Assembly: GCA_947504725.1 (NCBI GenBank) | Contig: CANNHN010000003.1 | Location: 214,945-278,944 of the forward strand | Source: Bacteroidota bacterium | GTDB lineage: Bacteria > Bacteroidota > Bacteroidia > 2-12-FULL-35-15 | Direction of reading: 5' to 3' | Length of the DNA: 64,000 nt | Shown: positions 1 through 64,000 of the stretch, one piece after another | Layout: every line of letters starts with the position of its first letter | Position numbering within the stretch: the stretch's first letter is position 1 | Position numbers and translations under genes: made by a program | The notes under the pieces: generated by a model | The model's input: only the letters and a program-made list of their open reading frames with translations | Told to the model about the DNA's origin: nothing | The model's database searches: none

Positions 1-2
1 AA

Positions 3-782
3 TTTGATCAAAAAACGGATGGATATTTTTCTGATGGTTTAGCTTGTGTCAAAGAAGGTGGTAAATATATATATATTGATAAAACCGGTAAAGTAGTTAT
101 TACCCCTAAATGCGAGCATGCTTATAAGTTTTCCGAAGGAATTGCTCGTTTACAAATTGGTTTAAAATTCGCTTATATTGATAAAACAGGTGCTATTGTT
201 GTTAAACCAGAATTTGATGGTGGATGGGACTTTAAAGACGGTTTAGCTCGCGTTAAAAAAGCTGGAAAATGGGGTTTTGTTGATAAAACAGGAAAAATTG
301 TGGTTGATTTTAAATACGATGAAACATTTGAGTTCTCTGAAGGGCTAGCAAATGTTAGATTAGGAGATGATAAAACAGGTAAATGGGGATATATTGACAA
401 TACAGGTAAAGTAGTTATTGAAATGCAATTTGACCGTGCATTTACTTTTTCTGATGGTTTAGCTTGTATTCGTATTGGAGATTATAAAAACGGTAAATTT
501 GGATATATCGATAAAGAAGGAAAAGTAGTTATCAATCCTGTTTATTCTGGAGCTTACTTTTTTAATGATGGTTTAGCTTGTGTTAGTACTTCTCCTTTAG
601 TTAACGGTAATTTAAAAGATGCTAAATGGCAATATATTGATAAAACAGGAAAAGCTGTTATCGCGCGTGGCGGTGATTATTATGCTGATTTTTACAAAGG
701 GTTAGCGTATGTTAGCTATGCTGGAGTATTATCATACATTGACAAAACAGGAAAAGTTGTTTGGTCTGCTGCCGTAAAATAA
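3..782 (+). CDS. WG-repeat protein, 5' end missing
   Basis: The gene is already open at the left edge, so its start lies outside the window; 259 residues are visible. They consist of about seven copies of a WG-type repeat with the core KWGYIDKTGKVVI followed by an aromatic stretch and (S/N)(D/E)GLA. WG repeats form beta-rich folds and probably mediate protein-protein contact; no enzyme motif is visible. Repeat copies are easy to follow at residues ending YIDKTGK, VDKTGK and IDKEGK. The last copy is shortened and the protein ends SAAVK. A long hairpin with a T-rich tail follows the stop. The cellular role is unknown, and the missing N-terminus could carry a signal peptide or another domain. 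Confidence 0.85.
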   Translation, partial: FDQKTDGYFSDGLACVKEGGKYIYIDKTGKVVITPKCEHAYKFSEGIARLQIGLKFAYIDKTGAIVVKPEFDGGWDFKDGLARVKKAGKWGFVDKTGKIVVDFKYDETFEFSEGLANVRLGDDKTGKWGYIDNTGKVVIEMQFDRAFTFSDGLACIRIGDYKNGKFGYIDKEGKVVINPVYSGAYFFNDGLACVSTSPLVNGNLKDAKWQYIDKTGKAVIARGGDYYADFYKGLAYVSYAGVLSYIDKTGKVVWSAAVK

Positions 783-803
783 TTTATATAAATATTTAAA
801 CAT

Positions 804-857
804 GTGCGAAATTTGGTTGTTATGTCAATAACAATTAATTTCGCACTTCTTTTTTAA
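804..857 (+). terminator. Long hairpin with T-rich tail between WG gene and ahcY
   Basis: GTGCGAAATT (804-813) pairs exactly with AATTTCGCAC (837-846). Inside it TTGTTAT (817-823) pairs with ATAACAA (828-834). A T-rich run follows. It sits only about 20 bases before the ahcY start, so it is either the terminator of the WG gene or part of the ahcY leader. Confidence 0.7.
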
Positions 858-874
858 TTAAAAATAAAACAAAA

Positions 875-2194
875 ATGTCAAACTCAACAGTGGAAAAATT
901 CGAAAAATACAAAGTAAAAGACATGTCTCTAGCAGCATGGGGACGAAAAGAAATAAAATTAGCTGAGGCAGAAATGCCAGGATTAATGGCTCTTCGAGCT
1001 GAATATGGTAAGTCACAACCTTTAGCAGGTGCTCGCATCGCTGGTTGTTTGCACATGACAATTCAAACGGCTGTTTTAATAGAAACATTAACAGCTTTAG
1101 GTGCTGAGGTTACATGGTCTTCATGTAATATTTTTTCTACGCAAGATCATGCAGCAGCAGCGATTGCTGATGCCGGGATTCAAGTTTATGCTTGGAAAGG
1201 AATGAATGAAGTAGAATTTGATTGGTGCATCGAACAAACTTTGTTTTTTGGAGCAGATCGTAAGCCATTAAATATGATACTAGATGATGGTGGAGATTTA
1301 ACAAACATGGTGTTTGATAAATTCCCTGAACTGATTAAAGAAATTAAAGGTTTATCAGAAGAAACTACAACTGGAGTTCACCGTTTATACGAACGTATGA
1401 AAAACGGAACATTACACATTCCAGCAATTAACGTAAACGATTCTGTTACAAAATCAAAATTCGATAATAAATATGGTTGCCGTGAATCATTAGTTGATGC
1501 AATACGCAGAGCTACTGATTTAATGTTGGCTGGTAAAGTGGCTGTTGTAGCTGGTTATGGTGATGTTGGAAAAGGATCTGCTGAATCACTAAGCTCGCAA
1601 GGTGTTCGTGTTATTGTTACTGAAATTGATCCTATTTGTGCATTACAAGCTGCTATGGATGGATATCAAGTTCAAAAAATGGATACTGCAGTAAAAGAAG
1701 CAGACATTATTGTAACTGCAACCGGAAACAAAAATATTATTTCGGAGCGTCATTTCAGAGCGATGAAGAACAATGCTATCGTTTGTAATATTGGTCACTT
1801 CGATAACGAAATTGATATGGCTTGGTTGAACAAAACTTACGGTTCTACTAAAGACGAAATTAAACCTCAAGTAGATAAATATACAATCGATAATAAAGAC
1901 ATTATTGTTTTAGCTGAAGGTCGTTTGGTAAACTTGGGCTGTGCAACAGGTCACCCATCTTTTGTAATGAGTAATTCATTTACAAACCAAACATTGGCGC
2001 AATTAGAATTGTGGTTACATACAGCTAAATATGAAAACAAAGTTTACACTTTGCCGAAACATTTGGATGAAAAAGTAGCTCGTTTGCATTTAGGTAAAAT
2101 CAATTGTGAGTTAGATGTTTTAAGTGCTGAACAAGCTGCTTATATCGGAGTTGCAGTTGAGGGTCCTTTTAAATCGGACGCATACAGATACTAA
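875..2194 (+). CDS. ahcY: Adenosylhomocysteinase
   Basis: S-adenosylhomocysteine hydrolase, 439 aa, cytosolic and NAD-dependent. It splits SAH into adenosine and homocysteine and relieves product inhibition of methyltransferases. The N-terminus reads [20 protein letters not shown], typical of the family. The substrate region includes [13 protein letters not shown] near 60-72, and the NAD-binding glycine loop GYGDVGKG lies at 227-234. The C-terminus ends KSDAYRY, the conserved K(x)4YRY ending through which this family contacts NAD across the dimer. Length fits bacterial AhcY. It appears to be a single-gene unit bounded by hairpins on both sides. I looked for an SAH riboswitch in the short leader and saw none. 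Confidence 0.97.
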
Positions 2195-2211
2195 TTTATA
2201 ATAACGAATAA

Positions 2212-2250
2212 AAAAAGCCCTGGAGTTTATACTTCAGGGCTTTTTCTTTT
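2212..2250 (+). terminator. Rho-independent terminator after ahcY
   Basis: AAAAAGCCCTG (2212-2222) pairs with CAGGGCTTTTT (2235-2245), followed by more T. It lies between ahcY and the convergent lipoprotein gene, and its A and T runs could serve both strands. Confidence 0.9.
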
Positions 2251-2272
2251 CAAATAAATTCTTTTGACTTTC

Positions 2273-2710
2273 TTAATTATAGATATGTATTACATTTCCA
2301 TCAAAAGTTGTGTAATATGTTTTGAGGGGTAGTCCAGCTGGAGCTTGAAGCACTGTTCCGTCTACCATCGAAAACATTGAATTGCAACATGTATCCGTTG
2401 CAATAATATTTGAGGAGTCTACATAAACAATGGCACAAGGGTCGTTTGAATTGTAAGTACAATTTCGATCATAAGCCATAAATTCAGAAATCGATTTTCT
2501 GTAAACTAAAATTCCTCTGGCTCCTCCAGTTATATAAACCCAGCCTCCCACAGCATTTAAATTAATAAAGCTTGGATTGCTTGTGTATATATAAATATCT
2601 ACAGGAACTATTGGTACTCCATTGTCATTTTCTTTTTTGCAAGCAAAAAAAAGAATAGTCATAAGAACAGACAATCCGACAGTGAGGGAATAGAGTTTAT
2701 TTCTTTTCAT
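2273..2710 (-). CDS. Lipoprotein with degenerate Rieske-like domain
   Basis: 145 aa. A signal peptide ends in a lipobox (FFAC, Cys24) followed by KK, so it is a predicted lipoprotein of the cell envelope. The rest resembles a small Rieske-type fold: VYRKSISEFMAYDRNC, then a Cys pair (108-109), then APAGLPLKTY, which matches the proline loop of Rieske proteins, and a final GNVIHIYN strand. The two histidines of the canonical CxH...CxxH ligand set are absent: the positions after Cys84 and Cys109 read Y/N and S/M. Cysteines at 84, 92, 108 and 109 could form disulfides or bind a metal differently. A monocistronic gene transcribed away from the next gene. Function unknown; the Rieske relation is my inference from motif spacing. 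Confidence 0.75.
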   Translation of the reverse strand: MKRNKLYSLTVGLSVLMTILFFACKKENDNGVPIVPVDIYIYTSNPSFINLNAVGGWVYITGGARGILVYRKSISEFMAYDRNCTYNSNDPCAIVYVDSSNIIATDTCCNSMFSMVDGTVLQAPAGLPLKTYYTTFDGNVIHIYN

Positions 2711-2781
2711 TTTTAATAGGTAAACAAATTTAATGTTTATTTAATTAATGGGCGGAAAGAATTTAAAATACAATTATTCAT

Positions 2782-2789
2782 TAGATTTG
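2782..2789 (+). promoter_or_regulatory. Possible -7 box for the basic exported protein
   Basis: TAGATTTG fits the Bacteroidota -7 consensus TAnnTTTG and lies 17 bases before the start codon at 2807. No good -33 TTG is seen at the usual distance. Confidence 0.4.
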
Positions 2790-2806
2790 TCCGTTAACTG
2801 TTTGCT

Positions 2807-3118
2807 ATGAAATCATTTTTTAGAATAATAACTCTTTTTCTTATTTGTTTATTGCCTCTTTCCTCTTTAGCACAGGAAAAGGCGAAGGATAAGGCTCCAG
2901 CGACTAGTCGTGCTCAAAAAAAAGCAGCTAAGAAAAAATGGAAAGAGCAACGAAAGATGGAAAAGGAGCATGCAAAATCTGTAAAAAAGCACCATAAGCG
3001 AATTCAGCAAAAGAAAACTAGGAAAGAAATGCGCAAAGAGAAACGCAAAGGGGAGAAAATGAGAAAAAATAAAAGAGAATTTTTTCTAGTACGCTGGTTT
3101 AAAAATCGACACCGCTAA
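2807..3118 (+). CDS. Small exported Lys/Arg-rich protein
   Basis: 103 aa. The first 22 residues (MKSFFRIITLFLICLLPLSSLAQ region) form a clear signal peptide. The remainder is almost entirely lysine, arginine, glutamate and glutamine, with many KK/KR pairs and a likely helical, highly cationic character, ending in an aromatic patch near FFLVRWFKNRHR. There is no recognisable domain. A cationic periplasmic protein of this kind could bind nucleic acid, LPS or peptidoglycan, but this is speculation. It is preceded by a plausible -7 box and followed by a long AT-rich gap, so it seems to be expressed alone. The composition bias argues against a chance reading frame only together with the good signal peptide and promoter. 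Confidence 0.7.
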   Translation: MKSFFRIITLFLICLLPLSSLAQEKAKDKAPATSRAQKKAAKKKWKEQRKMEKEHAKSVKKHHKRIQQKKTRKEMRKEKRKGEKMRKNKREFFLVRWFKNRHR

Positions 3119-3372
3119 AACGGGAAAACCTACCGCTTAATAATTTTTTATATCGATTTGCAACATTTTTCGAAATAATGTAGTATACTTGTAATATAAA
3201 TCGTTCTTAGAACAACATCCCACCAATTGAATTTACATCCATATTTGTAGATTTTCGCCAATCAAATTTTGTTTTAATTTATTTTTGTAATATTCTTTAA
3301 AAGCGTTGATTTTATTGCGCTTCAGCATATTTTTTTGACTATTTTTCAAATGTAAAAAAATGTTAAAAAAAA
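3119..3372. other. AT-rich intergenic stretch, no gene seen
   Basis: Very AT-rich sequence with homopolymer runs between the basic protein gene and the TonB receptor promoter. A minus-strand open frame of about 60 codons exists here but has the composition of spacer DNA. I see no RNA gene or repeat. Confidence 0.6.
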
Positions 3373-3405
3373 TTTGTTTATGAATTTTAATTATTACTAT
3401 ATTTA
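3373..3405 (+). promoter_or_regulatory. Probable promoter of the TonB receptor cluster
   Basis: TTTG (3373-3376), a 21-base spacer, then TATATTTA (3398-3405), one mismatch from TAnnTTTG. This leaves a leader of roughly 40 bases before the start codon at 3455. Confidence 0.5.
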
Positions 3406-3454
3406 CGCACTTCAATTTTTGCACGAAAAATTATTTTAAATAAATATTAAGATT

Positions 3455-6400
3455 ATGCTAAGAAAATTACTTACCACCTTATCCTTTGTTGTAGTGTCAG
3501 TAGGACTGACTGTTGCACAAAACGAGTCGGCCCTAAAAGTTAGGTTGACAGATAAAGCAAATAAAGAAACAATTCCTTTTGCGAATGTTGTTGTGGATAT
3601 GGGCGGTATTCAAGCCGGTGTTTCTACAACCAATATTGATGGTGAGGCAACAATAAAGCCTTTAAACCCTGGTAAATATACAGTTAAGGCAACCTATGTT
3701 GGTTACCAATCTGTTGAAATGAAGGATGTTATCATTTCTGTTGGAAAAACTGTTTACTTGGAGATAGCAATGAATGCTGGTCAAGAGTTAAAGATCGTGG
3801 AAGTTATCGAATACTTAGAGCCCTTAATTGATCCAGATACAAAATCAGGTGGAACTGTTACTCGTGAAGAGTACCAAAATATGGCTTCTAAAGATATCAA
3901 TTCAGTAGCGTCAACAACTGCAGGTATCTACCAAAAAGATGAAGGTGGATCATTAAATATCAGAGGTTCTCGTGATAATGCAACAGCTTATTACGTGGAT
4001 GGACAAAAAGTAATTGGTAGTTCTGGTGTTCCTCAAAGTGGTGTTGAACAAATTACAGCTATTACTGGTGGTACACCTGCAGAATACGGTGATGCAACAG
4101 GAGGTATTATTGCAATTACAACAAGAGGCCCTGCTAGTAAATATACTGGTGGTGTTGAATTCGTAACTTCTGGAGCTGGAGAAAAAAATGGTAAAAGTAG
4201 AGGATTGGATGCTTTTGGTTATAACTTATTAGGATTCTCTATTAATGGTCCTTTATTAGCTCAAAAAGATTCGAATAACAATGTTACTAAATCAATTCTT
4301 GGATTCAGTTTGTCTGGTCAGGTTGTTTCTGAAAAAGATCCTAATCCATCAGCTGTTGGTTTCTATCAAGTAAATCCTGAAAAATTAGCTGAATTAGAAC
4401 AAGCACCTCTTCGTCCTTCTCCATTAGGAAATGGTTATGTTTTAAATTCTGAGTTCATTACAATGGATGATTTGGAGCCAATTAAAGCAAGAAACAATGT
4501 TGGTTCAAAAGCAATGTCTCTTGCAGGTAAAATCCAATACCAGCCAACAGCAAACATGGGTATTACTTTAGGCGGTTCACTTGATTACAAAAAATATCAA
4601 TCCTTTACTTATGAATACGCATTGTTTAATCCTACAAATAATGCTGAGGTAACGAATAATACTTGGAGAGTTTATGCTAAATTAACTCAGAAGTTTAATA
4701 GCAATACTGAAAAAGAAGAAGAAAAATCTTCTTCTATTATAAAAGATGCTTATTTCACACTTCAAGCAGGTTATGAAAAATCTACTTCTAAAACGCAAGA
4801 TGATAACCACAAAGATAAATTTTTCGACTATGGTTATATCGGTAAATTCACTCAAACAAAAGAGAAATCATATACCCCTGAAACAAGAGACACTTATGAT
4901 GTTGATGGTGATGGAATAAATGATACAATCAATGGGTTTTTTATGAATGGTTATTCAGATGTTAACTTGACGTATACGCCTGGAGATGTAAATCCAACAG
5001 GAACTCCTTATACGAACCAGTTTTTTGATTTTTATGGCGCTTCTAATGTTGTAAATATTTTTGATGTTCAATCTGGTTTAGGATTAGCTAACGGTGATAG
5101 ACCAAGAAACGTATATTCTACATGGTACAATACTGGTCGTCAGTTTAATGGTTATTCTACAGGTGAAAACACTCAATTCAGAGTATTTGCTAAATTCTCT
5201 GCAGATATTAAAAGACATGCTATTCAAGTTGGATTTGAATACGAACAACGAGTTCAACGTGATTATACTTTAAATCCAATTGGATTGTGGACAAGAATGC
5301 GTGAGCTTGCAAATTTCCACATCAGAGATTTGGATGATGATGGTTTAAATTCCGCTATATTAAATACTGATGTTCAGTTCCTTCCTGATGGAAGTGTAAA
5401 TCCTTATGCATTCTATGATTTTAATCGTTTGAATGATGGTACTCAAACTGAATTTGACAGAAACCTAAGAAAAGCTCTAGGTTTAGGTGAATTAGATTGG
5501 TTGGATGTTGATTCCTATGATAAGGATATGTTCAACCTCGATATGTTTAGTGCAGATGACTTATTAAACATTGGTGGTTCTGGTGTAGTTAGCTATTATG
5601 GTTATGACCATACTGGAAAGAAAACGTCTGGAAACCCAAGCTTAGATGATTTCTTCACTAAAAAAGATGAAAATGGAAACTTTACGCGTGAAATTGGTGC
5701 TTATCGACCAATCTATATAGCAGGTTATATTATTGATCGTTTTGATTTTAAAGATTTAAAATTCAACGTTGGTTTACGTATTGACCGTTTTGATGCAAAT
5801 CAAAAAGTGTTGAAAGATAAATACTTATTGTATGAAGCAAAAACTGCTGGCGAACTTTCAATTCCTAATCGTCCAGGTAATATCGGTGATGATTATACAG
5901 TATATGTTGAAGACGCTGCAAACCCAAGTGTAAATCAAGTTGTTGGATATCGTGATGGAGACACATGGTATAATGCTGCAGGTGTTGAGGTGACTGACCC
6001 AAGTGCTGCATTAGGACAAGGAGCTGGACAAGTTCAGCCTTACTTAGTTGACCCAAGCAACAAAACACTTTCTTCAAAAGTATTTAAAGATTATGTGCCT
6101 CAATTAAGTATTATGCCTCGTATCGCATTCTCTTTCCCTATTTCTGATGTGGCAAGTTTTAATGCTCACTACGATGTATTGACTCAACGTCCACCATCTT
6201 TTAATAGATTAGATCCAATGCAATATTATAATGTTGTAAACAATCAAGGTGGTTACGTTAACAATCCTGATTTGAAACCTGAAAAATCAGTTGATTACCA
6301 AATCGGATATCAACAGATTTTGAATGAGAAGAAAAATTCAACATTGAAATTAACAATGTTCTATATTGAGAAAAAAGATATGATTCAAACAACAAACGTT

Positions 6401-7204
6401 GTTCAAGCTTATCCAACATCTTATAACTCTTTCTCAAACGTGGATTTTGGAACAATTAAAGGTTTGTCTGTAGAATATGATTTGAGAAGAACTGGTGGTA
6501 TTTCAATGACAGCAAACTATACATTGCAATTTGCTGATGGAACAGGTTCTAGTACAACTGATGGACAAAATCTTGTATCTTCTGGTGTGCCTAACTTAAG
6601 AACAACTCACCCTCTAGATTTCGATCAACGTCACACAATTACGTTAAACGTAGATTACCGTTTTGGTGCTAAAACAGATTACCGTGGTCCTCGTTTAAAA
6701 CTTCGTAAAGGAAAAGAAAACGAAAAAGTAATTAGTCTTTTAGAAAATGTTGGTGCTAACGTAGTTTTCAGAGCAGGTTCTGGAACTCCTTATAGTAAAC
6801 AAGCGAACATTACGCGTGAGGCTCAATTCGGTATTGGCGGTGGAAACACAGCTCTTGACGGTCAAATCAATGGATCAAATTTGCCTTGGACTTACAAAGT
6901 TGATTTACGTATTGATAAGAATATGGAAATTAATTTCGGAAAAGGTGAAGAAAAGAAATCAGCTAACTTAACTGTTTACTTACAAGTATTAAACTTGTTG
7001 AATACAAGAAATATTTTAGCTGTTTACAAAGCAACAGGTAACCCTGATGATGATGGATATTTAACTTCTGCTCAAGCTCAATCAACTATTTCGAGCCAAG
7101 TTGACCCAACATCTTTCACAGATTTATACTCAGTTAAATTAAATAACCCAAGTAACTTTAGCCGTCCACGTGTTATTCGTTTAGGTTTATTACTTGATTT
7201 TTAA
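3455..7204 (+). CDS. TonB-dependent receptor with carboxypeptidase-like N-domain
   Basis: 1249 aa outer-membrane protein. The order is: signal peptide (about 1-21, ending TVAQ); a carboxypeptidase-regulatory-like beta-sandwich (about 27-110, with IPFANVVVDMGG and GKYTVKATYVGYQS); a TonB plug (about 130-235, with LNIRGSRDNATAYYVDGQ and EYGDATGGIIAITTRG); and a beta-barrel ending in a terminal Phe (RLGLLLDF), the usual BAM signal. The barrel carries long soluble insertions, including the Asp-rich TYDVDGDGINDTINGF, which may bind calcium. No SusD partner follows; instead a giant exported protein and a PorV-like protein come next on the same strand. Substrate unknown. Such receptors either import large ligands or act as surface platforms. 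Confidence 0.93.
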   Translation: MLRKLLTTLSFVVVSVGLTVAQNESALKVRLTDKANKETIPFANVVVDMGGIQAGVSTTNIDGEATIKPLNPGKYTVKATYVGYQSVEMKDVIISVGKTVYLEIAMNAGQELKIVEVIEYLEPLIDPDTKSGGTVTREEYQNMASKDINSVASTTAGIYQKDEGGSLNIRGSRDNATAYYVDGQKVIGSSGVPQSGVEQITAITGGTPAEYGDATGGIIAITTRGPASKYTGGVEFVTSGAGEKNGKSRGLDAFGYNLLGFSINGPLLAQKDSNNNVTKSILGFSLSGQVVSEKDPNPSAVGFYQVNPEKLAELEQAPLRPSPLGNGYVLNSEFITMDDLEPIKARNNVGSKAMSLAGKIQYQPTANMGITLGGSLDYKKYQSFTYEYALFNPTNNAEVTNNTWRVYAKLTQKFNSNTEKEEEKSSSIIKDAYFTLQAGYEKSTSKTQDDNHKDKFFDYGYIGKFTQTKEKSYTPETRDTYDVDGDGINDTINGFFMNGYSDVNLTYTPGDVNPTGTPYTNQFFDFYGASNVVNIFDVQSGLGLANGDRPRNVYSTWYNTGRQFNGYSTGENTQFRVFAKFSADIKRHAIQVGFEYEQRVQRDYTLNPIGLWTRMRELANFHIRDLDDDGLNSAILNTDVQFLPDGSVNPYAFYDFNRLNDGTQTEFDRNLRKALGLGELDWLDVDSYDKDMFNLDMFSADDLLNIGGSGVVSYYGYDHTGKKTSGNPSLDDFFTKKDENGNFTREIGAYRPIYIAGYIIDRFDFKDLKFNVGLRIDRFDANQKVLKDKYLLYEAKTAGELSIPNRPGNIGDDYTVYVEDAANPSVNQVVGYRDGDTWYNAAGVEVTDPSAALGQGAGQVQPYLVDPSNKTLSSKVFKDYVPQLSIMPRIAFSFPISDVASFNAHYDVLTQRPPSFNRLDPMQYYNVVNNQGGYVNNPDLKPEKSVDYQIGYQQILNEKKNSTLKLTMFYIEKKDMIQTTNVVQAYPTSYNSFSNVDFGTIKGLSVEYDLRRTGGISMTANYTLQFADGTGSSTTDGQNLVSSGVPNLRTTHPLDFDQRHTITLNVDYRFGAKTDYRGPRLKLRKGKENEKVISLLENVGANVVFRAGSGTPYSKQANITREAQFGIGGGNTALDGQINGSNLPWTYKVDLRIDKNMEINFGKGEEKKSANLTVYLQVLNLLNTRNILAVYKATGNPDDDGYLTSAQAQSTISSQVDPTSFTDLYSVKLNNPSNFSRPRVIRLGLLLDF

Positions 7205-7250
7205 TAGTCGTTTTTTACAAAGAATTTAAATGCTACTTAATAATTACAAT

Positions 7251-10200
7251 ATGAAGAATCGTTTCAAATTAATCCTAACTGCAAGCATTTTTGCATTTTC
7301 TTACTCTGCTCAGGCATTAGAAAATGTAGGAAGAAGTGTTGCAACATCCCAAGAAAATCAAAACAGATCAGTTATGGCATTGTGTGCTCCTGCCGCAGCC
7401 AAAGAGGATTTGGATATTAATAACGTAAGAGCTACCATTTTAACGGGTGGAGATATGTGGTGGGATTTGGTAAATGGAAAGTACTTAGTGCCAAAACCTG
7501 CTCCAGGTGCAAATGGACCAACATCTTTATTTGCTGGTTCGTTGTGGATTGGTGGTATTGATGCTAGTTCTACTTTGAAAGTTGCTGGTATGACATATCG
7601 TCAAACGGGTAACGATTTTTGGCCAGGTCCATTAAGTTCAGCAACAGCTTCTACTGAAGCGACAACTTGTTTGACTTGGGATAAATTTTTCAAGGTTAAT
7701 AAAAAGGATGTTAAAACATACATCGATTGGTTTAATGGTGGCCAAGTAGGTCCCAACCCAACGGATGCAGCAGCAATGGATGTGATTTTAAACTGGCCTG
7801 CACTTGGTCCAGAAGGTCAGCCGATGGCTCCTTATTATGATGCAAATATGAATGGTGTTTATGATCCGTATGCAGGTGATTACCCAGATTTTTGGTTAGG
7901 CGATAATACTCGTCCTGATTCTGCTGGTTATGAATTTACGGCTTGTGATGCAGAATTATTTGGTGATCAAGTTCTATTTTGGGTATTTAATGACAAAGGA
8001 AACGTTCACTCTGAATCAGGTGGTGCAGCTATCGGTTTAGAAATTCAAGCGCAAGCATTCGCTTTTGAAACAAATGATGAAATCAATAATATGACTTTCT
8101 ATCATTATAAAATTATTAATAAATCTTCTTTCCGTTTAGATAGTACATTCTTCGGTGTTTGGGCTGATCCAGATTTAGGTTCTGCTTCTGATGACTTTGT
8201 TGGATGTGATGTAGGATTAGGTTTAGGATATTGCTACAATGGAGATTTAGTGGATGATAACCCTCCTTCTGGACAAATTCCTTATGGTGTAAATCCTCCA
8301 GCAGTTGGTTGTGATTTCTTCGAAGGACCATACGCAGATCCAAATGGTGTTGATGATTTAGCAGCAACTGTTCCTGCAAGTTATGTGGGTTATGGTGATA
8401 CAGATATTGACAACGAGCGTATTGGTATGTCTAAGTTTGTATATTATAACAATGATGGTACACCAACAGGTAACCCAAGTGGAGCTGTAGATTTTTACAA
8501 CTACTTGGCGGGAGTTTGGAGAGATGGATCACCTATTACATATGGTGGAACTGGTTATTTAACAGGTGTGACTTGTGATTTTATGTTCCCTGGTGCGTCA
8601 GATCCAACTGGATTTGGAACAAACGGAAGTTCGCAAGCTCCTTGGGATGAGGCAAGTGTTGGAAACGTTCCAGCAGATAGACGATTCTTACAAAGTGCTG
8701 GTCCATTTACATTACAACCAGGTGCAGTAAATACAATTACTACTGGTTTAGTTTGGGCTAGAGCAACACAAGGTGGAAATCTTGCTTCTGTAACGTTGAT
8801 GAAAGGTGCTGATGCAAAAGCTCAGGATTTATTTAATAACTGTTTTGCTTTATTAAATGGTCCAGATGCTCCGAACTTAGCGATTCAAGAATTAGAAAAT
8901 GAATTGGTTTTAACGTGGACAAATCCTGAAAATTCAAATAACTTCAACGAATTATACAATGAAGATTATGATAAATCTTCTGGTAGCGATTCATTATACC
9001 GCTTTCAAGGATATATCGTTTATCAATTAAAAGATGAAACTGTTACTACAGCCGATGTATACAATGTTGACAAAGCTCGTATTGTCCTTCAGTGTGATAT
9101 TACAGATAACGTTAAGCAAATTGTAAATTTCGAAAATGATGTTGCTTTGCAAGCATTGGTTCCTTATGAAATGGTAAATGGTGCAGACGGTGGAATCGTT
9201 CATTCGATGTCTATTACTGATGATTTATTCGCGGTAGGAACACCAACTTTGATTAATCATAAAACGTATTATTTCGCAGTTATTGCTTATGGTTTTTCAC
9301 CAACATTAGTAACCCCTGATTTTGCTATTCCAAAAGATTATTTGCCGTTTATTTCTGGTAACAAATCTTCTGATGGATATTTTAATCATTCTGCTATTCC
9401 TCACACTCCTGCTCCAGAAGCAGGTGGAACAGAACAACATTCAACCTATGGTACAGGTCCAAAATTAACACGTATCGAAGGACATGGAAATGGTGGGCAA
9501 GTATTAGATTTAACAGCGAGCAGTACTTCTGAAATTTTAAGTGCAGCATCTAGTCGTGCTATTAATCCAGTATACGAACAAACTCGTGGTCCAGTAAACA
9601 TTAAGGTTGTTGATCCATTAAACGTTCCAACTGAAAGTAGTTTCGAATTTAAATTATTAGATACTGCAGGTACTGCATCAATTACAAATGCAGCAATCTG
9701 GAAATTGACAAATTTAACTTCTGGGATTACTATAACTTCTGATAAAACAATTGCCCTAGCGAATGAGCAAGTTATTAATGGGCAGCCATCTGGTTCTACA
9801 GCATTTACTATTCCAAATTGGGGTATTTCTGTAAACATTCCTTTTACAAGTGATCCATTAACTACAGCTTCTGTTAAAGGTGGTTTCCTTGAAGGAACAG
9901 TTTCATTTGGGGATGATACAAAACAATGGTTAACTGGTTTAGCCGATGAAGAAGGTATGACATTTTCAAATTGGATTCGTTCGGGTGCTGGAGTGTTTAC
10001 TTCTCCTGAAAACTACTTTAATGATGCAGGCGGAACAGGAACAGATCCTGAGCAATATTATGAAAACATATTAGGTAAAACATGGGCTCCTTATCGTGTT
10101 TGTGCTACTGGTTTAGCTACAGATCCAATTGCAACTTCTGTTTATTCGAAAGGTGCTCCAGCTTGGCCTACAAATATTTCATTAAACAAAACTTCAAACC

Positions 10201-11324
10201 TTGCTTCGGTTGACGTTGTAATTACTTCTGACCAATCATTATGGACTCGTTGTCCTGTTTTGGAAGAGTGCGATGATAGATTATTAGCAAAAGGGAATAC
10301 AAGAAAATTATTTATGCGTTCTGATCCATCTGTAGGAAAAGCAGGAACAGCAAATTTAGGTGCCGCAGATAACAACGACTTTCCAACAGGAATGGGTTGG
10401 TTCCCTGGGTATGCTATTAACTTAGAAACAGGTGAGCGTTTGAACATGGCATTTGGTGAAGATTCATGGTTAGTAACTGAAAATGGTGCTGATATGAAAT
10501 GGAATCCTACTTCAAAAAAGTTGGCTACAACAGGTACAACTCTTTCAACAGGACAAACCATTGCTGATCCAATATTTGGAGGTAAACATTACATCTATAT
10601 TTTTGGTCACAATGCAGATGCACTTTATTCAGCATCGGATGCTTTATTACCGAATGCTCCACGTGATGTTCCTCGTTACGATCAAGGAAGAGTATTGCAT
10701 GATTTATTGAATGCAGCTGCTACTGCTGGTGGTGGTGTTGGTGGAAGTAGTGATGCTTATAAGCGTGAAGTGTTTTCTGATGCAATGTGGGTAAATATAC
10801 CTTTATTGGCTGCTGGTCATTCATTGTTTGAATCAACAGTTAAATTCAGATTACGAGTTGCGAAATCATATCAAATTGGATACACATCAAATGTGCCTTC
10901 TAGTCCAGATATTTCTGCAACGCCTCAAAACAATAACTGGCCAATGTATACATTCAATACATCAGATATTGAAACGCATAAAAACGATGCTGAAACAGCT
11001 GAAAATTCTTTGGATTTAATTAACGTAGTTCCAAATCCGTATTATGCTTATTCAGCTTATGAGAAAAAAGCATTGGAGAATATTGTGAAAATTACAAATC
11101 TTCCTGAAAAATGTAACATCTCTATTTATACATTGAATGGTACATTGATTAGAAAATATGCGAAAGATGATCCGAAAACATCTCTTGATTGGGATTTGAA
11201 AAACCAAGCTAGAGTGCCAATCGCGAGTGGTATGTATATCATTTACATCAATGTTCCTGATGTAGGAGAAAAAACACTAAAATGGTTTGGTGTGTTACGT
11301 CCAACCGATTTGGATTCGTACTAG
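7251..11324 (+). CDS. Giant exported protein, likely type IX secretion cargo
   Basis: 1357 aa from the ATG at 7251, chosen over an in-frame ATG at 7230 because it puts a standard signal peptide (MKNRFKLILTASIFAFSYSA) at the N-terminus. The body is rich in Gly, Asp, Asn and aromatics, as in beta-strand surface proteins, with acidic loops such as YYDANMNGVYDPYAGDYPDF that resemble calcium-binding turns. The last 110 residues (LINVVPNPYYAYSAYEKKAL onward) form a conserved C-terminal module with ISIYTLNGTLIR and IASGMYIIYI, reminiscent of T9SS sorting domains, followed by an unusual tail ending RPTDLDSY. It sits 46 bases after the TonB receptor and 49 before a PorV-like gene, so the three are probably co-expressed. 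Function unknown; surface or matrix protein is my inference. Confidence 0.85.
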   Translation: MKNRFKLILTASIFAFSYSAQALENVGRSVATSQENQNRSVMALCAPAAAKEDLDINNVRATILTGGDMWWDLVNGKYLVPKPAPGANGPTSLFAGSLWIGGIDASSTLKVAGMTYRQTGNDFWPGPLSSATASTEATTCLTWDKFFKVNKKDVKTYIDWFNGGQVGPNPTDAAAMDVILNWPALGPEGQPMAPYYDANMNGVYDPYAGDYPDFWLGDNTRPDSAGYEFTACDAELFGDQVLFWVFNDKGNVHSESGGAAIGLEIQAQAFAFETNDEINNMTFYHYKIINKSSFRLDSTFFGVWADPDLGSASDDFVGCDVGLGLGYCYNGDLVDDNPPSGQIPYGVNPPAVGCDFFEGPYADPNGVDDLAATVPASYVGYGDTDIDNERIGMSKFVYYNNDGTPTGNPSGAVDFYNYLAGVWRDGSPITYGGTGYLTGVTCDFMFPGASDPTGFGTNGSSQAPWDEASVGNVPADRRFLQSAGPFTLQPGAVNTITTGLVWARATQGGNLASVTLMKGADAKAQDLFNNCFALLNGPDAPNLAIQELENELVLTWTNPENSNNFNELYNEDYDKSSGSDSLYRFQGYIVYQLKDETVTTADVYNVDKARIVLQCDITDNVKQIVNFENDVALQALVPYEMVNGADGGIVHSMSITDDLFAVGTPTLINHKTYYFAVIAYGFSPTLVTPDFAIPKDYLPFISGNKSSDGYFNHSAIPHTPAPEAGGTEQHSTYGTGPKLTRIEGHGNGGQVLDLTASSTSEILSAASSRAINPVYEQTRGPVNIKVVDPLNVPTESSFEFKLLDTAGTASITNAAIWKLTNLTSGITITSDKTIALANEQVINGQPSGSTAFTIPNWGISVNIPFTSDPLTTASVKGGFLEGTVSFGDDTKQWLTGLADEEGMTFSNWIRSGAGVFTSPENYFNDAGGTGTDPEQYYENILGKTWAPYRVCATGLATDPIATSVYSKGAPAWPTNISLNKTSNLASVDVVITSDQSLWTRCPVLEECDDRLLAKGNTRKLFMRSDPSVGKAGTANLGAADNNDFPTGMGWFPGYAINLETGERLNMAFGEDSWLVTENGADMKWNPTSKKLATTGTTLSTGQTIADPIFGGKHYIYIFGHNADALYSASDALLPNAPRDVPRYDQGRVLHDLLNAAATAGGGVGGSSDAYKREVFSDAMWVNIPLLAAGHSLFESTVKFRLRVAKSYQIGYTSNVPSSPDISATPQNNNWPMYTFNTSDIETHKNDAETAENSLDLINVVPNPYYAYSAYEKKALENIVKITNLPEKCNISIYTLNGTLIRKYAKDDPKTSLDWDLKNQARVPIASGMYIIYINVPDVGEKTLKWFGVLRPTDLDSY

Positions 11325-11373
11325 TCTGAAAATTATAAATTGTATAAGAATAAAGATTCATAAATATTGACAT

Positions 11374-12453
11374 ATGAAAAAATATAGTAAAATAGTAGCA
11401 CCACTTGCAATCATTGGCTTGTTCTTAGCGCCAACGAATAATGTATTAGCTGGCAACCCTGATCGTGCTGGTCAGGCGGGTGCAACCGAGTTGTTAATTA
11501 ATCCATGGGCACGTAGTTCTGGTTGGGCTGGTTCTAACGTAGCAGGTGCTAGAGGACTTGAAGCAATGTTTTTAAACGTAGCAGGAACTGCGTTTACTAA
11601 AAAAACAGAATTAATGTTTGCTCGTACCAACTGGTTAAAAGGAACAGATATTAATATCAATGCTTTTGGATTAACACAACGTGTTGGCGAAACTGGTGCA
11701 ATTGGTTTATCAATTATGTCAATGGATTTTGGTGATATTGAAATCACTACAGTTGATAATCCTGAAGGTGGTATTGGTACATTCTCTCCACAGTTTGTAA
11801 ACATTGGCTTGTCTTATGCAAAAGGATTTTCCGATAATATTTTTGGAGGTATTACTTTAAAAGTGATTTCTGAAAAAACGGCAAACGTTAGTGCTAGAGG
11901 TGTTGCTTTTGATGCAGGTATTCAGTATGTTGCTGGAAAACACAATCAAATTAAATTTGGTATTGCTTTGAAAAATGTAGGACCACGTATGAAATTCTCT
12001 GGTGATGGTTTGTCAATGAAAGCTGAAATACCAGGAAGTACAAACGGAACTACCTATACTGTTGAAAATAGAACAGCTCAATTCGAGTTGCCTTCATTGT
12101 TAAACATTGGTGGTGGATATGATTTTTATTTGAAGAAAGATAGCGCTTCTATGAAAACACATAGAATTACTGCAATGGGTGCTTTTACATCTAATTCATT
12201 CGAAAAAAATCATTTAAAAATCGGTTTGGAGTATGCATGGAAAAACATGTTGATGGTTCGTGTTGGATATTGCCACGAAAAAGATATCAGAGACAAAGAA
12301 CTTAGAACTACTGTTTTTACTGGTCCAAGTGCAGGTTTTACTGTTGAAATTCCTTTCGGAAAAAATAAATCAACATTTGCTTTAGATTATTCTTACAGAG
12401 CAACTGATCCTTTCCAAGGAACACATTCAATTGGAGCAAGAATAAACTTGTAG
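11374..12453 (+). CDS. PorV/PorQ-family outer-membrane protein
   Basis: 359 aa. Signal peptide to about residue 26 (ending NVLA), then a barrel typical of the PorV/PorQ group: an early AGATELLINPWARSSGWAG segment, repeated amphipathic strands, and a C-terminus ending GARINL. In type IX secretion PorV is the outer-membrane shuttle that receives cargo from the translocon and hands it to the attachment complex. Its position directly behind a giant exported protein with a sorting-like C-terminus suggests a dedicated partner rather than the housekeeping PorV. A strong hairpin follows the gene. I cannot tell PorV from its paralogues by eye. Confidence 0.8.
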   Translation: MKKYSKIVAPLAIIGLFLAPTNNVLAGNPDRAGQAGATELLINPWARSSGWAGSNVAGARGLEAMFLNVAGTAFTKKTELMFARTNWLKGTDININAFGLTQRVGETGAIGLSIMSMDFGDIEITTVDNPEGGIGTFSPQFVNIGLSYAKGFSDNIFGGITLKVISEKTANVSARGVAFDAGIQYVAGKHNQIKFGIALKNVGPRMKFSGDGLSMKAEIPGSTNGTTYTVENRTAQFELPSLLNIGGGYDFYLKKDSASMKTHRITAMGAFTSNSFEKNHLKIGLEYAWKNMLMVRVGYCHEKDIRDKELRTTVFTGPSAGFTVEIPFGKNKSTFALDYSYRATDPFQGTHSIGARINL

Positions 12454-12464
12454 TTTTTAATTAT

Positions 12465-12472
12465 TATATTTG
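12465..12472 (+). promoter_or_regulatory. Possible -7 box before greA
   Basis: TATATTTG is an exact TAnnTTTG match, 71 bases before the greA start and just upstream of the hairpin at 12483. A TTG lies upstream at 12448 but with a short 14-base spacer, so the call is tentative. Confidence 0.4.
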
Positions 12473-12482
12473 TATTGGAAGA

Positions 12483-12511
12483 GAGTCCCGCTTTATTGCG
12501 GGATTCTTTTT
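12483..12511 (+). terminator. Hairpin terminator, or leader hairpin of greA
   Basis: GAGTCCCGC (12483-12491), loop TTTATT, GCGGGATTC (12498-12506), then a T run. It has the form of an intrinsic terminator for the PorV-like gene. It also lies inside the greA leader if the -7 box at 12465 is used. Confidence 0.85.
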
Positions 12512-12535
12512 CTGTTTTAACCAAACCATTTAAAC

Positions 12536-13009
12536 ATGTCTACTATTTCTTATTTTACTGAAGAAGGATTGCAAAAGCTGAGGGATGAATTGAAGCACCT
12601 AAAAGTGCATGAGCGGAATTATATCTCAAAACAAATATCTGAAGCTAGAGATAAAGGCGATTTATCCGAAAATGCCGAATACGATGCGGCAAAAGAAGCT
12701 CAAGGCTTGTTGGAACTTAAAATATCCAAAATGGAGGAGGTTTTAAGCAATGCTAGATTGATTGATGAATCTGCTTTGGACATCACTAAAGTGTTAATTC
12801 ATTCTATCGTAAAAATTAAAAATGTTGCAAATGGTGCAACCATGAAATATACTTTAGTAGCAGAAAACGAAGCGGATTTAAAAGCTGGTAAAATTTCGGT
12901 AGATTCTCCAATCGGAAAAGGATTACTTGGAAAAAAAGTAGGTGATTTGGCTGATATTAAAGTGCCTTCTGGAGTTATGAAGTTCGAAATAGTTGAACTA
13001 TCCCGCTAA
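12536..13009 (+). CDS. greA: Transcription elongation factor GreA
   Basis: 157 aa, the normal GreA length. It rescues backtracked RNA polymerase by stimulating transcript cleavage. The N-terminal coiled coil (about 1-75) carries the acidic tip in ARDKGDLSENAEYDAAKEAQ, whose D and E residues reach the polymerase active site. The C-terminal FKBP-like domain includes SPIGKGLLGKKVGD, also a family signature. The HIT gene follows three bases after its stop, so the two are likely one transcript. Confidence 0.97.
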   Translation: MSTISYFTEEGLQKLRDELKHLKVHERNYISKQISEARDKGDLSENAEYDAAKEAQGLLELKISKMEEVLSNARLIDESALDITKVLIHSIVKIKNVANGATMKYTLVAENEADLKAGKISVDSPIGKGLLGKKVGDLADIKVPSGVMKFEIVELSR

Positions 13010-13012
13010 TCC

Positions 13013-13405
13013 ATGGCTAGCATCTTTACTAAAATTATTCAAGGAGAGATTCCTTGTTATAAAATTGCTGAAAATGACCAGTTTTTGGCATTTTTAGACG
13101 TTTTTCCTCTAGTACATGGACATATTTTAGTTGTTCCTAAAAAAGAAACCGATTACATTTTTGATATCGATGACGCAGAACTTTCTGCAATGATGTTATT
13201 CGCTAAAAAAATCGCAAAAGCCCAAAAAGCTGCTGTAGTTTGTAAAAGAATTGGGGTTACTGTGATTGGACTAGAAGTGCCCCATGCTCACATTCATTTG
13301 GTTCCTATGAATACTGCCAATGATGTGAATTTTACACAAGCTAAGATTAAGCCTACCACAGAAGAATTAGCTGAAATGGCTGAGAGAATTAAAGCAAAAT
13401 TATAA
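13013..13405 (+). CDS. HIT-family nucleotide hydrolase
   Basis: 130 aa. The histidine triad motif HAHIHLVP (His91, 93, 95) marks the HIT superfamily, which hydrolyses nucleoside phosphoramidates and related AMP conjugates through a nucleotidyl-histidine intermediate. The N-terminus SIFTKIIQGEIPCYKIAEND and the HGHILVVPK strand are typical of the Hint/PKCI branch. Co-transcription with greA is a common arrangement in Bacteroidota. Physiological substrate unknown. Confidence 0.93.
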   Translation: MASIFTKIIQGEIPCYKIAENDQFLAFLDVFPLVHGHILVVPKKETDYIFDIDDAELSAMMLFAKKIAKAQKAAVVCKRIGVTVIGLEVPHAHIHLVPMNTANDVNFTQAKIKPTTEELAEMAERIKAKL

Positions 13406-13439
13406 AGTAATATCTCATTGTAAATCGTCTTCCGTTGAT

Positions 13440-13530
13440 GTCACCCTGAGCGGAGTCGAAGGGCGGCATCTCTCAATTATAAATCGTTTTCACAATTATG
13501 AGATCCCGTGTCGCGGCACGGGATGACGGT
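13440..13530. repeat. Modular palindromic intergenic repeat, copy 1
   Basis: It starts GTCACCCTGAGCGGAGTCG and ends GGGATGACGGT. The right module (13500-13530) contains the hairpin ATCCCGTG-tcgcgg-CACGGGAT and is identical over 31 bases to the right module at 32755-32785. It lies between the convergent HIT and ruvC genes. Confidence 0.85.
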
Positions 13531-13563
13531 TATATGTTTGATTAGTCCCTAAAAGCTAAAGAA

Positions 13564-14118
13564 TCATCCTTTCTTGTCAGGATTATCTGCTAAAAAGGCT
13601 TTCCAGCCTGTATATGCTTTTTTTGCTGAGCCTGGCTTTCGTTGAAAATGATGACAAACTGCAGCGGCCAATCCATCTGTCGCATCCAAAAATTCAGGAG
13701 TTTCTTTAAAATTCAACAATGTTTTGAGCATAGCCGCTACTTGTTCTTTTGACGCATTTCCACTGCCTGTAATGGATTGTTTTATTTTCTTAGGGGAATA
13801 TTCATTTATTGTTAAATCTCTCGACAGCGCTCCTGCAATGGCAACTCCTTGAGCTCTTCCTAGTTTTAACATCGATTGTACATTTTTGCCAAAAAAAGGT
13901 GCCTCAATCGCTAGTTCATCTGGTTTATATTCGTCAATTAAGGAAACTACTCTGTCGAATATTTTTTTTAGTTTCAATGCTGGATCAGCTACTTTCTCTA
14001 ATCGCAATACGCCCATCACTACCAATTCCATTTTAGTTCCTTTGATATGAATAAGTCCGTAGCCCATAATATTGGTTCCCGGGTCGATTCCTAAAATGAT
14101 TTTATCGGTTTTAATCAA
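13564..14118 (-). CDS. ruvC: Crossover junction endonuclease RuvC
   Basis: 184 aa. Holliday junction resolvase that acts with RuvAB to finish homologous recombination. The RNase H-like fold shows its acidic residues: Asp12 in [14 protein letters not shown], Glu in [20 protein letters not shown], and Asp in [13 protein letters not shown]. The Gly-rich [10 protein letters not shown] segment is also typical. The C-terminus has a short extension ([17 protein letters not shown]) beyond the core. It is divergent from the flippase-like gene, with 57 bases between the two starts. Confidence 0.97.
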
Positions 14119-14175
14119 AATTGCTTTTGTAATTTATAGTAATATTCAGCCTCTTTTTATTAATATTGTTGGAGA

Positions 14176-15132
14176 ATGATTGTATCTCCAAATAAGCCTT
14201 TCTACAAAGTTATAAGTCTTTTCATAAAGTCGCTAATTTTATTTTTTTCATTTTATTATATCTACAATAAATTGAATGAGGCTCCAATGATTTTGGACTT
14301 GTCTGTTTTGTTTTCAAACGACAACTGGTTTTTCACAATTGCAATTGTTTTTTTAATGTTTGTGAATTGGGGCATAGAAGCATTAAAATGGAGACTACTA
14401 ATTGCTCCAATCGAAACCATCGATATAAAATCTTCTTTTAAAGGAGTTCTGTTAGGCGTTACCATAAGCATTTTTACTCCGAATAGAGTAGGCGAGTTTG
14501 CAGGAAGAATATTTTTTTTAGAAAAAGCAGATAAAGTGCAAGCAACATTGATGAGTTTAATTGGTAGTGTGATGCAGCTTTTGGTTACAGTTATAGCAGG
14601 AGTTTTAGCGTTCTTTTTGCTTGAAAAAACGTACTATGATTTTTTTCAAACAGAGCAATTTGTTTCTACTAACGTCTTGTTGTTTGTTTTTGTTTTAGTA
14701 GTTGCTATTCTTGTTGTTGTATATACGATATTAAAAAAGCAAACTCCTTCTAGATTTAAAAAATACATCGACACATTTAAATTACACAGCTCTAAAAATT
14801 TGAATGTTGCTTTTAATTTATCTATTCTAAGGTACATTGTGTTTTCCATTCAATATTATTTGGCTCTAAAAATATTTGGAATAAATGGTGGAACAGCAAT
14901 TGTTTTCTCGCTAATAGCGCTTACATTTTTTGTAACATCTGTTATTCCTACTTTTGCTTTGACTGAAATTGCTGTGAGGTCAGGAGTAGCCATTTATTTT
15001 TTTGGGACAATTACTATAGCTCATGCACCAATTTTGGCTTCGTCTTTGTTTTTATGGATTATCAATTTAGCTATTCCAGCATTGATTGGAATGCTATTCG
15101 TTCGCAAATTAAAATTCTTTAAAGAACAATAA
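14176..15132 (+). CDS. Flippase-like integral membrane protein (UPF0104/LPG synthase TM family)
   Basis: 318 aa with about eight hydrophobic segments and little soluble sequence. It resembles the lysylphosphatidylglycerol synthase transmembrane (AglD/UPF0104) family, including a SSFKGVLLGVTISIFTPNRV segment with the conserved Pro-Asn-Arg and a GEFAGRIFFLEK motif. Members move or modify lipids, but the specific substrate is not predictable. Its stop codon overlaps the start of the following GT2 glycosyltransferase (TAATG), so the two are translationally coupled and likely act together on a lipid-linked sugar; this is inference. Confidence 0.8.
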   Translation: MIVSPNKPFYKVISLFIKSLILFFSFYYIYNKLNEAPMILDLSVLFSNDNWFFTIAIVFLMFVNWGIEALKWRLLIAPIETIDIKSSFKGVLLGVTISIFTPNRVGEFAGRIFFLEKADKVQATLMSLIGSVMQLLVTVIAGVLAFFLLEKTYYDFFQTEQFVSTNVLLFVFVLVVAILVVVYTILKKQTPSRFKKYIDTFKLHSSKNLNVAFNLSILRYIVFSIQYYLALKIFGINGGTAIVFSLIALTFFVTSVIPTFALTEIAVRSGVAIYFFGTITIAHAPILASSLFLWIINLAIPALIGMLFVRKLKFFKEQ

Positions 15133-16286
15133 TGGAAATGTTGTTTTGGTTATTGGTTTCTATCGGAGCATTTTTATGCTTCAGCTATTTTCTTTTGATA
15201 GCTAGCTATTGTTATGGTTGGACTCAAATGAATGATTCGGATATAGTTTTGAATACTTCTGTGGAGGTGAGTGTAATTGTTGCATCTCGTAACGAGGAGT
15301 TGAATTTGAAAAAATGTTTGGATGCTATTCTTTTGCAAAATTATCCAAAAGAAAAGTTAGAGATACTCGTTGTGGATGATCATTCGGATGACTCAACCTT
15401 GGAGATTATTCGTTCTTATGCTGAAAAAAATAGTTGTGTCAAATGTTTGTCTTTACCCGAAAATAGTGTTGGAAAAAAACAAGCAATCTCTCTAGCAATA
15501 GCATCTTCCAAAGGAGAATTGATTGTAACAACCGATGCTGATTGTGTGATGGGAATAAACTGGCTTTCATCTTCCGTTTCATTTTATAAAAAAACGGAAG
15601 CGAAGATGATTGTTGGACCTGTTTCATTTTACAATGAAAATTCTATTTTTGAAAAAATGCAAAGTCTGGAATTTATGGCACTCATTTCTAGTGGTGGTGC
15701 TTCATTGTATTTCAAAAAAGCAATTATGTGTAATGGAGCCAATTTGGCATTTACAAAAGAAGTGTTTAATGAACTAAAAGGATTTGATGAAAAGGATAAA
15801 AAAGCATCAGGAGATGATGTGTTATTGATGTATAAAATAAATAAAAAATATCCAGGGAAAGTGCATTTTTTGAAAAATAAACAGGCCATCGTGTATACAA
15901 ATGCGAAAGAAACACTCAAAGAATTTCTGCAGCAGAGAAAAAGATGGGCATCTAAAGACTTTTTTGCCTTAAATTCAGAAACAAAGAGGGTTTCGATGCT
16001 AATTTATCTTTTTAATGCCTATTTGCTGATTGTGCCTATAATTGGGGGTGTTTGTTTTGCAAATAACCCCATCTATCCACTTTTTATCGGAATTTGTCTT
16101 ATTCTTATCGGAATTAAATGCTTTATTGACTTTTTGTTATTATTTTTATCCGCATCTTTCTTTAAACAGAAGGCCCTTTTAGTGTTTTTTCTTCCCGAAC
16201 AAATCATTTATATGGTTTATGTTGTTTTTGTTGGGTTGTTGGGTTCAATAGGGAAGTATGAATGGAAAGGACGCAAAACAAATTAA
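15132..16286 (+). CDS. Membrane GT2 family glycosyltransferase
   Basis: 384 aa. An N-terminal membrane segment (about 4-27) is followed by a GT-A domain with EVSVIVASRNEELNLKKCL, the nucleotide-binding VVDDHSDDS, the metal-binding TDADC and the QQRKRWASK acceptor-site motif. Three to four membrane helices form the C-terminus. This layout matches processive or lipid-directed GT2 enzymes. It is coupled to the upstream flippase-like gene by a one-base overlap. Donor and acceptor are unknown. Confidence 0.9.
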   Translation: MEMLFWLLVSIGAFLCFSYFLLIASYCYGWTQMNDSDIVLNTSVEVSVIVASRNEELNLKKCLDAILLQNYPKEKLEILVVDDHSDDSTLEIIRSYAEKNSCVKCLSLPENSVGKKQAISLAIASSKGELIVTTDADCVMGINWLSSSVSFYKKTEAKMIVGPVSFYNENSIFEKMQSLEFMALISSGGASLYFKKAIMCNGANLAFTKEVFNELKGFDEKDKKASGDDVLLMYKINKKYPGKVHFLKNKQAIVYTNAKETLKEFLQQRKRWASKDFFALNSETKRVSMLIYLFNAYLLIVPIIGGVCFANNPIYPLFIGICLILIGIKCFIDFLLLFLSASFFKQKALLVFFLPEQIIYMVYVVFVGLLGSIGKYEWKGRKTN

Positions 16287-16289
16287 TGA

Positions 16290-17537
16290 ATGGCTAAAAA
16301 AGACGATAAATATTCATATTCTCTTACTTACTATGCTTGGCAGCGTTTGAAAAAAAACAAGCTGGCCATGTTTGGATTAATTGTGATTGGTTTGTGTATG
16401 ATTATGGCCATTTTAGGATTTGCTATCACACCCGATTCAACTCCTGATGCAAATGATCAGCTATTAGAACTTTCTAAAAAACCTCCTGGTTTTGAAGTGA
16501 AAATGCTTCAAACGCGCAAAAATGAACTCACGCACGAGGTGAATTTTTTCTATAAAATGATTTATGGTGAAATAAGTGATTTTAGGTCAATTCCTTTTTC
16601 TGACTACCACTATGATGGAAATGATATTGTAGTTCGTGAATATACAGGTGATGAAAAAAGACAAGGAACTGATATTAGATATAATCTGGCGGATGCAGTT
16701 TATGCAATCGACTACAATACTCCAATAGTAAATAATGTTGAAGAAGGGTATACTGAGTTTTATGAATTTGGTAGTAATACAAAAATTAGAAAAACGATAA
16801 AAGAATTAAAAGAAGAAATTGAAAAAAACAATATCATAACTAGAAAATATATTCTAGGTACTGATCCTGCAGGACGAGATTTGTTAAGCAGATTAATTAT
16901 TGGAACTAGAGTGTCGTTTTCCGTTGGCTTTGTCTCTGTTTTTATTTCGGTTGTGATTGGTATTTTAATGGGAGCACTCGCTGGATTTTATCGAGGCAGA
17001 GTAGATGATGTTATTATTTGGATTATCAACGTGGTTTGGTCCATTCCTACATTGTTGTTGGTTATTGCAATTACATTGGCTTTAGGAAAAGGTTTTTGGC
17101 AAGTGTTTGTTGCAGTTGGATTAACTATGTGGGTGGAAGTTGCAAGGGTAATTCGCGGACAAGTTATGAGTTTGCGTGAGAAAGAGTTTGTTGAAGCAGG
17201 TAGAGCATTGGGTTTTACAAATTATAGAATCATTATGCGACATGTGTTGCCAAATGTAATGGGTCCTGTAATCGTAATTTCTGCAGCAAATTTTGCATCA
17301 GCAATTTTAATTGAAGCAGGATTGAGCTTTTTAGGAATTGGTGCACAACCACCAACAGCTTCGTGGGGTGCAATGATAAATGCTCACCGTGGCTATATTA
17401 TTGGAGATGCTCCATACTTAGCTTTCCTTCCAGGATTAGCAATTATGTTTATGGTATTGGCATTCGTGCTCTTAGGAAATGGATTACGCGATTCGTTGGA
17501 TACGAAGTCGATGGACGATGATCAGGTGATGTATTAA
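16290..17537 (+). CDS. OppC/DppC-type ABC transporter permease
   Basis: 415 aa inner-membrane permease of the peptide/nickel family. The N-terminal helix (about 24-47) follows the typical YAWQRLKKNKLAMFGLIV. The permease core begins at ILGTDPAGRDLLSRLIIGTR and shows the EAA loop (EAGRALGFTNYRIIMRHVLPN) that docks the ATPase, and GLSFLGIGAQPPTASWG. An insertion of about 130 hydrophilic residues separates helix 1 from the core, longer than in enterobacterial OppC. No OppB, ATPase or binding protein gene is adjacent, so partners must be elsewhere. Starts three bases after the GT2 stop. A terminator follows. Confidence 0.92.
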   Translation: MAKKDDKYSYSLTYYAWQRLKKNKLAMFGLIVIGLCMIMAILGFAITPDSTPDANDQLLELSKKPPGFEVKMLQTRKNELTHEVNFFYKMIYGEISDFRSIPFSDYHYDGNDIVVREYTGDEKRQGTDIRYNLADAVYAIDYNTPIVNNVEEGYTEFYEFGSNTKIRKTIKELKEEIEKNNIITRKYILGTDPAGRDLLSRLIIGTRVSFSVGFVSVFISVVIGILMGALAGFYRGRVDDVIIWIINVVWSIPTLLLVIAITLALGKGFWQVFVAVGLTMWVEVARVIRGQVMSLREKEFVEAGRALGFTNYRIIMRHVLPNVMGPVIVISAANFASAILIEAGLSFLGIGAQPPTASWGAMINAHRGYIIGDAPYLAFLPGLAIMFMVLAFVLLGNGLRDSLDTKSMDDDQVMY

Positions 17538-17560
17538 AATTTATTTTAAAATTGAATATT

Positions 17561-17595
17561 AAAAAGCCTCGCACAATTTGTGCGAGGCTTTTTGT
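17561..17595. terminator. Bidirectional terminator
   Basis: AAAAAGCCTCGCACA (17561-17575) and TGTGCGAGGCTTTTT (17579-17593) form a perfect 15-bp stem with a three-base loop. It lies between two convergent genes, and the flanking A and T runs suit both directions. Confidence 0.93.
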
Positions 17596-17613
17596 TTTTA
17601 TTCTTATTAGAAT

Positions 17614-17979
17614 TTAGAAAGGTAGGTCATCCTCTTGTGTTGTAGCAGTGAATGTTTCTGCAACACCACTCATTTCATTTGAAGAAGAATTACTAGCACC
17701 AGCAGTGCTTCCTTCAATTCTCCATGCTTCTAGAGTATTGAAATATTTAATTTCATTTTTCGGGCTAGTCCATTCACGACCACGTAAATTAAAGTGAACT
17801 TTAATTTCAGATCCAACTGCATAGTTATCTATTAAGCCACATTTATCTTGAGTCAATTGAAAAGAAATGTGTTGAGGGTATTGAGAAGAATTATCTGTTA
17901 ATACAAATTCTCTTTTTCTGAATTTATCAGAAATCTGTTGCGCTTCGCTTTTTACTTTTAAAATCCCTGTGATGTCCAT
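17614..17979 (-). CDS. DUF3127 protein with SSB-like acidic tip
   Basis: 121 aa. The N-terminal 80 residues match the Bacteroidota DUF3127 family (MDITGILKVKSEAQQISDKF, FVLTDNSSQYPQHISFQLTQ, EIKVHFNLRGREW), a small beta-rich domain that looks like an OB fold. A low-complexity Ser/Asn/Thr linker leads to the C-terminal tip QEDDLPF, nearly identical to the acidic tip by which SSB recruits repair and replication proteins. I infer a nucleic-acid-related role, perhaps an SSB-like factor. The gene is monocistronic and convergent with the permease gene. Confidence 0.85.
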   Translation of the reverse strand: MDITGILKVKSEAQQISDKFRKREFVLTDNSSQYPQHISFQLTQDKCGLIDNYAVGSEIKVHFNLRGREWTSPKNEIKYFNTLEAWRIEGSTAGASNSSSNEMSGVAETFTATTQEDDLPF

Positions 17980-18023
17980 TTTGCTTTTGTTTATATAGTT
18001 ATTAATTAATTATTGATTCGTTT

Positions 18024-18920
18024 TTAATGATGAAAAGATAATAAAACTTTCCAAGCTTCTGGTACTTTATTATTGGATAAAAGACCTTTTGCAATATGGT
18101 GTAAATGATCTTCTAAATGATCAAGATTTTTGCCATACATTTCAAAGGCTTCATTAATGGCTCCTGAGTTCTTGTAGGTTATTACATCCATCTCTGATGG
18201 TATTTTTTCAATGTTCCCTAATTGCCCTAAATTATTGCCAGTAAGTACTTTTGAATTTCTGATATAATCAGGTATTTGGTCAATACCAATTCCAAGATTT
18301 TGTAGCGGTTTGGCAACTTCAAATAAAGCATCTCCATTGATTCTGCTGTACCAGTTGCCGCCCAGTCGAGCAACCAAATCTATCTTATTTGGGTCTATTT
18401 GTTTGTTTTCATCTAGTACTTTTTCATCAACATGCATCATAATTACTTCGCAAATGATTAGGTTGCCAGCACCGCCTTTGTCGCCCAATTCAATAACTTG
18501 TTTCACAATACATTCCAATTGAGCGGGTGATTCTTTTACTCTGAATGGTTTCACTTTTTGTGAGGCCAACTGGGTAAATCCAGCTTTTGTAAATTCGTTT
18601 GTACCTTTTGGATATTCAGTACTCGCAAGGCTCATTTGTTGAACCATGTCGTAGTTTACCATATTGATAACAACTTCTGGAACCTCTTTAATGTTTTCGT
18701 AGGTGTGTTTTGTATTGCCTGTTCTACCGCTTCGTGCCGGTGAAAAAATGGCAATTGGCGGGTTAGCGCTAAACACATTAAAGAAACTAAATGGAGCCAA
18801 ATTTGGGTTTCCATCTATATCGATAGTGCTAGCAAATGCAATTGGTCTGGGAGCAACCGCGCCTAATAAATAACTGTGTAAAACAGCAGTTGAAACTTCT
18901 TTTGGGTCTATTGTAAGCAT
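18024..18920 (-). CDS. Flavin reductase-like FMN-binding protein
   Basis: 298 aa from the ATG at 18920, chosen because MLTIDPKEVSTAVLHSYLLG is the usual N-terminus; an upstream in-frame ATG adds ten unlikely residues. The split-barrel flavin-binding domain shows GAVAPRPIAFASTID, NLAPFSFFNVFSANPPIAIF and ARSGRTGNTKHT, typical of the flavin reductase-like family. These enzymes bind FMN and reduce flavin or small molecules. The C-terminal 90 residues are helical and less conserved. It is divergent from the tRNA region. Substrate unknown. Confidence 0.88.
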   Translation of the reverse strand: MLTIDPKEVSTAVLHSYLLGAVAPRPIAFASTIDIDGNPNLAPFSFFNVFSANPPIAIFSPARSGRTGNTKHTYENIKEVPEVVINMVNYDMVQQMSLASTEYPKGTNEFTKAGFTQLASQKVKPFRVKESPAQLECIVKQVIELGDKGGAGNLIICEVIMMHVDEKVLDENKQIDPNKIDLVARLGGNWYSRINGDALFEVAKPLQNLGIGIDQIPDYIRNSKVLTGNNLGQLGNIEKIPSEMDVITYKNSGAINEAFEMYGKNLDHLEDHLHHIAKGLLSNNKVPEAWKVLLSFHH

Positions 18921-18998
18921 AATTCGAATTCTAGTACAAAAATAAAACATTATTCAAAAGCTTGCTAATTATGTTATCAACGGGTAAACGATAGATTG

Positions 18999-19028
18999 TT
19001 GATATGTAATAAATAAATATTATATTTG
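18999..19028 (+). promoter_or_regulatory. Strong promoter of the tRNA-Leu transcript
   Basis: TTG (18999-19001), 19-base spacer, TATATTTG (19021-19028): an exact match to the Bacteroidota TTG-N19-TAnnTTTG promoter. It reads into the three tandem repeats and then tRNA-Leu, so the repeats are part of the tRNA precursor. Confidence 0.85.
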
Positions 19029-19046
19029 CAGTCCTAAAAATTAAAT

Positions 19047-19291
19047 GCGGATGTGGCATTTTTTACGTTGAAGTAAAAACCGCAGCCGCGCTAGTTCTGA
19101 TTAAAGATTGAAGTAAAATAATAATTATGCGGATGTGGCATTTTTTACGTTGAAGTAAAAACCGCAGCCGCGCTAGTTCTAATCAAAGATTGAAGTAAAA
19201 TAATAATTATGCGGATGTGGCATTTTTTACGTTGAAGTAAAAACCGCAGCCGCGCTAGTTCTAATCAAGATTGAAGTAAAATAATAATTAT
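19047..19291 (+). repeat. Three tandem tRNA-Leu-like repeats in the tRNA leader
   Basis: Three head-to-tail units at 19047-19128, 19129-19210 and 19211-19291 (82, 82, 81 bp), nearly identical. Each begins with the first 11 bases of the tRNA-Leu that follows (GCGGATGTGGC) and later contains GCAGCCGCGC-AG, matching the D-arm side of the same tRNA. Between them lies a foreign hairpin, TTTTTAC-gttgaa-GTAAAAA, which with flanking GCGG/CCGC and GTGG/CCGC pairs folds the first 43 bases into one long hairpin. No anticodon arm, variable arm, T arm or 3' acceptor half is present, so they are not functional tRNAs. The phrase TTGAAGTAAAA occurs twice per unit. Confidence 0.9.
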
Positions 19292-19373
19292 GCGGATGTG
19301 GCGTAATTGGCAGCCGCGCCAGACTTAGGATCTGGTGCCGCAAGGCGTGGGGGTTCGAGTCCCTTCATCCGCA
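19292..19373 (+). tRNA. tRNA-Leu (anticodon TAG)
   Basis: 82 bases. Acceptor stem GCGGATG/CATCCGC with discriminator A at 19373; anticodon stem CCAGA/TCTGG enclosing CTTAGGA (anticodon TAG); a long class II variable arm (TGCCGCAAGGCG); T arm GGGGG-TTCGAGT-CCCTT. The CCA end is not encoded. It is preceded directly by three tandem repeats copying its 5' part and followed by a terminator. Confidence 0.96.
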
Positions 19374-19380
19374 CAAAATA

Positions 19381-19421
19381 AAACCGTAACCCTTTGTTTT
19401 AAAGGTGTTTACGGTTTTTTT
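19381..19421 (+). terminator. Terminator after tRNA-Leu
   Basis: AAACCGTAA (19381-19389) pairs with TTACGGTTT (19409-19417), followed by a T run. It ends the tRNA transcript seven bases after the mature 3' end. Confidence 0.88.
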
Positions 19422-19463
19422 GTTTTAAAAATAGTCCGCGGTTAGTCCGCAATTATTCTCTTT

Positions 19464-21734
19464 TCAAATTCTTTCCTCAACAAAGTACATATCCAGTTCG
19501 CCTTTGCCCTTTGCTTGTATTTTTCCTCGGTGTGTGCATTCAAACTTATCCTTCACTAATTCGTAGGTTGTTCCGCTGATGTTTATTTTCCCGGGTTCTC
19601 CACTGCTTTCCATGCGGCTGGCTGTGTTTACCGTATCTCCCCAGATGTCATAGGAGAATTTTTTCACGCCTACGATTCCGGCAACTACGGAACCCGAATG
19701 CACTCCTATCCGAATATCAAAAAACACTTCACCTTTTATTTGCTTTTTCTTTTTGTGCTCCAACATAAATTGTTGGATATCCAAAGCGGCATTTAAAACA
19801 TCTGAAGCATGGGTAAGGTTGGGTGTAGGAAGGCCGCCTGCAGCCATATAGGCATCGCCAATTGTTTTTATTTTTTCGACATTGTGTTTTTCCATAATAA
19901 AATCAAATGCAGAAAAACACTCATTTATTTCATTAACCAATTCCTTTGCCGTAAGTTTTTCTGACAATTGCGTGAAACCTTTAAAATCTGTAAATAATAC
20001 GGTAACTTCATTGATTAGTTTGGCATCCGCACTTCCTTTTCTTTTTAGCTCTTCTGCAACTTCCTCTGGTAAAATATTCAGCAGCAATTCCTCGCTTTTC
20101 TTTTTTTCCTTAAATATATATCCGGTAAAAACTGCAACTAACAATAAACCGATAACAACCGTCCAAATAATAATATTTTGTTTCCTATTTTTTTCTTCGG
20201 CAATGGCCTCTTGATTTTCAAGTTCCTTCTTATGCTCCGCATTTACAACTGCTTCTTTTGTTTCGTACTCGTATTTCATCTGACTCTGAATTGTTTTTTT
20301 ACGGGTTTCTTCATTGTCTAAACTATCACGGTAGAGGATGTATAATTTATAATTTGCAACTTGTGATTTGTAATTACCCATTGCACTATCAACTTGGGCT
20401 AATCCATCGTATGCATTTCTTATCTGTTCCTTGGTCCTTATTTTTATTGAAAGAACAAGCGCGTCTTCCAGATATTTTTTTGCTTCTGAGGCTTTGTTTA
20501 ATTTTAGTTTCACCTTGCCAATGCTAATGAAAGACTCAGAAATTCCTTTTTTGTCTCCAATTTCCTCTCGTATCCTCAAGGAAACATAATAATTCTTCAG
20601 TGCTTCGGGGTAATTGCTTTGCTGAGAATAAACATAAGCAATGTTGTTGTAAGACGCGGCAGTTCCTTTTTTATCGACTAATTCTTCTCTTATCTTTAAG
20701 GCCGCAAAATGATTTTTTAGCGCCTCAATATAATTTCCCTGATCAGCATAAATGCCACCAATGTTGTTGTAAGAAAGAGAGATTCCTTTTTTATCCCCAA
20801 TTTTCTCTAGTATCCTCAAGGAAACAAAATAATTCTTCAGTGCTTCGGGGTAATTTGATTGTCGAAAATAAACACTACCAATGTTGTTGTAGGACGAGGC
20901 AATTCCATATTTAGCGCCAATCGATTCTTCTATTTTCAAGGAAGCAAAATGATTTTTCAACGCCTCTGGGTAATTTCCTAGGTCTGAATAAATATTTCCA
21001 ATGTTGTCGTAAACGGCAGACATTCCAAATTTATCGCCTATTGATTCTTTTATCTTCAAGGTAGCAAAAAGATTTTTCAGCGCCTGGGGGTAATTGCCTT
21101 GATCATGATAAACAATGCCAATATTTCCGTAAGAGTCCGCCATTCCATATTTATCGTCAATTGATTTTCTTATTTTCAGAGCAGCAAAATGATTTTTCAG
21201 CGCCTCAGCGTAATTCCCTTGGTCCCTATAAATTAATCCAATATTGTTGTAAGACGATGCGACTCCTTTTTTATCGCCAATTGCTTCTCTTATTTTTAAA
21301 GAAGCAAAATGACTCTTCAGCGCTTCAGGGTAATTGCCTTGTCGATAATTAGCATTACCAATGTTGAGGTAAGACGTAGCAATTCCTTTTTTATCGCCGA
21401 TGGCTTCACTTATTTTTAGTGTTGTAAAATAATTCTTCAGGGCATCTGGATAATTGCCTTTATCCTCAGCTAAATAACCAAGATATAGAAAGGTGATTCC
21501 CAAACCTTTTTTGAAATCAATCTTATGAGATAGTTCAAGTGCTTTTTTCAAATATTCTTTTGCTTTTGTCTCATCAGTAAATTCAACTTCTAAAAAAAGA
21601 TTGTTATAGGTATTTACTTTCGTTGTGTCTTGTTTGGTAGTTTTAAGCACATTTAAAAGAGAATCTATCCTGCTCTGTTGCCCAAAAGCAAAATGAGAAA
21701 TGATAATAGATAGTATGAAGAGTAGGTTTTTCAT
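19464..21734 (-). CDS. TPR-transmembrane class III adenylate cyclase
   Basis: 756 aa. Signal peptide (1-18), then about nine TPRs of 40 residues (about 75-435, motif GNYPEALKNHFAALKIRE), a charged coiled coil, one transmembrane helix (about 517-538) and a cytoplasmic class III cyclase domain from about 575. Catalytic residues are present: metal-binding Asp in VLFTDFKGFTQ and in KIKTIGDAYM, the adenine-selecting Lys (KIKTIG) and Asp (YDIWGDTVNTASRM), and the Asn and Arg of the last motif. This favours ATP as substrate and cAMP as product. The TPR array would be periplasmic and sense a peptide or protein. The gene lies 43 bases after a paralogous TPR gene that has lost its output domain. Confidence 0.92.
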   Translation of the reverse strand: MKNLLFILSIIISHFAFGQQSRIDSLLNVLKTTKQDTTKVNTYNNLFLEVEFTDETKAKEYLKKALELSHKIDFKKGLGITFLYLGYLAEDKGNYPDALKNYFTTLKISEAIGDKKGIATSYLNIGNANYRQGNYPEALKSHFASLKIREAIGDKKGVASSYNNIGLIYRDQGNYAEALKNHFAALKIRKSIDDKYGMADSYGNIGIVYHDQGNYPQALKNLFATLKIKESIGDKFGMSAVYDNIGNIYSDLGNYPEALKNHFASLKIEESIGAKYGIASSYNNIGSVYFRQSNYPEALKNYFVSLRILEKIGDKKGISLSYNNIGGIYADQGNYIEALKNHFAALKIREELVDKKGTAASYNNIAYVYSQQSNYPEALKNYYVSLRIREEIGDKKGISESFISIGKVKLKLNKASEAKKYLEDALVLSIKIRTKEQIRNAYDGLAQVDSAMGNYKSQVANYKLYILYRDSLDNEETRKKTIQSQMKYEYETKEAVVNAEHKKELENQEAIAEEKNRKQNIIIWTVVIGLLLVAVFTGYIFKEKKKSEELLLNILPEEVAEELKRKGSADAKLINEVTVLFTDFKGFTQLSEKLTAKELVNEINECFSAFDFIMEKHNVEKIKTIGDAYMAAGGLPTPNLTHASDVLNAALDIQQFMLEHKKKKQIKGEVFFDIRIGVHSGSVVAGIVGVKKFSYDIWGDTVNTASRMESSGEPGKINISGTTYELVKDKFECTHRGKIQAKGKGELDMYFVEERI

Positions 21735-21777
21735 AAGGCATAAAGATATAAATATTCCGCAATATCTGTGGAGTATT

Positions 21778-23130
21778 CTAGCTTAGCTTTCTCAATCTAT
21801 TAATATTCTTCTCAATATATTTCTCAGTAGGTAGTAAAGATTGCTGAATTCTTCTTGCATAGGTGATGCTGTCTATAATTTCCTTTTGATGTTCTTCAAC
21901 TAATATTTTTTGTTTTTCAATGAGTAACTTTTGTTTTCTAGTAATTCTCAACGACCTAAATACAAATCCAGCAAATAATAGTACAAATATTAAAACCACA
22001 ATTACAAATGATGTGACCAATTTTTGTTTCCTGTTTTTTTCTATTGCTATGATTTCTTGATTTCTTAATTCGCTCTTGTGTTCAGCATCTGCAACGGCCT
22101 CTTTTTTTTCATAGTCGTATTGCAGTTCTTTCTTTATTGTAGCCTCTTGCGTTTCTTGGTTCTGTATGCTATCTCGCATCAGTATTTCTAATTCATACAT
22201 TTCAAATGCCTCTTTGTATTTGTTTTGCTTTTGAAATATTTTTTTTAGAATGTTTGCTGATTTACTTATAACGTTTGGGTAGCCTATTTCCTTAGAGTTA
22301 AGCATTGCTTTGTTGGCGTATATTAATGCTTCATTTATTTCTCCACTATTAAATTTAATATTTGCCATGTTGTTTAAAACAGCTGCTATTCCTTCTTTAT
22401 CAGAAAGTTTTTCACGTATTTCCAAACTTTTATTATAATATTCAATTGCCTCTTTTATTTTATTTTGGTCTTTATATATTCCAGCAATGTTGTTTAGTGA
22501 ATTCCCTATGCCACGTTTATAATCAATAGCCTCAGAGTTTTTTAATGCTTCATGTAAACATTCCAAAGCTTTAGTTTTATTCCCTTGATTATCGTAAATG
22601 CTAGCAATGTTATTTAACACGTTACCTATCCATTTATGATCATTTAATTCTCTATTAATTTTTAACGATTTTTCATAACAGTCTAATGCTTTTGAATAAT
22701 TCTTTTGACCAAAATAAATTGCACCAATATTATTTAAAGTAATTGCAACAGCTGATTTTTGATTGAGCTCCTCACACGCCTTCAAGCTTTTGTATAGATA
22801 GTCAAGTGCTTGAGGGATTTTAGCTTGACGATGATAAACGGTTCCAATATCATTTAATGCATTCGCTAATCGGATTAAATATGTTTTCTTATTTGCCTTA
22901 TCAAGTAAAATGTTTTTTTGAGACAATACTTCAGCTTTTAGCCATAAAGAAAGTGCTGAATCTGGTAGTTCTTGGTAAATAGTTTCACCCCAGAAGATAT
23001 AGATATCGCAACGTGTAGTATCATGCGTTGCATTTTTTAGAGCAAGTTTTAATGAATCAATGGGGTTTCGTTGTGCATTTGAAATGGAGCATAAAAAAAG
23101 TATTAGTGCAAAAAGTAGTAGTTTTCTCAT
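21778..23130 (-). CDS. TPR-transmembrane sensor lacking its output domain
   Basis: 450 aa. Signal peptide (1-19), about seven to eight TPRs (GNKTKALECLHEALKNSE type), a coiled coil and one transmembrane helix (about 370-390), then a cytoplasmic helix. The tail HQKEIIDSITYARRIQQSLL followed by PTEKYIEKNINRL matches the linker that in many Bacteroidota proteins leads into a SpoIIE/PP2C phosphatase domain. Here the frame stops 11 residues later, and no phosphatase sequence remains before the next gene. Its juxtamembrane segment (EAVADAEHKSELRNQEIIAI) closely resembles that of the neighbouring cyclase, so the two are paralogues. It may be a decoy, a dimer partner of the cyclase, or a decayed gene. 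Confidence 0.85.
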   Translation of the reverse strand: MRKLLLFALILFLCSISNAQRNPIDSLKLALKNATHDTTRCDIYIFWGETIYQELPDSALSLWLKAEVLSQKNILLDKANKKTYLIRLANALNDIGTVYHRQAKIPQALDYLYKSLKACEELNQKSAVAITLNNIGAIYFGQKNYSKALDCYEKSLKINRELNDHKWIGNVLNNIASIYDNQGNKTKALECLHEALKNSEAIDYKRGIGNSLNNIAGIYKDQNKIKEAIEYYNKSLEIREKLSDKEGIAAVLNNMANIKFNSGEINEALIYANKAMLNSKEIGYPNVISKSANILKKIFQKQNKYKEAFEMYELEILMRDSIQNQETQEATIKKELQYDYEKKEAVADAEHKSELRNQEIIAIEKNRKQKLVTSFVIVVLIFVLLFAGFVFRSLRITRKQKLLIEKQKILVEEHQKEIIDSITYARRIQQSLLPTEKYIEKNINRLRKLS

Positions 23131-23322
23131 TCTTTGGTAGTCCTAAAAAGCAAATAAATCATCGCTAATATAGATAATTAACCCTATTTCTGTAAATTTT
23201 TGATTAAAAAATTGCTGCAGCTTTAATTATTAGAAATATCGGTTAATAAAGGCTTTGCAGTCATTTTGGCCCCATTATACCAGCAAAATCAAAATATTTC
23301 ATGCAATACCATTTATTTAGTG

Positions 23323-23330
23323 TATCTTTG
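23323..23330 (+). promoter_or_regulatory. -7 box of the cold-shock gene
   Basis: TATCTTTG fits TAnnTTTG, 34 bases before the chosen ATG at 23364. No clear -33 TTG is seen. The position supports the short form of the protein, because an upstream ATG at 23301 would precede this promoter. Confidence 0.55.
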
Positions 23331-23363
23331 CAGGAATTATTAATCAAAATATTATTATCAAAA

Positions 23364-23555
23364 ATGAAAAATGGAATTGTAAAGTTTTTTAATGAAACAA
23401 AAGGATTTGGTTTTATTAAAGCAAATGACTCAGGTGAAGAATTTTTTGTTCACGTGTCAGGATTGAAAGAAGAAATCCGTCAAAATGACGAAGTTCTTTT
23501 TGAAGTTCAAGAAGGCAAAAAAGGTTTAAATGCTGTAAACGTAAGATTAGCATAA
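23364..23555 (+). CDS. Cold-shock domain protein
   Basis: 63 aa from the ATG at 23364. A single cold-shock domain with RNP1-like KGFGFIKAND and RNP2-like EFFVHVSGL motifs, which bind single-stranded RNA or DNA and act as RNA chaperones. The start gives MKNGIVKFFNETKGFGFI, the standard CspA N-terminus; an upstream in-frame ATG would add 21 non-homologous residues and lie before the -7 box. The gene has its own promoter and a strong terminator, so it is monocistronic. Several csp paralogues are usual in this phylum. Confidence 0.95.
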   Translation: MKNGIVKFFNETKGFGFIKANDSGEEFFVHVSGLKEEIRQNDEVLFEVQEGKKGLNAVNVRLA

Positions 23556-23578
23556 TTATAATCATCTATAATTTACCT

Positions 23579-23618
23579 AAAAGTCCCATTTTTCTCTGAA
23601 AAATGGGACTTTTTCGTT
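23579..23618 (+). terminator. Terminator of the cold-shock gene
   Basis: AAAAGTCCCATTTTT (23579-23593), loop CTCTG, AAAAATGGGACTTTT (23599-23613), then T-rich sequence. Confidence 0.92.
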
Positions 23619-23649
23619 TTTAAAAGGGCTGAAATACTGATATATTTCT

Positions 23650-23657
23650 TATTTTTG
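23650..23657 (+). promoter_or_regulatory. Possible -7 box of tig
   Basis: TATTTTTG fits TAnnTTTG, 51 bases before the trigger factor start; the -33 side is not convincing. Confidence 0.4.
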
Positions 23658-23708
23658 TTTCCCTTTTGAAAAGAGCAAAATTTATAATCCATTAAACATA
23701 AAATTACA

Positions 23709-25049
23709 ATGAACATTATTCAAGAAAACATTGACGAATTAAACGCAGTACTAAAAGTGAAAGTGGTGGCAACCGATTATTTGCCTAAAGTGGAAACTGC
23801 ATTAAAAGATTATCAGAAAAAGGCTTCTATACCAGGTTTTCGTCCCGGAAAAGTCCCAACCGGCATGATTAAAAAAATGTACGGAAAATCCATCATGGTG
23901 GAAGAAATCAATAAGTTGCTTAGTGATTCATTATATAAATACTTACACGAAAATAAAATTGAAGTGTTGGGTAATCCTTTGCCTAAAGCCGACAGCGTAA
24001 TTGATTGGGATAACCAACAAGAATTCGAATTTTTATACGAAATGGGATTAGCTCCTAAATTCAATGTGGATCTTTCTCCGAAAGATAAATTCGTTTATCA
24101 AACTGTTAAAATTGATGATGAATTGGTAAACAAATATGTTACCGATATCGCTAAACGTTACGGAAAAGTTGAAAATGTTGAAATTTCTGGAGATGCTGAT
24201 TTACTGAATGGTGATTTTGTAGAATTGGATGCTAATGGAGAAATAGTTGCTGGTGGCATCTTCAAAACAGGTTCATTATTCTTAGATAGAGTGAAAGATG
24301 AAGCAACTAAAAAAGCTTTAATCGGGTTAAAAAATGATGATAAAGTAGTGCTTGATGCGAGTAAGTTGTCTGAAAATGCTACTGATTTAGCTGCTTTACT
24401 TGGTATCGATAAAGAAAAAGCGGAAGGCTTGAATTGCAAGTTGCAGTTTACTGTTAAAGGAGTTAGTCGTTTAGCTGCTGCGGAAATTAACCAGGAGTTT
24501 TTTAATAAAATTTATGGTGAAGGAAATGTTTCTACGGAAGAAGAATTTAAAGCGAAGATCAAAGACGAATTAGCAAATATGTTTGTTAATGATAGCGAAC
24601 GTAAATTTTACAACGATGTAGTTGAACATTTGATGAATAAAGTGAATTTTAAATTGCCAACAGAATTCTTAAAAAGATGGATTGTTACTGCAAACGAAAA
24701 ACCTGTGACATTCGAACAAGTAGATTCTGAATTTGAGAACTATTCAAAAGGATTGAAATGGCAGTTGATTGAGAACAAAATCATCAAAGAAAACAATCTT
24801 GAAGTTACAAAAGATGAAGTGGTTGATCATACAAAAGAATTGATTCTTCAGCAATTTGCTCAAATGGGTCAAGGTCCAATGGGTGATGAGGAATTGAATC
24901 AAACAGCTCAACGCGTTCTTTCGAATCAAGAAGAAGCAAAAAAATTGTATGAGAAATTGTATGGTCAAAAAGTAATGGAATTATTCAAAACCAAATTTAC
25001 ATTGGAAAATAAAGAAGTTGCGTATGACGATTTCTTTAAAAAGAACTAA
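23709..25049 (+). CDS. tig: Trigger factor
   Basis: 446 aa ribosome-associated chaperone for nascent chains. The N-terminal ribosome-docking domain has the signature IPGFRPGKVPTGMIKKMYGK (about 42-61). The middle domain, where a peptidyl-prolyl isomerase fold is expected (about 155-255), is divergent and lacks the usual FKBP-like residues, as is common in Bacteroidota. The C-terminal helical arms include QFAQMGQGPMGDEELNQTAQ. It is followed by clpP and clpX, the classic tig-clpP-clpX order, with 91- and 120-base gaps that allow separate promoters. Confidence 0.96.
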   Translation: MNIIQENIDELNAVLKVKVVATDYLPKVETALKDYQKKASIPGFRPGKVPTGMIKKMYGKSIMVEEINKLLSDSLYKYLHENKIEVLGNPLPKADSVIDWDNQQEFEFLYEMGLAPKFNVDLSPKDKFVYQTVKIDDELVNKYVTDIAKRYGKVENVEISGDADLLNGDFVELDANGEIVAGGIFKTGSLFLDRVKDEATKKALIGLKNDDKVVLDASKLSENATDLAALLGIDKEKAEGLNCKLQFTVKGVSRLAAAEINQEFFNKIYGEGNVSTEEEFKAKIKDELANMFVNDSERKFYNDVVEHLMNKVNFKLPTEFLKRWIVTANEKPVTFEQVDSEFENYSKGLKWQLIENKIIKENNLEVTKDEVVDHTKELILQQFAQMGQGPMGDEELNQTAQRVLSNQEEAKKLYEKLYGQKVMELFKTKFTLENKEVAYDDFFKKN

Positions 25050-25140
25050 TCTGTCAAAAAGGCAATAAAAACTTTTAGGTCTGTAATTTGTTTGTATTTT
25101 TATACAATGAATTTAAATTTTAACTCTAAACTAAAAAAAT

Positions 25141-25815
25141 ATGTTTGATAACAACGAATTTAGAAAATACGCTGTAAAGCACAAAGGAATCAGTGGAAAT
25201 ACATTTGATTCATACACAAAACATAACATTTCAAATGTCACTCCTTACATTATTGAAGAGCGTCAGTTAAACGTAACTCAAATGGACGTTTTCTCTCGTT
25301 TGATGATGGATCGTGTTATCTTTTTAGGTACAGGAATCGATGATCAAGTTGCAAATATTATACAAGCTCAGTTGTTGTTTTTACAATCATTAGATGGTAA
25401 AAAAGACATTCAAATTTATTTGAACAGTCCGGGTGGTTCTGTTTATGCAGGTTTAGGTATTTACGATACCATGCAATACATTACTCCAGATGTAGCAACC
25501 ATCTGTACAGGTATGGCGGCTTCAATGGGTGCAGTATTGATGTGTGCTGGTGCAAAAGGAAAACGTGCAGCGTTGAAACATGCTCGTGTTATGATTCACC
25601 AACCATTAGGTGGAGCTGAAGGACAAGCTTCTGACATCGAAATCACTGCTCGCGAAATTCAAAAATTGAAAAAAGAATTATACGATATCATTGCAAATCA
25701 TAGCGGACAAACATATGAGAAAGTATGGGCGGACAGTGATCGCGACTACTGGATGACTGCTGAAGAAGCAAAAGCATACGGTATGGTGGATGAAGTTTTA
25801 ATCAAATCGAAATAA
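25141..25815 (+). CDS. clpP: ATP-dependent Clp protease proteolytic subunit
   Basis: 224 aa. Serine protease that forms the degradation barrel for ClpX. The catalytic Ser128 lies in GMAASMGAVLM, His153 in RVMIHQPLGG, and the Asp of the triad in the DSDRDYWMTAEEA region. LNSPGGSVYAGLGIYDTMQ forms the oxyanion and substrate-binding strand. The N-terminus is about 30 residues longer than E. coli ClpP and may be removed by self-cleavage. Genetic linkage to clpX supports a ClpXP pair. Confidence 0.97.
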   Translation: MFDNNEFRKYAVKHKGISGNTFDSYTKHNISNVTPYIIEERQLNVTQMDVFSRLMMDRVIFLGTGIDDQVANIIQAQLLFLQSLDGKKDIQIYLNSPGGSVYAGLGIYDTMQYITPDVATICTGMAASMGAVLMCAGAKGKRAALKHARVMIHQPLGGAEGQASDIEITAREIQKLKKELYDIIANHSGQTYEKVWADSDRDYWMTAEEAKAYGMVDEVLIKSK

Positions 25816-25885
25816 ATTTTAAAATTTAGAGTTGGAGAATAAATGCTCCAACTCTTTGTTTTTAGAAGAGAATGCTCTTTAGCAT

Positions 25886-25912
25886 GTCTTTTCGACCGAA
25901 GTGGAGAAATCT
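25886..25912. repeat. Half module of the dispersed palindromic repeat
   Basis: A single module of the form GTC-TTTTCGACCGAAGTGGAGAA-ATCT between clpP and clpX, with the same GTC...ATCT ends as the left modules at 13440 and 32699. It has no right-hand partner here. Confidence 0.6.
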
Positions 25913-25935
25913 AATTCGCACAAATAAAAACAAAA

Positions 25936-27183
25936 ATGGCAAAAGAAGAAAAAGAAATAAAATGTTCGTTTTGTGGTCGCACAAAAAAGGATACAGATGT
26001 TTTGATTGCTGGGATAACCGGACATATCTGTAATCATTGTGTAACGCAAGCGCAAACAATTGTTAAGGATGAGATTGGTTCTAAAACGTCATCTACATTT
26101 AGTGCTGTTCAATTGATGAAGCCAATCGAGATTAAAAAACATTTGGATGAATACATCATTGGGCAAGATGATGCAAAAAAAGTACTTTCAGTTGCTGTTT
26201 ACAACCATTACAAACGTTTGATTTTAAGTCAAGCTAAAACGACTACCAAAGATGAAATTGAAGTGGATAAGTCGAATGTAATTATGGTGGGTGAAACAGG
26301 AACAGGTAAAACACTTTTAGCACGTACCATTGCAAAAGTATTGAATGTGCCTTTTTGTATTGCAGATGCAACTGTTTTAACTGAAGCAGGATATGTAGGT
26401 GAAGATGTAGAAAGTATATTGTCTCGTTTATTACAAGCTGCCGATTTTGATGTTGCTGCAGCTGAACGCGGAATTGTATTTATTGATGAAATTGATAAAA
26501 TTGCTCGTAAAAGTGACAATCCTTCGATAACACGTGATGTTTCGGGTGAAGGCGTTCAACAAGGATTATTAAAATTATTAGAAGGTTCGGTTGTTGGTGT
26601 TCCGCCTCAAGGTGGGAGAAAACACCCCGAGCAAAAAATGATTCAAGTAAACACAAAAAATATTTTATTTATTTGTGGTGGAGCTTTTGACGGAATTGTT
26701 CGCAATATAGGAAGCCGACTAAGCACTCAAGCAATTGGATATTCTGTAAATAAAGAAGTAGCAAGTGTTGACAAAGAAAATTTATTGCAATATGTTTCTC
26801 CGCAAGATTTAAAAAGTTTCGGTCTGATTCCCGAGTTGATTGGGCGTTTGCCAGTATTAACGTATTTGAATCCATTAGATGCAGAAACATTGTTGCGTAT
26901 TTTAAGTGAACCGAAAAATGCTTTGATTAAACAATACACGCATTTGTTTGATATGGATGGTGTGAAAATAAAATTCGAAAAAGGAGTGTTAGATTTTATT
27001 GTAGAGAAAGCAATGGAATTTAAATTAGGTGCACGTGGATTGCGTTCAATCTGTGAGGCTATTATGATGGATATGATGTTTGACACGCCTTCTGACGCTT
27101 CAGTAAAAGAAATAAATGTAACCTTACGTTATGCAAAGGATAAATTGAAAAAGTCAACTTTGAATAAATTAAAAGTAGCGTAG
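25936..27183 (+). CDS. clpX: Clp protease ATP-binding subunit ClpX
   Basis: 415 aa AAA+ unfoldase. The N-terminal zinc-binding domain has the four cysteines of [10 protein letters not shown] and CNHC (about 10-38). The AAA+ core shows Walker A GETGTGKT, Walker B IVFIDEID, the pore loop GYVGEDV and sensor sequence GARGLRSI. It feeds tagged or misfolded proteins to ClpP, encoded just upstream. A strong terminator follows. Confidence 0.97.
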
Positions 27184-27200
27184 TAAAAAGATATTTACAT

Positions 27201-27239
27201 AAAAAAAGTCCTCTGTAATATTTACAGAGGACTTTTTTT
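27201..27239. terminator. Bidirectional terminator after clpX
   Basis: AAAAAAAGTCCTCTGTAA (27201-27218) pairs with TTACAGAGGACTTTTTTT, a long perfect stem around a three-base loop. It also serves the convergent lipoprotein gene. Confidence 0.93.
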
Positions 27240-27255
27240 ATGAGTAAATAATTCT

Positions 27256-28092
27256 CTAGTACATGTAAATATTATAAACCGTACCATCTAAAGTAGCAGT
27301 TGCGTTACCATCACAAGAACCTGTTCCATAATCAACCACAATTGGATAAGATGGATAGTTTCCTAATGTTAAAGTGAAGTTGCCTTTTACAATCCAAGGG
27401 CAACCAACATTTACTTGTAGGTCGGAATTGGTATTAATGTAATAAGATTCACCTTCCATCGAAACGCCATTTGCATTACCTCTGATTAAATATATGTCAT
27501 CAAAAATCCATAAATTAGTAGTATAACCAGCATAAAATTCGCGATCTTGGTTTGTGCTCCAAGTGCTATGACGACCATCCGTAGGGTGAGTAATAGTTGC
27601 ACTATTAACAACAACATTGTAAATCAAGTGTCCAGCTGTGTTGTTTCCTTTGTTTGTAATAGTTTGTATGCCTTCGATATGATAATTGTTGTGGTAATAG
27701 TTAGAAAGAGTTACTGTTATAACGCTCCCTGAATCTAAATAAGGACCAGTAAATACAGCTGTGATTATACCACGTCTATTGTTGCCATCAGATCCTGCAC
27801 AATTTACAGTGCCAAAATCGATAACAACTGTTTTTGGCCAAGTTACTAAATCGAATGGTGTAATAGTAGCACTTGCACACGCAGATGCTGTAGAACGCAA
27901 AGCATTAGAGCTATCTGTTACAGTACTAATCTCTTTCCAGATTCCTGCAAAAGCATTTTCTGCATTTGAGTTATCAGCAGCAGAATTTGCGTTTTTTGGT
28001 TTAGGGTCTTCTTTTTTACAGCCTGTATAAACTAGCGAGGTCATTGCTATCATTGCAATAGCTGTAAATAGTTTAATAGTTTTTGATTTCAT
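27256..28092 (-). CDS. Bacteroidota lipoprotein of unknown function
   Basis: 278 aa. Signal peptide with lipobox TGC at Cys25 followed by KKED, so a predicted lipoprotein. A low-complexity linker (30-48) precedes a beta-rich body with two related motifs: VVIDFGTVNCAGSDGNNRRG and, at the C-terminus, VVDYGTGSCDGNATATLDG. The paired (V)DxGTxxCxG units suggest an internally duplicated domain with cysteines that may form disulfides. The last residues NIYMY form a hydrophobic strand. It is monocistronic. I do not recognise a characterised family. Confidence 0.8.
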   Translation of the reverse strand: MKSKTIKLFTAIAMIAMTSLVYTGCKKEDPKPKNANSAADNSNAENAFAGIWKEISTVTDSSNALRSTASACASATITPFDLVTWPKTVVIDFGTVNCAGSDGNNRRGIITAVFTGPYLDSGSVITVTLSNYYHNNYHIEGIQTITNKGNNTAGHLIYNVVVNSATITHPTDGRHSTWSTNQDREFYAGYTTNLWIFDDIYLIRGNANGVSMEGESYYINTNSDLQVNVGCPWIVKGNFTLTLGNYPSYPIVVDYGTGSCDGNATATLDGTVYNIYMY

Positions 28093-28175
28093 TTTGGAGT
28101 AGTATTTAGTTTTTCTTTGTTTCGTTGTTATTTCGAGTTTTCACCCATAGCGTAATGGATGGGGTAGAATCAAAT

Positions 28176-28676
28176 TTAAGCAATTTTCTCGAAAGTGAGA
28201 AAGTCGTGTTCGAATTTGTTCTTCTCGTCTACTATACCTTTTGTGTTTGACGTAAGTTTCCATTCAAAGTTTAATAGCTCCGGAAAAAAAGCATCTCCTT
28301 CAAAAGTATGGTGAATTTTAGTCAAGTAAACTCGGTCTACCAAATGTAGTGATTGCTTATATATTTCGGCACCACCGATGATGAAAATTTCGGTGTCGTC
28401 TGTGTTTTTTGCGGTTAATAGTGCTTTTTCAATTGAATCAACTACAATTGCCCCAGGAGCTGAATAATCCTTCTGACGGGTAATGACAATGTTTGTACGA
28501 TTAGGAAGCGGTCGGAATTTTTCTGGTATGGATTCGTAATTTTTTCTCCCCGTAATAATACAATGGCCAGTCGTTTTTTCTTTGAAAAATTTCATGTCGG
28601 CAGGAAGATGCCAGATTAAAGTATTATCCTTTCCTATGACGTTGTTGTTTGCTACTGCTACTATAATTGAAATCAT
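28176..28676 (-). CDS. folA: Dihydrofolate reductase
   Basis: 166 aa from the ATG at 28676, which gives the standard N-terminus MISIIVAVANNNVIGKDNTL; an ATG 33 bases upstream is less likely. It reduces dihydrofolate with NADPH. Seen: IWHLPADMKFFKEKT, where Asp is the usual active-site acid; the NADPH-binding ITGRKNYESIP; and IIGGAEIYKQ. The gene lies 72 bases after thyA, so the enzyme that makes dihydrofolate and the one that recycles it are encoded together. Confidence 0.96.
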   Translation of the reverse strand: MISIIVAVANNNVIGKDNTLIWHLPADMKFFKEKTTGHCIITGRKNYESIPEKFRPLPNRTNIVITRQKDYSAPGAIVVDSIEKALLTAKNTDDTEIFIIGGAEIYKQSLHLVDRVYLTKIHHTFEGDAFFPELLNFEWKLTSNTKGIVDEKNKFEHDFLTFEKIA

Positions 28677-28681
28677 AATTA

Positions 28682-28751
28682 GTTCAAAGTTAGAAAGTTT
28701 AAAGTTCAAAGTTGAAAGAATCGGAGCTAAAAAACTTTAAACTTTGAACTA
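28682..28751. repeat. AAAGTT-type simple repeats forming an inverted repeat
   Basis: The left part repeats AGTTCAAAGTT/AAAGTTTAAAGTT; the right part (28733-28751) is AACTTTAAACTTTGAACT, its complement. The sequence can fold back on itself between folA and thyA. The same oligomer recurs inside waaA near 56807-56827. Confidence 0.7.
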
Positions 28752-29543
28752 AACAGCAACAGCTGCTTTTATATGTGGATGCGGATTGTAGCCTTCTAAT
28801 GTAAAATCTTCAAACTTAAATCCGAAAATATCTTTTACTTCTGGATTGATTTTTAGAGTAGGAAGTTTTCGAAACTCGCGCGACAATTGCAAATTCGCTT
28901 GTTCGATGTGATTTGAATATAAGTGAGCGTCACCCAATGTATGAATAAATTCTCCAGCCTGTAAATTGCAAACTTGCGCCACCATCATTGTTAAAATTCC
29001 GTACGATGCAATGTTAAACGGAACTCCTAAAAAGATATCTGCACTGCGTTGATACAATTGGCAACTTAATTTTCCATCAGCCACATAAAATTGAAAGAAA
29101 GCATGACAAGGAGGTAATTTCATTTTGTCAATTTCTCCAACGTTCCAAGCACTCACAATCATTCGTCTGCTGTCTGGATTATTTTTAATCTGATTAATCA
29201 CTTGTGTAATTTGATCGATGTGGCGACCATCAGCCGCAGGCCAACTGCGCCATTGTGAACCGTAAACAGGACCAAGATTTCCATTCTCATCCGCCCACTC
29301 ATCCCAAATACTTACACCATTGTCTTTTAGATATTTGATATTGGTATCGCCTTTCAAGAACCAAAGCAATTCGTGCAAAATAGATTTCATATGCACTTTT
29401 TTAGTAGTCATCATCGGGAAACCTTCTTGCAAATCATAACGCATCTGGTATCCAAAAACACTTATTGTTCCTGTTCCTGTTCTGTCAGTTTTTGTAGCGC
29501 CTTTGTCTAAAACGTGACGCATTAAATCGTGGTATTGTTTCAT
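28749..29543 (-). CDS. thyA: Thymidylate synthase
   Basis: 264 aa, the compact ThyA length. It methylates dUMP to dTMP using methylene-tetrahydrofolate. The catalytic Cys146 lies in [29 protein letters not shown] and the C-terminal [18 protein letters not shown] are family signatures. Upstream of folA in the same direction, and downstream of a nucleoside transporter gene, so this is a small pyrimidine and folate neighbourhood. Confidence 0.98.
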
Positions 29544-29634
29544 GGTACGAATAACGAATTTTACGAATATAAAAGTACTCCGATTTTTGCCTCAGAATGA
29601 AGCTGAAGAAATGATAATATTCACAAAGTATTAA

Positions 29635-30888
29635 CTAGTGGCTAACGTTTTCCAAATCCTCGGGGTTGTGTTTGTGCTTGAATAGAAAGGCAAAAGCAAT
29701 GGCTATAATCAGAGCATAAGCCGAAAAGCAAAGCCAGATGGGTTGCCAATCTTTTTCACCATTAGTAGTAAAGAATCTGTCGATTAACCAACCGCTTACA
29801 AAGCTCCCAAAGAATGCTCCAAAACCATTACTCATCATCATAAATAAGCCTTGAGCGCTCGAGCGAATGTTTGCATCTGTAGTGGTTTCTATAAACAAGG
29901 AACCTGAAATGTTAAAGAAGTCGAATGCCATTCCGTATACAATGCACGACATGATAATCATCCACAATCCTCCTGAGGGATCGCCAAAAGCAAACAATCC
30001 AAAGCGTAATACCCACGCAAACATGGAAAACAACATCACTTGTTTGATTCCAAATCTTTTTAAGAAAAACGGGATGGCTAAAATAAATAACGTTTCAGAA
30101 ATTTGTGAAATAGACATGATTACCGTTGAATATTTCACAACAAAAGAATCAGCATATTCTGGAACTTTTTCAAAGTCTGAGAGGAACGTGTCGCCATACA
30201 TGTTTGTTAATTGCAAGGCTGCTCCTAATAACATTGAGAACAAGAAAAACAATGCGATTTTATAAGTGCCAAAAAGTTTAAAGGCATCTAAGCCAAATTT
30301 CTGTGCAATAGAAGAGTCTTTAGAAATGAGTTTTTGCGGTGGACATTTTGGTAAGAAGAAAGAATAAATTCCCAAAGCGATGGCTGCAGCCGCAGAAATG
30401 TAAAACATATTTGCCGATGCTTTATTCCCTGAAAGGTTGGTCATCCACATGGCAGCTATAAATCCAATGGTGCCCCAAACACGGATAGGAGGGAACACTT
30501 TCACAACATCATACTTATTGTTTTTTAAGATGGTGTATGCAATAGAATTGGATAAAGAAATTGTTGGCATGTAACAAAGCATTGCACCAAAAATTACCCA
30601 AAAGAAAGTAGAAGGTGTATCTACTTGTGGAATGAAACAAAGAATCAACCCACCTAAAATATGTAAGATGCCATAAAGTTTTTCTGCATTCATCCATTTG
30701 TCGGCAATGATTCCTGTTAAGGCTGGCATTATAATAGAAGAAAATCCAAGTGTAGAAAAGATAGCACCAAATTCGGCACCGCTCCATTGTTTTGTTGCAA
30801 ACCAATAATTCCCAACTGTGATAAGCCAAGCGCCCCAAATAAAAAATTGGAGGAAACTCATCAATGTAAGACGACTCTTAATGCTCAT
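29635..30888 (-). CDS. Nucleoside:H+ symporter-like MFS transporter (NupG family)
   Basis: 417 aa with about twelve membrane helices. The opening MSIKSRLTLMSFLQFFIWGA and the segment GNYWFATKQWSGAEFGAIFS are characteristic of the nucleoside:H+ symporter branch of the major facilitator superfamily. Predicted to import nucleosides across the inner membrane. Placement next to thyA and folA suits pyrimidine salvage. Starts 27 bases after the bifunctional nuclease gene, so the two may share a transcript. Confidence 0.88.
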   Translation of the reverse strand: MSIKSRLTLMSFLQFFIWGAWLITVGNYWFATKQWSGAEFGAIFSTLGFSSIIMPALTGIIADKWMNAEKLYGILHILGGLILCFIPQVDTPSTFFWVIFGAMLCYMPTISLSNSIAYTILKNNKYDVVKVFPPIRVWGTIGFIAAMWMTNLSGNKASANMFYISAAAAIALGIYSFFLPKCPPQKLISKDSSIAQKFGLDAFKLFGTYKIALFFLFSMLLGAALQLTNMYGDTFLSDFEKVPEYADSFVVKYSTVIMSISQISETLFILAIPFFLKRFGIKQVMLFSMFAWVLRFGLFAFGDPSGGLWMIIMSCIVYGMAFDFFNISGSLFIETTTDANIRSSAQGLFMMMSNGFGAFFGSFVSGWLIDRFFTTNGEKDWQPIWLCFSAYALIIAIAFAFLFKHKHNPEDLENVSH

Positions 30889-30915
30889 TGAGTTCTTGTT
30901 TTAAGAAAGATGAAC

Positions 30916-31509
30916 TTATGATTTTTTGCGATTGTTTAATTCATCGCGTATACGGGAAGCTTTTTCGTAATCTTCATCAGCCAAAGCTGAATCAAGCATT
31001 TGTTTTAATTCTTCAGTAGATTTTTTCAAGTAATCTGATTCTTCAACTTCCACTAAATCTTCTTTTTCAATTGTGGTGTCCGCTCCGGAAATAGCATCAT
31101 CATCTAATAAAATTCCTGCTTGTGAAAGAATAAATTCGTAAGTATTTATAGGGCAATTGAAACGAACGGCTAAAGCAATTGCATCTGAAGTGCGAGCATC
31201 AATTTCTACTTCTTTGTCGCCATTGTGTGTAATTAATTTTGCAAAAAATATTCCTTCCACTAAATTGTAAATGATTACTTCTTTAACATCAATGTTAAAT
31301 CCTTCAGCAAAACTTTTGAATAAATCGTGAGTAAGTGGGCGACTTGGAGTCATTTTTTCTAACTCAATGGCAATTGCCTGAGCTTCAAATCCACCAATGA
31401 TAATTGGTAATCTGCGTTTTCCTTTTGTCTCACCCAACACCAATGCGTATGCACCCGTTTGTGTTTGACTATAAGATAAACCTACTATTTCTAATTTGAC
31501 TTTCTTCAA
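30916..31509 (-). CDS. Bifunctional nuclease family protein (DUF151) with UVR motif
   Basis: 197 aa. The N-terminal 135 residues are a DUF151/bifunctional nuclease domain (LPIIIGGFEAQAIAIELEKM, ARTSDAIALAVRFNCPI). An acidic linker leads to a C-terminal UVR-like motif (LKQMLDSALADEDYEKASRI), the segment used by UvrB and UvrC to pair. The DUF151 plus UVR fusion is widespread in Bacteroidota and may link it to nucleotide excision repair, but its role is not settled. Confidence 0.9.
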   Translation of the reverse strand: MKKVKLEIVGLSYSQTQTGAYALVLGETKGKRRLPIIIGGFEAQAIAIELEKMTPSRPLTHDLFKSFAEGFNIDVKEVIIYNLVEGIFFAKLITHNGDKEVEIDARTSDAIALAVRFNCPINTYEFILSQAGILLDDDAISGADTTIEKEDLVEVEESDYLKKSTEELKQMLDSALADEDYEKASRIRDELNNRKKS

Positions 31510-31523
31510 CTTGATAATCTTTT

Positions 31524-31563
31524 AACCGCAGAGCTCGCAGAGAATTTTTTGCAGAGCTCGCTA
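31524..31563. repeat. Short direct repeat GCAGAGCTCGC
   Basis: GCAGAGCTCGC occurs at 31528-31538 and 31551-31561 in the AT-rich gap between the DUF151 gene and etfA. It looks like one of the dispersed intergenic oligomers of this genome. Confidence 0.5.
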
Positions 31564-31657
31564 AGTAAATATAAAAAAATACTTTTAAATGTATAATCTG
31601 TTAACTCCTTTTTTGTGCAAAAATTTTCAATTATTTAGCAATCTATTTTTGAGTTTC

Positions 31658-31706
31658 TCACCTATCGCCCCCTCTCCATAATGGAGAGGGGATTAAGGGG
31701 TGAGGT
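31658..31706. repeat. Palindromic intergenic repeat (CCCTCTCC type), copy 1
   Basis: Outer arms CTCACC/GGTGAG and inner arms CCCCTCTCCAT/ATGGAGAGGGG. It directly abuts the 3' end of etfA and could act as its transcript end, though the T run is short. A related copy lies at 56015-56047. Confidence 0.75.
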
Positions 31707-31707
31707 T

Positions 31708-32679
31708 TTAATTCTTGTTTGCTTTAAAATGTTTAACCGCTGCAATTAATTTAGGAACCACCTCAAACGCATCACCAACAATACCGTAATCTGCTGATTT
31801 GAAAAAAGGACAATCTTTATCTGAATTGATGACAACAATTGTTTTGCTTCCGTTAACTCCTGCTAAGTGCTGAATTGCTCCTGAAATACCAATTGCAATG
31901 TATAAATTTGGACGGATTGCAACACCTGTCTGACCAACATGTTCGTGGTGTGGACGCCAGTGCATATCTGCAACTGGACGAGAACATGCAGTTGCTGCTC
32001 CCAATTCTTTTGCTAATTCTTCAATCATTCCCCAGTTTTCAGGCGCCTTCATTCCGCGACCAGCAGATACAACCAATTCTGCATCTGGTAAGTTTAATTC
32101 TCCGCTTACTTTTTTAACTTCTTTCACTTTGATAGGAGAATTTACTGCATCTAAGTTTACTGCAAAATCATTTGCTTCAACAGCGCTTCCGTTTAATTCA
32201 ACAGGAAATGAATTTGGTAAAATAGAGATTACTTTTTTTGCTGAAGTGATTGCATACGTTGCAACTGCTTTTCCAGAAAATACATTTTTCTTTACAGAGA
32301 AAGCATCACCAGCAATAGTTGGATTATCAACTGCTCCAGCTACAATTCCAGCTTTTAATTTTGCAGCCAAACGAGGTGCAACTTCTTTTCCTGTAAAATC
32401 GTGAGCAAAAATAATGATGCTTGAATTTTCGGCAGTAGCAACTTGTTCGATTGCTGCTGTGATATATTGTCCGTTTAAACTCGCAAGTTTATCGTTTTTT
32501 AATTTCAACACTTTTGTTGCTCCAGCTTTTCCAAGGTCTGCCAAATCAGCATCTCCAATAACTACAGCAGTTGCTGTTGTGTTTAATTGTTTCGCAATTC
32601 GGCTTCCGTAATTAACAGCTTCCAAAGAAGATTTTTTTACTTTGCCTTTTGCGATTTCTGTATAAATAAGTACTGACAT
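31708..32679 (-). CDS. etfA: Electron transfer flavoprotein subunit alpha
   Basis: 323 aa. The C-terminal FAD-binding domain is clear: LVVSAGRGMKAPENWGMIEE, then HVGQTGVAIRPNLYIAIGIS and GAIQHLAGVNGSKTIVVIN. With EtfB it carries electrons from acyl-CoA and other dehydrogenases to the quinone pool. It lies downstream of etfB in the same direction, but 114 bases apart because a palindromic repeat sits between them. Confidence 0.96.
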   Translation of the reverse strand: MSVLIYTEIAKGKVKKSSLEAVNYGSRIAKQLNTTATAVVIGDADLADLGKAGATKVLKLKNDKLASLNGQYITAAIEQVATAENSSIIIFAHDFTGKEVAPRLAAKLKAGIVAGAVDNPTIAGDAFSVKKNVFSGKAVATYAITSAKKVISILPNSFPVELNGSAVEANDFAVNLDAVNSPIKVKEVKKVSGELNLPDAELVVSAGRGMKAPENWGMIEELAKELGAATACSRPVADMHWRPHHEHVGQTGVAIRPNLYIAIGISGAIQHLAGVNGSKTIVVINSDKDCPFFKSADYGIVGDAFEVVPKLIAAVKHFKANKN

Positions 32680-32698
32680 ATGATATGTTTTTTTTAAT

Positions 32699-32783
32699 CG
32701 TCATACCGTGCTACGACACGGTATCTGTTTATTAGTATTTGTAGTCCGCCTCGTGAGATCCCGTGTCGCGGCACGGGATGACG
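32699..32783. repeat. Modular palindromic repeat between etfB and etfA, copy 2
   Basis: It starts CGTCAT and ends ATGACG. It holds two hairpins in inverted order: ATACCGTG (32703-32710)/CACGGTAT (32717-32724) and ATCCCGTG (32758-32765)/CACGGGAT (32772-32779). The stems differ by paired changes (A-T versus C-G). The right module equals that at 13500-13530. Confidence 0.85.
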
Positions 32784-32793
32784 GTACTAAAAG

Positions 32794-33534
32794 TTAAATC
32801 ACCTTCGCTTGTGTGTGTAATAATTCAATTAATTGTTCAGGAGCAGCAGCATCAATGTATTTACAATCTACTCTTCCTGCAGATAAAGTATAATTAGAAA
32901 TGCTAGTTAATTTATCAGCACTAGCAGCAGGAACCACTGTTAATGGTTTTGTTCTAGCACTCATAATTCCTTTCATGTTTGGAATACGTTGTTCTGCCAT
33001 TCCTTTGTTTGCCGAAAGTACTAATGGTAAAGCACATTCTAATACTTCAGTTCCACCATCAATATCGTGTTCTATTGTTGCAACTCCATTAGCCACTTCT
33101 AATTTAGTAGCTAAAGAAACATAAGGTAAATTCATTAACTCAGCCAACATTGCTCCAACCATTGATCCGTTGTAAGAAATGGTTTCTTTACCAGCCATTA
33201 TTAAATCAAACCCTTTATCATTAGCATACGCAGCAATTTGTTCAGCCACCGCAAAAGCATCATTTGGTTCTGCATCAATACGAACTGCATCATCAGCACC
33301 AATTGCCAATCCTTTACGGATAGTTGCTTCACTGTCAGCAGCACCAACGTGAATGATGGTTACATTTCCTCCTTGTGCTTCTTTTAATTCAAGAGCACGA
33401 ACCAATGCATACCATTCGTCATAAGGATTGATTACAAACTGAACGCCTGCAGTATTAAAAGCTGCATTGTCGGCAGAGAAAGCAATTTTAGTAGTTGTGT
33501 CGGGCACATTACTAATACAAACTAATATTTTCAT
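32794..33534 (-). CDS. etfB: Electron transfer flavoprotein subunit beta
   Basis: 246 aa, the usual length. It shows the adenine-nucleotide binding fold with CISNVPDTTTKIAF, VINPYDEWYALVRALELKE and the family signature near LPLVLSANKGMAEQRIPNMK. The conserved AGKETISYNGSMVGAMLAEL segment contacts the alpha subunit and AMP. Transcribed first, ahead of etfA. Confidence 0.96.
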   Translation of the reverse strand: MKILVCISNVPDTTTKIAFSADNAAFNTAGVQFVINPYDEWYALVRALELKEAQGGNVTIIHVGAADSEATIRKGLAIGADDAVRIDAEPNDAFAVAEQIAAYANDKGFDLIMAGKETISYNGSMVGAMLAELMNLPYVSLATKLEVANGVATIEHDIDGGTEVLECALPLVLSANKGMAEQRIPNMKGIMSARTKPLTVVPAASADKLTSISNYTLSAGRVDCKYIDAAAPEQLIELLHTQAKVI

Positions 33535-33568
33535 AAAAACGTGTTTTTACTATTTTTTTATAGGAACG

Positions 33569-33576
33569 CAAATTTA
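33569..33576 (-). promoter_or_regulatory. Possible -7 box of etfB
   Basis: On the minus strand this reads TAAATTTG, an exact TAnnTTTG match, 34 bases before the etfB start. No clear -33 element is seen. Confidence 0.45.
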
Positions 33577-33662
33577 ACAATTTATGCTGTATAAAAAAAT
33601 GATTATTTATGAGCAGTTGTTGATAAAAAAGGGTGGTAATAATTTGAGGACGGAAAGTGTAG

Positions 33663-34324
33663 TTATTTCATCACATTCCATCGCTTAACGCTCCATGATT
33701 CTATATTGCCGGGGCTTAAAATTGTTTCTTTTTTAAGCAATCCAATCGTATCTGAATAATATAAATATGTGTCGAATGTAAATTCAGGAAGTGATTGAGC
33801 TGCAGCAATAATTTGCACTTGGTCAACATTGCTAAAAGTATTTATTCCCACATTCATTGAAAGGAATTTCGCAATAATTGTCATTCCATTATTCGAAGTT
33901 CCTACAGGACTATTAGCAGCATAAATTGATTGTCCTAAAAATTACTCCAATCGCCTGAGTAATTTCTAACTAGATATTTTGTCATTAGGGTTTGATTATA
34001 TTGCTGTGACGTTGGATAATGATGAAAATACATTTTGTAAAATTCTGTCATTGTACTTCCAGATGTTCCATGGACACTTGGAATTGCTTCAAAAAATCCT
34101 GGAGAAATACTATCAACAACAAGGCTGTCAAGCACACCCGTTGAATCGTTTTCATAAATCCAATAGCTTCCTGTTTTAAATTTGTAAGGAGAAATACTTT
34201 CTGCTAGATAGTTATAGTGGGTAAGAGGGATTGCAGGATTTGTTCTGGGTTCTGCATCTTCTTCTTTTTGACAAGAGCTAAAGACTAAAAAAAATAATAC
34301 GAATACTGGTAAAATATATTTCAT
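33663..34324 (-). pseudogene. Frameshifted lipoprotein gene
   Basis: Two adjacent frames join into one lipoprotein. The first (34324 down to 33935, 129 aa) has a signal peptide with lipobox FSSC (Cys18) and a body including SYWIYENDSTGVLDSLVVDS, ending GDWSNF at a stop. The second frame continues GQSIYAANSPVGTSNNGMTI and on to SVKRWNVMK at 33663. One extra base in the run of five A (plus strand, within CCTAAAAATTAC near 33936-33942) would fuse them into about 220 residues with no stop. So the gene is broken by a one-base loss in a homopolymer, is slippage-switched, or carries a sequencing error. Function unknown. Confidence 0.8.
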
Positions 34325-34371
34325 TATTGAAATGGTTAGATGTCATAAATATACAAAATAAACCACCTCAT

Positions 34372-34403
34372 TTTGCCCATTTCCAATAAAATCACTACTT
34401 TTG
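34372..34403 (+). promoter_or_regulatory. Promoter of the DUF4290-murA region
   Basis: TTTG (34372-34375), 20-base spacer, TACTTTTG (34396-34403), a full match to the Bacteroidota promoter pattern, 43 bases before the start at 34447. Confidence 0.7.
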
Positions 34404-34446
34404 ATTCTCTATTGATTAAGATACTACCAAAACAAATTTAGATTAG

Positions 34447-35130
34447 ATGGAATATAACACTAGTCTGCCAAAAATGATTATCCCCGAATATGGCAGAAAC
34501 ATTCAAAAAATGATTGACTTTGCGATGACTGTTAAGGATCGTGAAGAACGCAACAAAGTAGCTCGTGCTATTATTGATGTAATGGGACAACTAAACCCCC
34601 ATTTGCGTGATGTGACTGATTTTAAGCACAAGTTGTGGGATCATATTTTTATCATTTCCGACTTTAAATTGGATGTAGATTCACCTTATCCATTGCCAAC
34701 TGCAGAAACGTTTCAAACGAAGCCTGATAGAGTAGCATATCCAAGTAATGATATCCGTTACAAACATTACGGTAAAACAGTGGAACGTATTATCGCTAAG
34801 GGGAAAGAATATCCAAATGGACCAGAGAAAGATGCGTTGGTGGAACAAATTGCTAATTTGATGAAGCGTTCTTATTTGACTTGGAACAGAGATTCTGTAA
34901 ACGATGAGGTGATTTTAAAGCAATTGGAAGAGTTGTCGAAAGGACAATTAAAATTAACGGATATCTCTTTATTAAGAAGCACTCAAACCTTTGTTCCTCG
35001 CAATACCAATACAAACAATCAAAGTAGCGGTGGCGGAAAGAAAAAACAAAATAACGCTGGTGGGAAAAACAATGGTCACCGTCATCATAAGAGTAATAAC
35101 AATCCAAATTTTAAACGTAAGCCATTTTAA
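34447..35130 (+). CDS. DUF4290 protein
   Basis: 227 aa. The N-terminal 180 residues match the Bacteroidota-specific DUF4290 family (LVIPEYGRNIQKMIDFA-like start, then IDVMGQLNPHLRDVTDFKHKLWDH and YGKTVERIIAKGKEYPNGPE). The C-terminal 45 residues are a disordered tail rich in Asn, Gly, His and Lys. No signal peptide, so cytosolic. It is transcribed toward murA, 369 bases downstream, and this pairing recurs in the phylum, hinting at a role in envelope or division; that link is inference. Confidence 0.88.
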   Translation: MEYNTSLPKMIIPEYGRNIQKMIDFAMTVKDREERNKVARAIIDVMGQLNPHLRDVTDFKHKLWDHIFIISDFKLDVDSPYPLPTAETFQTKPDRVAYPSNDIRYKHYGKTVERIIAKGKEYPNGPEKDALVEQIANLMKRSYLTWNRDSVNDEVILKQLEELSKGQLKLTDISLLRSTQTFVPRNTNTNNQSSGGGKKKQNNAGGKNNGHRHHKSNNNPNFKRKPF

Positions 35131-35210
35131 TACTAAATCTTAATTTTTCAGAAGCATCTTTCTTAATTGAAAGGTGCTTTTTTATTGCGTCATGCAATCA
35201 TGCTTATAAC

Positions 35211-35309
35211 CGTCATTGCGAGGTACGAAGCAATCTCTCTCGATGAGGAGAAGAGTCTATGTCGAGCAAGATTGCCACATCCCGCGAAAATGCGGGACTC
35301 GCAATGACG
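35211..35309. repeat. Modular palindromic repeat, copy 3
   Basis: Perfect terminal inverted repeats CGTCATTGCGAG (35211-35222) and CTCGCAATGACG (35298-35309), with an internal hairpin CCCGC-gaaaat-GCGGG (35281-35295). It follows the same GTCA...TGAC plan as the copies at 13440 and 32699 but with different hairpin sequences inside. Confidence 0.85.
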
Positions 35310-35440
35310 TGCTTAATGGTGTTCACGCTCCGAAAACAAGTTCTCACTATTAACAATCCTTAGTTGGTAAAAACCAATTCTACCCTTACCAATTTCCCTC
35401 ATTAAGCCCTTACTTCGTAACAAGGTATTGTTGTCCATTT

Positions 35441-35478
35441 GACCTAGTCACTTAGCCACCTAATCACCCAATCACTTT
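35441..35478. repeat. Dispersed oligomer repeat, copy A
   Basis: CTAGTCACTTAGCCACCTAA continuing TCACCCAATCACTTT. The block at 38729-38763 differs at only a few positions. Both lie shortly before a gene start on the plus strand. Confidence 0.75.
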
Positions 35479-35499
35479 ATAACCTTATAACTAAAAAAC

Positions 35500-36804
35500 A
35501 TGAGTGTATTCGAAATCATCGGTGGAAAAAAATTAAAAGGCGAAATTATTCCCCAAGGAGCTAAAAATGAGGCATTGCAGATACTTTGCGCTGTTTTGTT
35601 AACGCCCGAAAAAGTAGTAATTCAAAATATTCCAGATATTATTGATGTAAATAAGTTGATTGATTTGCTTAGCGATTTGGGAGTAAAAATCGAAAAAACA
35701 GGTCACGAAGAATATACCTTCCAAGCAGATAATGTTGATGTTGATTATTTGAATTCTGCTGAGTTCAAAAAGAAAGGTGGAAGTTTAAGAGGTTCAATTA
35801 TGATTGTCGGTCCATTGCTTTCTCGATTTGGCAAAGGATACATCCCAAAACCAGGTGGAGATAAAATAGGACGAAGAAGATTGGATACTCACTTTATTGG
35901 TTTCCAGAATTTAGGAGCAAAGTTCATTTATGATGAAGCCAATGATTTTTATAAAGTAGAGGCGAAGGACTTGAAAGGTTGTTATATGTTATTGGATGAA
36001 GCATCTGTGACAGGAACAGCAAATATATTGATGGCTGCGGTATTGGCAAAAGGAACGACTACTATTTATAATGCAGCTTGCGAACCGTATATTCAACAAT
36101 TATGTAAAATGTTGAACAGGATGGGGGCGAAAATCAAAGGGATTGGGTCGAATTTATTGGTGATTGACGGAGTAGAATATTTGGGTGGAACAACACATAG
36201 AATGTTGCCCGATATGATTGAAGTGGGTAGCTTTATTGGATTGGCTGCAATGACACAATCCGAAATCACCATTAAAGATGTGCAGTTTGATGAGTTAGGT
36301 GTGATTCCAAGCGTTTTTCAAAGATTAGGGATTAAATTAGAACGAAGAGGAGATGATATTTACATTCCATCGCAAGAAAGATATGAAATTGACACCTTTA
36401 TAGATGGCTCCATTTTAACAATTTCCGATGCTATTTGGCCAGGTTTTACTCCCGATTTGTTAAGTATCATTCTGGTAGTCGCAACACAGGCTAAAGGTGC
36501 AGTAATGATTCATCAAAAGATGTTTGAAAGTCGCTTGTTTTTTGTGGATAAGCTGATTGATATGGGCGCTCAAATTATCCTTTGTGATCCACACCGTGCA
36601 ACTGTAATAGGGTTAAATCGTGAGCATCAATTAAAAGGTATTTCCATGACTTCCCCCGATATTCGCGCGGGAGTTTCCTTATTAATAGCTGCTTTGTCGG
36701 CAAACGGAAAAAGTACCATTCACAATATTGAGCAGATTGATAGAGGGTATCAGAACATAGATATACGTTTACAAAATCTTGGCGCACAAATTGTAAGAAA
36801 GTAG
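35500..36804 (+). CDS. murA: UDP-N-acetylglucosamine 1-carboxyvinyltransferase
   Basis: 434 aa. It catalyses the first committed step of peptidoglycan synthesis, adding enolpyruvate from PEP to UDP-GlcNAc. The EPSP-synthase fold shows IIPQGAKNEALQILCAVLLT with the conserved Lys-Asn pair, LDEASVTGTANILMAAVLA, and DMIEVGSFIGLAA. The catalytic loop reads PKPGGDKIGRRRLDTHF, so the residue equivalent to E. coli Cys115 is Asp121. In other bacteria Asp here keeps activity but abolishes fosfomycin alkylation. It is followed 41 bases later by a TlpA-like gene. Confidence 0.96.
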   Translation: MSVFEIIGGKKLKGEIIPQGAKNEALQILCAVLLTPEKVVIQNIPDIIDVNKLIDLLSDLGVKIEKTGHEEYTFQADNVDVDYLNSAEFKKKGGSLRGSIMIVGPLLSRFGKGYIPKPGGDKIGRRRLDTHFIGFQNLGAKFIYDEANDFYKVEAKDLKGCYMLLDEASVTGTANILMAAVLAKGTTTIYNAACEPYIQQLCKMLNRMGAKIKGIGSNLLVIDGVEYLGGTTHRMLPDMIEVGSFIGLAAMTQSEITIKDVQFDELGVIPSVFQRLGIKLERRGDDIYIPSQERYEIDTFIDGSILTISDAIWPGFTPDLLSIILVVATQAKGAVMIHQKMFESRLFFVDKLIDMGAQIILCDPHRATVIGLNREHQLKGISMTSPDIRAGVSLLIAALSANGKSTIHNIEQIDRGYQNIDIRLQNLGAQIVRK

Positions 36805-36845
36805 CCGAAATAATTTGTAATATTGTATTAATTAACACTACCCAA

Positions 36846-37394
36846 ATGAAAAAAGTAAACATTCTATTAGTATTTGCAGCCGTTTCGGTTTTAGCATTCG
36901 GATTTATTAAAAATGATTCAGCTCCAGTTCAGGAAGTTGTAGGAACTAACGTTGGAAATAAAGCTCCCGAGCTAAGTTTCATGAACCCTGAAGGTAAAGA
37001 AGTTTCACTTTCTTCCTTAAAAGGTCAAATTGTATTAATTGACTTTTGGGCATCTTGGTGCGGACCTTGTCGTAAAGAAAACCCAAATGTGGTTGCTACT
37101 TATAACAAGTATAAAGACCAAAAATTTAACAAAAAAGCAAAAGGGTTTACAGTATATAGTGTTTCTCTAGACAATAACAAACAAGCATGGATTAATGCTA
37201 TAGCAAAAGATGGTTTGGTATGGTCAAATCATGTGAGTGATTTAGGTGGATGGCAATCAAAAGGAGCTGCAATTTATGGAGTTAACTCAATTCCTGCAGG
37301 ATACTTAATTGATGAGAATGGGATTATTTTGGCTAAATCGGATGTTTTGAGAGGGCCAGGTTTAGAAAACGAGCTTAAAAAATTGATAAAGTAA
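36846..37394 (+). CDS. TlpA-like thioredoxin-family protein
   Basis: 182 aa. An N-terminal hydrophobic segment (about 4-20) exports or anchors it; the thioredoxin fold follows. The redox motif WCGPC (Cys72, Cys75) lies in LIDFWASWCGPCRKENP, and the cis-Pro is in GVNSIPAGYLID. This pattern fits the TlpA/ResA group that reduces or oxidises disulfides in the periplasm, for example during cytochrome c maturation or envelope stress. The electron donor is not visible nearby. A terminator follows. Confidence 0.92.
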   Translation: MKKVNILLVFAAVSVLAFGFIKNDSAPVQEVVGTNVGNKAPELSFMNPEGKEVSLSSLKGQIVLIDFWASWCGPCRKENPNVVATYNKYKDQKFNKKAKGFTVYSVSLDNNKQAWINAIAKDGLVWSNHVSDLGGWQSKGAAIYGVNSIPAGYLIDENGIILAKSDVLRGPGLENELKKLIK

Positions 37395-37412
37395 TTATTT
37401 GTTCAATATTAG

Positions 37413-37446
37413 AAAGACAGAATTCAAAAGAGTTCTGTCTTTTTAT
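37413..37446 (+). terminator. Terminator of the thioredoxin gene
   Basis: AAAGACAGAA (37413-37422) pairs with TTCTGTCTTT (37433-37442), followed by T-rich sequence. Confidence 0.88.
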
Positions 37447-37499
37447 TTTATACCTAAACTGATTTTTTTTAGCTTTGATAAATATTTTTAAAGGATAAT

Positions 37500-38678
37500 A
37501 TGGTAATGCGATTAAAATATTTCTTCATTTTTATTTCTCTTTTATCAACTCGTTTTCTTTTTTCACAAGGAGATGTGGAAGTTCGTGTTGGTGGTTTTGG
37601 GAGTGGAGATTTTGCCTCTGTAGAAGACATTCTGAAATACCCATCAGTAACTGTTGTCAATAGAAATGCTTCAAACTCAAATACAAAATTGATTTCATAC
37701 AACTGTAGTTTTTCAAATATGGATGCGAAAAGAAATCCGTCAGGAACTACTGTTTTAAAGAACACAACTTATGCACTTAGTGAAGAAACAATCGCCCTTT
37801 TAAAAAAGTTTTTACCAGGAGAAGATTTTGTAATTAAAGACATTCAAGTAGAGGTGGTTAATATAAAAACTGGTGCTGTTGAAATGATTAAATTGGAGCC
37901 GATTTCTGTAAAAGTTGCTCCTAAGTCAGGTGGATCTCAAGCACCTGTTAAAATTGATTATTCAGGTAAGTTGATGACAGGTAAGGATCGTAATCAACCT
38001 GTTGCGAATCAAAAGGTCATTTTGCAAGATGAAAACGAACAAGAAATTCAATCGGCCATTACTGATAATTATGGCGATTTTAAATTTACTGAATTAAGCT
38101 CTGATAAATCATACAAGATAAACGTTTTGGTGACAGATGACACCAAAATTAAGGACGGGCAATTGTATGCTGCAAAACCTGATGGAACAATCATTCGTTC
38201 GTTCAATAAAACAAAAAAAGGATTTACCTATGAGTTATTGCCTGTCGAATTAACAACGCTTGCACGTGAGAAAGAAGAAGATACATCTTTGAAAATTAAG
38301 AATTTTGGAGCTTCAAAAGATGCAAAATTAACAGTGATAGAGAATGTGTATTATGATCCAAATTCATCAGATGTTAAGTCTGAGTCGATTGAGAAACTGG
38401 ATAAAATTATTGCTGCGATGTCTGAGAATAAAAGCCTTAAACTTTCTATAAATAGTCATACAGATGCAAAAGGGGAAGATGCGTATAATATTACTTTATC
38501 AGAAAAAAGAGCACAAAAGGTAATGGAATATTTCATTTTGCAAGGAATAGAAAAAGGTCGTTTGAAAGCAAAAGGTTTTGGAGAAACTCAAATCAAAAAT
38601 CGATGTAAAAATGGAGTAGATTGCTCCGAAACTGAGCATCAGTTGAATCGTAGAACGGAGTTTAATTTTACTAAGTAA
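37500..38678 (+). CDS. OmpA-family envelope protein
   Basis: 392 aa with a signal peptide (about 1-23, ending LFSQ); an in-frame ATG at 37506 is an alternative start. The middle region includes a carboxypeptidase-regulatory-like beta-sandwich (about 155-215, with PVANQKVILQDENEQEIQS and NYGDFKFTEL). The C-terminal OmpA domain (about 285-390) shows SINSHTDAKGEDAYNITLSE and KRAQKVMEYFILQGI, the peptidoglycan-binding signature with Asp and Arg, ending RRTEFNFTK. Predicted to tie the outer envelope to the cell wall. It has its own terminator upstream and a repeat downstream, so it is probably monocistronic. Confidence 0.9.
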   Translation: MVMRLKYFFIFISLLSTRFLFSQGDVEVRVGGFGSGDFASVEDILKYPSVTVVNRNASNSNTKLISYNCSFSNMDAKRNPSGTTVLKNTTYALSEETIALLKKFLPGEDFVIKDIQVEVVNIKTGAVEMIKLEPISVKVAPKSGGSQAPVKIDYSGKLMTGKDRNQPVANQKVILQDENEQEIQSAITDNYGDFKFTELSSDKSYKINVLVTDDTKIKDGQLYAAKPDGTIIRSFNKTKKGFTYELLPVELTTLAREKEEDTSLKIKNFGASKDAKLTVIENVYYDPNSSDVKSESIEKLDKIIAAMSENKSLKLSINSHTDAKGEDAYNITLSEKRAQKVMEYFILQGIEKGRLKAKGFGETQIKNRCKNGVDCSETEHQLNRRTEFNFTK

Positions 38679-38728
38679 CTGTTTATTTATTGCTTAATAA
38701 CCCCAGATTTTGAGTTTGCCTCAACTCC

Positions 38729-38763
38729 CTCAGTCACTTAGTCACCTAATTACCCAATCACTT
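38729..38763. repeat. Dispersed oligomer repeat, copy B
   Basis: CTCAGTCACTTAGTCACCTA continuing ATTACCCAATCACTT, a near match to 35441-35478. Lies upstream of the grpE promoter. Confidence 0.75.
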
Positions 38764-38791
38764 CTTCTTAATCTATGTCAAAATGTCTTAT

Positions 38792-38799
38792 TATCTTTG
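38792..38799 (+). promoter_or_regulatory. -7 box of the grpE-dnaJ unit
   Basis: TATCTTTG fits TAnnTTTG, 41 bases before the grpE start at 38840. The -33 side lacks a clear TTG. No CIRCE element is seen. Confidence 0.5.
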
Positions 38800-38839
38800 A
38801 TGGCAAATAATTTGAGAGGTTTAGTTGGTTAAAAATTGA

Positions 38840-39406
38840 ATGAAAAAATTAAAAAATATATTTAAGAAAATGAGCACACCGGAAAGCGATATTGTGAACG
38901 AACAAAACGAAGAACAAATTCCTCAGGAAGATGTAAATGCTGTTGATGTAAAAGAGAATCAAGTAGCAGAATTAAAAGTTAAAGTAGATGAGTTGAACGA
39001 TAAATATCTGCGTTTGTATTCTGAGTTTGATAATTTTAGAAAAAGGACTGCAAAAGAAAAAATCGAATTAATGCAATCTGCTGGGGAAGATGTTTTTAAA
39101 AGTATTTTGCCTGTGTTAGATGATTTTGAAAGAGCGATAAAATCAAATAACGAAACAACAGATGTGAAAGCTGTGAATGATGGTGTTAATTTAATTTTTA
39201 ATAAATTAAAATCATCTCTAACACAAAAAGGGTTGTCAGAAATGAAAACGGTTGGAGAAACATTTGATGCCGATATACACGAAGCGATTACAAACATTCC
39301 TTCTCCCTCTGATGATTTGAAAGGGAAAGTGGTTGAGGAATTAGAAAAAGGATATAGTTTAAACGGAAAAATAATTCGCTTTGCGAAAGTGGTAATCGGT
39401 AGTTAA
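38840..39406 (+). CDS. grpE: Nucleotide exchange factor GrpE
   Basis: 188 aa. Exchanges nucleotide on DnaK. An acidic N-terminal tail is followed by the dimerising helix (KVDELNDKYLRLYSEFDNFR) and the C-terminal beta domain with AITNIPSPSDDLKGKVVEEL and GYSLNGKIIRFAKVVI. The start at 38840 gives a basic MKKLKNIFKK lead; the ATG at 38870 (MSTPESDI) is an equally possible start. Upstream of dnaJ on the same strand; dnaK is not in the window. Confidence 0.96.
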   Translation: MKKLKNIFKKMSTPESDIVNEQNEEQIPQEDVNAVDVKENQVAELKVKVDELNDKYLRLYSEFDNFRKRTAKEKIELMQSAGEDVFKSILPVLDDFERAIKSNNETTDVKAVNDGVNLIFNKLKSSLTQKGLSEMKTVGETFDADIHEAITNIPSPSDDLKGKVVEELEKGYSLNGKIIRFAKVVIGS

Positions 39407-39408
39407 TT

Positions 39409-39531
39409 TGGAAATTTGGAAATGTGTCAATTTGGAAATGTAGGATAGTATTACGAAAGTAATTCAGTTCCCCAATTCTAACTATTTTTTAACATTTTCA
39501 AATCTTCAAATTCTCAAATTTTCAAATTGAA
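39409..39531. repeat. TTTGGAAA / TTTCAAAT simple repeats forming an inverted repeat
   Basis: Left side repeats AATTTGGAAATTTGGAAATG; right side repeats CATTTTCAAATCTTCAAATT and its variants. The two are roughly complementary, so the grpE-dnaJ spacer can fold into a long imperfect hairpin. Confidence 0.6.
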
Positions 39532-39534
39532 AAA

Positions 39535-40686
39535 ATGGCAAAGAAAGATTTTTACGATATTTTAGAGATTCAAAAGGGAGCGAGTGCCGAAGATATAAAA
39601 AAGGCATATCGCAAAATGGCGATTAAACATCATCCGGATAAAAATCCTGGAGATAAAGCTGCTGAAGAAAAATTTAAAGAAGCTGCTGAAGCTTATGAAA
39701 TTTTAAGTAGTCCAGAAAAAAAACAACGTTATGATCAATATGGTCATGCCGGAATGGGTAACAATGGTGGCTACGGTGGTGGAGGCGGACAAGGTTTTGG
39801 TGGAATGAATATGGATGATATCTTCAGTCAGTTTGGAGATGTTTTTGGCGGGCACTTTGGTGGTGGTGGTGGAAGAAGAGGCGGAAGAAGAGTTAATAGA
39901 GGTTCCAATTTGCGTGTAAAAGTAAAAATGGATTTGTCGGAAATTGCAAATGGCGTTGAGAAAAAAATAAAAGTAAATAAACAAGTTGCTTGTAAAACAT
40001 GTAGTGGAAGTGGTGCAAAAAACGGCTCTGCATTTAATACATGTGCTACATGTAAAGGTGCAGGACAAGTTTCAAGAATAACCAACACCATTTTAGGTGC
40101 GATGCAAACTACCAGTACTTGTCCAAGTTGCGGAGGTGAAGGACAAACAATTACAGACAAATGTTCGCCTTGTAATGGAGATGGAATTGTACGTGATGAA
40201 GAAGTAATCAGCATTAACATTCCCGGAGGAGTGGCAGAAGGAATGCAACTGTCGGTTGCAGGAAAAGGAAATATGGGTGCTCGTGGAGGTGTTGCCGGAG
40301 ATTTAATTGTAGTTATAGAGGAAATAGAACATGAACATCTGAAGCGTGACGGAATGAATTTATTTTACGATCATTTTGTAAGTTATTCAGATGCCGCTTT
40401 AGGAACAAACATTGAGGTTCCAACAATTGATGGAAAAGCAAAAGTGAAAGTGGATGCTGGAACTCAAAGCGGTAAAGTATTACGTTTAAAGGGTAAAGGG
40501 TTGCCAGATATTAATACATATGGTCGTGGCGATATTTTGGTGAATATTAATGTTTGGACTCCTCAACATTTATCAAAAGAAGAGAAAAAAATTCTTGAAG
40601 ATTTAAAAGAAGCCGAGAATTTTAAACCGAATCCAACAAAAAAAGACAAAGGTTTTTTTGAACGTATGAAACAGTATTTTGAATAA
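39535..40686 (+). CDS. dnaJ: Chaperone protein DnaJ
   Basis: 383 aa type I J-protein. The J domain (about 1-70) has the HPD motif in [10 protein letters not shown], followed by a Gly/Phe-rich region (75-120), a four-repeat zinc-binding domain ([32 protein letters not shown]) and the substrate-binding C-terminal domains. Full length and complete. It stimulates DnaK ATPase and delivers clients. It sits 128 bases after grpE. Confidence 0.97.
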
Positions 40687-40687
40687 T

Positions 40688-41635
40688 ATGAATATCTTAT
40701 CCGCAAAAAATATTGTAAAAAAATATGCAACTCATACTGCATTAGATGATGTCTCATTAGATATTCCAGCTCAGAGCATATTTGGATTACTTGGTCCGAA
40801 TGGCGCTGGAAAAACTTCCTTAATAAGAATTATCAATCAAATTACTGGTCCGGATAGCGGAGAGATATTTTTCGAAAATGAAAAATTATCTGCGAAGCAT
40901 GTGGAGCAGATAGGTTATTTGCCAGAAGAGCGCGGCTTGTATAAAAAGATGGAAGTGGGTGAACAAGCTTTGTATTTGGCTCAGTTGAAAGGAATGAAAA
41001 AGGCAGAAGCGAAGAAAAAATTAAAATATTGGTTTGAGAAATTTGAAATTGATGCTTGGTGGAATAAAAAAGTAGAGGAGCTTTCAAAAGGAATGCAGCA
41101 AAAAGTGCAATTTATTGTAACGGTGATGCATGAACCAAAGTTATTGATTTTAGATGAACCTTTTAGTGGATTCGATCCAATCAATGCGAATTTAATCAAG
41201 AACGAAATTTTAAATTTAAAAGCGCAGGGTTCTACAATTTTATTCTCTACACACAACATGGGTTCTGTAGAAGAGCTTTGCGATTATATAGCTTTGATTA
41301 ATCGTTCTAAAAAAATTGTGGATGGTTCTGTAAAAGATATCCGTAAGGAAAATAAATCAAACGTTATTGAAATTGAGTTCACAGGAAATATGATGGGTTT
41401 TACAAATTCATTGTGGACATACGGGAAATTGGGTGAACATTCGGTAGAAGGAGAAATTTGTAAAGCGCAAATTCAATTGACACCGGGTAGTACCTCTAAT
41501 CAATTGTTGTCATCTGTATTGCCTGCAGTTGAAATTCATTCATTTAAAGAATTGGTTCCTAGTATGAATGATATTTTTATCAAAAAAGTAAGTGAAGGAA
41601 ATGCATTAGGTACACAAAGTAATTTTACAGAATAA
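40688..41635 (+). CDS. ABC exporter ATP-binding protein (NatA-like)
   Basis: 315 aa from the ATG at 40688, one base after the dnaJ stop; a TTG start nine bases upstream is possible but less likely. Walker A GPNGAGKT, signature ELSKGMQQKVQ, Walker B LLILDEPFSGFDP and the switch histidine in FSTHNMGSVE are all present. A C-terminal extension of about 90 residues after the ATPase core resembles the accessory domain of NatA-type exporters. It pairs with the next gene, which overlaps it by one base, to form an ABC-2 type exporter. The GldA subfamily is a possible relative, not proven. Confidence 0.93.
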   Translation: MNILSAKNIVKKYATHTALDDVSLDIPAQSIFGLLGPNGAGKTSLIRIINQITGPDSGEIFFENEKLSAKHVEQIGYLPEERGLYKKMEVGEQALYLAQLKGMKKAEAKKKLKYWFEKFEIDAWWNKKVEELSKGMQQKVQFIVTVMHEPKLLILDEPFSGFDPINANLIKNEILNLKAQGSTILFSTHNMGSVEELCDYIALINRSKKIVDGSVKDIRKENKSNVIEIEFTGNMMGFTNSLWTYGKLGEHSVEGEICKAQIQLTPGSTSNQLLSSVLPAVEIHSFKELVPSMNDIFIKKVSEGNALGTQSNFTE

Positions 41636-42975
41636 TGAATAAAATACTTCTAATCATAAAACGCGAGTACTTATCTAGAGTAAAGAAAAAATCTTTTATT
41701 CTGATGACGATTCTTGGACCAATTTTAATGGTAGGTATTATGATTGTTCCTATTTGGTTGTCGACTCAGAAGTCGGAAAAGCAAAAGATTGAAGTAATTG
41801 ATGAAAGTTTTTTATTTACGGGATTGATACCTGAGAAAGATAACGTTCATTTTGATTATCCACCAATTACAAAACAACAAGCGAGAGATGGATTTTTTGC
41901 TACTGATTATGATGCTATTTTGTGGATTCCTCATAATGTTTTGAATGGTGGACAATCAGGAATTGAGTTGTTGTTTAAAAAACAATTAAGTAATTCTACG
42001 CAACAACACATTGAATATAGTCTTAATAAAATGTTGTATGAAGTAATGTTAGCGAAGAATAACGTTAATGTAAATTTCATCAAAGACGCAAAAGAAAAAT
42101 CAACAATCAAGATGTTTACTAAGCAACTTGATGAAGTAGGTAATGAAAAGAACACAAATACAGGTTTGTATATGGGCATAGGTTTGGTTGCAGCCATTAT
42201 GATCTACTTTTTTATTTTTATGTATGGTGTTCAAGTGATGAGAGGTGTTATGGAAGAGAAAACGAGCCGAATTGTTGAAGTAATATTGTCATCTGTAAAA
42301 CCTTTTCAATTAATGATGGGGAAAATAGTTGGTGTTGCTTTGGTTGGTTTAACTCAGTTTTTATTATGGGTGATCTTATCAACCACATTATATAGTTTCG
42401 CATCAGCTACAATTTTGAAAGATATCGAAATGAAGCAGATTCAGCAAAAGGAAGAAGTAATCACTATTGGGGCTAATTTGGATTGGGAAAAAATGGGCAA
42501 AAACCCAGAAGAAAATGAAATATCAAAATTATTGAATGATTTCAAATCGGTTGATATGGTTTCAATTACACTTTGTTTTTTGTTTTATTTCTTAGCAGGC
42601 TATTTAATGTATAGTGCGCTTTTTGCGGCCATCGGTGCAGCCGTTGATAGTGAAGCAGACACGAATCAGTTTATGTTGCCCATTACAATTCCACTCATTT
42701 TTTCTTTTGGTATTGCTCAAACGGTCATGCAAGATCCTCAAGGCTCTTTAGCCGTTTGGTTTTCAATGATTCCACTTACCTCTCCGGTTGTTATGATGGT
42801 GCGTTTGCCATTTGGAGTTCCTCCTTGGGAAGTTGCTTTATCAATGGCTTTTTTGGTGCTTGGTTTCCTTTTTACTACCTGGCTAGCAGCCCGTATTTAC
42901 CGAACCGGTATTTTGATGTATGGCAAAAAAGTTACCTGGAAGGAGCTTGGTAAATGGCTGTTTTACAAAGGATAA
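41635..42975 (+). CDS. ABC-2 type exporter permease (NatB-like)
   Basis: 446 aa. A first helix (about 22-44) is followed by a large extracytoplasmic region (45-175) and then five to six helices. GVMEEKTSRIVEVILSSVKP is the conserved cytosolic coupling segment of the NatB/YhaP family, and TSPVVMMVRLPFGVPPWEV near the end is also typical. Translation is coupled to the ATPase gene by a TAATG overlap. Substrate unknown; relatives export ions or envelope components. Confidence 0.9.
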   Translation: MNKILLIIKREYLSRVKKKSFILMTILGPILMVGIMIVPIWLSTQKSEKQKIEVIDESFLFTGLIPEKDNVHFDYPPITKQQARDGFFATDYDAILWIPHNVLNGGQSGIELLFKKQLSNSTQQHIEYSLNKMLYEVMLAKNNVNVNFIKDAKEKSTIKMFTKQLDEVGNEKNTNTGLYMGIGLVAAIMIYFFIFMYGVQVMRGVMEEKTSRIVEVILSSVKPFQLMMGKIVGVALVGLTQFLLWVILSTTLYSFASATILKDIEMKQIQQKEEVITIGANLDWEKMGKNPEENEISKLLNDFKSVDMVSITLCFLFYFLAGYLMYSALFAAIGAAVDSEADTNQFMLPITIPLIFSFGIAQTVMQDPQGSLAVWFSMIPLTSPVVMMVRLPFGVPPWEVALSMAFLVLGFLFTTWLAARIYRTGILMYGKKVTWKELGKWLFYKG

Positions 42976-43031
42976 TCATCCGTTTTTAGTGTCCTAATAT
43001 TTTCATATCTTGTAGCTTTAAATGCTATTTT

Positions 43032-43964
43032 ATGAAGATTGCTGTTATCGATTTAGGAACAAATACCTTTAACTTACTGATTGTAGAAGTTAATTCCGAT
43101 AAATCGTATTCAACTGTATTCCAAACTAAAATTTCCGTAAAGCTTGCTGAAGGCGGAATGAACAAAGGTTTTATTGCTGACATAGCTTTTGATCGAGGAA
43201 TCGAAGCATTTAAAACCCATTTTGCTACTACTCAAAAATTTCACGTAGATAAAATTTATGCTTTTGCAACTTCAGCTATCAGAGGCGCATCCAATGGTGT
43301 TGCGTTTGTTCAAAAAGTAAAAGGGGAAACAGGAGTTGATATTCAAGTGATTTCTGGTGATAGAGAAGCCGAACTTATTTATTATGGTGTGCGTTCGGCT
43401 GTTGAAATGACAGATGAAGCATCTTTGATTATTGACATTGGCGGAGGAAGTACAGAGTTTATTATCGCAAATAAAGATCAAGTTTTTTGGAAGCAAAGTT
43501 TTTTATTAGGTGCAGCTCGCTTGTTAGAATTGTTTCCTCCATCTGATCCAATTACTGATGTCGAAATTGCAGTTTTTAGAAATCATTTAGGAACGGAATT
43601 AAAACCCTTATTTGAAGCTGTAAAAAAATTTCCAGTAAAAGAATTGTTAGGATCTTCTGGTTCCTTTGATTCATTAGCTGAGATGATGGCTCATCGTTAT
43701 TATACTCCTGAAATATTGGATGATAAAACAGAATTTACATTTGATTTAGGGCTTTGTGAAGAAATATACAATGGTATTTTAAAGTCGACAAATGCTGAAC
43801 GGCTTGAAATGAAAGGGTTAGTAGCTATGCGAGTAGACATGATTGTGGTTTCAAGTATCATTGTTAATTTTGTTATTAGGGAATTTGAAATTGAAAAAAT
43901 GCGATTATCAACATACTCTTTAAAAGAAGGAGTAATTTATGAAGTCTTAAACAAAAAATTATAA
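43032..43964 (+). CDS. Ppx/GppA phosphatase family protein
   Basis: 310 aa, the short form that covers only the two ASKHA ATPase-like domains. AVIDLGTNTFNLLIVEV and IIDIGGGSTEFIIANK are the phosphate-binding loops, and GSSGSFDSLAEMMAHR follows. The family hydrolyses polyphosphate or pppGpp; the short form lacks the C-terminal HD-like domain, and either substrate is possible. It lies ten bases before the response regulator gene. Confidence 0.92.
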   Translation: MKIAVIDLGTNTFNLLIVEVNSDKSYSTVFQTKISVKLAEGGMNKGFIADIAFDRGIEAFKTHFATTQKFHVDKIYAFATSAIRGASNGVAFVQKVKGETGVDIQVISGDREAELIYYGVRSAVEMTDEASLIIDIGGGSTEFIIANKDQVFWKQSFLLGAARLLELFPPSDPITDVEIAVFRNHLGTELKPLFEAVKKFPVKELLGSSGSFDSLAEMMAHRYYTPEILDDKTEFTFDLGLCEEIYNGILKSTNAERLEMKGLVAMRVDMIVVSSIIVNFVIREFEIEKMRLSTYSLKEGVIYEVLNKKL

Positions 43965-43974
43965 TTTTTATATT

Positions 43975-45141
43975 ATGGCAAAAATATTAATCATTGATGA
44001 CGAAAAAAGTATCCGTAAAACATTGCGTGAGATCTTGGAGTATGAAAAATATCAGGTAGATGAAGCTTCGGATGGAGTGGAAGGTATTTCAATGGTGCAA
44101 AAAGAAAAATATGATATTGTGCTGTGCGATATAAAAATGCCAAAGATGGATGGAATTGAAGCGTTGGATAAAATTATGCAGCTATCTGCTGATACACCAG
44201 TTGTTATGATATCGGGCCATGGCAATATTGAAACAGCTGTTGAAGCCGTAAAAAAAGGTGCATTTGATTTTATTGCAAAACCTTTAGACTTAAATCGTTT
44301 GTTGGTTACAATTCGTAATGCAATGGATAAATCAACGTTGGTTACGGAGACGAAGGTGCTGAAGAAAAAGGTAAGTAAAACCTTTGATATGATTGGTGAG
44401 TCAAAAGCGATTATTCAAATTCAAGAAATGATTGAACGCGTTGCTCCAACAGATGCCCGTGTTTTGGTAACTGGTGGTAATGGAAGTGGGAAAGAATTGG
44501 TTGCACGTTGGTTGCATGAAAAAAGCAGTCGTGCGAATGCTCCTTTGATAGAAGTGAATTGTGCGGCTATTCCAAGTGAATTGATAGAAAGTGAATTGTT
44601 CGGCCACGAGAAAGGTGCTTTTACATCTGCTATCAATCAACGCAAAGGAAAGTTTGAACAAGCGGAGGGTGGAACCTTGTTTATGGATGAGATTGGGGAT
44701 ATGAGTCTTTCTGCTCAAGCAAAAGTATTGCGTGCCTTACAAGAAAATAAAATCACCAGAGTAGGAGGAGAGAAGGAAATAAAAGTGAACGTGCGCGTGG
44801 TGGCGGCTACTAATAAGGATTTGCAAAAGGAAATAGCTGCTGGAAACTTTAGAGAGGATTTGTACCACCGTTTAAGTGTTATTCTTATCCATGTGCCTTC
44901 GCTGAATGAAAGAAAAGAAGACATTCCTTTATTAGCAGAACATTTCTTAAAAATGATATGTGAAGATCATAGCATGCCAAACAAAAGTTTCTCGAAAGAT
45001 GCAATAAAAGAATTGCAAAAGATTAATTGGACAGGAAATATACGTGAGTTCAGAAATGTTGTTGAACGTTTGATTATCTTGTGTGATAAAGTAATTACAG
45101 ATAAGGATGTAATTGCGTATGCGAGGCCGTTAAAGGGGTAG
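43975..45141 (+). CDS. NtrC-type response regulator without DNA-binding domain
   Basis: 388 aa. Receiver domain (1-120) with acidic pocket IIDDE, phospho-acceptor Asp52 and Lys102; AAA+ domain (about 140-365) with Walker A GGNGSGKE (167-174), Walker B LFMDEI and arginine-finger region. The sigma-54 contact loop reads GAFTSA (214-219) instead of GAFTGA. The protein ends DKDVIAYARPLKG directly after the AAA+ lid (GNIREFRNVVERLIILCD), so the usual Fis-type helix-turn-helix is absent. It may activate from solution or act with a DNA-binding partner. It starts ten bases after the Ppx/GppA gene; no kinase is adjacent. Confidence 0.93.
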   Translation: MAKILIIDDEKSIRKTLREILEYEKYQVDEASDGVEGISMVQKEKYDIVLCDIKMPKMDGIEALDKIMQLSADTPVVMISGHGNIETAVEAVKKGAFDFIAKPLDLNRLLVTIRNAMDKSTLVTETKVLKKKVSKTFDMIGESKAIIQIQEMIERVAPTDARVLVTGGNGSGKELVARWLHEKSSRANAPLIEVNCAAIPSELIESELFGHEKGAFTSAINQRKGKFEQAEGGTLFMDEIGDMSLSAQAKVLRALQENKITRVGGEKEIKVNVRVVAATNKDLQKEIAAGNFREDLYHRLSVILIHVPSLNERKEDIPLLAEHFLKMICEDHSMPNKSFSKDAIKELQKINWTGNIREFRNVVERLIILCDKVITDKDVIAYARPLKG

Positions 45142-45142
45142 T

Positions 45143-45961
45143 TTATTTCAGCTTTAAAACATAAACTTTTGGAAACCCTTTGCCTGTAACAAACATTCTT
45201 TTCGTTATCGGGTCATAAGCTATTCCATTCAATACATCTGATTCAGGATTTGTACGATGTGCTTCATCACTTAGCTGAGAGCAATCCATTACTCCAACTA
45301 CTTTACCTGTTTTTATATCAATTTTAACGATATAATTTTTTGTCCAAATATTCGCATAGATATAGCCATCTATAAATTCTAATTCATTTATATTATCTTC
45401 AGCATATCCCGCATTCGTAACATTAATCGTTTTAGTAGGCTGTAAAGTAATAGGATCTAAATACGTTAAAACATTAGTTCCATCGCTCATAATTAGAGAA
45501 ACCCCGTCTGTAGTTAATCCCCAACCTTCTTTATTTTTATATGTGAATCTGTTTATTTGTTTGTACGTCTTTGCATCGTAAACAAATCCAATTTGATTTT
45601 TATAGGTCAGTTGATAGAATTTATCATTAAGAATGATTGCACCTTCTCCAAAATAAGTTCTACCCAAATCTATTTTGGCGTTTAATTTCCCATTAATAGT
45701 ATCAATTATTCCAATTACAGTTTTGTATTGTGTTTGAGTTTCGGGTGCACCTGTGCTTTCATAAAGCTGTTTGTCATGAAAAAACAATCCTTCTGTATAT
45801 GCAGTTAAGTCGTGTGGAAAGCTACCTATTACTTCATAATTTATTGTAGCAACAAGTTCTTCAGTTTTTGGAATTATGTTTTCTACTTCTACTTTCTTCG
45901 GGTCAGAGGAGCAAGAGAAGATGAATATGAAAAGTATAAAAATTGAAATTATTTTTTTCAT
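45143..45961 (-). CDS. Glutaminyl-peptide cyclotransferase, lipoprotein
   Basis: 272 aa. Signal peptide with lipobox FSC (Cys17), then a five-bladed propeller of the bacterial/plant glutamine cyclotransferase family: SFPHDLTAYTEGLFF, YESTGAPETQTQ, FGEGAIILNDKFYQLTYK, EGWGLTTDG, INELEFIDGYIYANIW and LNGIAYDPITKRMFVTGK. It converts N-terminal Gln to pyroglutamate on exported proteins. It is the last gene of the sugar-nucleotide run, six bases after the PHP phosphatase, although its activity has no obvious link to sugars. Its stop lies one base from the stop of the convergent regulator gene. Confidence 0.93.
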   Translation of the reverse strand: MKKIISIFILFIFIFSCSSDPKKVEVENIIPKTEELVATINYEVIGSFPHDLTAYTEGLFFHDKQLYESTGAPETQTQYKTVIGIIDTINGKLNAKIDLGRTYFGEGAIILNDKFYQLTYKNQIGFVYDAKTYKQINRFTYKNKEGWGLTTDGVSLIMSDGTNVLTYLDPITLQPTKTINVTNAGYAEDNINELEFIDGYIYANIWTKNYIVKIDIKTGKVVGVMDCSQLSDEAHRTNPESDVLNGIAYDPITKRMFVTGKGFPKVYVLKLK

Positions 45962-45967
45962 GATTTA

Positions 45968-46717
45968 TTATAAAGTTTTGTTAAGTAGTATTGAGCTATT
46001 GATTAGCTTTTCTAAATGTGGCTCATAAACTACTTGTTTTACTAAATTAATGTGACCGATATGGTGACAATCTGTACCAACAAACGAAATCATATTTTTA
46101 TCAATCATTTCCTCCGCAATTTTTTTTGTAGAAGGAGAATAATAACCTGTAAGAGAATTGATATTCATTTGAAGTAATACTCCTTTGTCTATAAACCCTT
46201 CATACTTTTCAAATTCATTGTGCCAGAAATTATAACGTTCAGGATGTGCTAATACTGGTTTGTAGCCAAGTAATTGCATTTTGAAAATTATGTGATATAA
46301 ATTGTCTGGTGGATTCATGTAAGAGATTTCAAACAACAAATATTTGTTTCCGAAAGTTAATAAAGGACCTTCATCCAGCTTCTTTTCAAAGTCGTAGTCT
46401 AGGTAATATTCAGAAACGGCATCTAGTTCAATATCTATTTCTGCTTTATCCAATTCTTTTTTTACTTCATCTCTTCCCGTTAATATGATTTCAGATGTAT
46501 TTCGATAATAATCGCTCATTGTGTGAGGAGATGTAATTACCTTTTTATATCCCAATTTTTGCATCTCCGAAATCATCAACAAACTGTCTTCCATTGTTTT
46601 TGCACCATCATCAATTCCAGGAATAAAATGAGAGTGAATATCCGTGCCTAGCACGGATAAATCGACAGGAGTAGATAGTCGTTTTGGTTTTTTATTGAAG
46701 ATACTGAAGAGTCCCAA
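45968..46717 (-). CDS. CpsB/CapC-type PHP tyrosine phosphatase
   Basis: 249 aa. PHP-domain metallophosphatase with TDIHSHFIPGIDDGAKTMED at the N-terminus (His-x-His metal site), ITSPHTMSDYYRNT, LAHPERYNF and FVGTDCHHIGH. In Gram-positive capsule systems CpsB dephosphorylates the tyrosine kinase that controls polymer length. Here it sits nine bases before the end of the 4-epimerase gene in the operon, supporting a role in regulating exopolysaccharide production. The kinase (Wzc-like) is not in the window. Confidence 0.92.
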   Translation of the reverse strand: MGLFSIFNKKPKRLSTPVDLSVLGTDIHSHFIPGIDDGAKTMEDSLLMISEMQKLGYKKVITSPHTMSDYYRNTSEIILTGRDEVKKELDKAEIDIELDAVSEYYLDYDFEKKLDEGPLLTFGNKYLLFEISYMNPPDNLYHIIFKMQLLGYKPVLAHPERYNFWHNEFEKYEGFIDKGVLLQMNINSLTGYYSPSTKKIAEEMIDKNMISFVGTDCHHIGHINLVKQVVYEPHLEKLINSSILLNKTL

Positions 46718-46725
46718 TGGTAGTT

Positions 46726-47709
46726 TTATTTAGATTTAAACCAAGCTAAAGTATATTTCAATCCTTCTTCAATTTTTACTTGAGGCTGATAGTTGATAGC
46801 ATTTTTTGCTTTTGAAATATCTGCCAATGAATCACGAACATCACCAGGTCTGTCTGCTCTATAAATTTGCTGAGTTGTTGTTCCAATTAATTTTTTCAAT
46901 ATTTCTATCAATTGATTTAATGAAACACGTTCACCAACTGCAATGTTAAAGATTGTGCCGTCTGTTTTTACATTTTGCTCAAACATAGCTTTAATGTTGG
47001 CTTGTACTGCATTTGCAACAAAGGTAAAATCTCGAGTTTGTTCTCCGTCACCATTAATTGCAGGAGCTGTATTGTTTAAAAGTGCATTTATAAATAACGG
47101 AATTGCAGCAGCATATTCTCCTTGTGGATTTTGTCGTGGACCAAAAATGTTAAAATAGCGTAGTCCGATAATTTCCATGTTGTATGTTTTTGCAAAAATT
47201 TCGCCATACAATTCATTCGTCATTTTTGAAACTGCATACGGAGAAAGTTGTTTGCCAATTTGATTTTCTACTTTTGGTAATATTTTGCTGTCACCATAAA
47301 CAGAGGAGGAACTTGCATAAACAACACGCTTTACATGGGCATCACGAGCGGCAAGCAATACATTTATAAATCCGGTAGCATTTACATTATGTGTAGCAAT
47401 CGGATTTTTTATCGAGCGAGGCACGGAGCCCAATGCCGCTTCATGAAAAACATAATCAACGCCAGCACAAGCTTTATTGCAATCATCAATGTTGCAGATG
47501 TCACCTTTTATAAATTCAAAATTAGGTAGAGAAAGATATGGTTTTAAATTGTCTTCAAATCCAGTTGCTAGATTATCTAATACAACAATCTTTTTTGCGT
47601 TGTATTTCAACAAATACTCTACGATGTTTGATCCAATGAAACCAGCGCCACCTGTAACTAAAAAGGTTTTATTTGATATATCATTTGTATGAAATGGAGA
47701 AGAATACAT
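46726..47709 (-). CDS. UDP-sugar 4-epimerase (WbpP/TviC-like SDR)
   Basis: 327 aa from the ATG at 47709, which leaves ten bases after the rfbB stop; a longer in-frame start would overlap rfbB. Extended SDR with TGGAGFIGSNIVEYLL (NAD loop), VVLDNLATGF, YASSSSVYGD and the catalytic SPYAVSKMTNE (Tyr-x3-Lys). The sequence is closest in my reading to the WbpP/TviC group acting on UDP-GlcNAc or its uronic acid, which fits the neighbouring dehydrogenase. Confidence 0.88.
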   Translation of the reverse strand: MYSSPFHTNDISNKTFLVTGGAGFIGSNIVEYLLKYNAKKIVVLDNLATGFEDNLKPYLSLPNFEFIKGDICNIDDCNKACAGVDYVFHEAALGSVPRSIKNPIATHNVNATGFINVLLAARDAHVKRVVYASSSSVYGDSKILPKVENQIGKQLSPYAVSKMTNELYGEIFAKTYNMEIIGLRYFNIFGPRQNPQGEYAAAIPLFINALLNNTAPAINGDGEQTRDFTFVANAVQANIKAMFEQNVKTDGTIFNIAVGERVSLNQLIEILKKLIGTTTQQIYRADRPGDVRDSLADISKAKNAINYQPQVKIEEGLKYTLAWFKSK

Positions 47710-47719
47710 AGGTGTTGAA

Positions 47720-48772
47720 CTATCGTTTTGTGTATTGTTGTTCGTAATATTTTTTATAATCACCGGAAGTAACATTGTTTAACCAATCTTCATTCGATAA
47801 ATACCAATCAACAGTTTTTTCTAAGCCTTCTTCAAATTGTAAGGATGGCACCCAGCCCAATTCTTTTTGAAGTTTACTAGAGTCAATAGCATAACGTAAA
47901 TCATGTCCTGCTCTGTCTTTCACAAAAGTGATAAGCTTCGCAGATTCTCCTTCAGAACGATTCAACTTCTTATCCATAATTTTGCAAAGCAAATGAATCA
48001 AATCAATGTTTGTCCATTCATTGTGCCCACCAATATTAAACGTTGTTCCTGTCTTTGCAGTATGAAAAATAACATCAATAGCGCGTGCATGGTCTTCTAC
48101 CCACAACCAATCACGAATATTTTCTCCTTTTCCATAAATTGGAATGGATTTGTTGTTTTTAATATTATGGATAGAGAGTGGAATTAATTTTTCTGGAAAG
48201 TGATGACTTCCATAATTATTTGAGCAATTTGAGATAACAGCATCCATTCCGTACGTATCATGGTACGCTCTTACAAAATGGTCGGAGCTAGCTTTTGACG
48301 CTGAATATGGACTGTGTGGGTCGTACGCAGTAGTTTCTGTAAACATTCCCGTTTCACCCAGTGTGCCGTAAACTTCATCAGTGGAAACATGATAGAATCG
48401 ATGTGAAGAATAATCGTCTTTCCAATTCGTTTTCGCTGCATTCAATAAATTCACAGTGCCAATTACATTGGTCATCACAAACTCTAGTGGATTGCTAATG
48501 CTTCTGTCTACGTGGCTTTCTGCAGCTAAATGAACTACAGCATCAAATTTATGAGTTGCAAATAGGTTAGAAATGAAATCAGCATCTACGATATCTCCTT
48601 TAACAAAAGAGTAGTTGGCTTTGTTTTCAAGATCTTTAATGTTATTTAAATTCCCAGCATAAGTTAGTTTATCTAAATTAACAATTTGATAATTTGGGTA
48701 TTTGTTAACGAATAATCGAACAACATGTGAGCCAATAAAACCAGCTCCTCCAGTAATTAATATTTTTTTCAT
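47720..48772 (-). CDS. rfbB: dTDP-glucose 4,6-dehydratase
   Basis: 350 aa from the ATG at 48772, which overlaps the stop of the upstream dehydrogenase by one base; a start four codons earlier is less likely. SDR with TGGAGFIGSHVVRLF, HLAAESHVDRS, VSTDEVYG (Thr-Asp-Glu catalytic set) and SPYSASKASSDH. It forms dTDP-4-keto-6-deoxyglucose, the precursor of rhamnose and other deoxysugars. RmlA, C and D genes are not in the window. Confidence 0.95.
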   Translation of the reverse strand: MKKILITGGAGFIGSHVVRLFVNKYPNYQIVNLDKLTYAGNLNNIKDLENKANYSFVKGDIVDADFISNLFATHKFDAVVHLAAESHVDRSISNPLEFVMTNVIGTVNLLNAAKTNWKDDYSSHRFYHVSTDEVYGTLGETGMFTETTAYDPHSPYSASKASSDHFVRAYHDTYGMDAVISNCSNNYGSHHFPEKLIPLSIHNIKNNKSIPIYGKGENIRDWLWVEDHARAIDVIFHTAKTGTTFNIGGHNEWTNIDLIHLLCKIMDKKLNRSEGESAKLITFVKDRAGHDLRYAIDSSKLQKELGWVPSLQFEEGLEKTVDWYLSNEDWLNNVTSGDYKKYYEQQYTKR

Positions 48773-50061
48773 TATAAACTCCAATAGGTTAAGTTGTTGA
48801 TTTTCCCTTTAAGGATTCCTTTTACATCTACAAGTATTCCACCATCAGATAAAATTGATTTGTAATACGCTTCATCATATCCTAAATATTCTTTGTGATT
48901 TACAGCAACAACTACAGCATCATATCCTTTGTTGATAGTCGTAACTAACCCAAAACCATATTCATGCATTAATTCATCTGATTCAGCATGAGGATCTATA
49001 ACGTCAACTTGTACACCAAAAGATTTAAATTCTTTAATTACGTCAGAAACTTTCGAATTGCGAACATCACTAACATTTTCTTTGAACGTAGCGCCCATAA
49101 CTAATACACGCGATTCGGTTAAATTCTTTTTAGCAGCAATAATTTTCTTTACAGTTTGTTTAGCAACATAAAATCCCATTGAATCGTTTACATAACGTCC
49201 TGAATTGATTACACGAGCATGATATCCTAGTGCCTCCGCCTTGTAAGTTAAATAGTAAGGGTCAACGCCAATGCAATGTCCGCCAACTAATCCCGGAGAA
49301 AATTTTAAGAAATTCCATTTTGTGCCAGCAGCTTCTAATACATCATACGTATTAATTCCAATTCGACTAAATATAATCGACAACTCATTCATCAACGCAA
49401 TGTTCACATCTCGTTGCGTGTTCTCAATAATTTTTGCAGCCTCAGCAACTTTAATGGAAGAAGCTTTGTGAACACCTGGCTCCACGATTATTTTATAGGT
49501 TTCCGCAATTACTTCTAATGATTCATCATCGCAACCAGAAACTACTTTTAATATTTTTGTAATTGTATGTTCTTTATCGCCTGGATTTATTCGTTCAGGA
49601 GAATATCCAACTTTAAAATCTGATTTGAATTTTAATCCTGACACTTCTTCTAAAACGGGAATACAGTCTTCTTCTGTACAGCCTGGATAAACAGTAGATT
49701 CATAAACTACATAATCGCCTTTTTTTAATGCTTTTCCCACAGAACGAGAGGCTCCTAATAAAGGTTTTAAATCAGGAAGGTTGTGTTCGTCAATTGGGGT
49801 AGGCACTGCGACAATAAAAAAGTTAGCAGATTTTAATACATCAATGGATGCAGTAAATTCAATATCACAACCTTCAAAATCTGATGCTGTTAATTCTTGT
49901 GATGGGTCGATGTTGTTTTGCATCATCTTCACACGTTCTTCGTTGATGTCAAAACCAATTACTTTTACTTTTTTAGCAAAAGCCAATGCAATCGGCAATC
50001 CAACATATCCTAGTCCGATAACTGCAATTTTCGCTTCCTTGTTTTTTATCTTGTTGATCAT
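48772..50061 (-). CDS. UDP-N-acetylhexosamine 6-dehydrogenase (WbpA/WbpO/TviB family)
   Basis: 429 aa. UDP-sugar dehydrogenase with the N-terminal NAD fold (IAVIGLGYVGLPIALAF), VAVPTPID, YESTVYPGCTEE and the catalytic Cys in LVGGHCIGVDPYYLTYKAEA. The sequence type is that of enzymes oxidising UDP-GlcNAc or UDP-GalNAc to the uronic acid, rather than UDP-glucose. It stands between WbpB and RmlB genes. As first step of the diacetamido-uronate route it would supply UDP-GlcNAcA to WbpB. The exact epimer used cannot be told by eye. Confidence 0.93.
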   Translation of the reverse strand: MINKIKNKEAKIAVIGLGYVGLPIALAFAKKVKVIGFDINEERVKMMQNNIDPSQELTASDFEGCDIEFTASIDVLKSANFFIVAVPTPIDEHNLPDLKPLLGASRSVGKALKKGDYVVYESTVYPGCTEEDCIPVLEEVSGLKFKSDFKVGYSPERINPGDKEHTITKILKVVSGCDDESLEVIAETYKIIVEPGVHKASSIKVAEAAKIIENTQRDVNIALMNELSIIFSRIGINTYDVLEAAGTKWNFLKFSPGLVGGHCIGVDPYYLTYKAEALGYHARVINSGRYVNDSMGFYVAKQTVKKIIAAKKNLTESRVLVMGATFKENVSDVRNSKVSDVIKEFKSFGVQVDVIDPHAESDELMHEYGFGLVTTINKGYDAVVVAVNHKEYLGYDEAYYKSILSDGGILVDVKGILKGKINNLTYWSL

Positions 50062-50065
50062 AATT

Positions 50066-51094
50066 TTATGATTTTCTATCTGTGTTTCTTAATGAATAAA
50101 TTCTTTCTATAATATCAACAACCTTTAGTCCCTCCATGGCATTGGTTGTTAAAGTAGTTCTTCCTTTTAATGTATCTACAACATTAGAAATCACTTGTGG
50201 GTGATTGTTTGCAGAGCCTTTGTATGCACCATAGTCATTTGCTTCATTTGTTGGGTCAAGAACAGGTAACGTATAATCTTTGATATTACAATATTCCACT
50301 TGATCCATATATTGTCCGCCAACTTTAACACTTCCTTTACTTCCAACAATAGTAATACTGCTTTCTAAGTTTGTATTCCAAACGGATGTTGAATAATTAA
50401 TACTACCCATTCCACCATTTGTAAAATTGAAATTCACGAATCCGCTGTCTTCAAACTCCGTTAAATTAGCATGATTGAAATCATTAAACTTCGCTTGAAT
50501 GTCTTTCATGTCACCAAAAATCCAATACAATAAATCAATCCAATGTGAGAATTGAGTAAATAATGTTCCGCCATCTAATTCTTGCGATCCTTTCCATCCG
50601 CCTTTTTTGTAATAGCGCTCGTCACGGTTCCAATAGCAATTCAATTGAACCATATAAACATCTCCAATAATTTTTTCTTCAACAATTTTTTTCAGCCAAA
50701 CAGAAGGAGGTGAAAAGCGGTTTTGCATCACACAAAAAACAGTTCTATGCACTTGTAATCCTTTGAAAATAATTGATTCGCAATCTGCTTTACTTAATGC
50801 CATTGGCTTTTCGCAAACTACGTGTTTTCCAGCTTCAAGGGCAAGTAAAGATTGCTTAGCGTGCAAACCATTAGGAGTGCAAATGCAAATTACTTCTACT
50901 TCAGGATGTGCAGCTAATAATTCTTCTGGTGAAGAATAAAACTTTTCTTTTAAATCAGTTAATCCGAGTTTATCAATTGGCATTGTATCACAAACTGCAA
51001 TCAATTCAGCCTCAGAATTTCTACGAACCATTTCAGCATGTCGTTTACCAATATGACCTTGCCCAATAACTGCAAATTTTATTTTGTTGCTCAT
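50066..51094 (-). CDS. wbpB: UDP-GlcNAc uronate 3-dehydrogenase (WbpB-like)
   Basis: 342 aa Gfo/Idh/MocA oxidoreductase. N-terminal Rossmann fold FAVIGQGHIGKRHAEMVRRN, then ICICTPNGLHAKQSLLALEA and the catalytic Lys in CEKPMALS. In Pseudomonas and Bordetella, WbpB/WlbA oxidises C3 of UDP-GlcNAcA and works with the aminotransferase WbpE. Both partners are in this operon. It overlaps the acetyltransferase gene by four bases (ATGA), indicating coupled translation. Confidence 0.9.
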   Translation of the reverse strand: MSNKIKFAVIGQGHIGKRHAEMVRRNSEAELIAVCDTMPIDKLGLTDLKEKFYSSPEELLAAHPEVEVICICTPNGLHAKQSLLALEAGKHVVCEKPMALSKADCESIIFKGLQVHRTVFCVMQNRFSPPSVWLKKIVEEKIIGDVYMVQLNCYWNRDERYYKKGGWKGSQELDGGTLFTQFSHWIDLLYWIFGDMKDIQAKFNDFNHANLTEFEDSGFVNFNFTNGGMGSINYSTSVWNTNLESSITIVGSKGSVKVGGQYMDQVEYCNIKDYTLPVLDPTNEANDYGAYKGSANNHPQVISNVVDTLKGRTTLTTNAMEGLKVVDIIERIYSLRNTDRKS

Positions 51095-51666
51095 GCTTTT
51101 TTTACGCTTCCGTTTTCTAATTTGTATTTTTCTTTACTTTCTAAGCATTCAGCAATTCCATCTTTGTTGAATTGCAAACGATGTCCGTATTCGCTAATCC
51201 ACCCCATTTGTTTCGCGGGATTTCCTACCCACAATGAAAATGGTTGAACATTTTTTGTTACAACTGCTCCAGCTCCGATAAATGCATATTCGCCAATATC
51301 GTGGCCGCACACTATTGTTGCATTTGCTCCGATAGAAGCGCCTTTGCCAACATGTGTTTTTGCGTATTCACTTTTGCGATTGATTGCACTTCTCGGATTA
51401 ATCACATTTGTAAAAACCATGGATGGTCCTAAAAAAACATCATCATCACAAGTTACTCCTGTATAAATGGAAACATTGTTTTGAACTTTTACATTTTTCC
51501 CTAAAACAACTTCTGGAGAAATCACAACATTTTGACCGATGTTGCAATTTTCACCCAGTGTGCAGTTGGACATAATATGAGAGAAGTGCCAAATTTTGGT
51601 TCCTTTTCCAATGTTACATCCTTCATCAATGAATGCGCTTTCGTGTGCAAAAAAATCTTTGCTCAT
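51091..51666 (-). CDS. wbpD: UDP-3-amino sugar uronate N-acetyltransferase (WbpD-like)
   Basis: 191 aa. Left-handed beta-helix acyltransferase with hexapeptide repeats from CNIGKGTKIWHFSHIM through IGANATIVCGHDIGEYAFIG. The SAFIDEGCNIGKGTKIWHF start and VGNPAKQMGWISEYGHRL end are typical of WbpD/WlbB, which acetylate the 3-amino group of UDP-2-acetamido-3-amino-glucuronate. Operon neighbours WbpB and WbpE agree. Confidence 0.93.
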   Translation of the reverse strand: MSKDFFAHESAFIDEGCNIGKGTKIWHFSHIMSNCTLGENCNIGQNVVISPEVVLGKNVKVQNNVSIYTGVTCDDDVFLGPSMVFTNVINPRSAINRKSEYAKTHVGKGASIGANATIVCGHDIGEYAFIGAGAVVTKNVQPFSLWVGNPAKQMGWISEYGHRLQFNKDGIAECLESKEKYKLENGSVKKA

Positions 51667-52637
51667 TAGTTGAAATTTCTATGTTCAGTTTTATTTAATT
51701 CTTCTTTTGAAAGAGATTTAAAATAGTCATAAGTGATTTTTAATCCTTCTGCTCTTCCAATTTTTGGTTCCCAGCCCAATATTTTTATTGCTTTTGTTAT
51801 GTCTGGCTTACGTTGCTTTGGATCATCTTGAGGTAAAGGTTTTGAAATCAATTTTTGTTTTGTTCCAGTCAATTTTATAATTTCTTCACCAAATTCTTTG
51901 ATAGTGATTTCACTTGGATTGCCAATGTTAACAGGTTGAACATAATCACTCATCAACAAACGATAAATGCCTTCTACCAAATCATCTACATAACAAAACG
52001 AACGAGTTTGAGAACCGTCACCAAACATCGTTAGATCTTCACCACGAAGTGCCTGGCCTATAAATGCTGGTAAAACACGTCCATCATTCAGTCGCATTCT
52101 TGGACCATATGTATTAAAAATTCGAATGATACGTGTTTCTACACCGTGATAGGTGTGATAAGCCATAGTCATCGCTTCCATAAAACGTTTTGCTTCATCA
52201 TATACTCCACGAGGACCAACTGGATTTACATTGCCCCAATATTCTTCTGTTTGTGGATGTACAATTGGATCGCCATAAACTTCAGAAGTGGAAGCAACTA
52301 ATATTCTTGCTTTTTTAACTCTCGCTAAACCCAATAAATTGTGAGTTCCTAATGAACTTACTTTTAATGTTTGAATTGGAATTTTTAAATAATCGATTGG
52401 CGATGCTGGTGATGCGAAGTGTAAAATGTAATCCAATTCGCCTGGAATAAAAACATATTTTGATACATCGTGATGATAGAATTCGAAATGCTCTAACTTC
52501 ATTAGGTGTTCAATGTTTTTCATATCTCCTGTAATGAGATTATCCATTCCTATTACATGAAACCCTTCTTTTATGAAGCGGTCGCATAAGTGTGAACCTA
52601 AAAATCCTGCTGCTCCTGTTATTAAAACTCTTTTCAT
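51666..52637 (-). CDS. UDP-glucuronate decarboxylase (UDP-xylose synthase)
   Basis: 323 aa [21 protein letters not shown] (NAD loop), [23 protein letters not shown] and the catalytic [14 protein letters not shown] (Tyr-x3-Lys), with [17 protein letters not shown], are signatures of UXS. It turns UDP-glucuronate into UDP-xylose. It is encoded nine bases after ugd, whose product is its substrate, so the pair forms a two-step route. Confidence 0.95.
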
Positions 52638-52645
52638 ACTTATTA

Positions 52646-53956
52646 TTATTTTACAGTTTCTCTACCAATGCTTGTGTAATAGTAACCTTGTTCTTTCATT
52701 TGATCGATGCCGTATAAATTTCGTCCATCAAATATTGCTTTGTTTTTTAATAATGAAGTTACTCTTTCAAAGTCGGGTGTTCGGAATAAGCTCCATTCTG
52801 TTGCAATTAGCAAAGCATCAGCATCACGTAAAGCATCGTATTCGTCTAAAGCGTATGTGATTTTGTCGCCAATTAAATTTCTTACATTGTTCATTGCTTC
52901 TGGGTCGTAAGCACTTACAGTTGCTCCTGCTTTAAGTAATTCTTCAATGATATACAAAGCTGGTGCTTCGCGAATATCATCTGTGTCAGGCTTGAATGCA
53001 AGTCCCCACAGTGCAATTTTTTTGCCTTTTAAGTCACCTTTGAAATAATCCTTTACTTTTGGGATAATAATTGTTTTTTGTTTTTCATTTATTTCCATTA
53101 CCGATTCTAATATTTTAAAATCGTATTTTACTTCGCTTGCCGATTTGGCTAATGCCTGAACATCTTTAGGGAAACAACTTCCTCCGTACCCAATGCCTGG
53201 AAATAAAAATCGTTTTCCAATTCTATCATCGCTTCCAATTCCAATACGAACAGCATCGACATCCGCTCCAACCAATTCGCACATGTTTGCGATTTCATTC
53301 ATGAACGTGATTTTTGTTGCAAGGAAAGCATTGGCCGCATATTTTGTTAATTCCGCAGAACGTTCATCCATAAAGATGATTGGATTTCCTTGACGAACAT
53401 ATGGTTTGTATAGTTCTTCCATTGTTTTGCGAGCTTTATCTGAACTAGCGCCAATAACTACTCTGTCGGGTTTTAAGAAATCATCTACTGCAAATCCCTC
53501 TCTTAAAAATTCAGGATTAGAAACAATATCAAATTCTACTTTTGCATGTTTTGCAACTGCTTGACGCACTTTATCAGCAGTGCCAACAGGTACTGTACTT
53601 TTATCTACAATTACCTTGTAATCTTTTATTATTTTCCCTAAATCATCCGCCACACCTAGGATATAACTTAAATCTGCTGAGCCGTCCTCACCCGGAGGTG
53701 TTGGTAAAGCAAGAAAAATAATTTTTGCTTTTTCTATTGCTTCCGCAAGATTTGTAGTGAAAGTCAAGCGCCCTTGTTTGATGTTGCGTTCAAACAAAAC
53801 ATCCAAGTGTGGCTCATAAATTGGAACAACACCAGCTTGCATTTTTTGAACTTTTTCTTTGTTGATGTCAACACAAATAACATGATTTCCTGTTTCTGCT
53901 AAACAAGTCCCAGTTACTAATCCAACATACCCTGTACCTACAACTGCTATATTCAT
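52646..53956 (-). CDS. ugd: UDP-glucose 6-dehydrogenase
   Basis: 436 aa. Oxidises UDP-glucose to UDP-glucuronate with NAD. NAD loop [47 protein letters not shown], and the catalytic Cys in [16 protein letters not shown] are present, with the C-terminal [18 protein letters not shown]. Provides substrate for the adjacent UDP-xylose synthase. Confidence 0.97.
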
Positions 53957-53993
53957 AGTATCAATTTGAAAATTTGTTAATTAAAAAATAAAA

Positions 53994-55133
53994 TTAGTTG
54001 CAAAATTCTAAAACAGAATCGGTAATGTATTTCAATGTTTCTTCATCCAATTCGGTGTGCATCGGTAACGACATAACACTAGCACATAATTTTTCTGTAA
54101 CAGGAAAATCTCCTGCCTTGTAACGCGGATCTAAATATGCTTTTTGTAAGTGCAATGGAATTGGATAGTAAATCATTGCAGGAATATCTTTATTAGCCAA
54201 AAATTCACGTATAGCTGTTCTGTCAACACCCACTAATTGCAATGTGTATTGATGAAAAACATGATCTGAAAATTTTGCACGAGCGGGTGTTTTTATTTTT
54301 GGATGATTTGTAAATGCTTTGTCGTAATAGCTTGCTGCTTTGTTGCGAGCAGCAGCATAGTTGTCTAAATCTCGAAGTTTGATTCTCAAAATAGCTGCTT
54401 GAATACTATCCAATCTAGAATTTACACCAATCGAATCGTGAATATATTGAACCGATTGCCCGTGATTGGCAATCATTCTGATTTTTGCTGCTAGTGCATC
54501 ATCGTTGGTAAAAATGGCACCACCATCACCATAACATCCTAAATTTTTAGATGGAAAGAAGGATGTGCAACCAACAGTGCCAATTGTTCCAGCCTTTTTT
54601 GTGGTCCCGTCAACTGATTTGTAGCTTGCTCCAATCGCCTGAGCTGTATCTTCGATTACATAAAGATTGTGCTTTTTAGCTAAAGCCATAATAGCATCCA
54701 TATCGGCACATTGTCCGAATAAATGAACAGGAACAATCGCTTTCGTTTTTGGAGTTATTGCTTTTTCTATGGCTTTCACATCAATCTCAAATGAGTCAGG
54801 AACAACATCTACAAGTACAGGAGTTAGTCCCAAAAGGGCAATTACTTCAGCTGTAGCAACGTAAGTAAAATCTGCAGTAATTACTTCGTCTCCAGGTTTT
54901 AAATCCAATCCCATCATAGCAATTTGAAGGGCATCCGTTCCATTTGCACAAGGAATAACATGCTTTACATCAAGATATTTTTCAAGTTCAGATTGGAATG
55001 CTTTTACCTCTGGGCCATTTATAAATGCTGTATTATCCAATACATTTTGGATAGCAGCATCTACTTCAGTTTTTATTTTTTCATATTGACTTTTTAGGTC
55101 AACCATTTGAATTTTTTTAGCAGTCTTTGTCAT
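53994..55133 (-). CDS. wbpE: DegT-family sugar aminotransferase (WbpE-like)
   Basis: 379 aa PLP enzyme of the DegT/DnrJ/EryC1/StrS family. PLP-binding features: ANGTDALQIAMMGLDLKPGD, VIEDTAQAIGASYK and the Schiff-base Lys in SFFPSKNLGCYGDGGAI. In context it should transfer an amino group to the 3-keto-uronate formed by WbpB, as WbpE/WlbC do. It is the first gene of the leftward ten-gene run. A TATATTCG box about 28 bases upstream on the minus strand is one base off the -7 consensus. Confidence 0.92.
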   Translation of the reverse strand: MTKTAKKIQMVDLKSQYEKIKTEVDAAIQNVLDNTAFINGPEVKAFQSELEKYLDVKHVIPCANGTDALQIAMMGLDLKPGDEVITADFTYVATAEVIALLGLTPVLVDVVPDSFEIDVKAIEKAITPKTKAIVPVHLFGQCADMDAIMALAKKHNLYVIEDTAQAIGASYKSVDGTTKKAGTIGTVGCTSFFPSKNLGCYGDGGAIFTNDDALAAKIRMIANHGQSVQYIHDSIGVNSRLDSIQAAILRIKLRDLDNYAAARNKAASYYDKAFTNHPKIKTPARAKFSDHVFHQYTLQLVGVDRTAIREFLANKDIPAMIYYPIPLHLQKAYLDPRYKAGDFPVTEKLCASVMSLPMHTELDEETLKYITDSVLEFCN

Positions 55134-55244
55134 TTGTTTTTGCTGAATTAAATAAGAATGCGAATATAAGGAAAATATATAAATTCTTGGGGCAATTTTT
55201 GGCTATGGTATTCGTTTTAAAGCCTTATATTTACAAACATTTTT

Positions 55245-56003
55245 ATGAAAATGAAGAATTTTTATTTTATAAGCATTTGTATTGTCTTTTCATCTTTAAA
55301 TCTCAGAGCTCAGGTTAGTGTAAAAGATTCTTCTATATATACCCCATATGTAGGTCTTGGTTATGCTTATCAGCAATCTGCGGGCGATTTAGTGAAACGA
55401 TTTGGTAATAATTCAGCCGTTACTGGTAGTTTAGATTTTAAAACCAAAAAGTATTGGATTTTCGGTATAAATGGCAGCTATTTTTTTGGGAAAGATGTAA
55501 AAGAGTCCCTTTTTGATAGTATAGCAACTTCAACTGGAGCAATTATTAACGGAAATGGGGAGTTTGCGGATGTGCGATTGTTTGAGAGAGGATTTACTGC
55601 ATCATTAACTGCTGGAAGAATGTTTTCTTGGAAAAAACCAAATCCGAATAGCGGAATTGTTTTTAATGTTGGTGTTGGATTTATTCAACATAAAATTCGA
55701 ATTGAAACAATTGGAAATACCGCTCCTCAACTTTCAAAGCAATATAAAAAAGGGTACGATAGATTATCAAACGGACTTTTGTTGAGTCAGAGTTTAGGTT
55801 ATTTGTATTTGAGCAGCAACCGTTTGGTAAATGTTTACATTGGTTTTGAATGTATGCAAGGTTTTACTCAAAGCAGAAGAAGTTTTGATTATGATTTAAT
55901 GAAACAGGATACAGATAAACGTTTGGATGTATTGTATGGTGGCAAGTTCGTTTGGATATTGCCTTTATATAAAAGAGCTCCGCAAGAATACTACACCTAT
56001 TAA
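55245..56003 (+). CDS. Predicted outer-membrane beta-barrel protein
   Basis: 252 aa. Signal peptide (about 1-22, ending LRAQ), then alternating amphipathic strands with aromatic girdle residues (YTPYVGLGYAYQQSAGDLVK, WIFGINGSYFFGK, SGIVFNVGVGFIQHKI, LLLSQSLGYLYL). No enzyme motif. Probably an eight- to ten-stranded barrel of unknown function. It lies just upstream of waaA on the same strand, which suggests an outer-membrane or LPS-related role; that is inference. Confidence 0.82.
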   Translation: MKMKNFYFISICIVFSSLNLRAQVSVKDSSIYTPYVGLGYAYQQSAGDLVKRFGNNSAVTGSLDFKTKKYWIFGINGSYFFGKDVKESLFDSIATSTGAIINGNGEFADVRLFERGFTASLTAGRMFSWKKPNPNSGIVFNVGVGFIQHKIRIETIGNTAPQLSKQYKKGYDRLSNGLLLSQSLGYLYLSSNRLVNVYIGFECMQGFTQSRRSFDYDLMKQDTDKRLDVLYGGKFVWILPLYKRAPQEYYTY

Positions 56004-56014
56004 TGCCTCACCGA

Positions 56015-56047
56015 CCTCACCCCAGCCCTCTCCAAAGGAGAGGGAGA
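56015..56047. repeat. Palindromic intergenic repeat (CCCTCTCC type), copy 2
   Basis: CTCACCCCAGCCCTCTCCAA followed by AGGAGAGGGAG, with hairpin arms CCCTCTCC/GGAGAGGG. Related to 31658-31706. Located between the barrel gene and waaA. Confidence 0.7.
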
Positions 56048-56060
56048 TGAACTCTGAAGA

Positions 56061-57278
56061 ATGAAACTGCTATATAATATAACTATTTATTTATACATCT
56101 TTTACATTCGTGTAGGTTCATTGTTTAATGCGAAAGCAAAATTGATGATTGCAGGAAGGAAAAATATTTTCGAATCAATAAAATCTCAAATCTCAAGTCT
56201 CGAATCTAATAATCTAGTATGGTTCCATTGTGCTTCTCTAGGCGAGTTTGAGCAAGGTCGGCCTTTGATGGAAAAGTATAAAATACAGCAGCCAGATGTG
56301 AAAATTCTTCTTACTTTTTTCTCGCCTTCTGGTTATGAAATTCGAAAAAATTATGCAGGTGCTGATTGTATTTTTTATTTACCAATAGATACTCCATCCA
56401 ATGCCAAAAAATTTATAGAAGTTGTAAAGCCGCAAAAAGTGTTTTTTGTTAAGTACGAATTTTGGTTTAATTATTTGAATGAATTAAAAAATAGAAATAT
56501 TCCTACCTATTTAGTAAGCGGAATTTTTAGAGAAAATCACCATTTTTTTAATAGTACGGGTGGTTGGTTTAGAAAACAATTAATTGCATTTACTCATTTC
56601 TTTTTGCAAGATGAAAAGTCGGTGGAGTTGTTGAATTCAATAGGTTATACGAACGCTACACTTTGTGGAGACACTCGTTTCGATAGAGTGCTTGAAGTTG
56701 CTAAAAATGCAAAACAAATAGATTTAGTAAAACAATTTGTTGGGAATCATAAAACAATAATTGTTGGAAGTAGTTGGTTGGAGGATGAGAAAATAGTTCA
56801 AAGTTTAAAGTTAGAAAGTTTAAAGTTAATTATCGCTCCTCATGAGATTGATGAGAAACGTTTGAGCTCAATTGAAGCACAATTTTTAGGAAAAACATTG
56901 CGCTATTCCAAAGCTAACGAAAACAATGTTGAAGAAGCAGAAGTTTTAATCATTGATAATATTGGTATGTTGTCGTCTCTTTATCAATATGGCTCAATTG
57001 CCTTCATTGGTGGTGGTTTTGGGAAAGGTATTCACAATATTTTAGAAGCAGCAACTTTCGGGTTACCGGTAATTTTTGGTCCGAATTATCACAAATTTGC
57101 TGAAGCAAAAGAGTTGATAAAATTGGGCGGTGCTTTTGCTATTAATGATGTTTCTGAATTTGAAAAAACAATGTCGTTGCTAAGTGATGAGCAGGTTTTG
57201 AAAACAGCTTCACAGATTTCAAAAATGTATGTGCAAGGTAGAGTGGGAGCGACAGACAAGATACTTGCAAAAATTTAA
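56061..57278 (+). CDS. waaA: 3-deoxy-D-manno-octulosonic acid (Kdo) transferase
   Basis: 405 aa. Membrane-bound GT30 enzyme that adds Kdo to lipid A precursor. N-terminal hydrophobic anchor (about 4-24), then VWFHCASLGEFEQGRPLMEK, with the Glu of the SLGE motif, PIDTPSNAKKFIEVVKPQKV and VKYEFWFNY, and the C-terminal donor site GGGFGKGIHNILEAATFGLP. Two short stretches are built from simple repeats at DNA level: CAAATCTCAAGTCTC (about 56184-56205) and AAAGTTTAAAGTTAG (about 56808-56827), the latter also found between folA and thyA. The frame stays open. Confidence 0.95.
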   Translation: MKLLYNITIYLYIFYIRVGSLFNAKAKLMIAGRKNIFESIKSQISSLESNNLVWFHCASLGEFEQGRPLMEKYKIQQPDVKILLTFFSPSGYEIRKNYAGADCIFYLPIDTPSNAKKFIEVVKPQKVFFVKYEFWFNYLNELKNRNIPTYLVSGIFRENHHFFNSTGGWFRKQLIAFTHFFLQDEKSVELLNSIGYTNATLCGDTRFDRVLEVAKNAKQIDLVKQFVGNHKTIIVGSSWLEDEKIVQSLKLESLKLIIAPHEIDEKRLSSIEAQFLGKTLRYSKANENNVEEAEVLIIDNIGMLSSLYQYGSIAFIGGGFGKGIHNILEAATFGLPVIFGPNYHKFAEAKELIKLGGAFAINDVSEFEKTMSLLSDEQVLKTASQISKMYVQGRVGATDKILAKI

Positions 57279-57427
57279 ACACATAGAAACATAGAAAACA
57301 AAAAGAAGGTTACGTATTTCACGCCTAGAGAAACACATAGCCCATAAATAGCTTAAGCTATTTATGGGCTATGTGTTTTTATGTACCCCTTTTAAAACTA
57401 TCCAACCTGTGTTTCTATGTGTTTAAA
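57274..57427. repeat. Nested palindrome between convergent genes
   Basis: Outer inverted repeat TTTAAACACATAGAAACA (57274-57291) and TGTTTCTATGTGTTTAAA (57410-57427), each containing a stop codon of the flanking gene. In the middle lies a perfect 48-bp palindrome (57331-57378) with arms that begin AAACACATAGCCCATAAATA. Either strand can form a long hairpin, so it may end both transcripts. Confidence 0.88.
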
Positions 57428-58025
57428 CCTTTTTTTGTTTTTGAAGTAAATTATTTTTTACAGAGCCTTCCCATTCCTCTTTCAAAATACTCAACACAAT
57501 ACTATCTCTTCTGCCACCATCCATCTTAATTACATTTTTTCTCATTACGCCTTCTGCAATACATCCAATTCCTTTCATGGCTGCAATACTTCTTGCATTA
57601 TTATTGTCGGCACGAAATTCTACTCGCTCCATATTCATTTTTTCAAAAGCAAATTGCAGCAACAATAATTTGCAATTTGCATTTAATCCTGTTCCTTGGG
57701 AGATTTTACTATACCAAGTATAACCTAATTGCAAAGTGGATTGTGCAAGTTGAATATCATAAAAACGAGTGCTGCCAACATATTTATTGATGCGTTTATC
57801 AAAAACAATAAAAGGATATTCCTTCTTTTCTGTTTTGGCTTCCATCGCCATTTTGATGTAAGCTTTTAAATTATCTTCACCATCTGCTGGAACTAATGAA
57901 TATTTCCAAATCTCAGGTTCGTCTATTGAAATTGGAAGCAAAAGCGAAATGTCTTCTGCTATAAGCGGACGAAGAAAAACAATTTCGTTTTCCAAAATAT
58001 AATCTTTGTTGAAATCAAAAGTCAT
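57423..58025 (-). CDS. GNAT-family acetyltransferase (RimJ/RimL type)
   Basis: 200 aa. GNAT fold with EIVFLRPLIAEDISLLLPIS at the start, YVGSTRFYDI, LQLGYTWYSKISQGTGLN and acetyl-CoA binding strand RVEFRADNNNARSIAAMKGI. Matches the RimJ/RimL group that acetylates N-termini or small molecules. Target unknown. Monocistronic; its stop codon is inside the outer arm of the nested palindrome. Confidence 0.9.
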   Translation of the reverse strand: MTFDFNKDYILENEIVFLRPLIAEDISLLLPISIDEPEIWKYSLVPADGEDNLKAYIKMAMEAKTEKKEYPFIVFDKRINKYVGSTRFYDIQLAQSTLQLGYTWYSKISQGTGLNANCKLLLLQFAFEKMNMERVEFRADNNNARSIAAMKGIGCIAEGVMRKNVIKMDGGRRDSIVLSILKEEWEGSVKNNLLQKQKKV

Positions 58026-58140
58026 AGAAGTGTTGTATTGTTTATATACAAATTTAATAAAGGAAATGCCATTATTTTAGTCATTAACGCAAATCTTTAA
58101 TAAATCCCCTACCAATTACTAACAATGGTTAATAATTGCT

Positions 58141-58172
58141 TTTTGCCATTAATTATATTAACCTTATTTTTA
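58141..58172 (+). promoter_or_regulatory. Possible promoter of the sugar-transport/thiosulfate run
   Basis: TTTTG (58141-58145), 19-base spacer, TATTTTTA (58165-58172), one mismatch from TAnnTTTG, 23 bases before the start at 58195. Confidence 0.45.
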
Positions 58173-58194
58173 TGTAAAATATATAAACAATTTT

Positions 58195-59643
58195 ATGGGA
58201 AATAATTCTACAAAAACATCCGCTTTAATTACACTCATTTCCGTATTTTTTTTCTGGGGTTTTGTTGCAGCAAGTAACGATATTTTAATTCCAGTATTTA
58301 AAGAAAAACTAAATCTCACACAAGGGCAAGCACAACTTATTTCACTTGCATTTTATATAGCTTATACAGTTGGTTCTGTTATTTACTATATAATTTCTAA
58401 AATAATAGGAGAAGATATTTTAAATCGTATTGGATACAAGAATGGAATTGCGTTGGGTTTGGTTATTTCAGCTTGCGGAACATTATTGTTTATTCCTGCT
58501 GCAGATAATGTATCCTTTCCATTAATGATTTCAGGATTGTTTATTGTTGCGTTAGGTTTTTCATTACAACAAACAGCAGCCAATCCGCTTGCCATCACAA
58601 TGGGTGATCCTAAAAAAGGTTCTCAACGTCTGAGTTTAGCTGGCGGTGTAAATAATGTTGGAACAACTATCGGCCCTTTGTTGTTGAGTTTCGCTATTTT
58701 TGGTTCTGCTACACTTTCAGGTAGCACTTCGTTAAGTATCGAAAATATTAAAGTTCCCTATTTAATCTTAGGTGCAGCATTTTTAATTGTTGCTGTTATT
58801 TTTAAATTTTCCTCAATCCCAAATAAAATCGAATCCATTTCGGAAGAGGCACCAGAGAAGGCAAGTACGCATGATAAAAAAAGTGCTTTAAAATATCCGC
58901 AATTGGTTTTGGGAATGATTGCAATTTTTGTTTACGTAGGAGTTGAGGTTTCTACAGCAAGTAATCTGCCTGATTTTATGAAACAACATTTAGGAACTCC
59001 TACTGATAAAATTGCTCCATTTATTTCTTTGTTTTGGGCAAGTTTAATGATTGGTCGTTGGACATCCTCTGTGGGAGCCTTTAATTTCAAAGGTGGTACA
59101 AAAGCGATTATGAATTTTCTGATGCCTTACATTGCTTTTGCTGTTTTCTTAGCTGTCAATAAAATTGCGAATCATGATCTGACTCCATTTTATATTTATG
59201 CTTTTGTAATCGTTGCTCTTATTGTTGGTGACATGTTAAGTAAAGGAAATCCAGCACGACAATTATTGTTGTATTCGTTTTTTGGTATTGCGGCCTTAAT
59301 GATTGGAATGTTGGCGGATGGAATGGTGAGTGTGTATGCATTTATTTCTGTAGGATTATTTTGTAGTACTTTATGGCCTTGTATTTATACATTGGCTATT
59401 GCTGGTTTGGGCAAACATACAAATGAAGGTTCAAGCTTCCTTATTATGATGATTATGGGCGGTGGAATTATTAGTTATGCGCAAGGTGTTTTGTCGGCAG
59501 ATAATTTATTAGGAATTCAATGGAGCTATTTAGTTGGTGTAGCGTGTTTTGCATATTTGGCATTCTACGCTTGGAAAGTTCGTTCAATATTAAAATCACA
59601 AGGAATTGATTATGACAAAGCAGAAGCTGGTAGCGGCCATTGA
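58195..59643 (+). CDS. FucP/GluP-type sugar:H+ symporter
   Basis: 482 aa with about twelve helices. MFS member of the fucose/glucose-galactose porter family: FFFWGFVAASNDILIPVFKE, QLISLAFYIAYTVGS, LQQTAANPLAITMGDP and ATFGxLWPCIYT-like SVGLFCSTLWPCIYTLAIAG. Imports a hexose by proton symport. The gene overlaps the following ROK kinase gene by 32 bases, so uptake and phosphorylation are coupled. Confidence 0.93.
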   Translation: MGNNSTKTSALITLISVFFFWGFVAASNDILIPVFKEKLNLTQGQAQLISLAFYIAYTVGSVIYYIISKIIGEDILNRIGYKNGIALGLVISACGTLLFIPAADNVSFPLMISGLFIVALGFSLQQTAANPLAITMGDPKKGSQRLSLAGGVNNVGTTIGPLLLSFAIFGSATLSGSTSLSIENIKVPYLILGAAFLIVAVIFKFSSIPNKIESISEEAPEKASTHDKKSALKYPQLVLGMIAIFVYVGVEVSTASNLPDFMKQHLGTPTDKIAPFISLFWASLMIGRWTSSVGAFNFKGGTKAIMNFLMPYIAFAVFLAVNKIANHDLTPFYIYAFVIVALIVGDMLSKGNPARQLLLYSFFGIAALMIGMLADGMVSVYAFISVGLFCSTLWPCIYTLAIAGLGKHTNEGSSFLIMMIMGGGIISYAQGVLSADNLLGIQWSYLVGVACFAYLAFYAWKVRSILKSQGIDYDKAEAGSGH

Positions 59644-60583
59644 TATTGGCGGTACCAATACTGTTTTTGGATTGGTAGATATTAATGGCGACATTTTACT
59701 GAAAGAAACTGTTTCTACAGAACACTTTCCTATTCCGGAAGATTTGGTTGCTGTTGTTTGTGAACACATTAAAAAAGCAATGCTGCAATTTGCGGATAAG
59801 TATGAGTTGATTGGCGCAGGTATTGGTGCGCCCAACGGAAATTATTTTAATGGAACAATTGAATTTGCACCCAATTTAAAATGGAAAGGTATTATTCCTC
59901 TTGCGAAATTGTTTGAAGATAGATTGAATATTAAAACCGTTTTAACGAATGATGCGAATGCTGCAGCTATTGGTGAAATGTTGTTTGGCGGAGCAAAGGG
60001 AATGAAAGATTTTATTTTCATTACACTCGGAACAGGCTTGGGGAGTGGAATTGTCGCTAATGGAGAAATTATTTTAGGTCACGATAGTTTTGCAGGTGAA
60101 ATCGGACATGTAATTGTGTTTCCTGATGGAAGACAATGTGGCTGTGGAAGAAAAGGTTGCTTGGAAACATATTGTTCAGCTACGGGGATTAAAAGAACAT
60201 ATTCCGATTTGTTGATGAGTCATCACGATAAAGCAAATTTGAAAGCACGTGTTGCAGATGCAAAATATATTTATGATAAAGCATTGGAAGGCGATAAAGA
60301 TGCAATTGAAGCATTTAATTACACAGGTGATGTTTTAGGTTTGGCTTTGGCAAACAGTGTTGCTTATACTAGTCCGAAAGCAATATTTCTATTTGGCGGA
60401 TTAGCACTGGCAGGTGATTTTATTTTCAAACCAACGATTGAAAGTTTTGAAAGAAATTTATTAAACATCTATAAAAATAAAATAAAAATTCTTCCATCAC
60501 AATTGAAAGAGAATGATGCAGCAATATTGGGCGCAGCGTCATTAATTATAAAAGAATTAGATTTCTCCGCTAGCTCTAAATGA
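59612..60583 (+). CDS. ROK-family sugar kinase (glucokinase-like)
   Basis: 323 aa from the ATG at 59612. ROK fold with AAIDIGGTNTVFGLVD (phosphate loop), TNDANAAAIGEMLFGGAKGM, FITLGTGLGSGIVANG, and the zinc-binding signature GHVIVFPDGRQCGCGRKGCL with the three Cys and one His. Phosphorylates a hexose, most likely glucose, brought in by the overlapping upstream symporter. It ends six bases before the diheme cytochrome gene, which links sugar use and the thiosulfate genes in one transcript. Confidence 0.93.
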   Translation: MTKQKLVAAIDIGGTNTVFGLVDINGDILLKETVSTEHFPIPEDLVAVVCEHIKKAMLQFADKYELIGAGIGAPNGNYFNGTIEFAPNLKWKGIIPLAKLFEDRLNIKTVLTNDANAAAIGEMLFGGAKGMKDFIFITLGTGLGSGIVANGEIILGHDSFAGEIGHVIVFPDGRQCGCGRKGCLETYCSATGIKRTYSDLLMSHHDKANLKARVADAKYIYDKALEGDKDAIEAFNYTGDVLGLALANSVAYTSPKAIFLFGGLALAGDFIFKPTIESFERNLLNIYKNKIKILPSQLKENDAAILGAASLIIKELDFSASSK

Positions 60584-60589
60584 CAAATT

Positions 60590-61672
60590 ATGGAGGATAA
60601 GAATAAAAAAAATAACGAAGACCGATATTTAGAAGTTGTTATTAAACTGCTGTATTTGATTATTGCATTAATGATTTTTGTTGGGTTGTTTGTTTATATT
60701 AATGTTGCTGGTCTTCCAGATATGCTTAAGCCTAGCGAAGAATTGGTTTATGAAGATGCAAAAGATACAGTGTCAAAAAAAGTTGACATTAAAAATGAAT
60801 TATGGCAAGCACCTGATACATTAGAAATTGTTAAGGAACTGAATGCTGAACAGATTTTATATGGAAGAAGTTTAATTAAGAACACTTCCTTGTATTTGGG
60901 TCCGAATGGAACTATTGCTCATATAAGTAACGGAATGAATTGTCAGAATTGTCATCTGGATGCAGGAACAAAAGCTTTCGGGAATAATTATAGTGGAGTA
61001 GCATCTACCTATCCAAAATTTCGTGAGCGTTCTGGAGCGATGGAAAACATTTATAAACGTGTGAATGATTGTTTCGAAAGAAGTTTGAATGGAAAAGCTT
61101 TGGATACATTAGGAAAAGAAATGCAAGCTATAAAAGCATACATTGTTTGGTTAGGAAAAGGTGTGAAAGAAGGGGAGAAGCCTAAAGGTGCAGGATTAGT
61201 TGAATTAAAATATATGCATAGAGCTGCTGATAATGAAAAAGGACAATTGGTGTATGTTTCAAAATGTTTATCCTGTCACGGAACAAACGGAGAAGGGAAA
61301 ATGAACGGAGATAATTTCTCCTATCAATATCCGCCATTGTGGGGAGAACACAGTTATAATGATGGAGCGGGCTTGTATCGTTTATCGCGATTTGCTGGTT
61401 ATGTTAAAGCAAACATGCCTCTAGGTGCGAAACACGATAATCCACAATTGACAGATGAAGAATGTTGGGATGTTGCTGCGTTTGTAAATTCACAAGTTCG
61501 TCCGAAAAAAGATTTAAGTAATGATTGGCCGAAGATAGCGGGAAAGCCAGTTGATCATCCTTTTGGACCATATGCAGATTCGTTTTCTGAGGAGCAACAT
61601 AAGTATGGACCTTTTGAGGAGATTGTAGATTTTAAAAAGAAAAATAGTAAATCCAAAAGTAAATTAAATTGA
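60590..61672 (+). CDS. Membrane-anchored diheme cytochrome c, TsdA-like
   Basis: 360 aa. One N-terminal helix (about 19-41) anchors a periplasmic domain with two heme sites: CQNCH (118-122) and CLSCH (226-230). NGMNCQNCHLDAG and, 39 residues later, CFERSLNG (Cys161) match the heme-1 region of thiosulfate dehydrogenase TsdA, where that Cys is an axial ligand. ANMPLGAK (Met276) likely ligates heme 2. The expected reaction is oxidation of thiosulfate to tetrathionate or the reverse. Neighbouring YeeE/YedE and SoxB-like genes support sulfur work. A general SoxA-type cytochrome is the alternative. Confidence 0.82.
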   Translation: MEDKNKKNNEDRYLEVVIKLLYLIIALMIFVGLFVYINVAGLPDMLKPSEELVYEDAKDTVSKKVDIKNELWQAPDTLEIVKELNAEQILYGRSLIKNTSLYLGPNGTIAHISNGMNCQNCHLDAGTKAFGNNYSGVASTYPKFRERSGAMENIYKRVNDCFERSLNGKALDTLGKEMQAIKAYIVWLGKGVKEGEKPKGAGLVELKYMHRAADNEKGQLVYVSKCLSCHGTNGEGKMNGDNFSYQYPPLWGEHSYNDGAGLYRLSRFAGYVKANMPLGAKHDNPQLTDEECWDVAAFVNSQVRPKKDLSNDWPKIAGKPVDHPFGPYADSFSEEQHKYGPFEEIVDFKKKNSKSKSKLN

Positions 61673-61682
61673 AATTTAAACT

Positions 61683-62243
61683 ATGAATATACTTTCACAG
61701 CCCTGGCCATGGTACATTTCCGGACCATTAATTGGATTGATGGTCCCGCTTTTATTAATCATGGGCAATAAAACTTTTGGAATATCTTCTTCGCTGAGAC
61801 ACATTTGTGCCGCCTGTTTCCCTTCTAATATTACGTTTTTTCAGTACAACTGGAGAGCTCAATCCTGGAATTTGATATTTGCATTTGGAATTGTGCTAGG
61901 AGGTTTTGTTGCAGGATATTTTTTTGCTAATCCAAATCTAATAGAGCTTTCGGAAAATGCTGTTGCCGAGCTAAATTCACTCGGAATAAAAAATCACGAG
62001 GGCTTATTTCCTCAAGAACTTTTTAGTTTGCATTCATTGTTTACTTTAAAAGGATTTATAGTAATGGTTGTTGGCGGATTTTTTGTTGGTTTTGGAACTC
62101 GCTATGCAGGTGGTTGTACTTCTGGCCATTCAATTATGGGGATGAGCAATTTGCAATTGCCTTCATTGATTGCAACTATTTGTTTTTTTGTTGGTGGTTT
62201 GGTAATGACATGGTTCATACTTCCATTTATTCTTTCATTGTAG
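61683..62243 (+). CDS. YeeE/YedE-family transporter, first half
   Basis: 186 aa, about four helices. The signature RYAGGCTSGHSIMGMSN, with the functional Cys, marks the YeeE/YedE (TsuA-type, DUF395) family, which transports thiosulfate or other sulfur compounds through a line of cysteines. A second Cys pair lies in HICAACFPSN. It begins ten bases after the cytochrome gene and is followed by a second half protein, as in the split PmpA/PmpB arrangement. Confidence 0.9.
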   Translation: MNILSQPWPWYISGPLIGLMVPLLLIMGNKTFGISSSLRHICAACFPSNITFFQYNWRAQSWNLIFAFGIVLGGFVAGYFFANPNLIELSENAVAELNSLGIKNHEGLFPQELFSLHSLFTLKGFIVMVVGGFFVGFGTRYAGGCTSGHSIMGMSNLQLPSLIATICFFVGGLVMTWFILPFILSL

Positions 62244-62272
62244 TAATTGTTTTATAATTTAAAAAAAATAAA

Positions 62273-62683
62273 ATGTCAAAAACAAAATATTTAATACTCG
62301 GTTTTTTATTTGGAATTATACTCATTAAAGCGGAAGTTGTTTCTTGGTTTAGGATTCAAGAGATGTTTCATTTTCAATCGTTTCACATGTATGGAGTAAT
62401 TGGTTCTGCAGTAGTTGTTGGTATAATCTCAATTTTAATAATTAAAAAGTTTAATATAAAAACAATTGACGGTGAACCCATACAAATTGAATCGAAGTCA
62501 TTTAGTAAAGGCAATATTATTGGCGGCTTAATTTTTGGTTTTGGTTGGGCATTGACAGGCGCTTGTCCGGGTCCTTTGTATGCATTAGTAGGAAGCGGAG
62601 CGCTTATTGTCCTTGTTGTATTGTTTAGCGCAGTAGTGGGAACACTAACGTATGGCGCATTAAAAGATAAGTTACCACATTAA
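62273..62683 (+). CDS. YeeE/YedE-family transporter, second half
   Basis: 136 aa, about four helices. Carries the second family motif FGWALTGACPGPLYALVGSG with its conserved Cys. Together with the preceding 186-aa protein it makes up a full YeeE/YedE transporter. The gap of 29 bases and shared direction indicate co-expression. Confidence 0.9.
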   Translation: MSKTKYLILGFLFGIILIKAEVVSWFRIQEMFHFQSFHMYGVIGSAVVVGIISILIIKKFNIKTIDGEPIQIESKSFSKGNIIGGLIFGFGWALTGACPGPLYALVGSGALIVLVVLFSAVVGTLTYGALKDKLPH

Positions 62684-62713
62684 TTAAGTTCATTTACTCT
62701 AATTGTAAAATAA

Positions 62714-64000
62714 ATGTCATCAAACAAACATATTAAATCATGCTCCTGCACAAATTGTCAACCCATCTTAAATGATACTGGTTTGTCGCGAAAAGGTTTT
62801 TTAAAAACGTTAGGTGCTGCAACATTGGGTCTTGGTCTTTCACCCATTGCATCTTTTGCTTTGCAAGAGCAAGGGAAAACGGAGGAAATTTTAAAGAGTA
62901 GTGTTGTAAAAAGTGGCAAAGCTCAACGAATTACTTTGTTACATACAACCGATATACATGGACAAATTAATGTTCATGATGAATTCTTTTGGGAAAATGA
63001 GAACGTAGTTTTTAAAAAGCGTGGAGGTTTTGCACATTTAAAAACAATGATCAATGAATTGCGGAAACAGAATCCAAATACTTTATTATTAGATGGTGGC
63101 GATTGTTTTCAAGGTAGCGGAATTGTTTCCCTCACTGAGGGACAAGCGATGATTCCATTGATGAATAATTTAAATTATGATTTGGTGTTGCCAGGAAATT
63201 GGGAAGTTATTTATGGTAAGAAGATGCTATTAAAAGATCTGGGTGGATACAACGCACGAAAAATTTGTGCTAATATGTTTGACGATGATTCTGTTTCAGA
63301 TTTGTTATTTCCACCGTATAGTATTTTTTATATTGGTGGAATTAAAATTGGTTTTGTAGGATACAATGATCCCTTAACACCCATCCGACAAACACCTGCT
63401 TATAGTAAAGGAATTAAGTTTTGTGACCCAGAAAAAAATTTAGCAAAATATGTGAAAATTTTAAAAGAGCAAGAGCAATGTAAAATGGTTTTTGTTATGT
63501 CTCACATGGGGTTAGCTCAACAATTAAATCTTGCTTCACAATCGTATGCAGAAGGCGTAGATTATATTTTAGGAGCAGATACGCATGAAAGAATACGCGA
63601 GCCATTGATAGGTAAATATTCTAAAGTTACAGAGCCAGGAGCTTTTGCATCCTTTATTGGAAAGTTGGATATTGTAATTGAAGATGGAAAAATAAAAGAT
63701 GAATCCTATGAATTGTTGGATGTGGATCCAGAGAAATATGCTGCTGATGAGGAAATGATGGCAATGGTAGAACAAACGTATTTGCCATATAATAAAGAAT
63801 TAAAGCGAGTTATTGGTAAAACGAAAACTCCTCTTTACAGATCCTATATCATTGAAACACCTATGGATAATTTAATTACTGATTCGGTTATGTGGAAGAT
63901 GAAAACGGACATTGCTGTTTCTAATGGTTTTAGATTTTGTCCTCCATTGATTCCTGATAGCAAAACAGGTATTGCAGAAATTACAAAAGATTATTTATGG
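62714..64000 (+). CDS. soxB: SoxB-like metallophosphoesterase, 3' end missing
   Basis: 429 residues visible; the frame is open to the window edge. An N-terminal Cys cluster (CSCTNC) precedes a Tat-like signal SRKGFLKTLGAATLGLGL. The calcineurin-like domain shows TTDIHGQ (Asp80, His82), LLDGGDCFQGSG (Asp130), GNWEVIYG (Asn162), MSHMG (His264) and GADTHERI (His291). The DGGD-x-(W/F)QGS and GNWE forms resemble the thiosulfohydrolase SoxB rather than ordinary 5'-nucleotidases, which have GNHE. The first His of the usual GHxH motif reads Asp289. Next to a TsdA-like cytochrome and YeeE/YedE genes, a role in thiosulfate oxidation is likely. The nucleotidase alternative remains. Confidence 0.8.
   Translation, partial: MSSNKHIKSCSCTNCQPILNDTGLSRKGFLKTLGAATLGLGLSPIASFALQEQGKTEEILKSSVVKSGKAQRITLLHTTDIHGQINVHDEFFWENENVVFKKRGGFAHLKTMINELRKQNPNTLLLDGGDCFQGSGIVSLTEGQAMIPLMNNLNYDLVLPGNWEVIYGKKMLLKDLGGYNARKICANMFDDDSVSDLLFPPYSIFYIGGIKIGFVGYNDPLTPIRQTPAYSKGIKFCDPEKNLAKYVKILKEQEQCKMVFVMSHMGLAQQLNLASQSYAEGVDYILGADTHERIREPLIGKYSKVTEPGAFASFIGKLDIVIEDGKIKDESYELLDVDPEKYAADEEMMAMVEQTYLPYNKELKRVIGKTKTPLYRSYIIETPMDNLITDSVMWKMKTDIAVSNGFRFCPPLIPDSKTGIAEITKDYLW

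Follow-up and report, generated by a model that had tools for sequence, protein, structure and literature searches.

Why should the gene for an essential tRNA be preceded by several truncated copies of its own 5' end? The question is raised by tRNA-Leu(UAG) in a 64,000-nucleotide stretch of DNA from a Bacteroidota bacterium, here called the window, where three tandem partial copies of the tRNA stand directly in front of the gene. Promoter strength is generally assumed to determine the output of bacterial tRNA genes, and housekeeping nucleases to trim their transcripts; regulated leaders on single tRNA genes have, to our knowledge, rarely been described. The comparisons reported below indicate that the copies probably control how this tRNA is made.

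The repeat array and its tRNA

The array consists of three head-to-tail units of 82, 82 and 81 bp (positions 19047-19291, forward strand), placed immediately 5' of tRNA-Leu(UAG) (19292-19373, forward strand). Unit 1 occupies positions 19047-19128, unit 2 positions 19129-19210, and unit 3, which adjoins the tRNA, positions 19211-19291. Their pairwise identity is 98-99%, and Tandem Repeats Finder (TRF) reported a period of 82 with 3.2 copies, 98% matches and a score of 495, in agreement with the preliminary description, which had accurately presented them as three near-identical partial mimics of tRNA-Leu.

Each unit starts with a copy of tRNA nucleotides 1-11 (GCGGATGTGGC), sharing the leader junction with the tRNA as well, and continues with a foreign stem-loop of 23-24 nt that replaces the D-loop. 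There follows GCAGCCGCGC(T)AG, which corresponds to tRNA nucleotides 19-31, and then an AT-rich linker that is the same sequence as the one immediately preceding tRNA-Leu(UAG). The acceptor 3' strand, the T-arm and RCCA are missing. The core stem-loop of unit 3 (ATTTTTTACGTTGAAGTAAAAAC) lies at 19222-19244 (forward strand), and the homologous stem-loops of the other two units at 19058-19080 and 19140-19162. The first seven nucleotides of unit 3, GCGGATG (19211-19217, forward strand), copy the 5' acceptor strand and can pair with CATCCGC at the 3' end of the tRNA. Nucleotides 1-43 of the unit were predicted to form a single nested hairpin of -17.5 kcal/mol, a structure already proposed in the preliminary description; none of 200 shuffled sequences was as stable (z -3.7).

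The only other leucine anticodons found in the genome were UAA and CAA, so that tRNA-Leu(UAG) is the only CUN-reading tRNA found there. The units were not recognized as tRNA, pseudogene or split tRNA by ARAGORN or by the Rfam cloverleaf search; in Rfam only the tRNA itself matched, and no described RNA family exceeded its gathering score on the units. A small open reading frame within the unit was considered and discarded, as it is not preserved (TTG AAG TAA in G000, TTG TAG in G004). Among the other tRNAs of the window genome for which flanks were fetched, none is preceded by a copy of its own 5' end.

Distribution of the units

We searched 36 genomes of the GTDB genus, which make up the entire sample of that family and order, using the unit as query and afterwards a covariance model (R1); the records with names are metagenome-assembled genomes. 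Units were present in eight of the 36 genomes, with three copies in G000, G031 and G032, two in G009 and G028, and one in G004, G027 and G034, the last being worn. Every unit was found directly 5' of tRNA-Leu(UAG), and the carriers, a freshwater group of Bacteroidota, had no second genomic site. The comparison of copy number in related genomes that the preliminary description had suggested revealed a conserved element with one to three copies per carrier species. Occurrence of the same arrangement in independent assemblies of other species also excludes an assembly artefact, which had been envisaged at the outset.

On an RpoB tree, built without G004 because its RpoB was not found, the carriers and G003 formed one clade (support 100/100). 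G003, which is the sister of the carrier G027 on this tree, has no full unit. Its tRNA-Leu(UAG) leader (L038), slightly long at 52 nt, contains GGATGCATTTTTTATCC, which might be what a deletion has left of the unit. Loss of the unit in G003 indicates that the unit is dispensable.

When the search was extended to 395 genomes of the class, a unit was found outside the genus only in G168, which belongs to another family. This single unit (L117, 1410-1479; public contig CAMAVS010000008.1, L107) also stands directly before tRNA-Leu(UAG); its stem-loop is 90% identical to that of the carriers, and its linker is unrelated. The other members of the family of G168 had no unit. We rejected a misbinned contig as its source, since a gene on this contig is 63% identical to a G000 protein and about equally close to several other families, as compared with 75-95% identity for RpoB among clade members, so that an origin of the contig in the carrier clade appears unlikely. 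The G168 unit may result from transfer or from old inheritance.

An exact scan for the core pattern in one genome per species (84,980 species) returned the carriers, G168 and matches without a nearby tRNA, which we took as chance. No copy of the unit was found in the viral contigs and phages searched, and the plasmids searched gave one 27-base match (E 0.5), taken to be at chance level. With tRNA-Leu(UAG) as the sole site, a dispersed repeat, transposon or other mobile element was discarded as a candidate. The earlier suggestion that the units are footprints of an element targeting the tRNA 5' end found no support for the same reasons: the genome has no further copy, the phages and viral contigs searched gave none, and every carrier locus is at tRNA-Leu(UAG).

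Inclusion of the units in the tRNA precursor

A Bacteroidetes-type promoter, TTG-N19-TATATTTGC, was recognized from its sequence and from box spacing in relatives at positions 18996-19029 (forward strand; -7 box at 19021-19029), ahead of unit 1, and would drive both the repeats and the tRNA. Between this box and the tRNA, the window contains no further -7 box of the Bacteroidetes type. A putative intrinsic terminator of the tRNA transcript, ACCGTAA...TTACGGTTTTTTT, lies at 19383-19421 (forward strand) as judged from the sequence.

Most non-carriers have the same type of promoter at a distance of 25-38 nt before the tRNA. In carriers the distance is 105-315 nt, the units occupy the intervening segment, and no additional -7 box of that type lies between them and the tRNA. 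The exceptions among the non-carriers were G013, in which no box was matched near the tRNA, and G003, with the 52-nt distance mentioned above. The longer distance in carriers than in relatives without a unit places the unit inside the precursor transcript. This sequence comparison supports transcription of the repeats with the tRNA, as the preliminary description had proposed from the upstream promoter, and indicates that the units are part of pre-tRNA-Leu(UAG). By sequence and predicted fold, the transcript contains a stable structure 5' of the mature tRNA.

Conservation of the stem-loop between species

Amino-acid identity of RpoB among the clade members was 75-95%. Identity at fourfold-degenerate sites of RpoB was 0.48-0.66 between carriers, with a chance value of 0.41-0.45, which indicates that these sites are near saturation. 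To compare units between species, we used one tRNA-proximal unit per species. Identity of the stem-loop amounted to 0.90 within the clade and to 0.90 between the clade and G168, while the corresponding values for the linker were 0.43 and 0.30. Over nine species, the mean column identity of the stem-loop was 0.90, as against 0.85 and 0.64 in the 5' and 3' tRNA copies, respectively, and 0.34 in the linker; stem-loop and linker differed highly significantly in a column test (p = 8e-10). The 20-nt consensus of the conserved stem-loop is UUUUURC-GWUGWA-GYAAAAA, in which most of both stem arms and several loop positions are invariant.

That the stem-loop is 0.90 identical despite near-saturated fourfold sites in RpoB and diverged linkers means that it is under selection, and these sequence comparisons provide strong evidence that the hairpin has been kept by selection. 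The linkers behave differently: they are nearly the same among the copies and before the tRNA within a genome, and differ between genomes. The array has thus been homogenized locally and the copy number is young, as expected from the recent expansion or homogenization put forward in the preliminary description. The proposal does not extend to the element itself, which must be old in view of the near-saturation of the RpoB sites.

Compensatory changes within the hairpin were sparse and not above those in shuffles. The upper stem showed a single two-sided change, from G-C to A-T in G000, which leaves the dyad symmetric. The lower stem was poorly kept, pair 4-42 being formed in 7 of 13 rows and the stem being weak in G168. 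With so few changes, strong covariation was not apparent, and the case for action at the RNA level rather than the DNA level comes from the position of the units and their complementarity to the tRNA.

Complementarity to the tRNA 3' acceptor strand and predicted folding

Nucleotides 1-7 of the tRNA-proximal unit form 7 of 7 pairs with the 3' acceptor strand of the species' own tRNA in all nine species except G034 (6 of 7). In G009, a changed tRNA acceptor, GCACATG/CATGTGC, is accompanied by an adjacent unit that also reads GCACATG. The two departures from identity with the tRNA, in copy 1 of G009 and in G168, retain a G-U wobble pair. Promoter-proximal copies have drifted, with 4 of 7 pairs in G032, 5 of 7 in G031 and 6 of 7 in G028, and full pairing has been retained in three of the four single-copy species. 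This pattern suggests that it matters for the unit to be complementary to the 3' end of the tRNA. The complementarity could also be maintained by recombination with the tRNA (concerted evolution), which could likewise account for the agreement between unit and tRNA in G009.

In the predicted folds of precursors containing a single unit, the unit copy paired dominantly with the tRNA 3' strand in seven of the nine species. For G000 and G004, pairing within the tRNA acceptor prevailed or was about as strong. The upper stem-loop was present in most of these folds. As a control, we kept the 11-nt copy and shuffled the rest of the unit, which gave a cross-pairing of 0.78-0.96. Since cross-pairing persists in this control, the copied 5' end by itself creates the competition, and the predictions do not demonstrate an evolved switch. 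Folding as modelled is likely to be a consequence of the copy, and is no demonstration of adaptation. We also considered, and rejected, that the hairpin is an insulator shielding tRNA folding from the duplicated 5' strand: this would fit only G000 and G004, the units of the other seven species behaving about like shuffled ones.

A candidate cis-acting leader

The reading that we favour, tentatively, is that the units are a lineage-specific, selected 5'-leader RNA element of pre-tRNA-Leu(UAG), which competes for the 3' acceptor strand and thereby tunes maturation by RNase P. Of the three ideas offered in the preliminary description, a leader controlling the level of tRNA-Leu fares best. The location of the units, their conservation, their inheritance within a clade, the geometry of co-transcription and the retained complementarity to the 3' acceptor strand are observed; the switch and its effect on maturation are what we infer.

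Each unit would be a mimic of the 5' third of the tRNA (the acceptor 5' strand and remnants of the D-arm) built around the conserved 20-nt stem-loop. In the nascent precursor, GCGGAUG of the mimic and the genuine 5' strand of the tRNA would compete for CAUCCGC, the 3' strand. If the mimic is closed in its own hairpin, the tRNA would fold and be cut by RNase P; if the 3' strand is captured, maturation would be delayed or the precursor degraded. The upper stem-loop, being compatible with both states, might be the site where a protein or another signal sets the balance, and the quantity controlled would be the amount of the only tRNA that decodes CUN. It is conceivable, though doubtful, that this represents a new kind of riboregulator acting on a tRNA gene rather than on an mRNA, namely a bistable tRNA-mimic leader switch that captures the 3' acceptor strand and uses the stem-loop as a sensor.

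Alternative explanations

Instead, the units might be released from the precursor by excision and work in trans, each small hairpin RNA titrating an sRNA or an RNA-binding protein by means of the loop GWUGWA. Hairpins in tandem whose stem is almost invariant and whose loop has conserved letters, present in 1-3 copies separated by AU-rich linkers, would suit such a sponge, and a tRNA-spacer sponge, 3'ETS-leuZ, is a precedent (PMC6191717). We nevertheless consider this unlikely, as it leaves unexplained why tRNA nucleotides 1-11 are retained, why the sole site is before tRNA-Leu(UAG), with no second unit site elsewhere in the genomes, and why the tRNA-adjacent copies keep their pairing.

A second alternative starts from the resemblance between the beginning of the 43-nt hairpin and the mature tRNA 5' end: RNase P might bind or cut the unit, which would delay the true cleavage or make processing directional. 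The leader junction and the 11 nucleotides shared with the tRNA, together with the predicted stability of the hairpin (-17.5 kcal/mol), are consistent with this, and leader stem-loops inhibit RNase P in valVW (PMC9433436). What makes such a decoy or modulator rather improbable is that the unit is devoid of the acceptor 3' strand, T-arm and RCCA, and that the lower stem, which would mimic the acceptor, is the part so poorly kept (pair 4-42 in 7 of 13 rows, weak in G168).

The imperfect palindrome TTTTTRC-GWTGWA-GYAAAAA could also work as DNA, as the operator of a regulator or the core site of a recombinase just 3' of the promoter. Its position downstream of a tRNA promoter and its dyad, with 7-bp arms around 6 bp whose symmetry survives the two-sided G-C to A-T change in G000, fit this idea. 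However, the conserved core has an asymmetric centre and a fixed orientation, matches to its pattern elsewhere have no nearby tRNA and look like chance, phages and viral contigs contain none, plasmids contain only the 27-base chance-level match, and the tRNA copy would be left unexplained; this reading is therefore quite improbable.

Finally, the unit could be a neutral leftover, produced when the 5' end of the tRNA was partially duplicated in tandem and maintained by unequal crossing-over with the tRNA gene. This would accommodate the variable copy number, the homogenization within genomes and the loss of the unit in one species, but is disfavoured by conservation and very unlikely, since within-genome homogenization cannot hold a foreign stem-loop at 90% identity between species near synonymous saturation while linkers diverge, and since the unit is also kept in single-copy species and in a species of a different family.

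Comparison with known tRNA-associated elements

In the tyrT operon of E. coli, which gives rise to rtT RNA, 178-bp tandem repeats containing the tRNA 3' end lie downstream of the tRNA. The likeness to our array is that tandem repeats, each with a piece of tRNA, belong to a tRNA transcript; the present repeats differ in being upstream and in carrying tRNA nucleotides 1-11 and 19-31 with a conserved hairpin, and are thus not of the tyrT type.

RNase P is slowed by anti-determinants such as leader stem-loops, as in E. coli tRNA-valV of the valVW operon, and base pairing between the leader and the 3' RCCA (PMC9433436). The units described here similarly place a structure in the 5' leader of a pre-tRNA, before the mature 5' end, that by analogy might slow RNase P. 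The valVW leaders are not described as tRNA copies, in contrast with the 1-3 tRNA-mimic units with a conserved foreign stem-loop found here before a single tRNA gene. 3'ETS-leuZ is the external transcribed spacer found in the glyW-cysT-leuZ transcript of E. coli (PMC6191717, citing Lalaouna et al. 2015). It likewise belongs to the non-tRNA portion of a tRNA-Leu transcript and may have a regulatory role, and differs in being a single 3' spacer that pairs with sRNAs and has no tRNA-like repeats. The pseudo-tRNA tRNA-Other of Bacillus cereus (PMC3399842) is a different case, as it is stand-alone and island-associated and not the leader of a working tRNA.

Our literature search brought up no earlier account of a bacterial tRNA leader that contains tRNA-mimic repeats. 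By analogy, the element would resemble known leader structures in its function and the tyrT repeats in its appearance. A selected tRNA-mimic leader before the only CUN decoder, kept over deep divergence, makes regulation of one tRNA by RNA structure in its precursor directly testable, and related species with and without the element, which have the same tRNA, provide a natural contrast.

Other features near tRNA-Leu(UAG)

G030 has two near-identical tRNA-Leu(UAG) loci (L042 and L061) on different contigs, which reflect either a strain mixture or a duplication. In the tRNA leaders of G009 (L008) and G004 (L004), palindromic segments of the GCTATCGGG type, possibly a dispersed repeat, are found 5' of the unit. 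In the window, the gene adjoining the tRNA is a 756-aa open reading frame (19464-21734, reverse strand), in which a 120-bp coding repeat (40 aa) recurs about 7.7 times at 20541-21460; our guess is that these repeats might be TPR-like.
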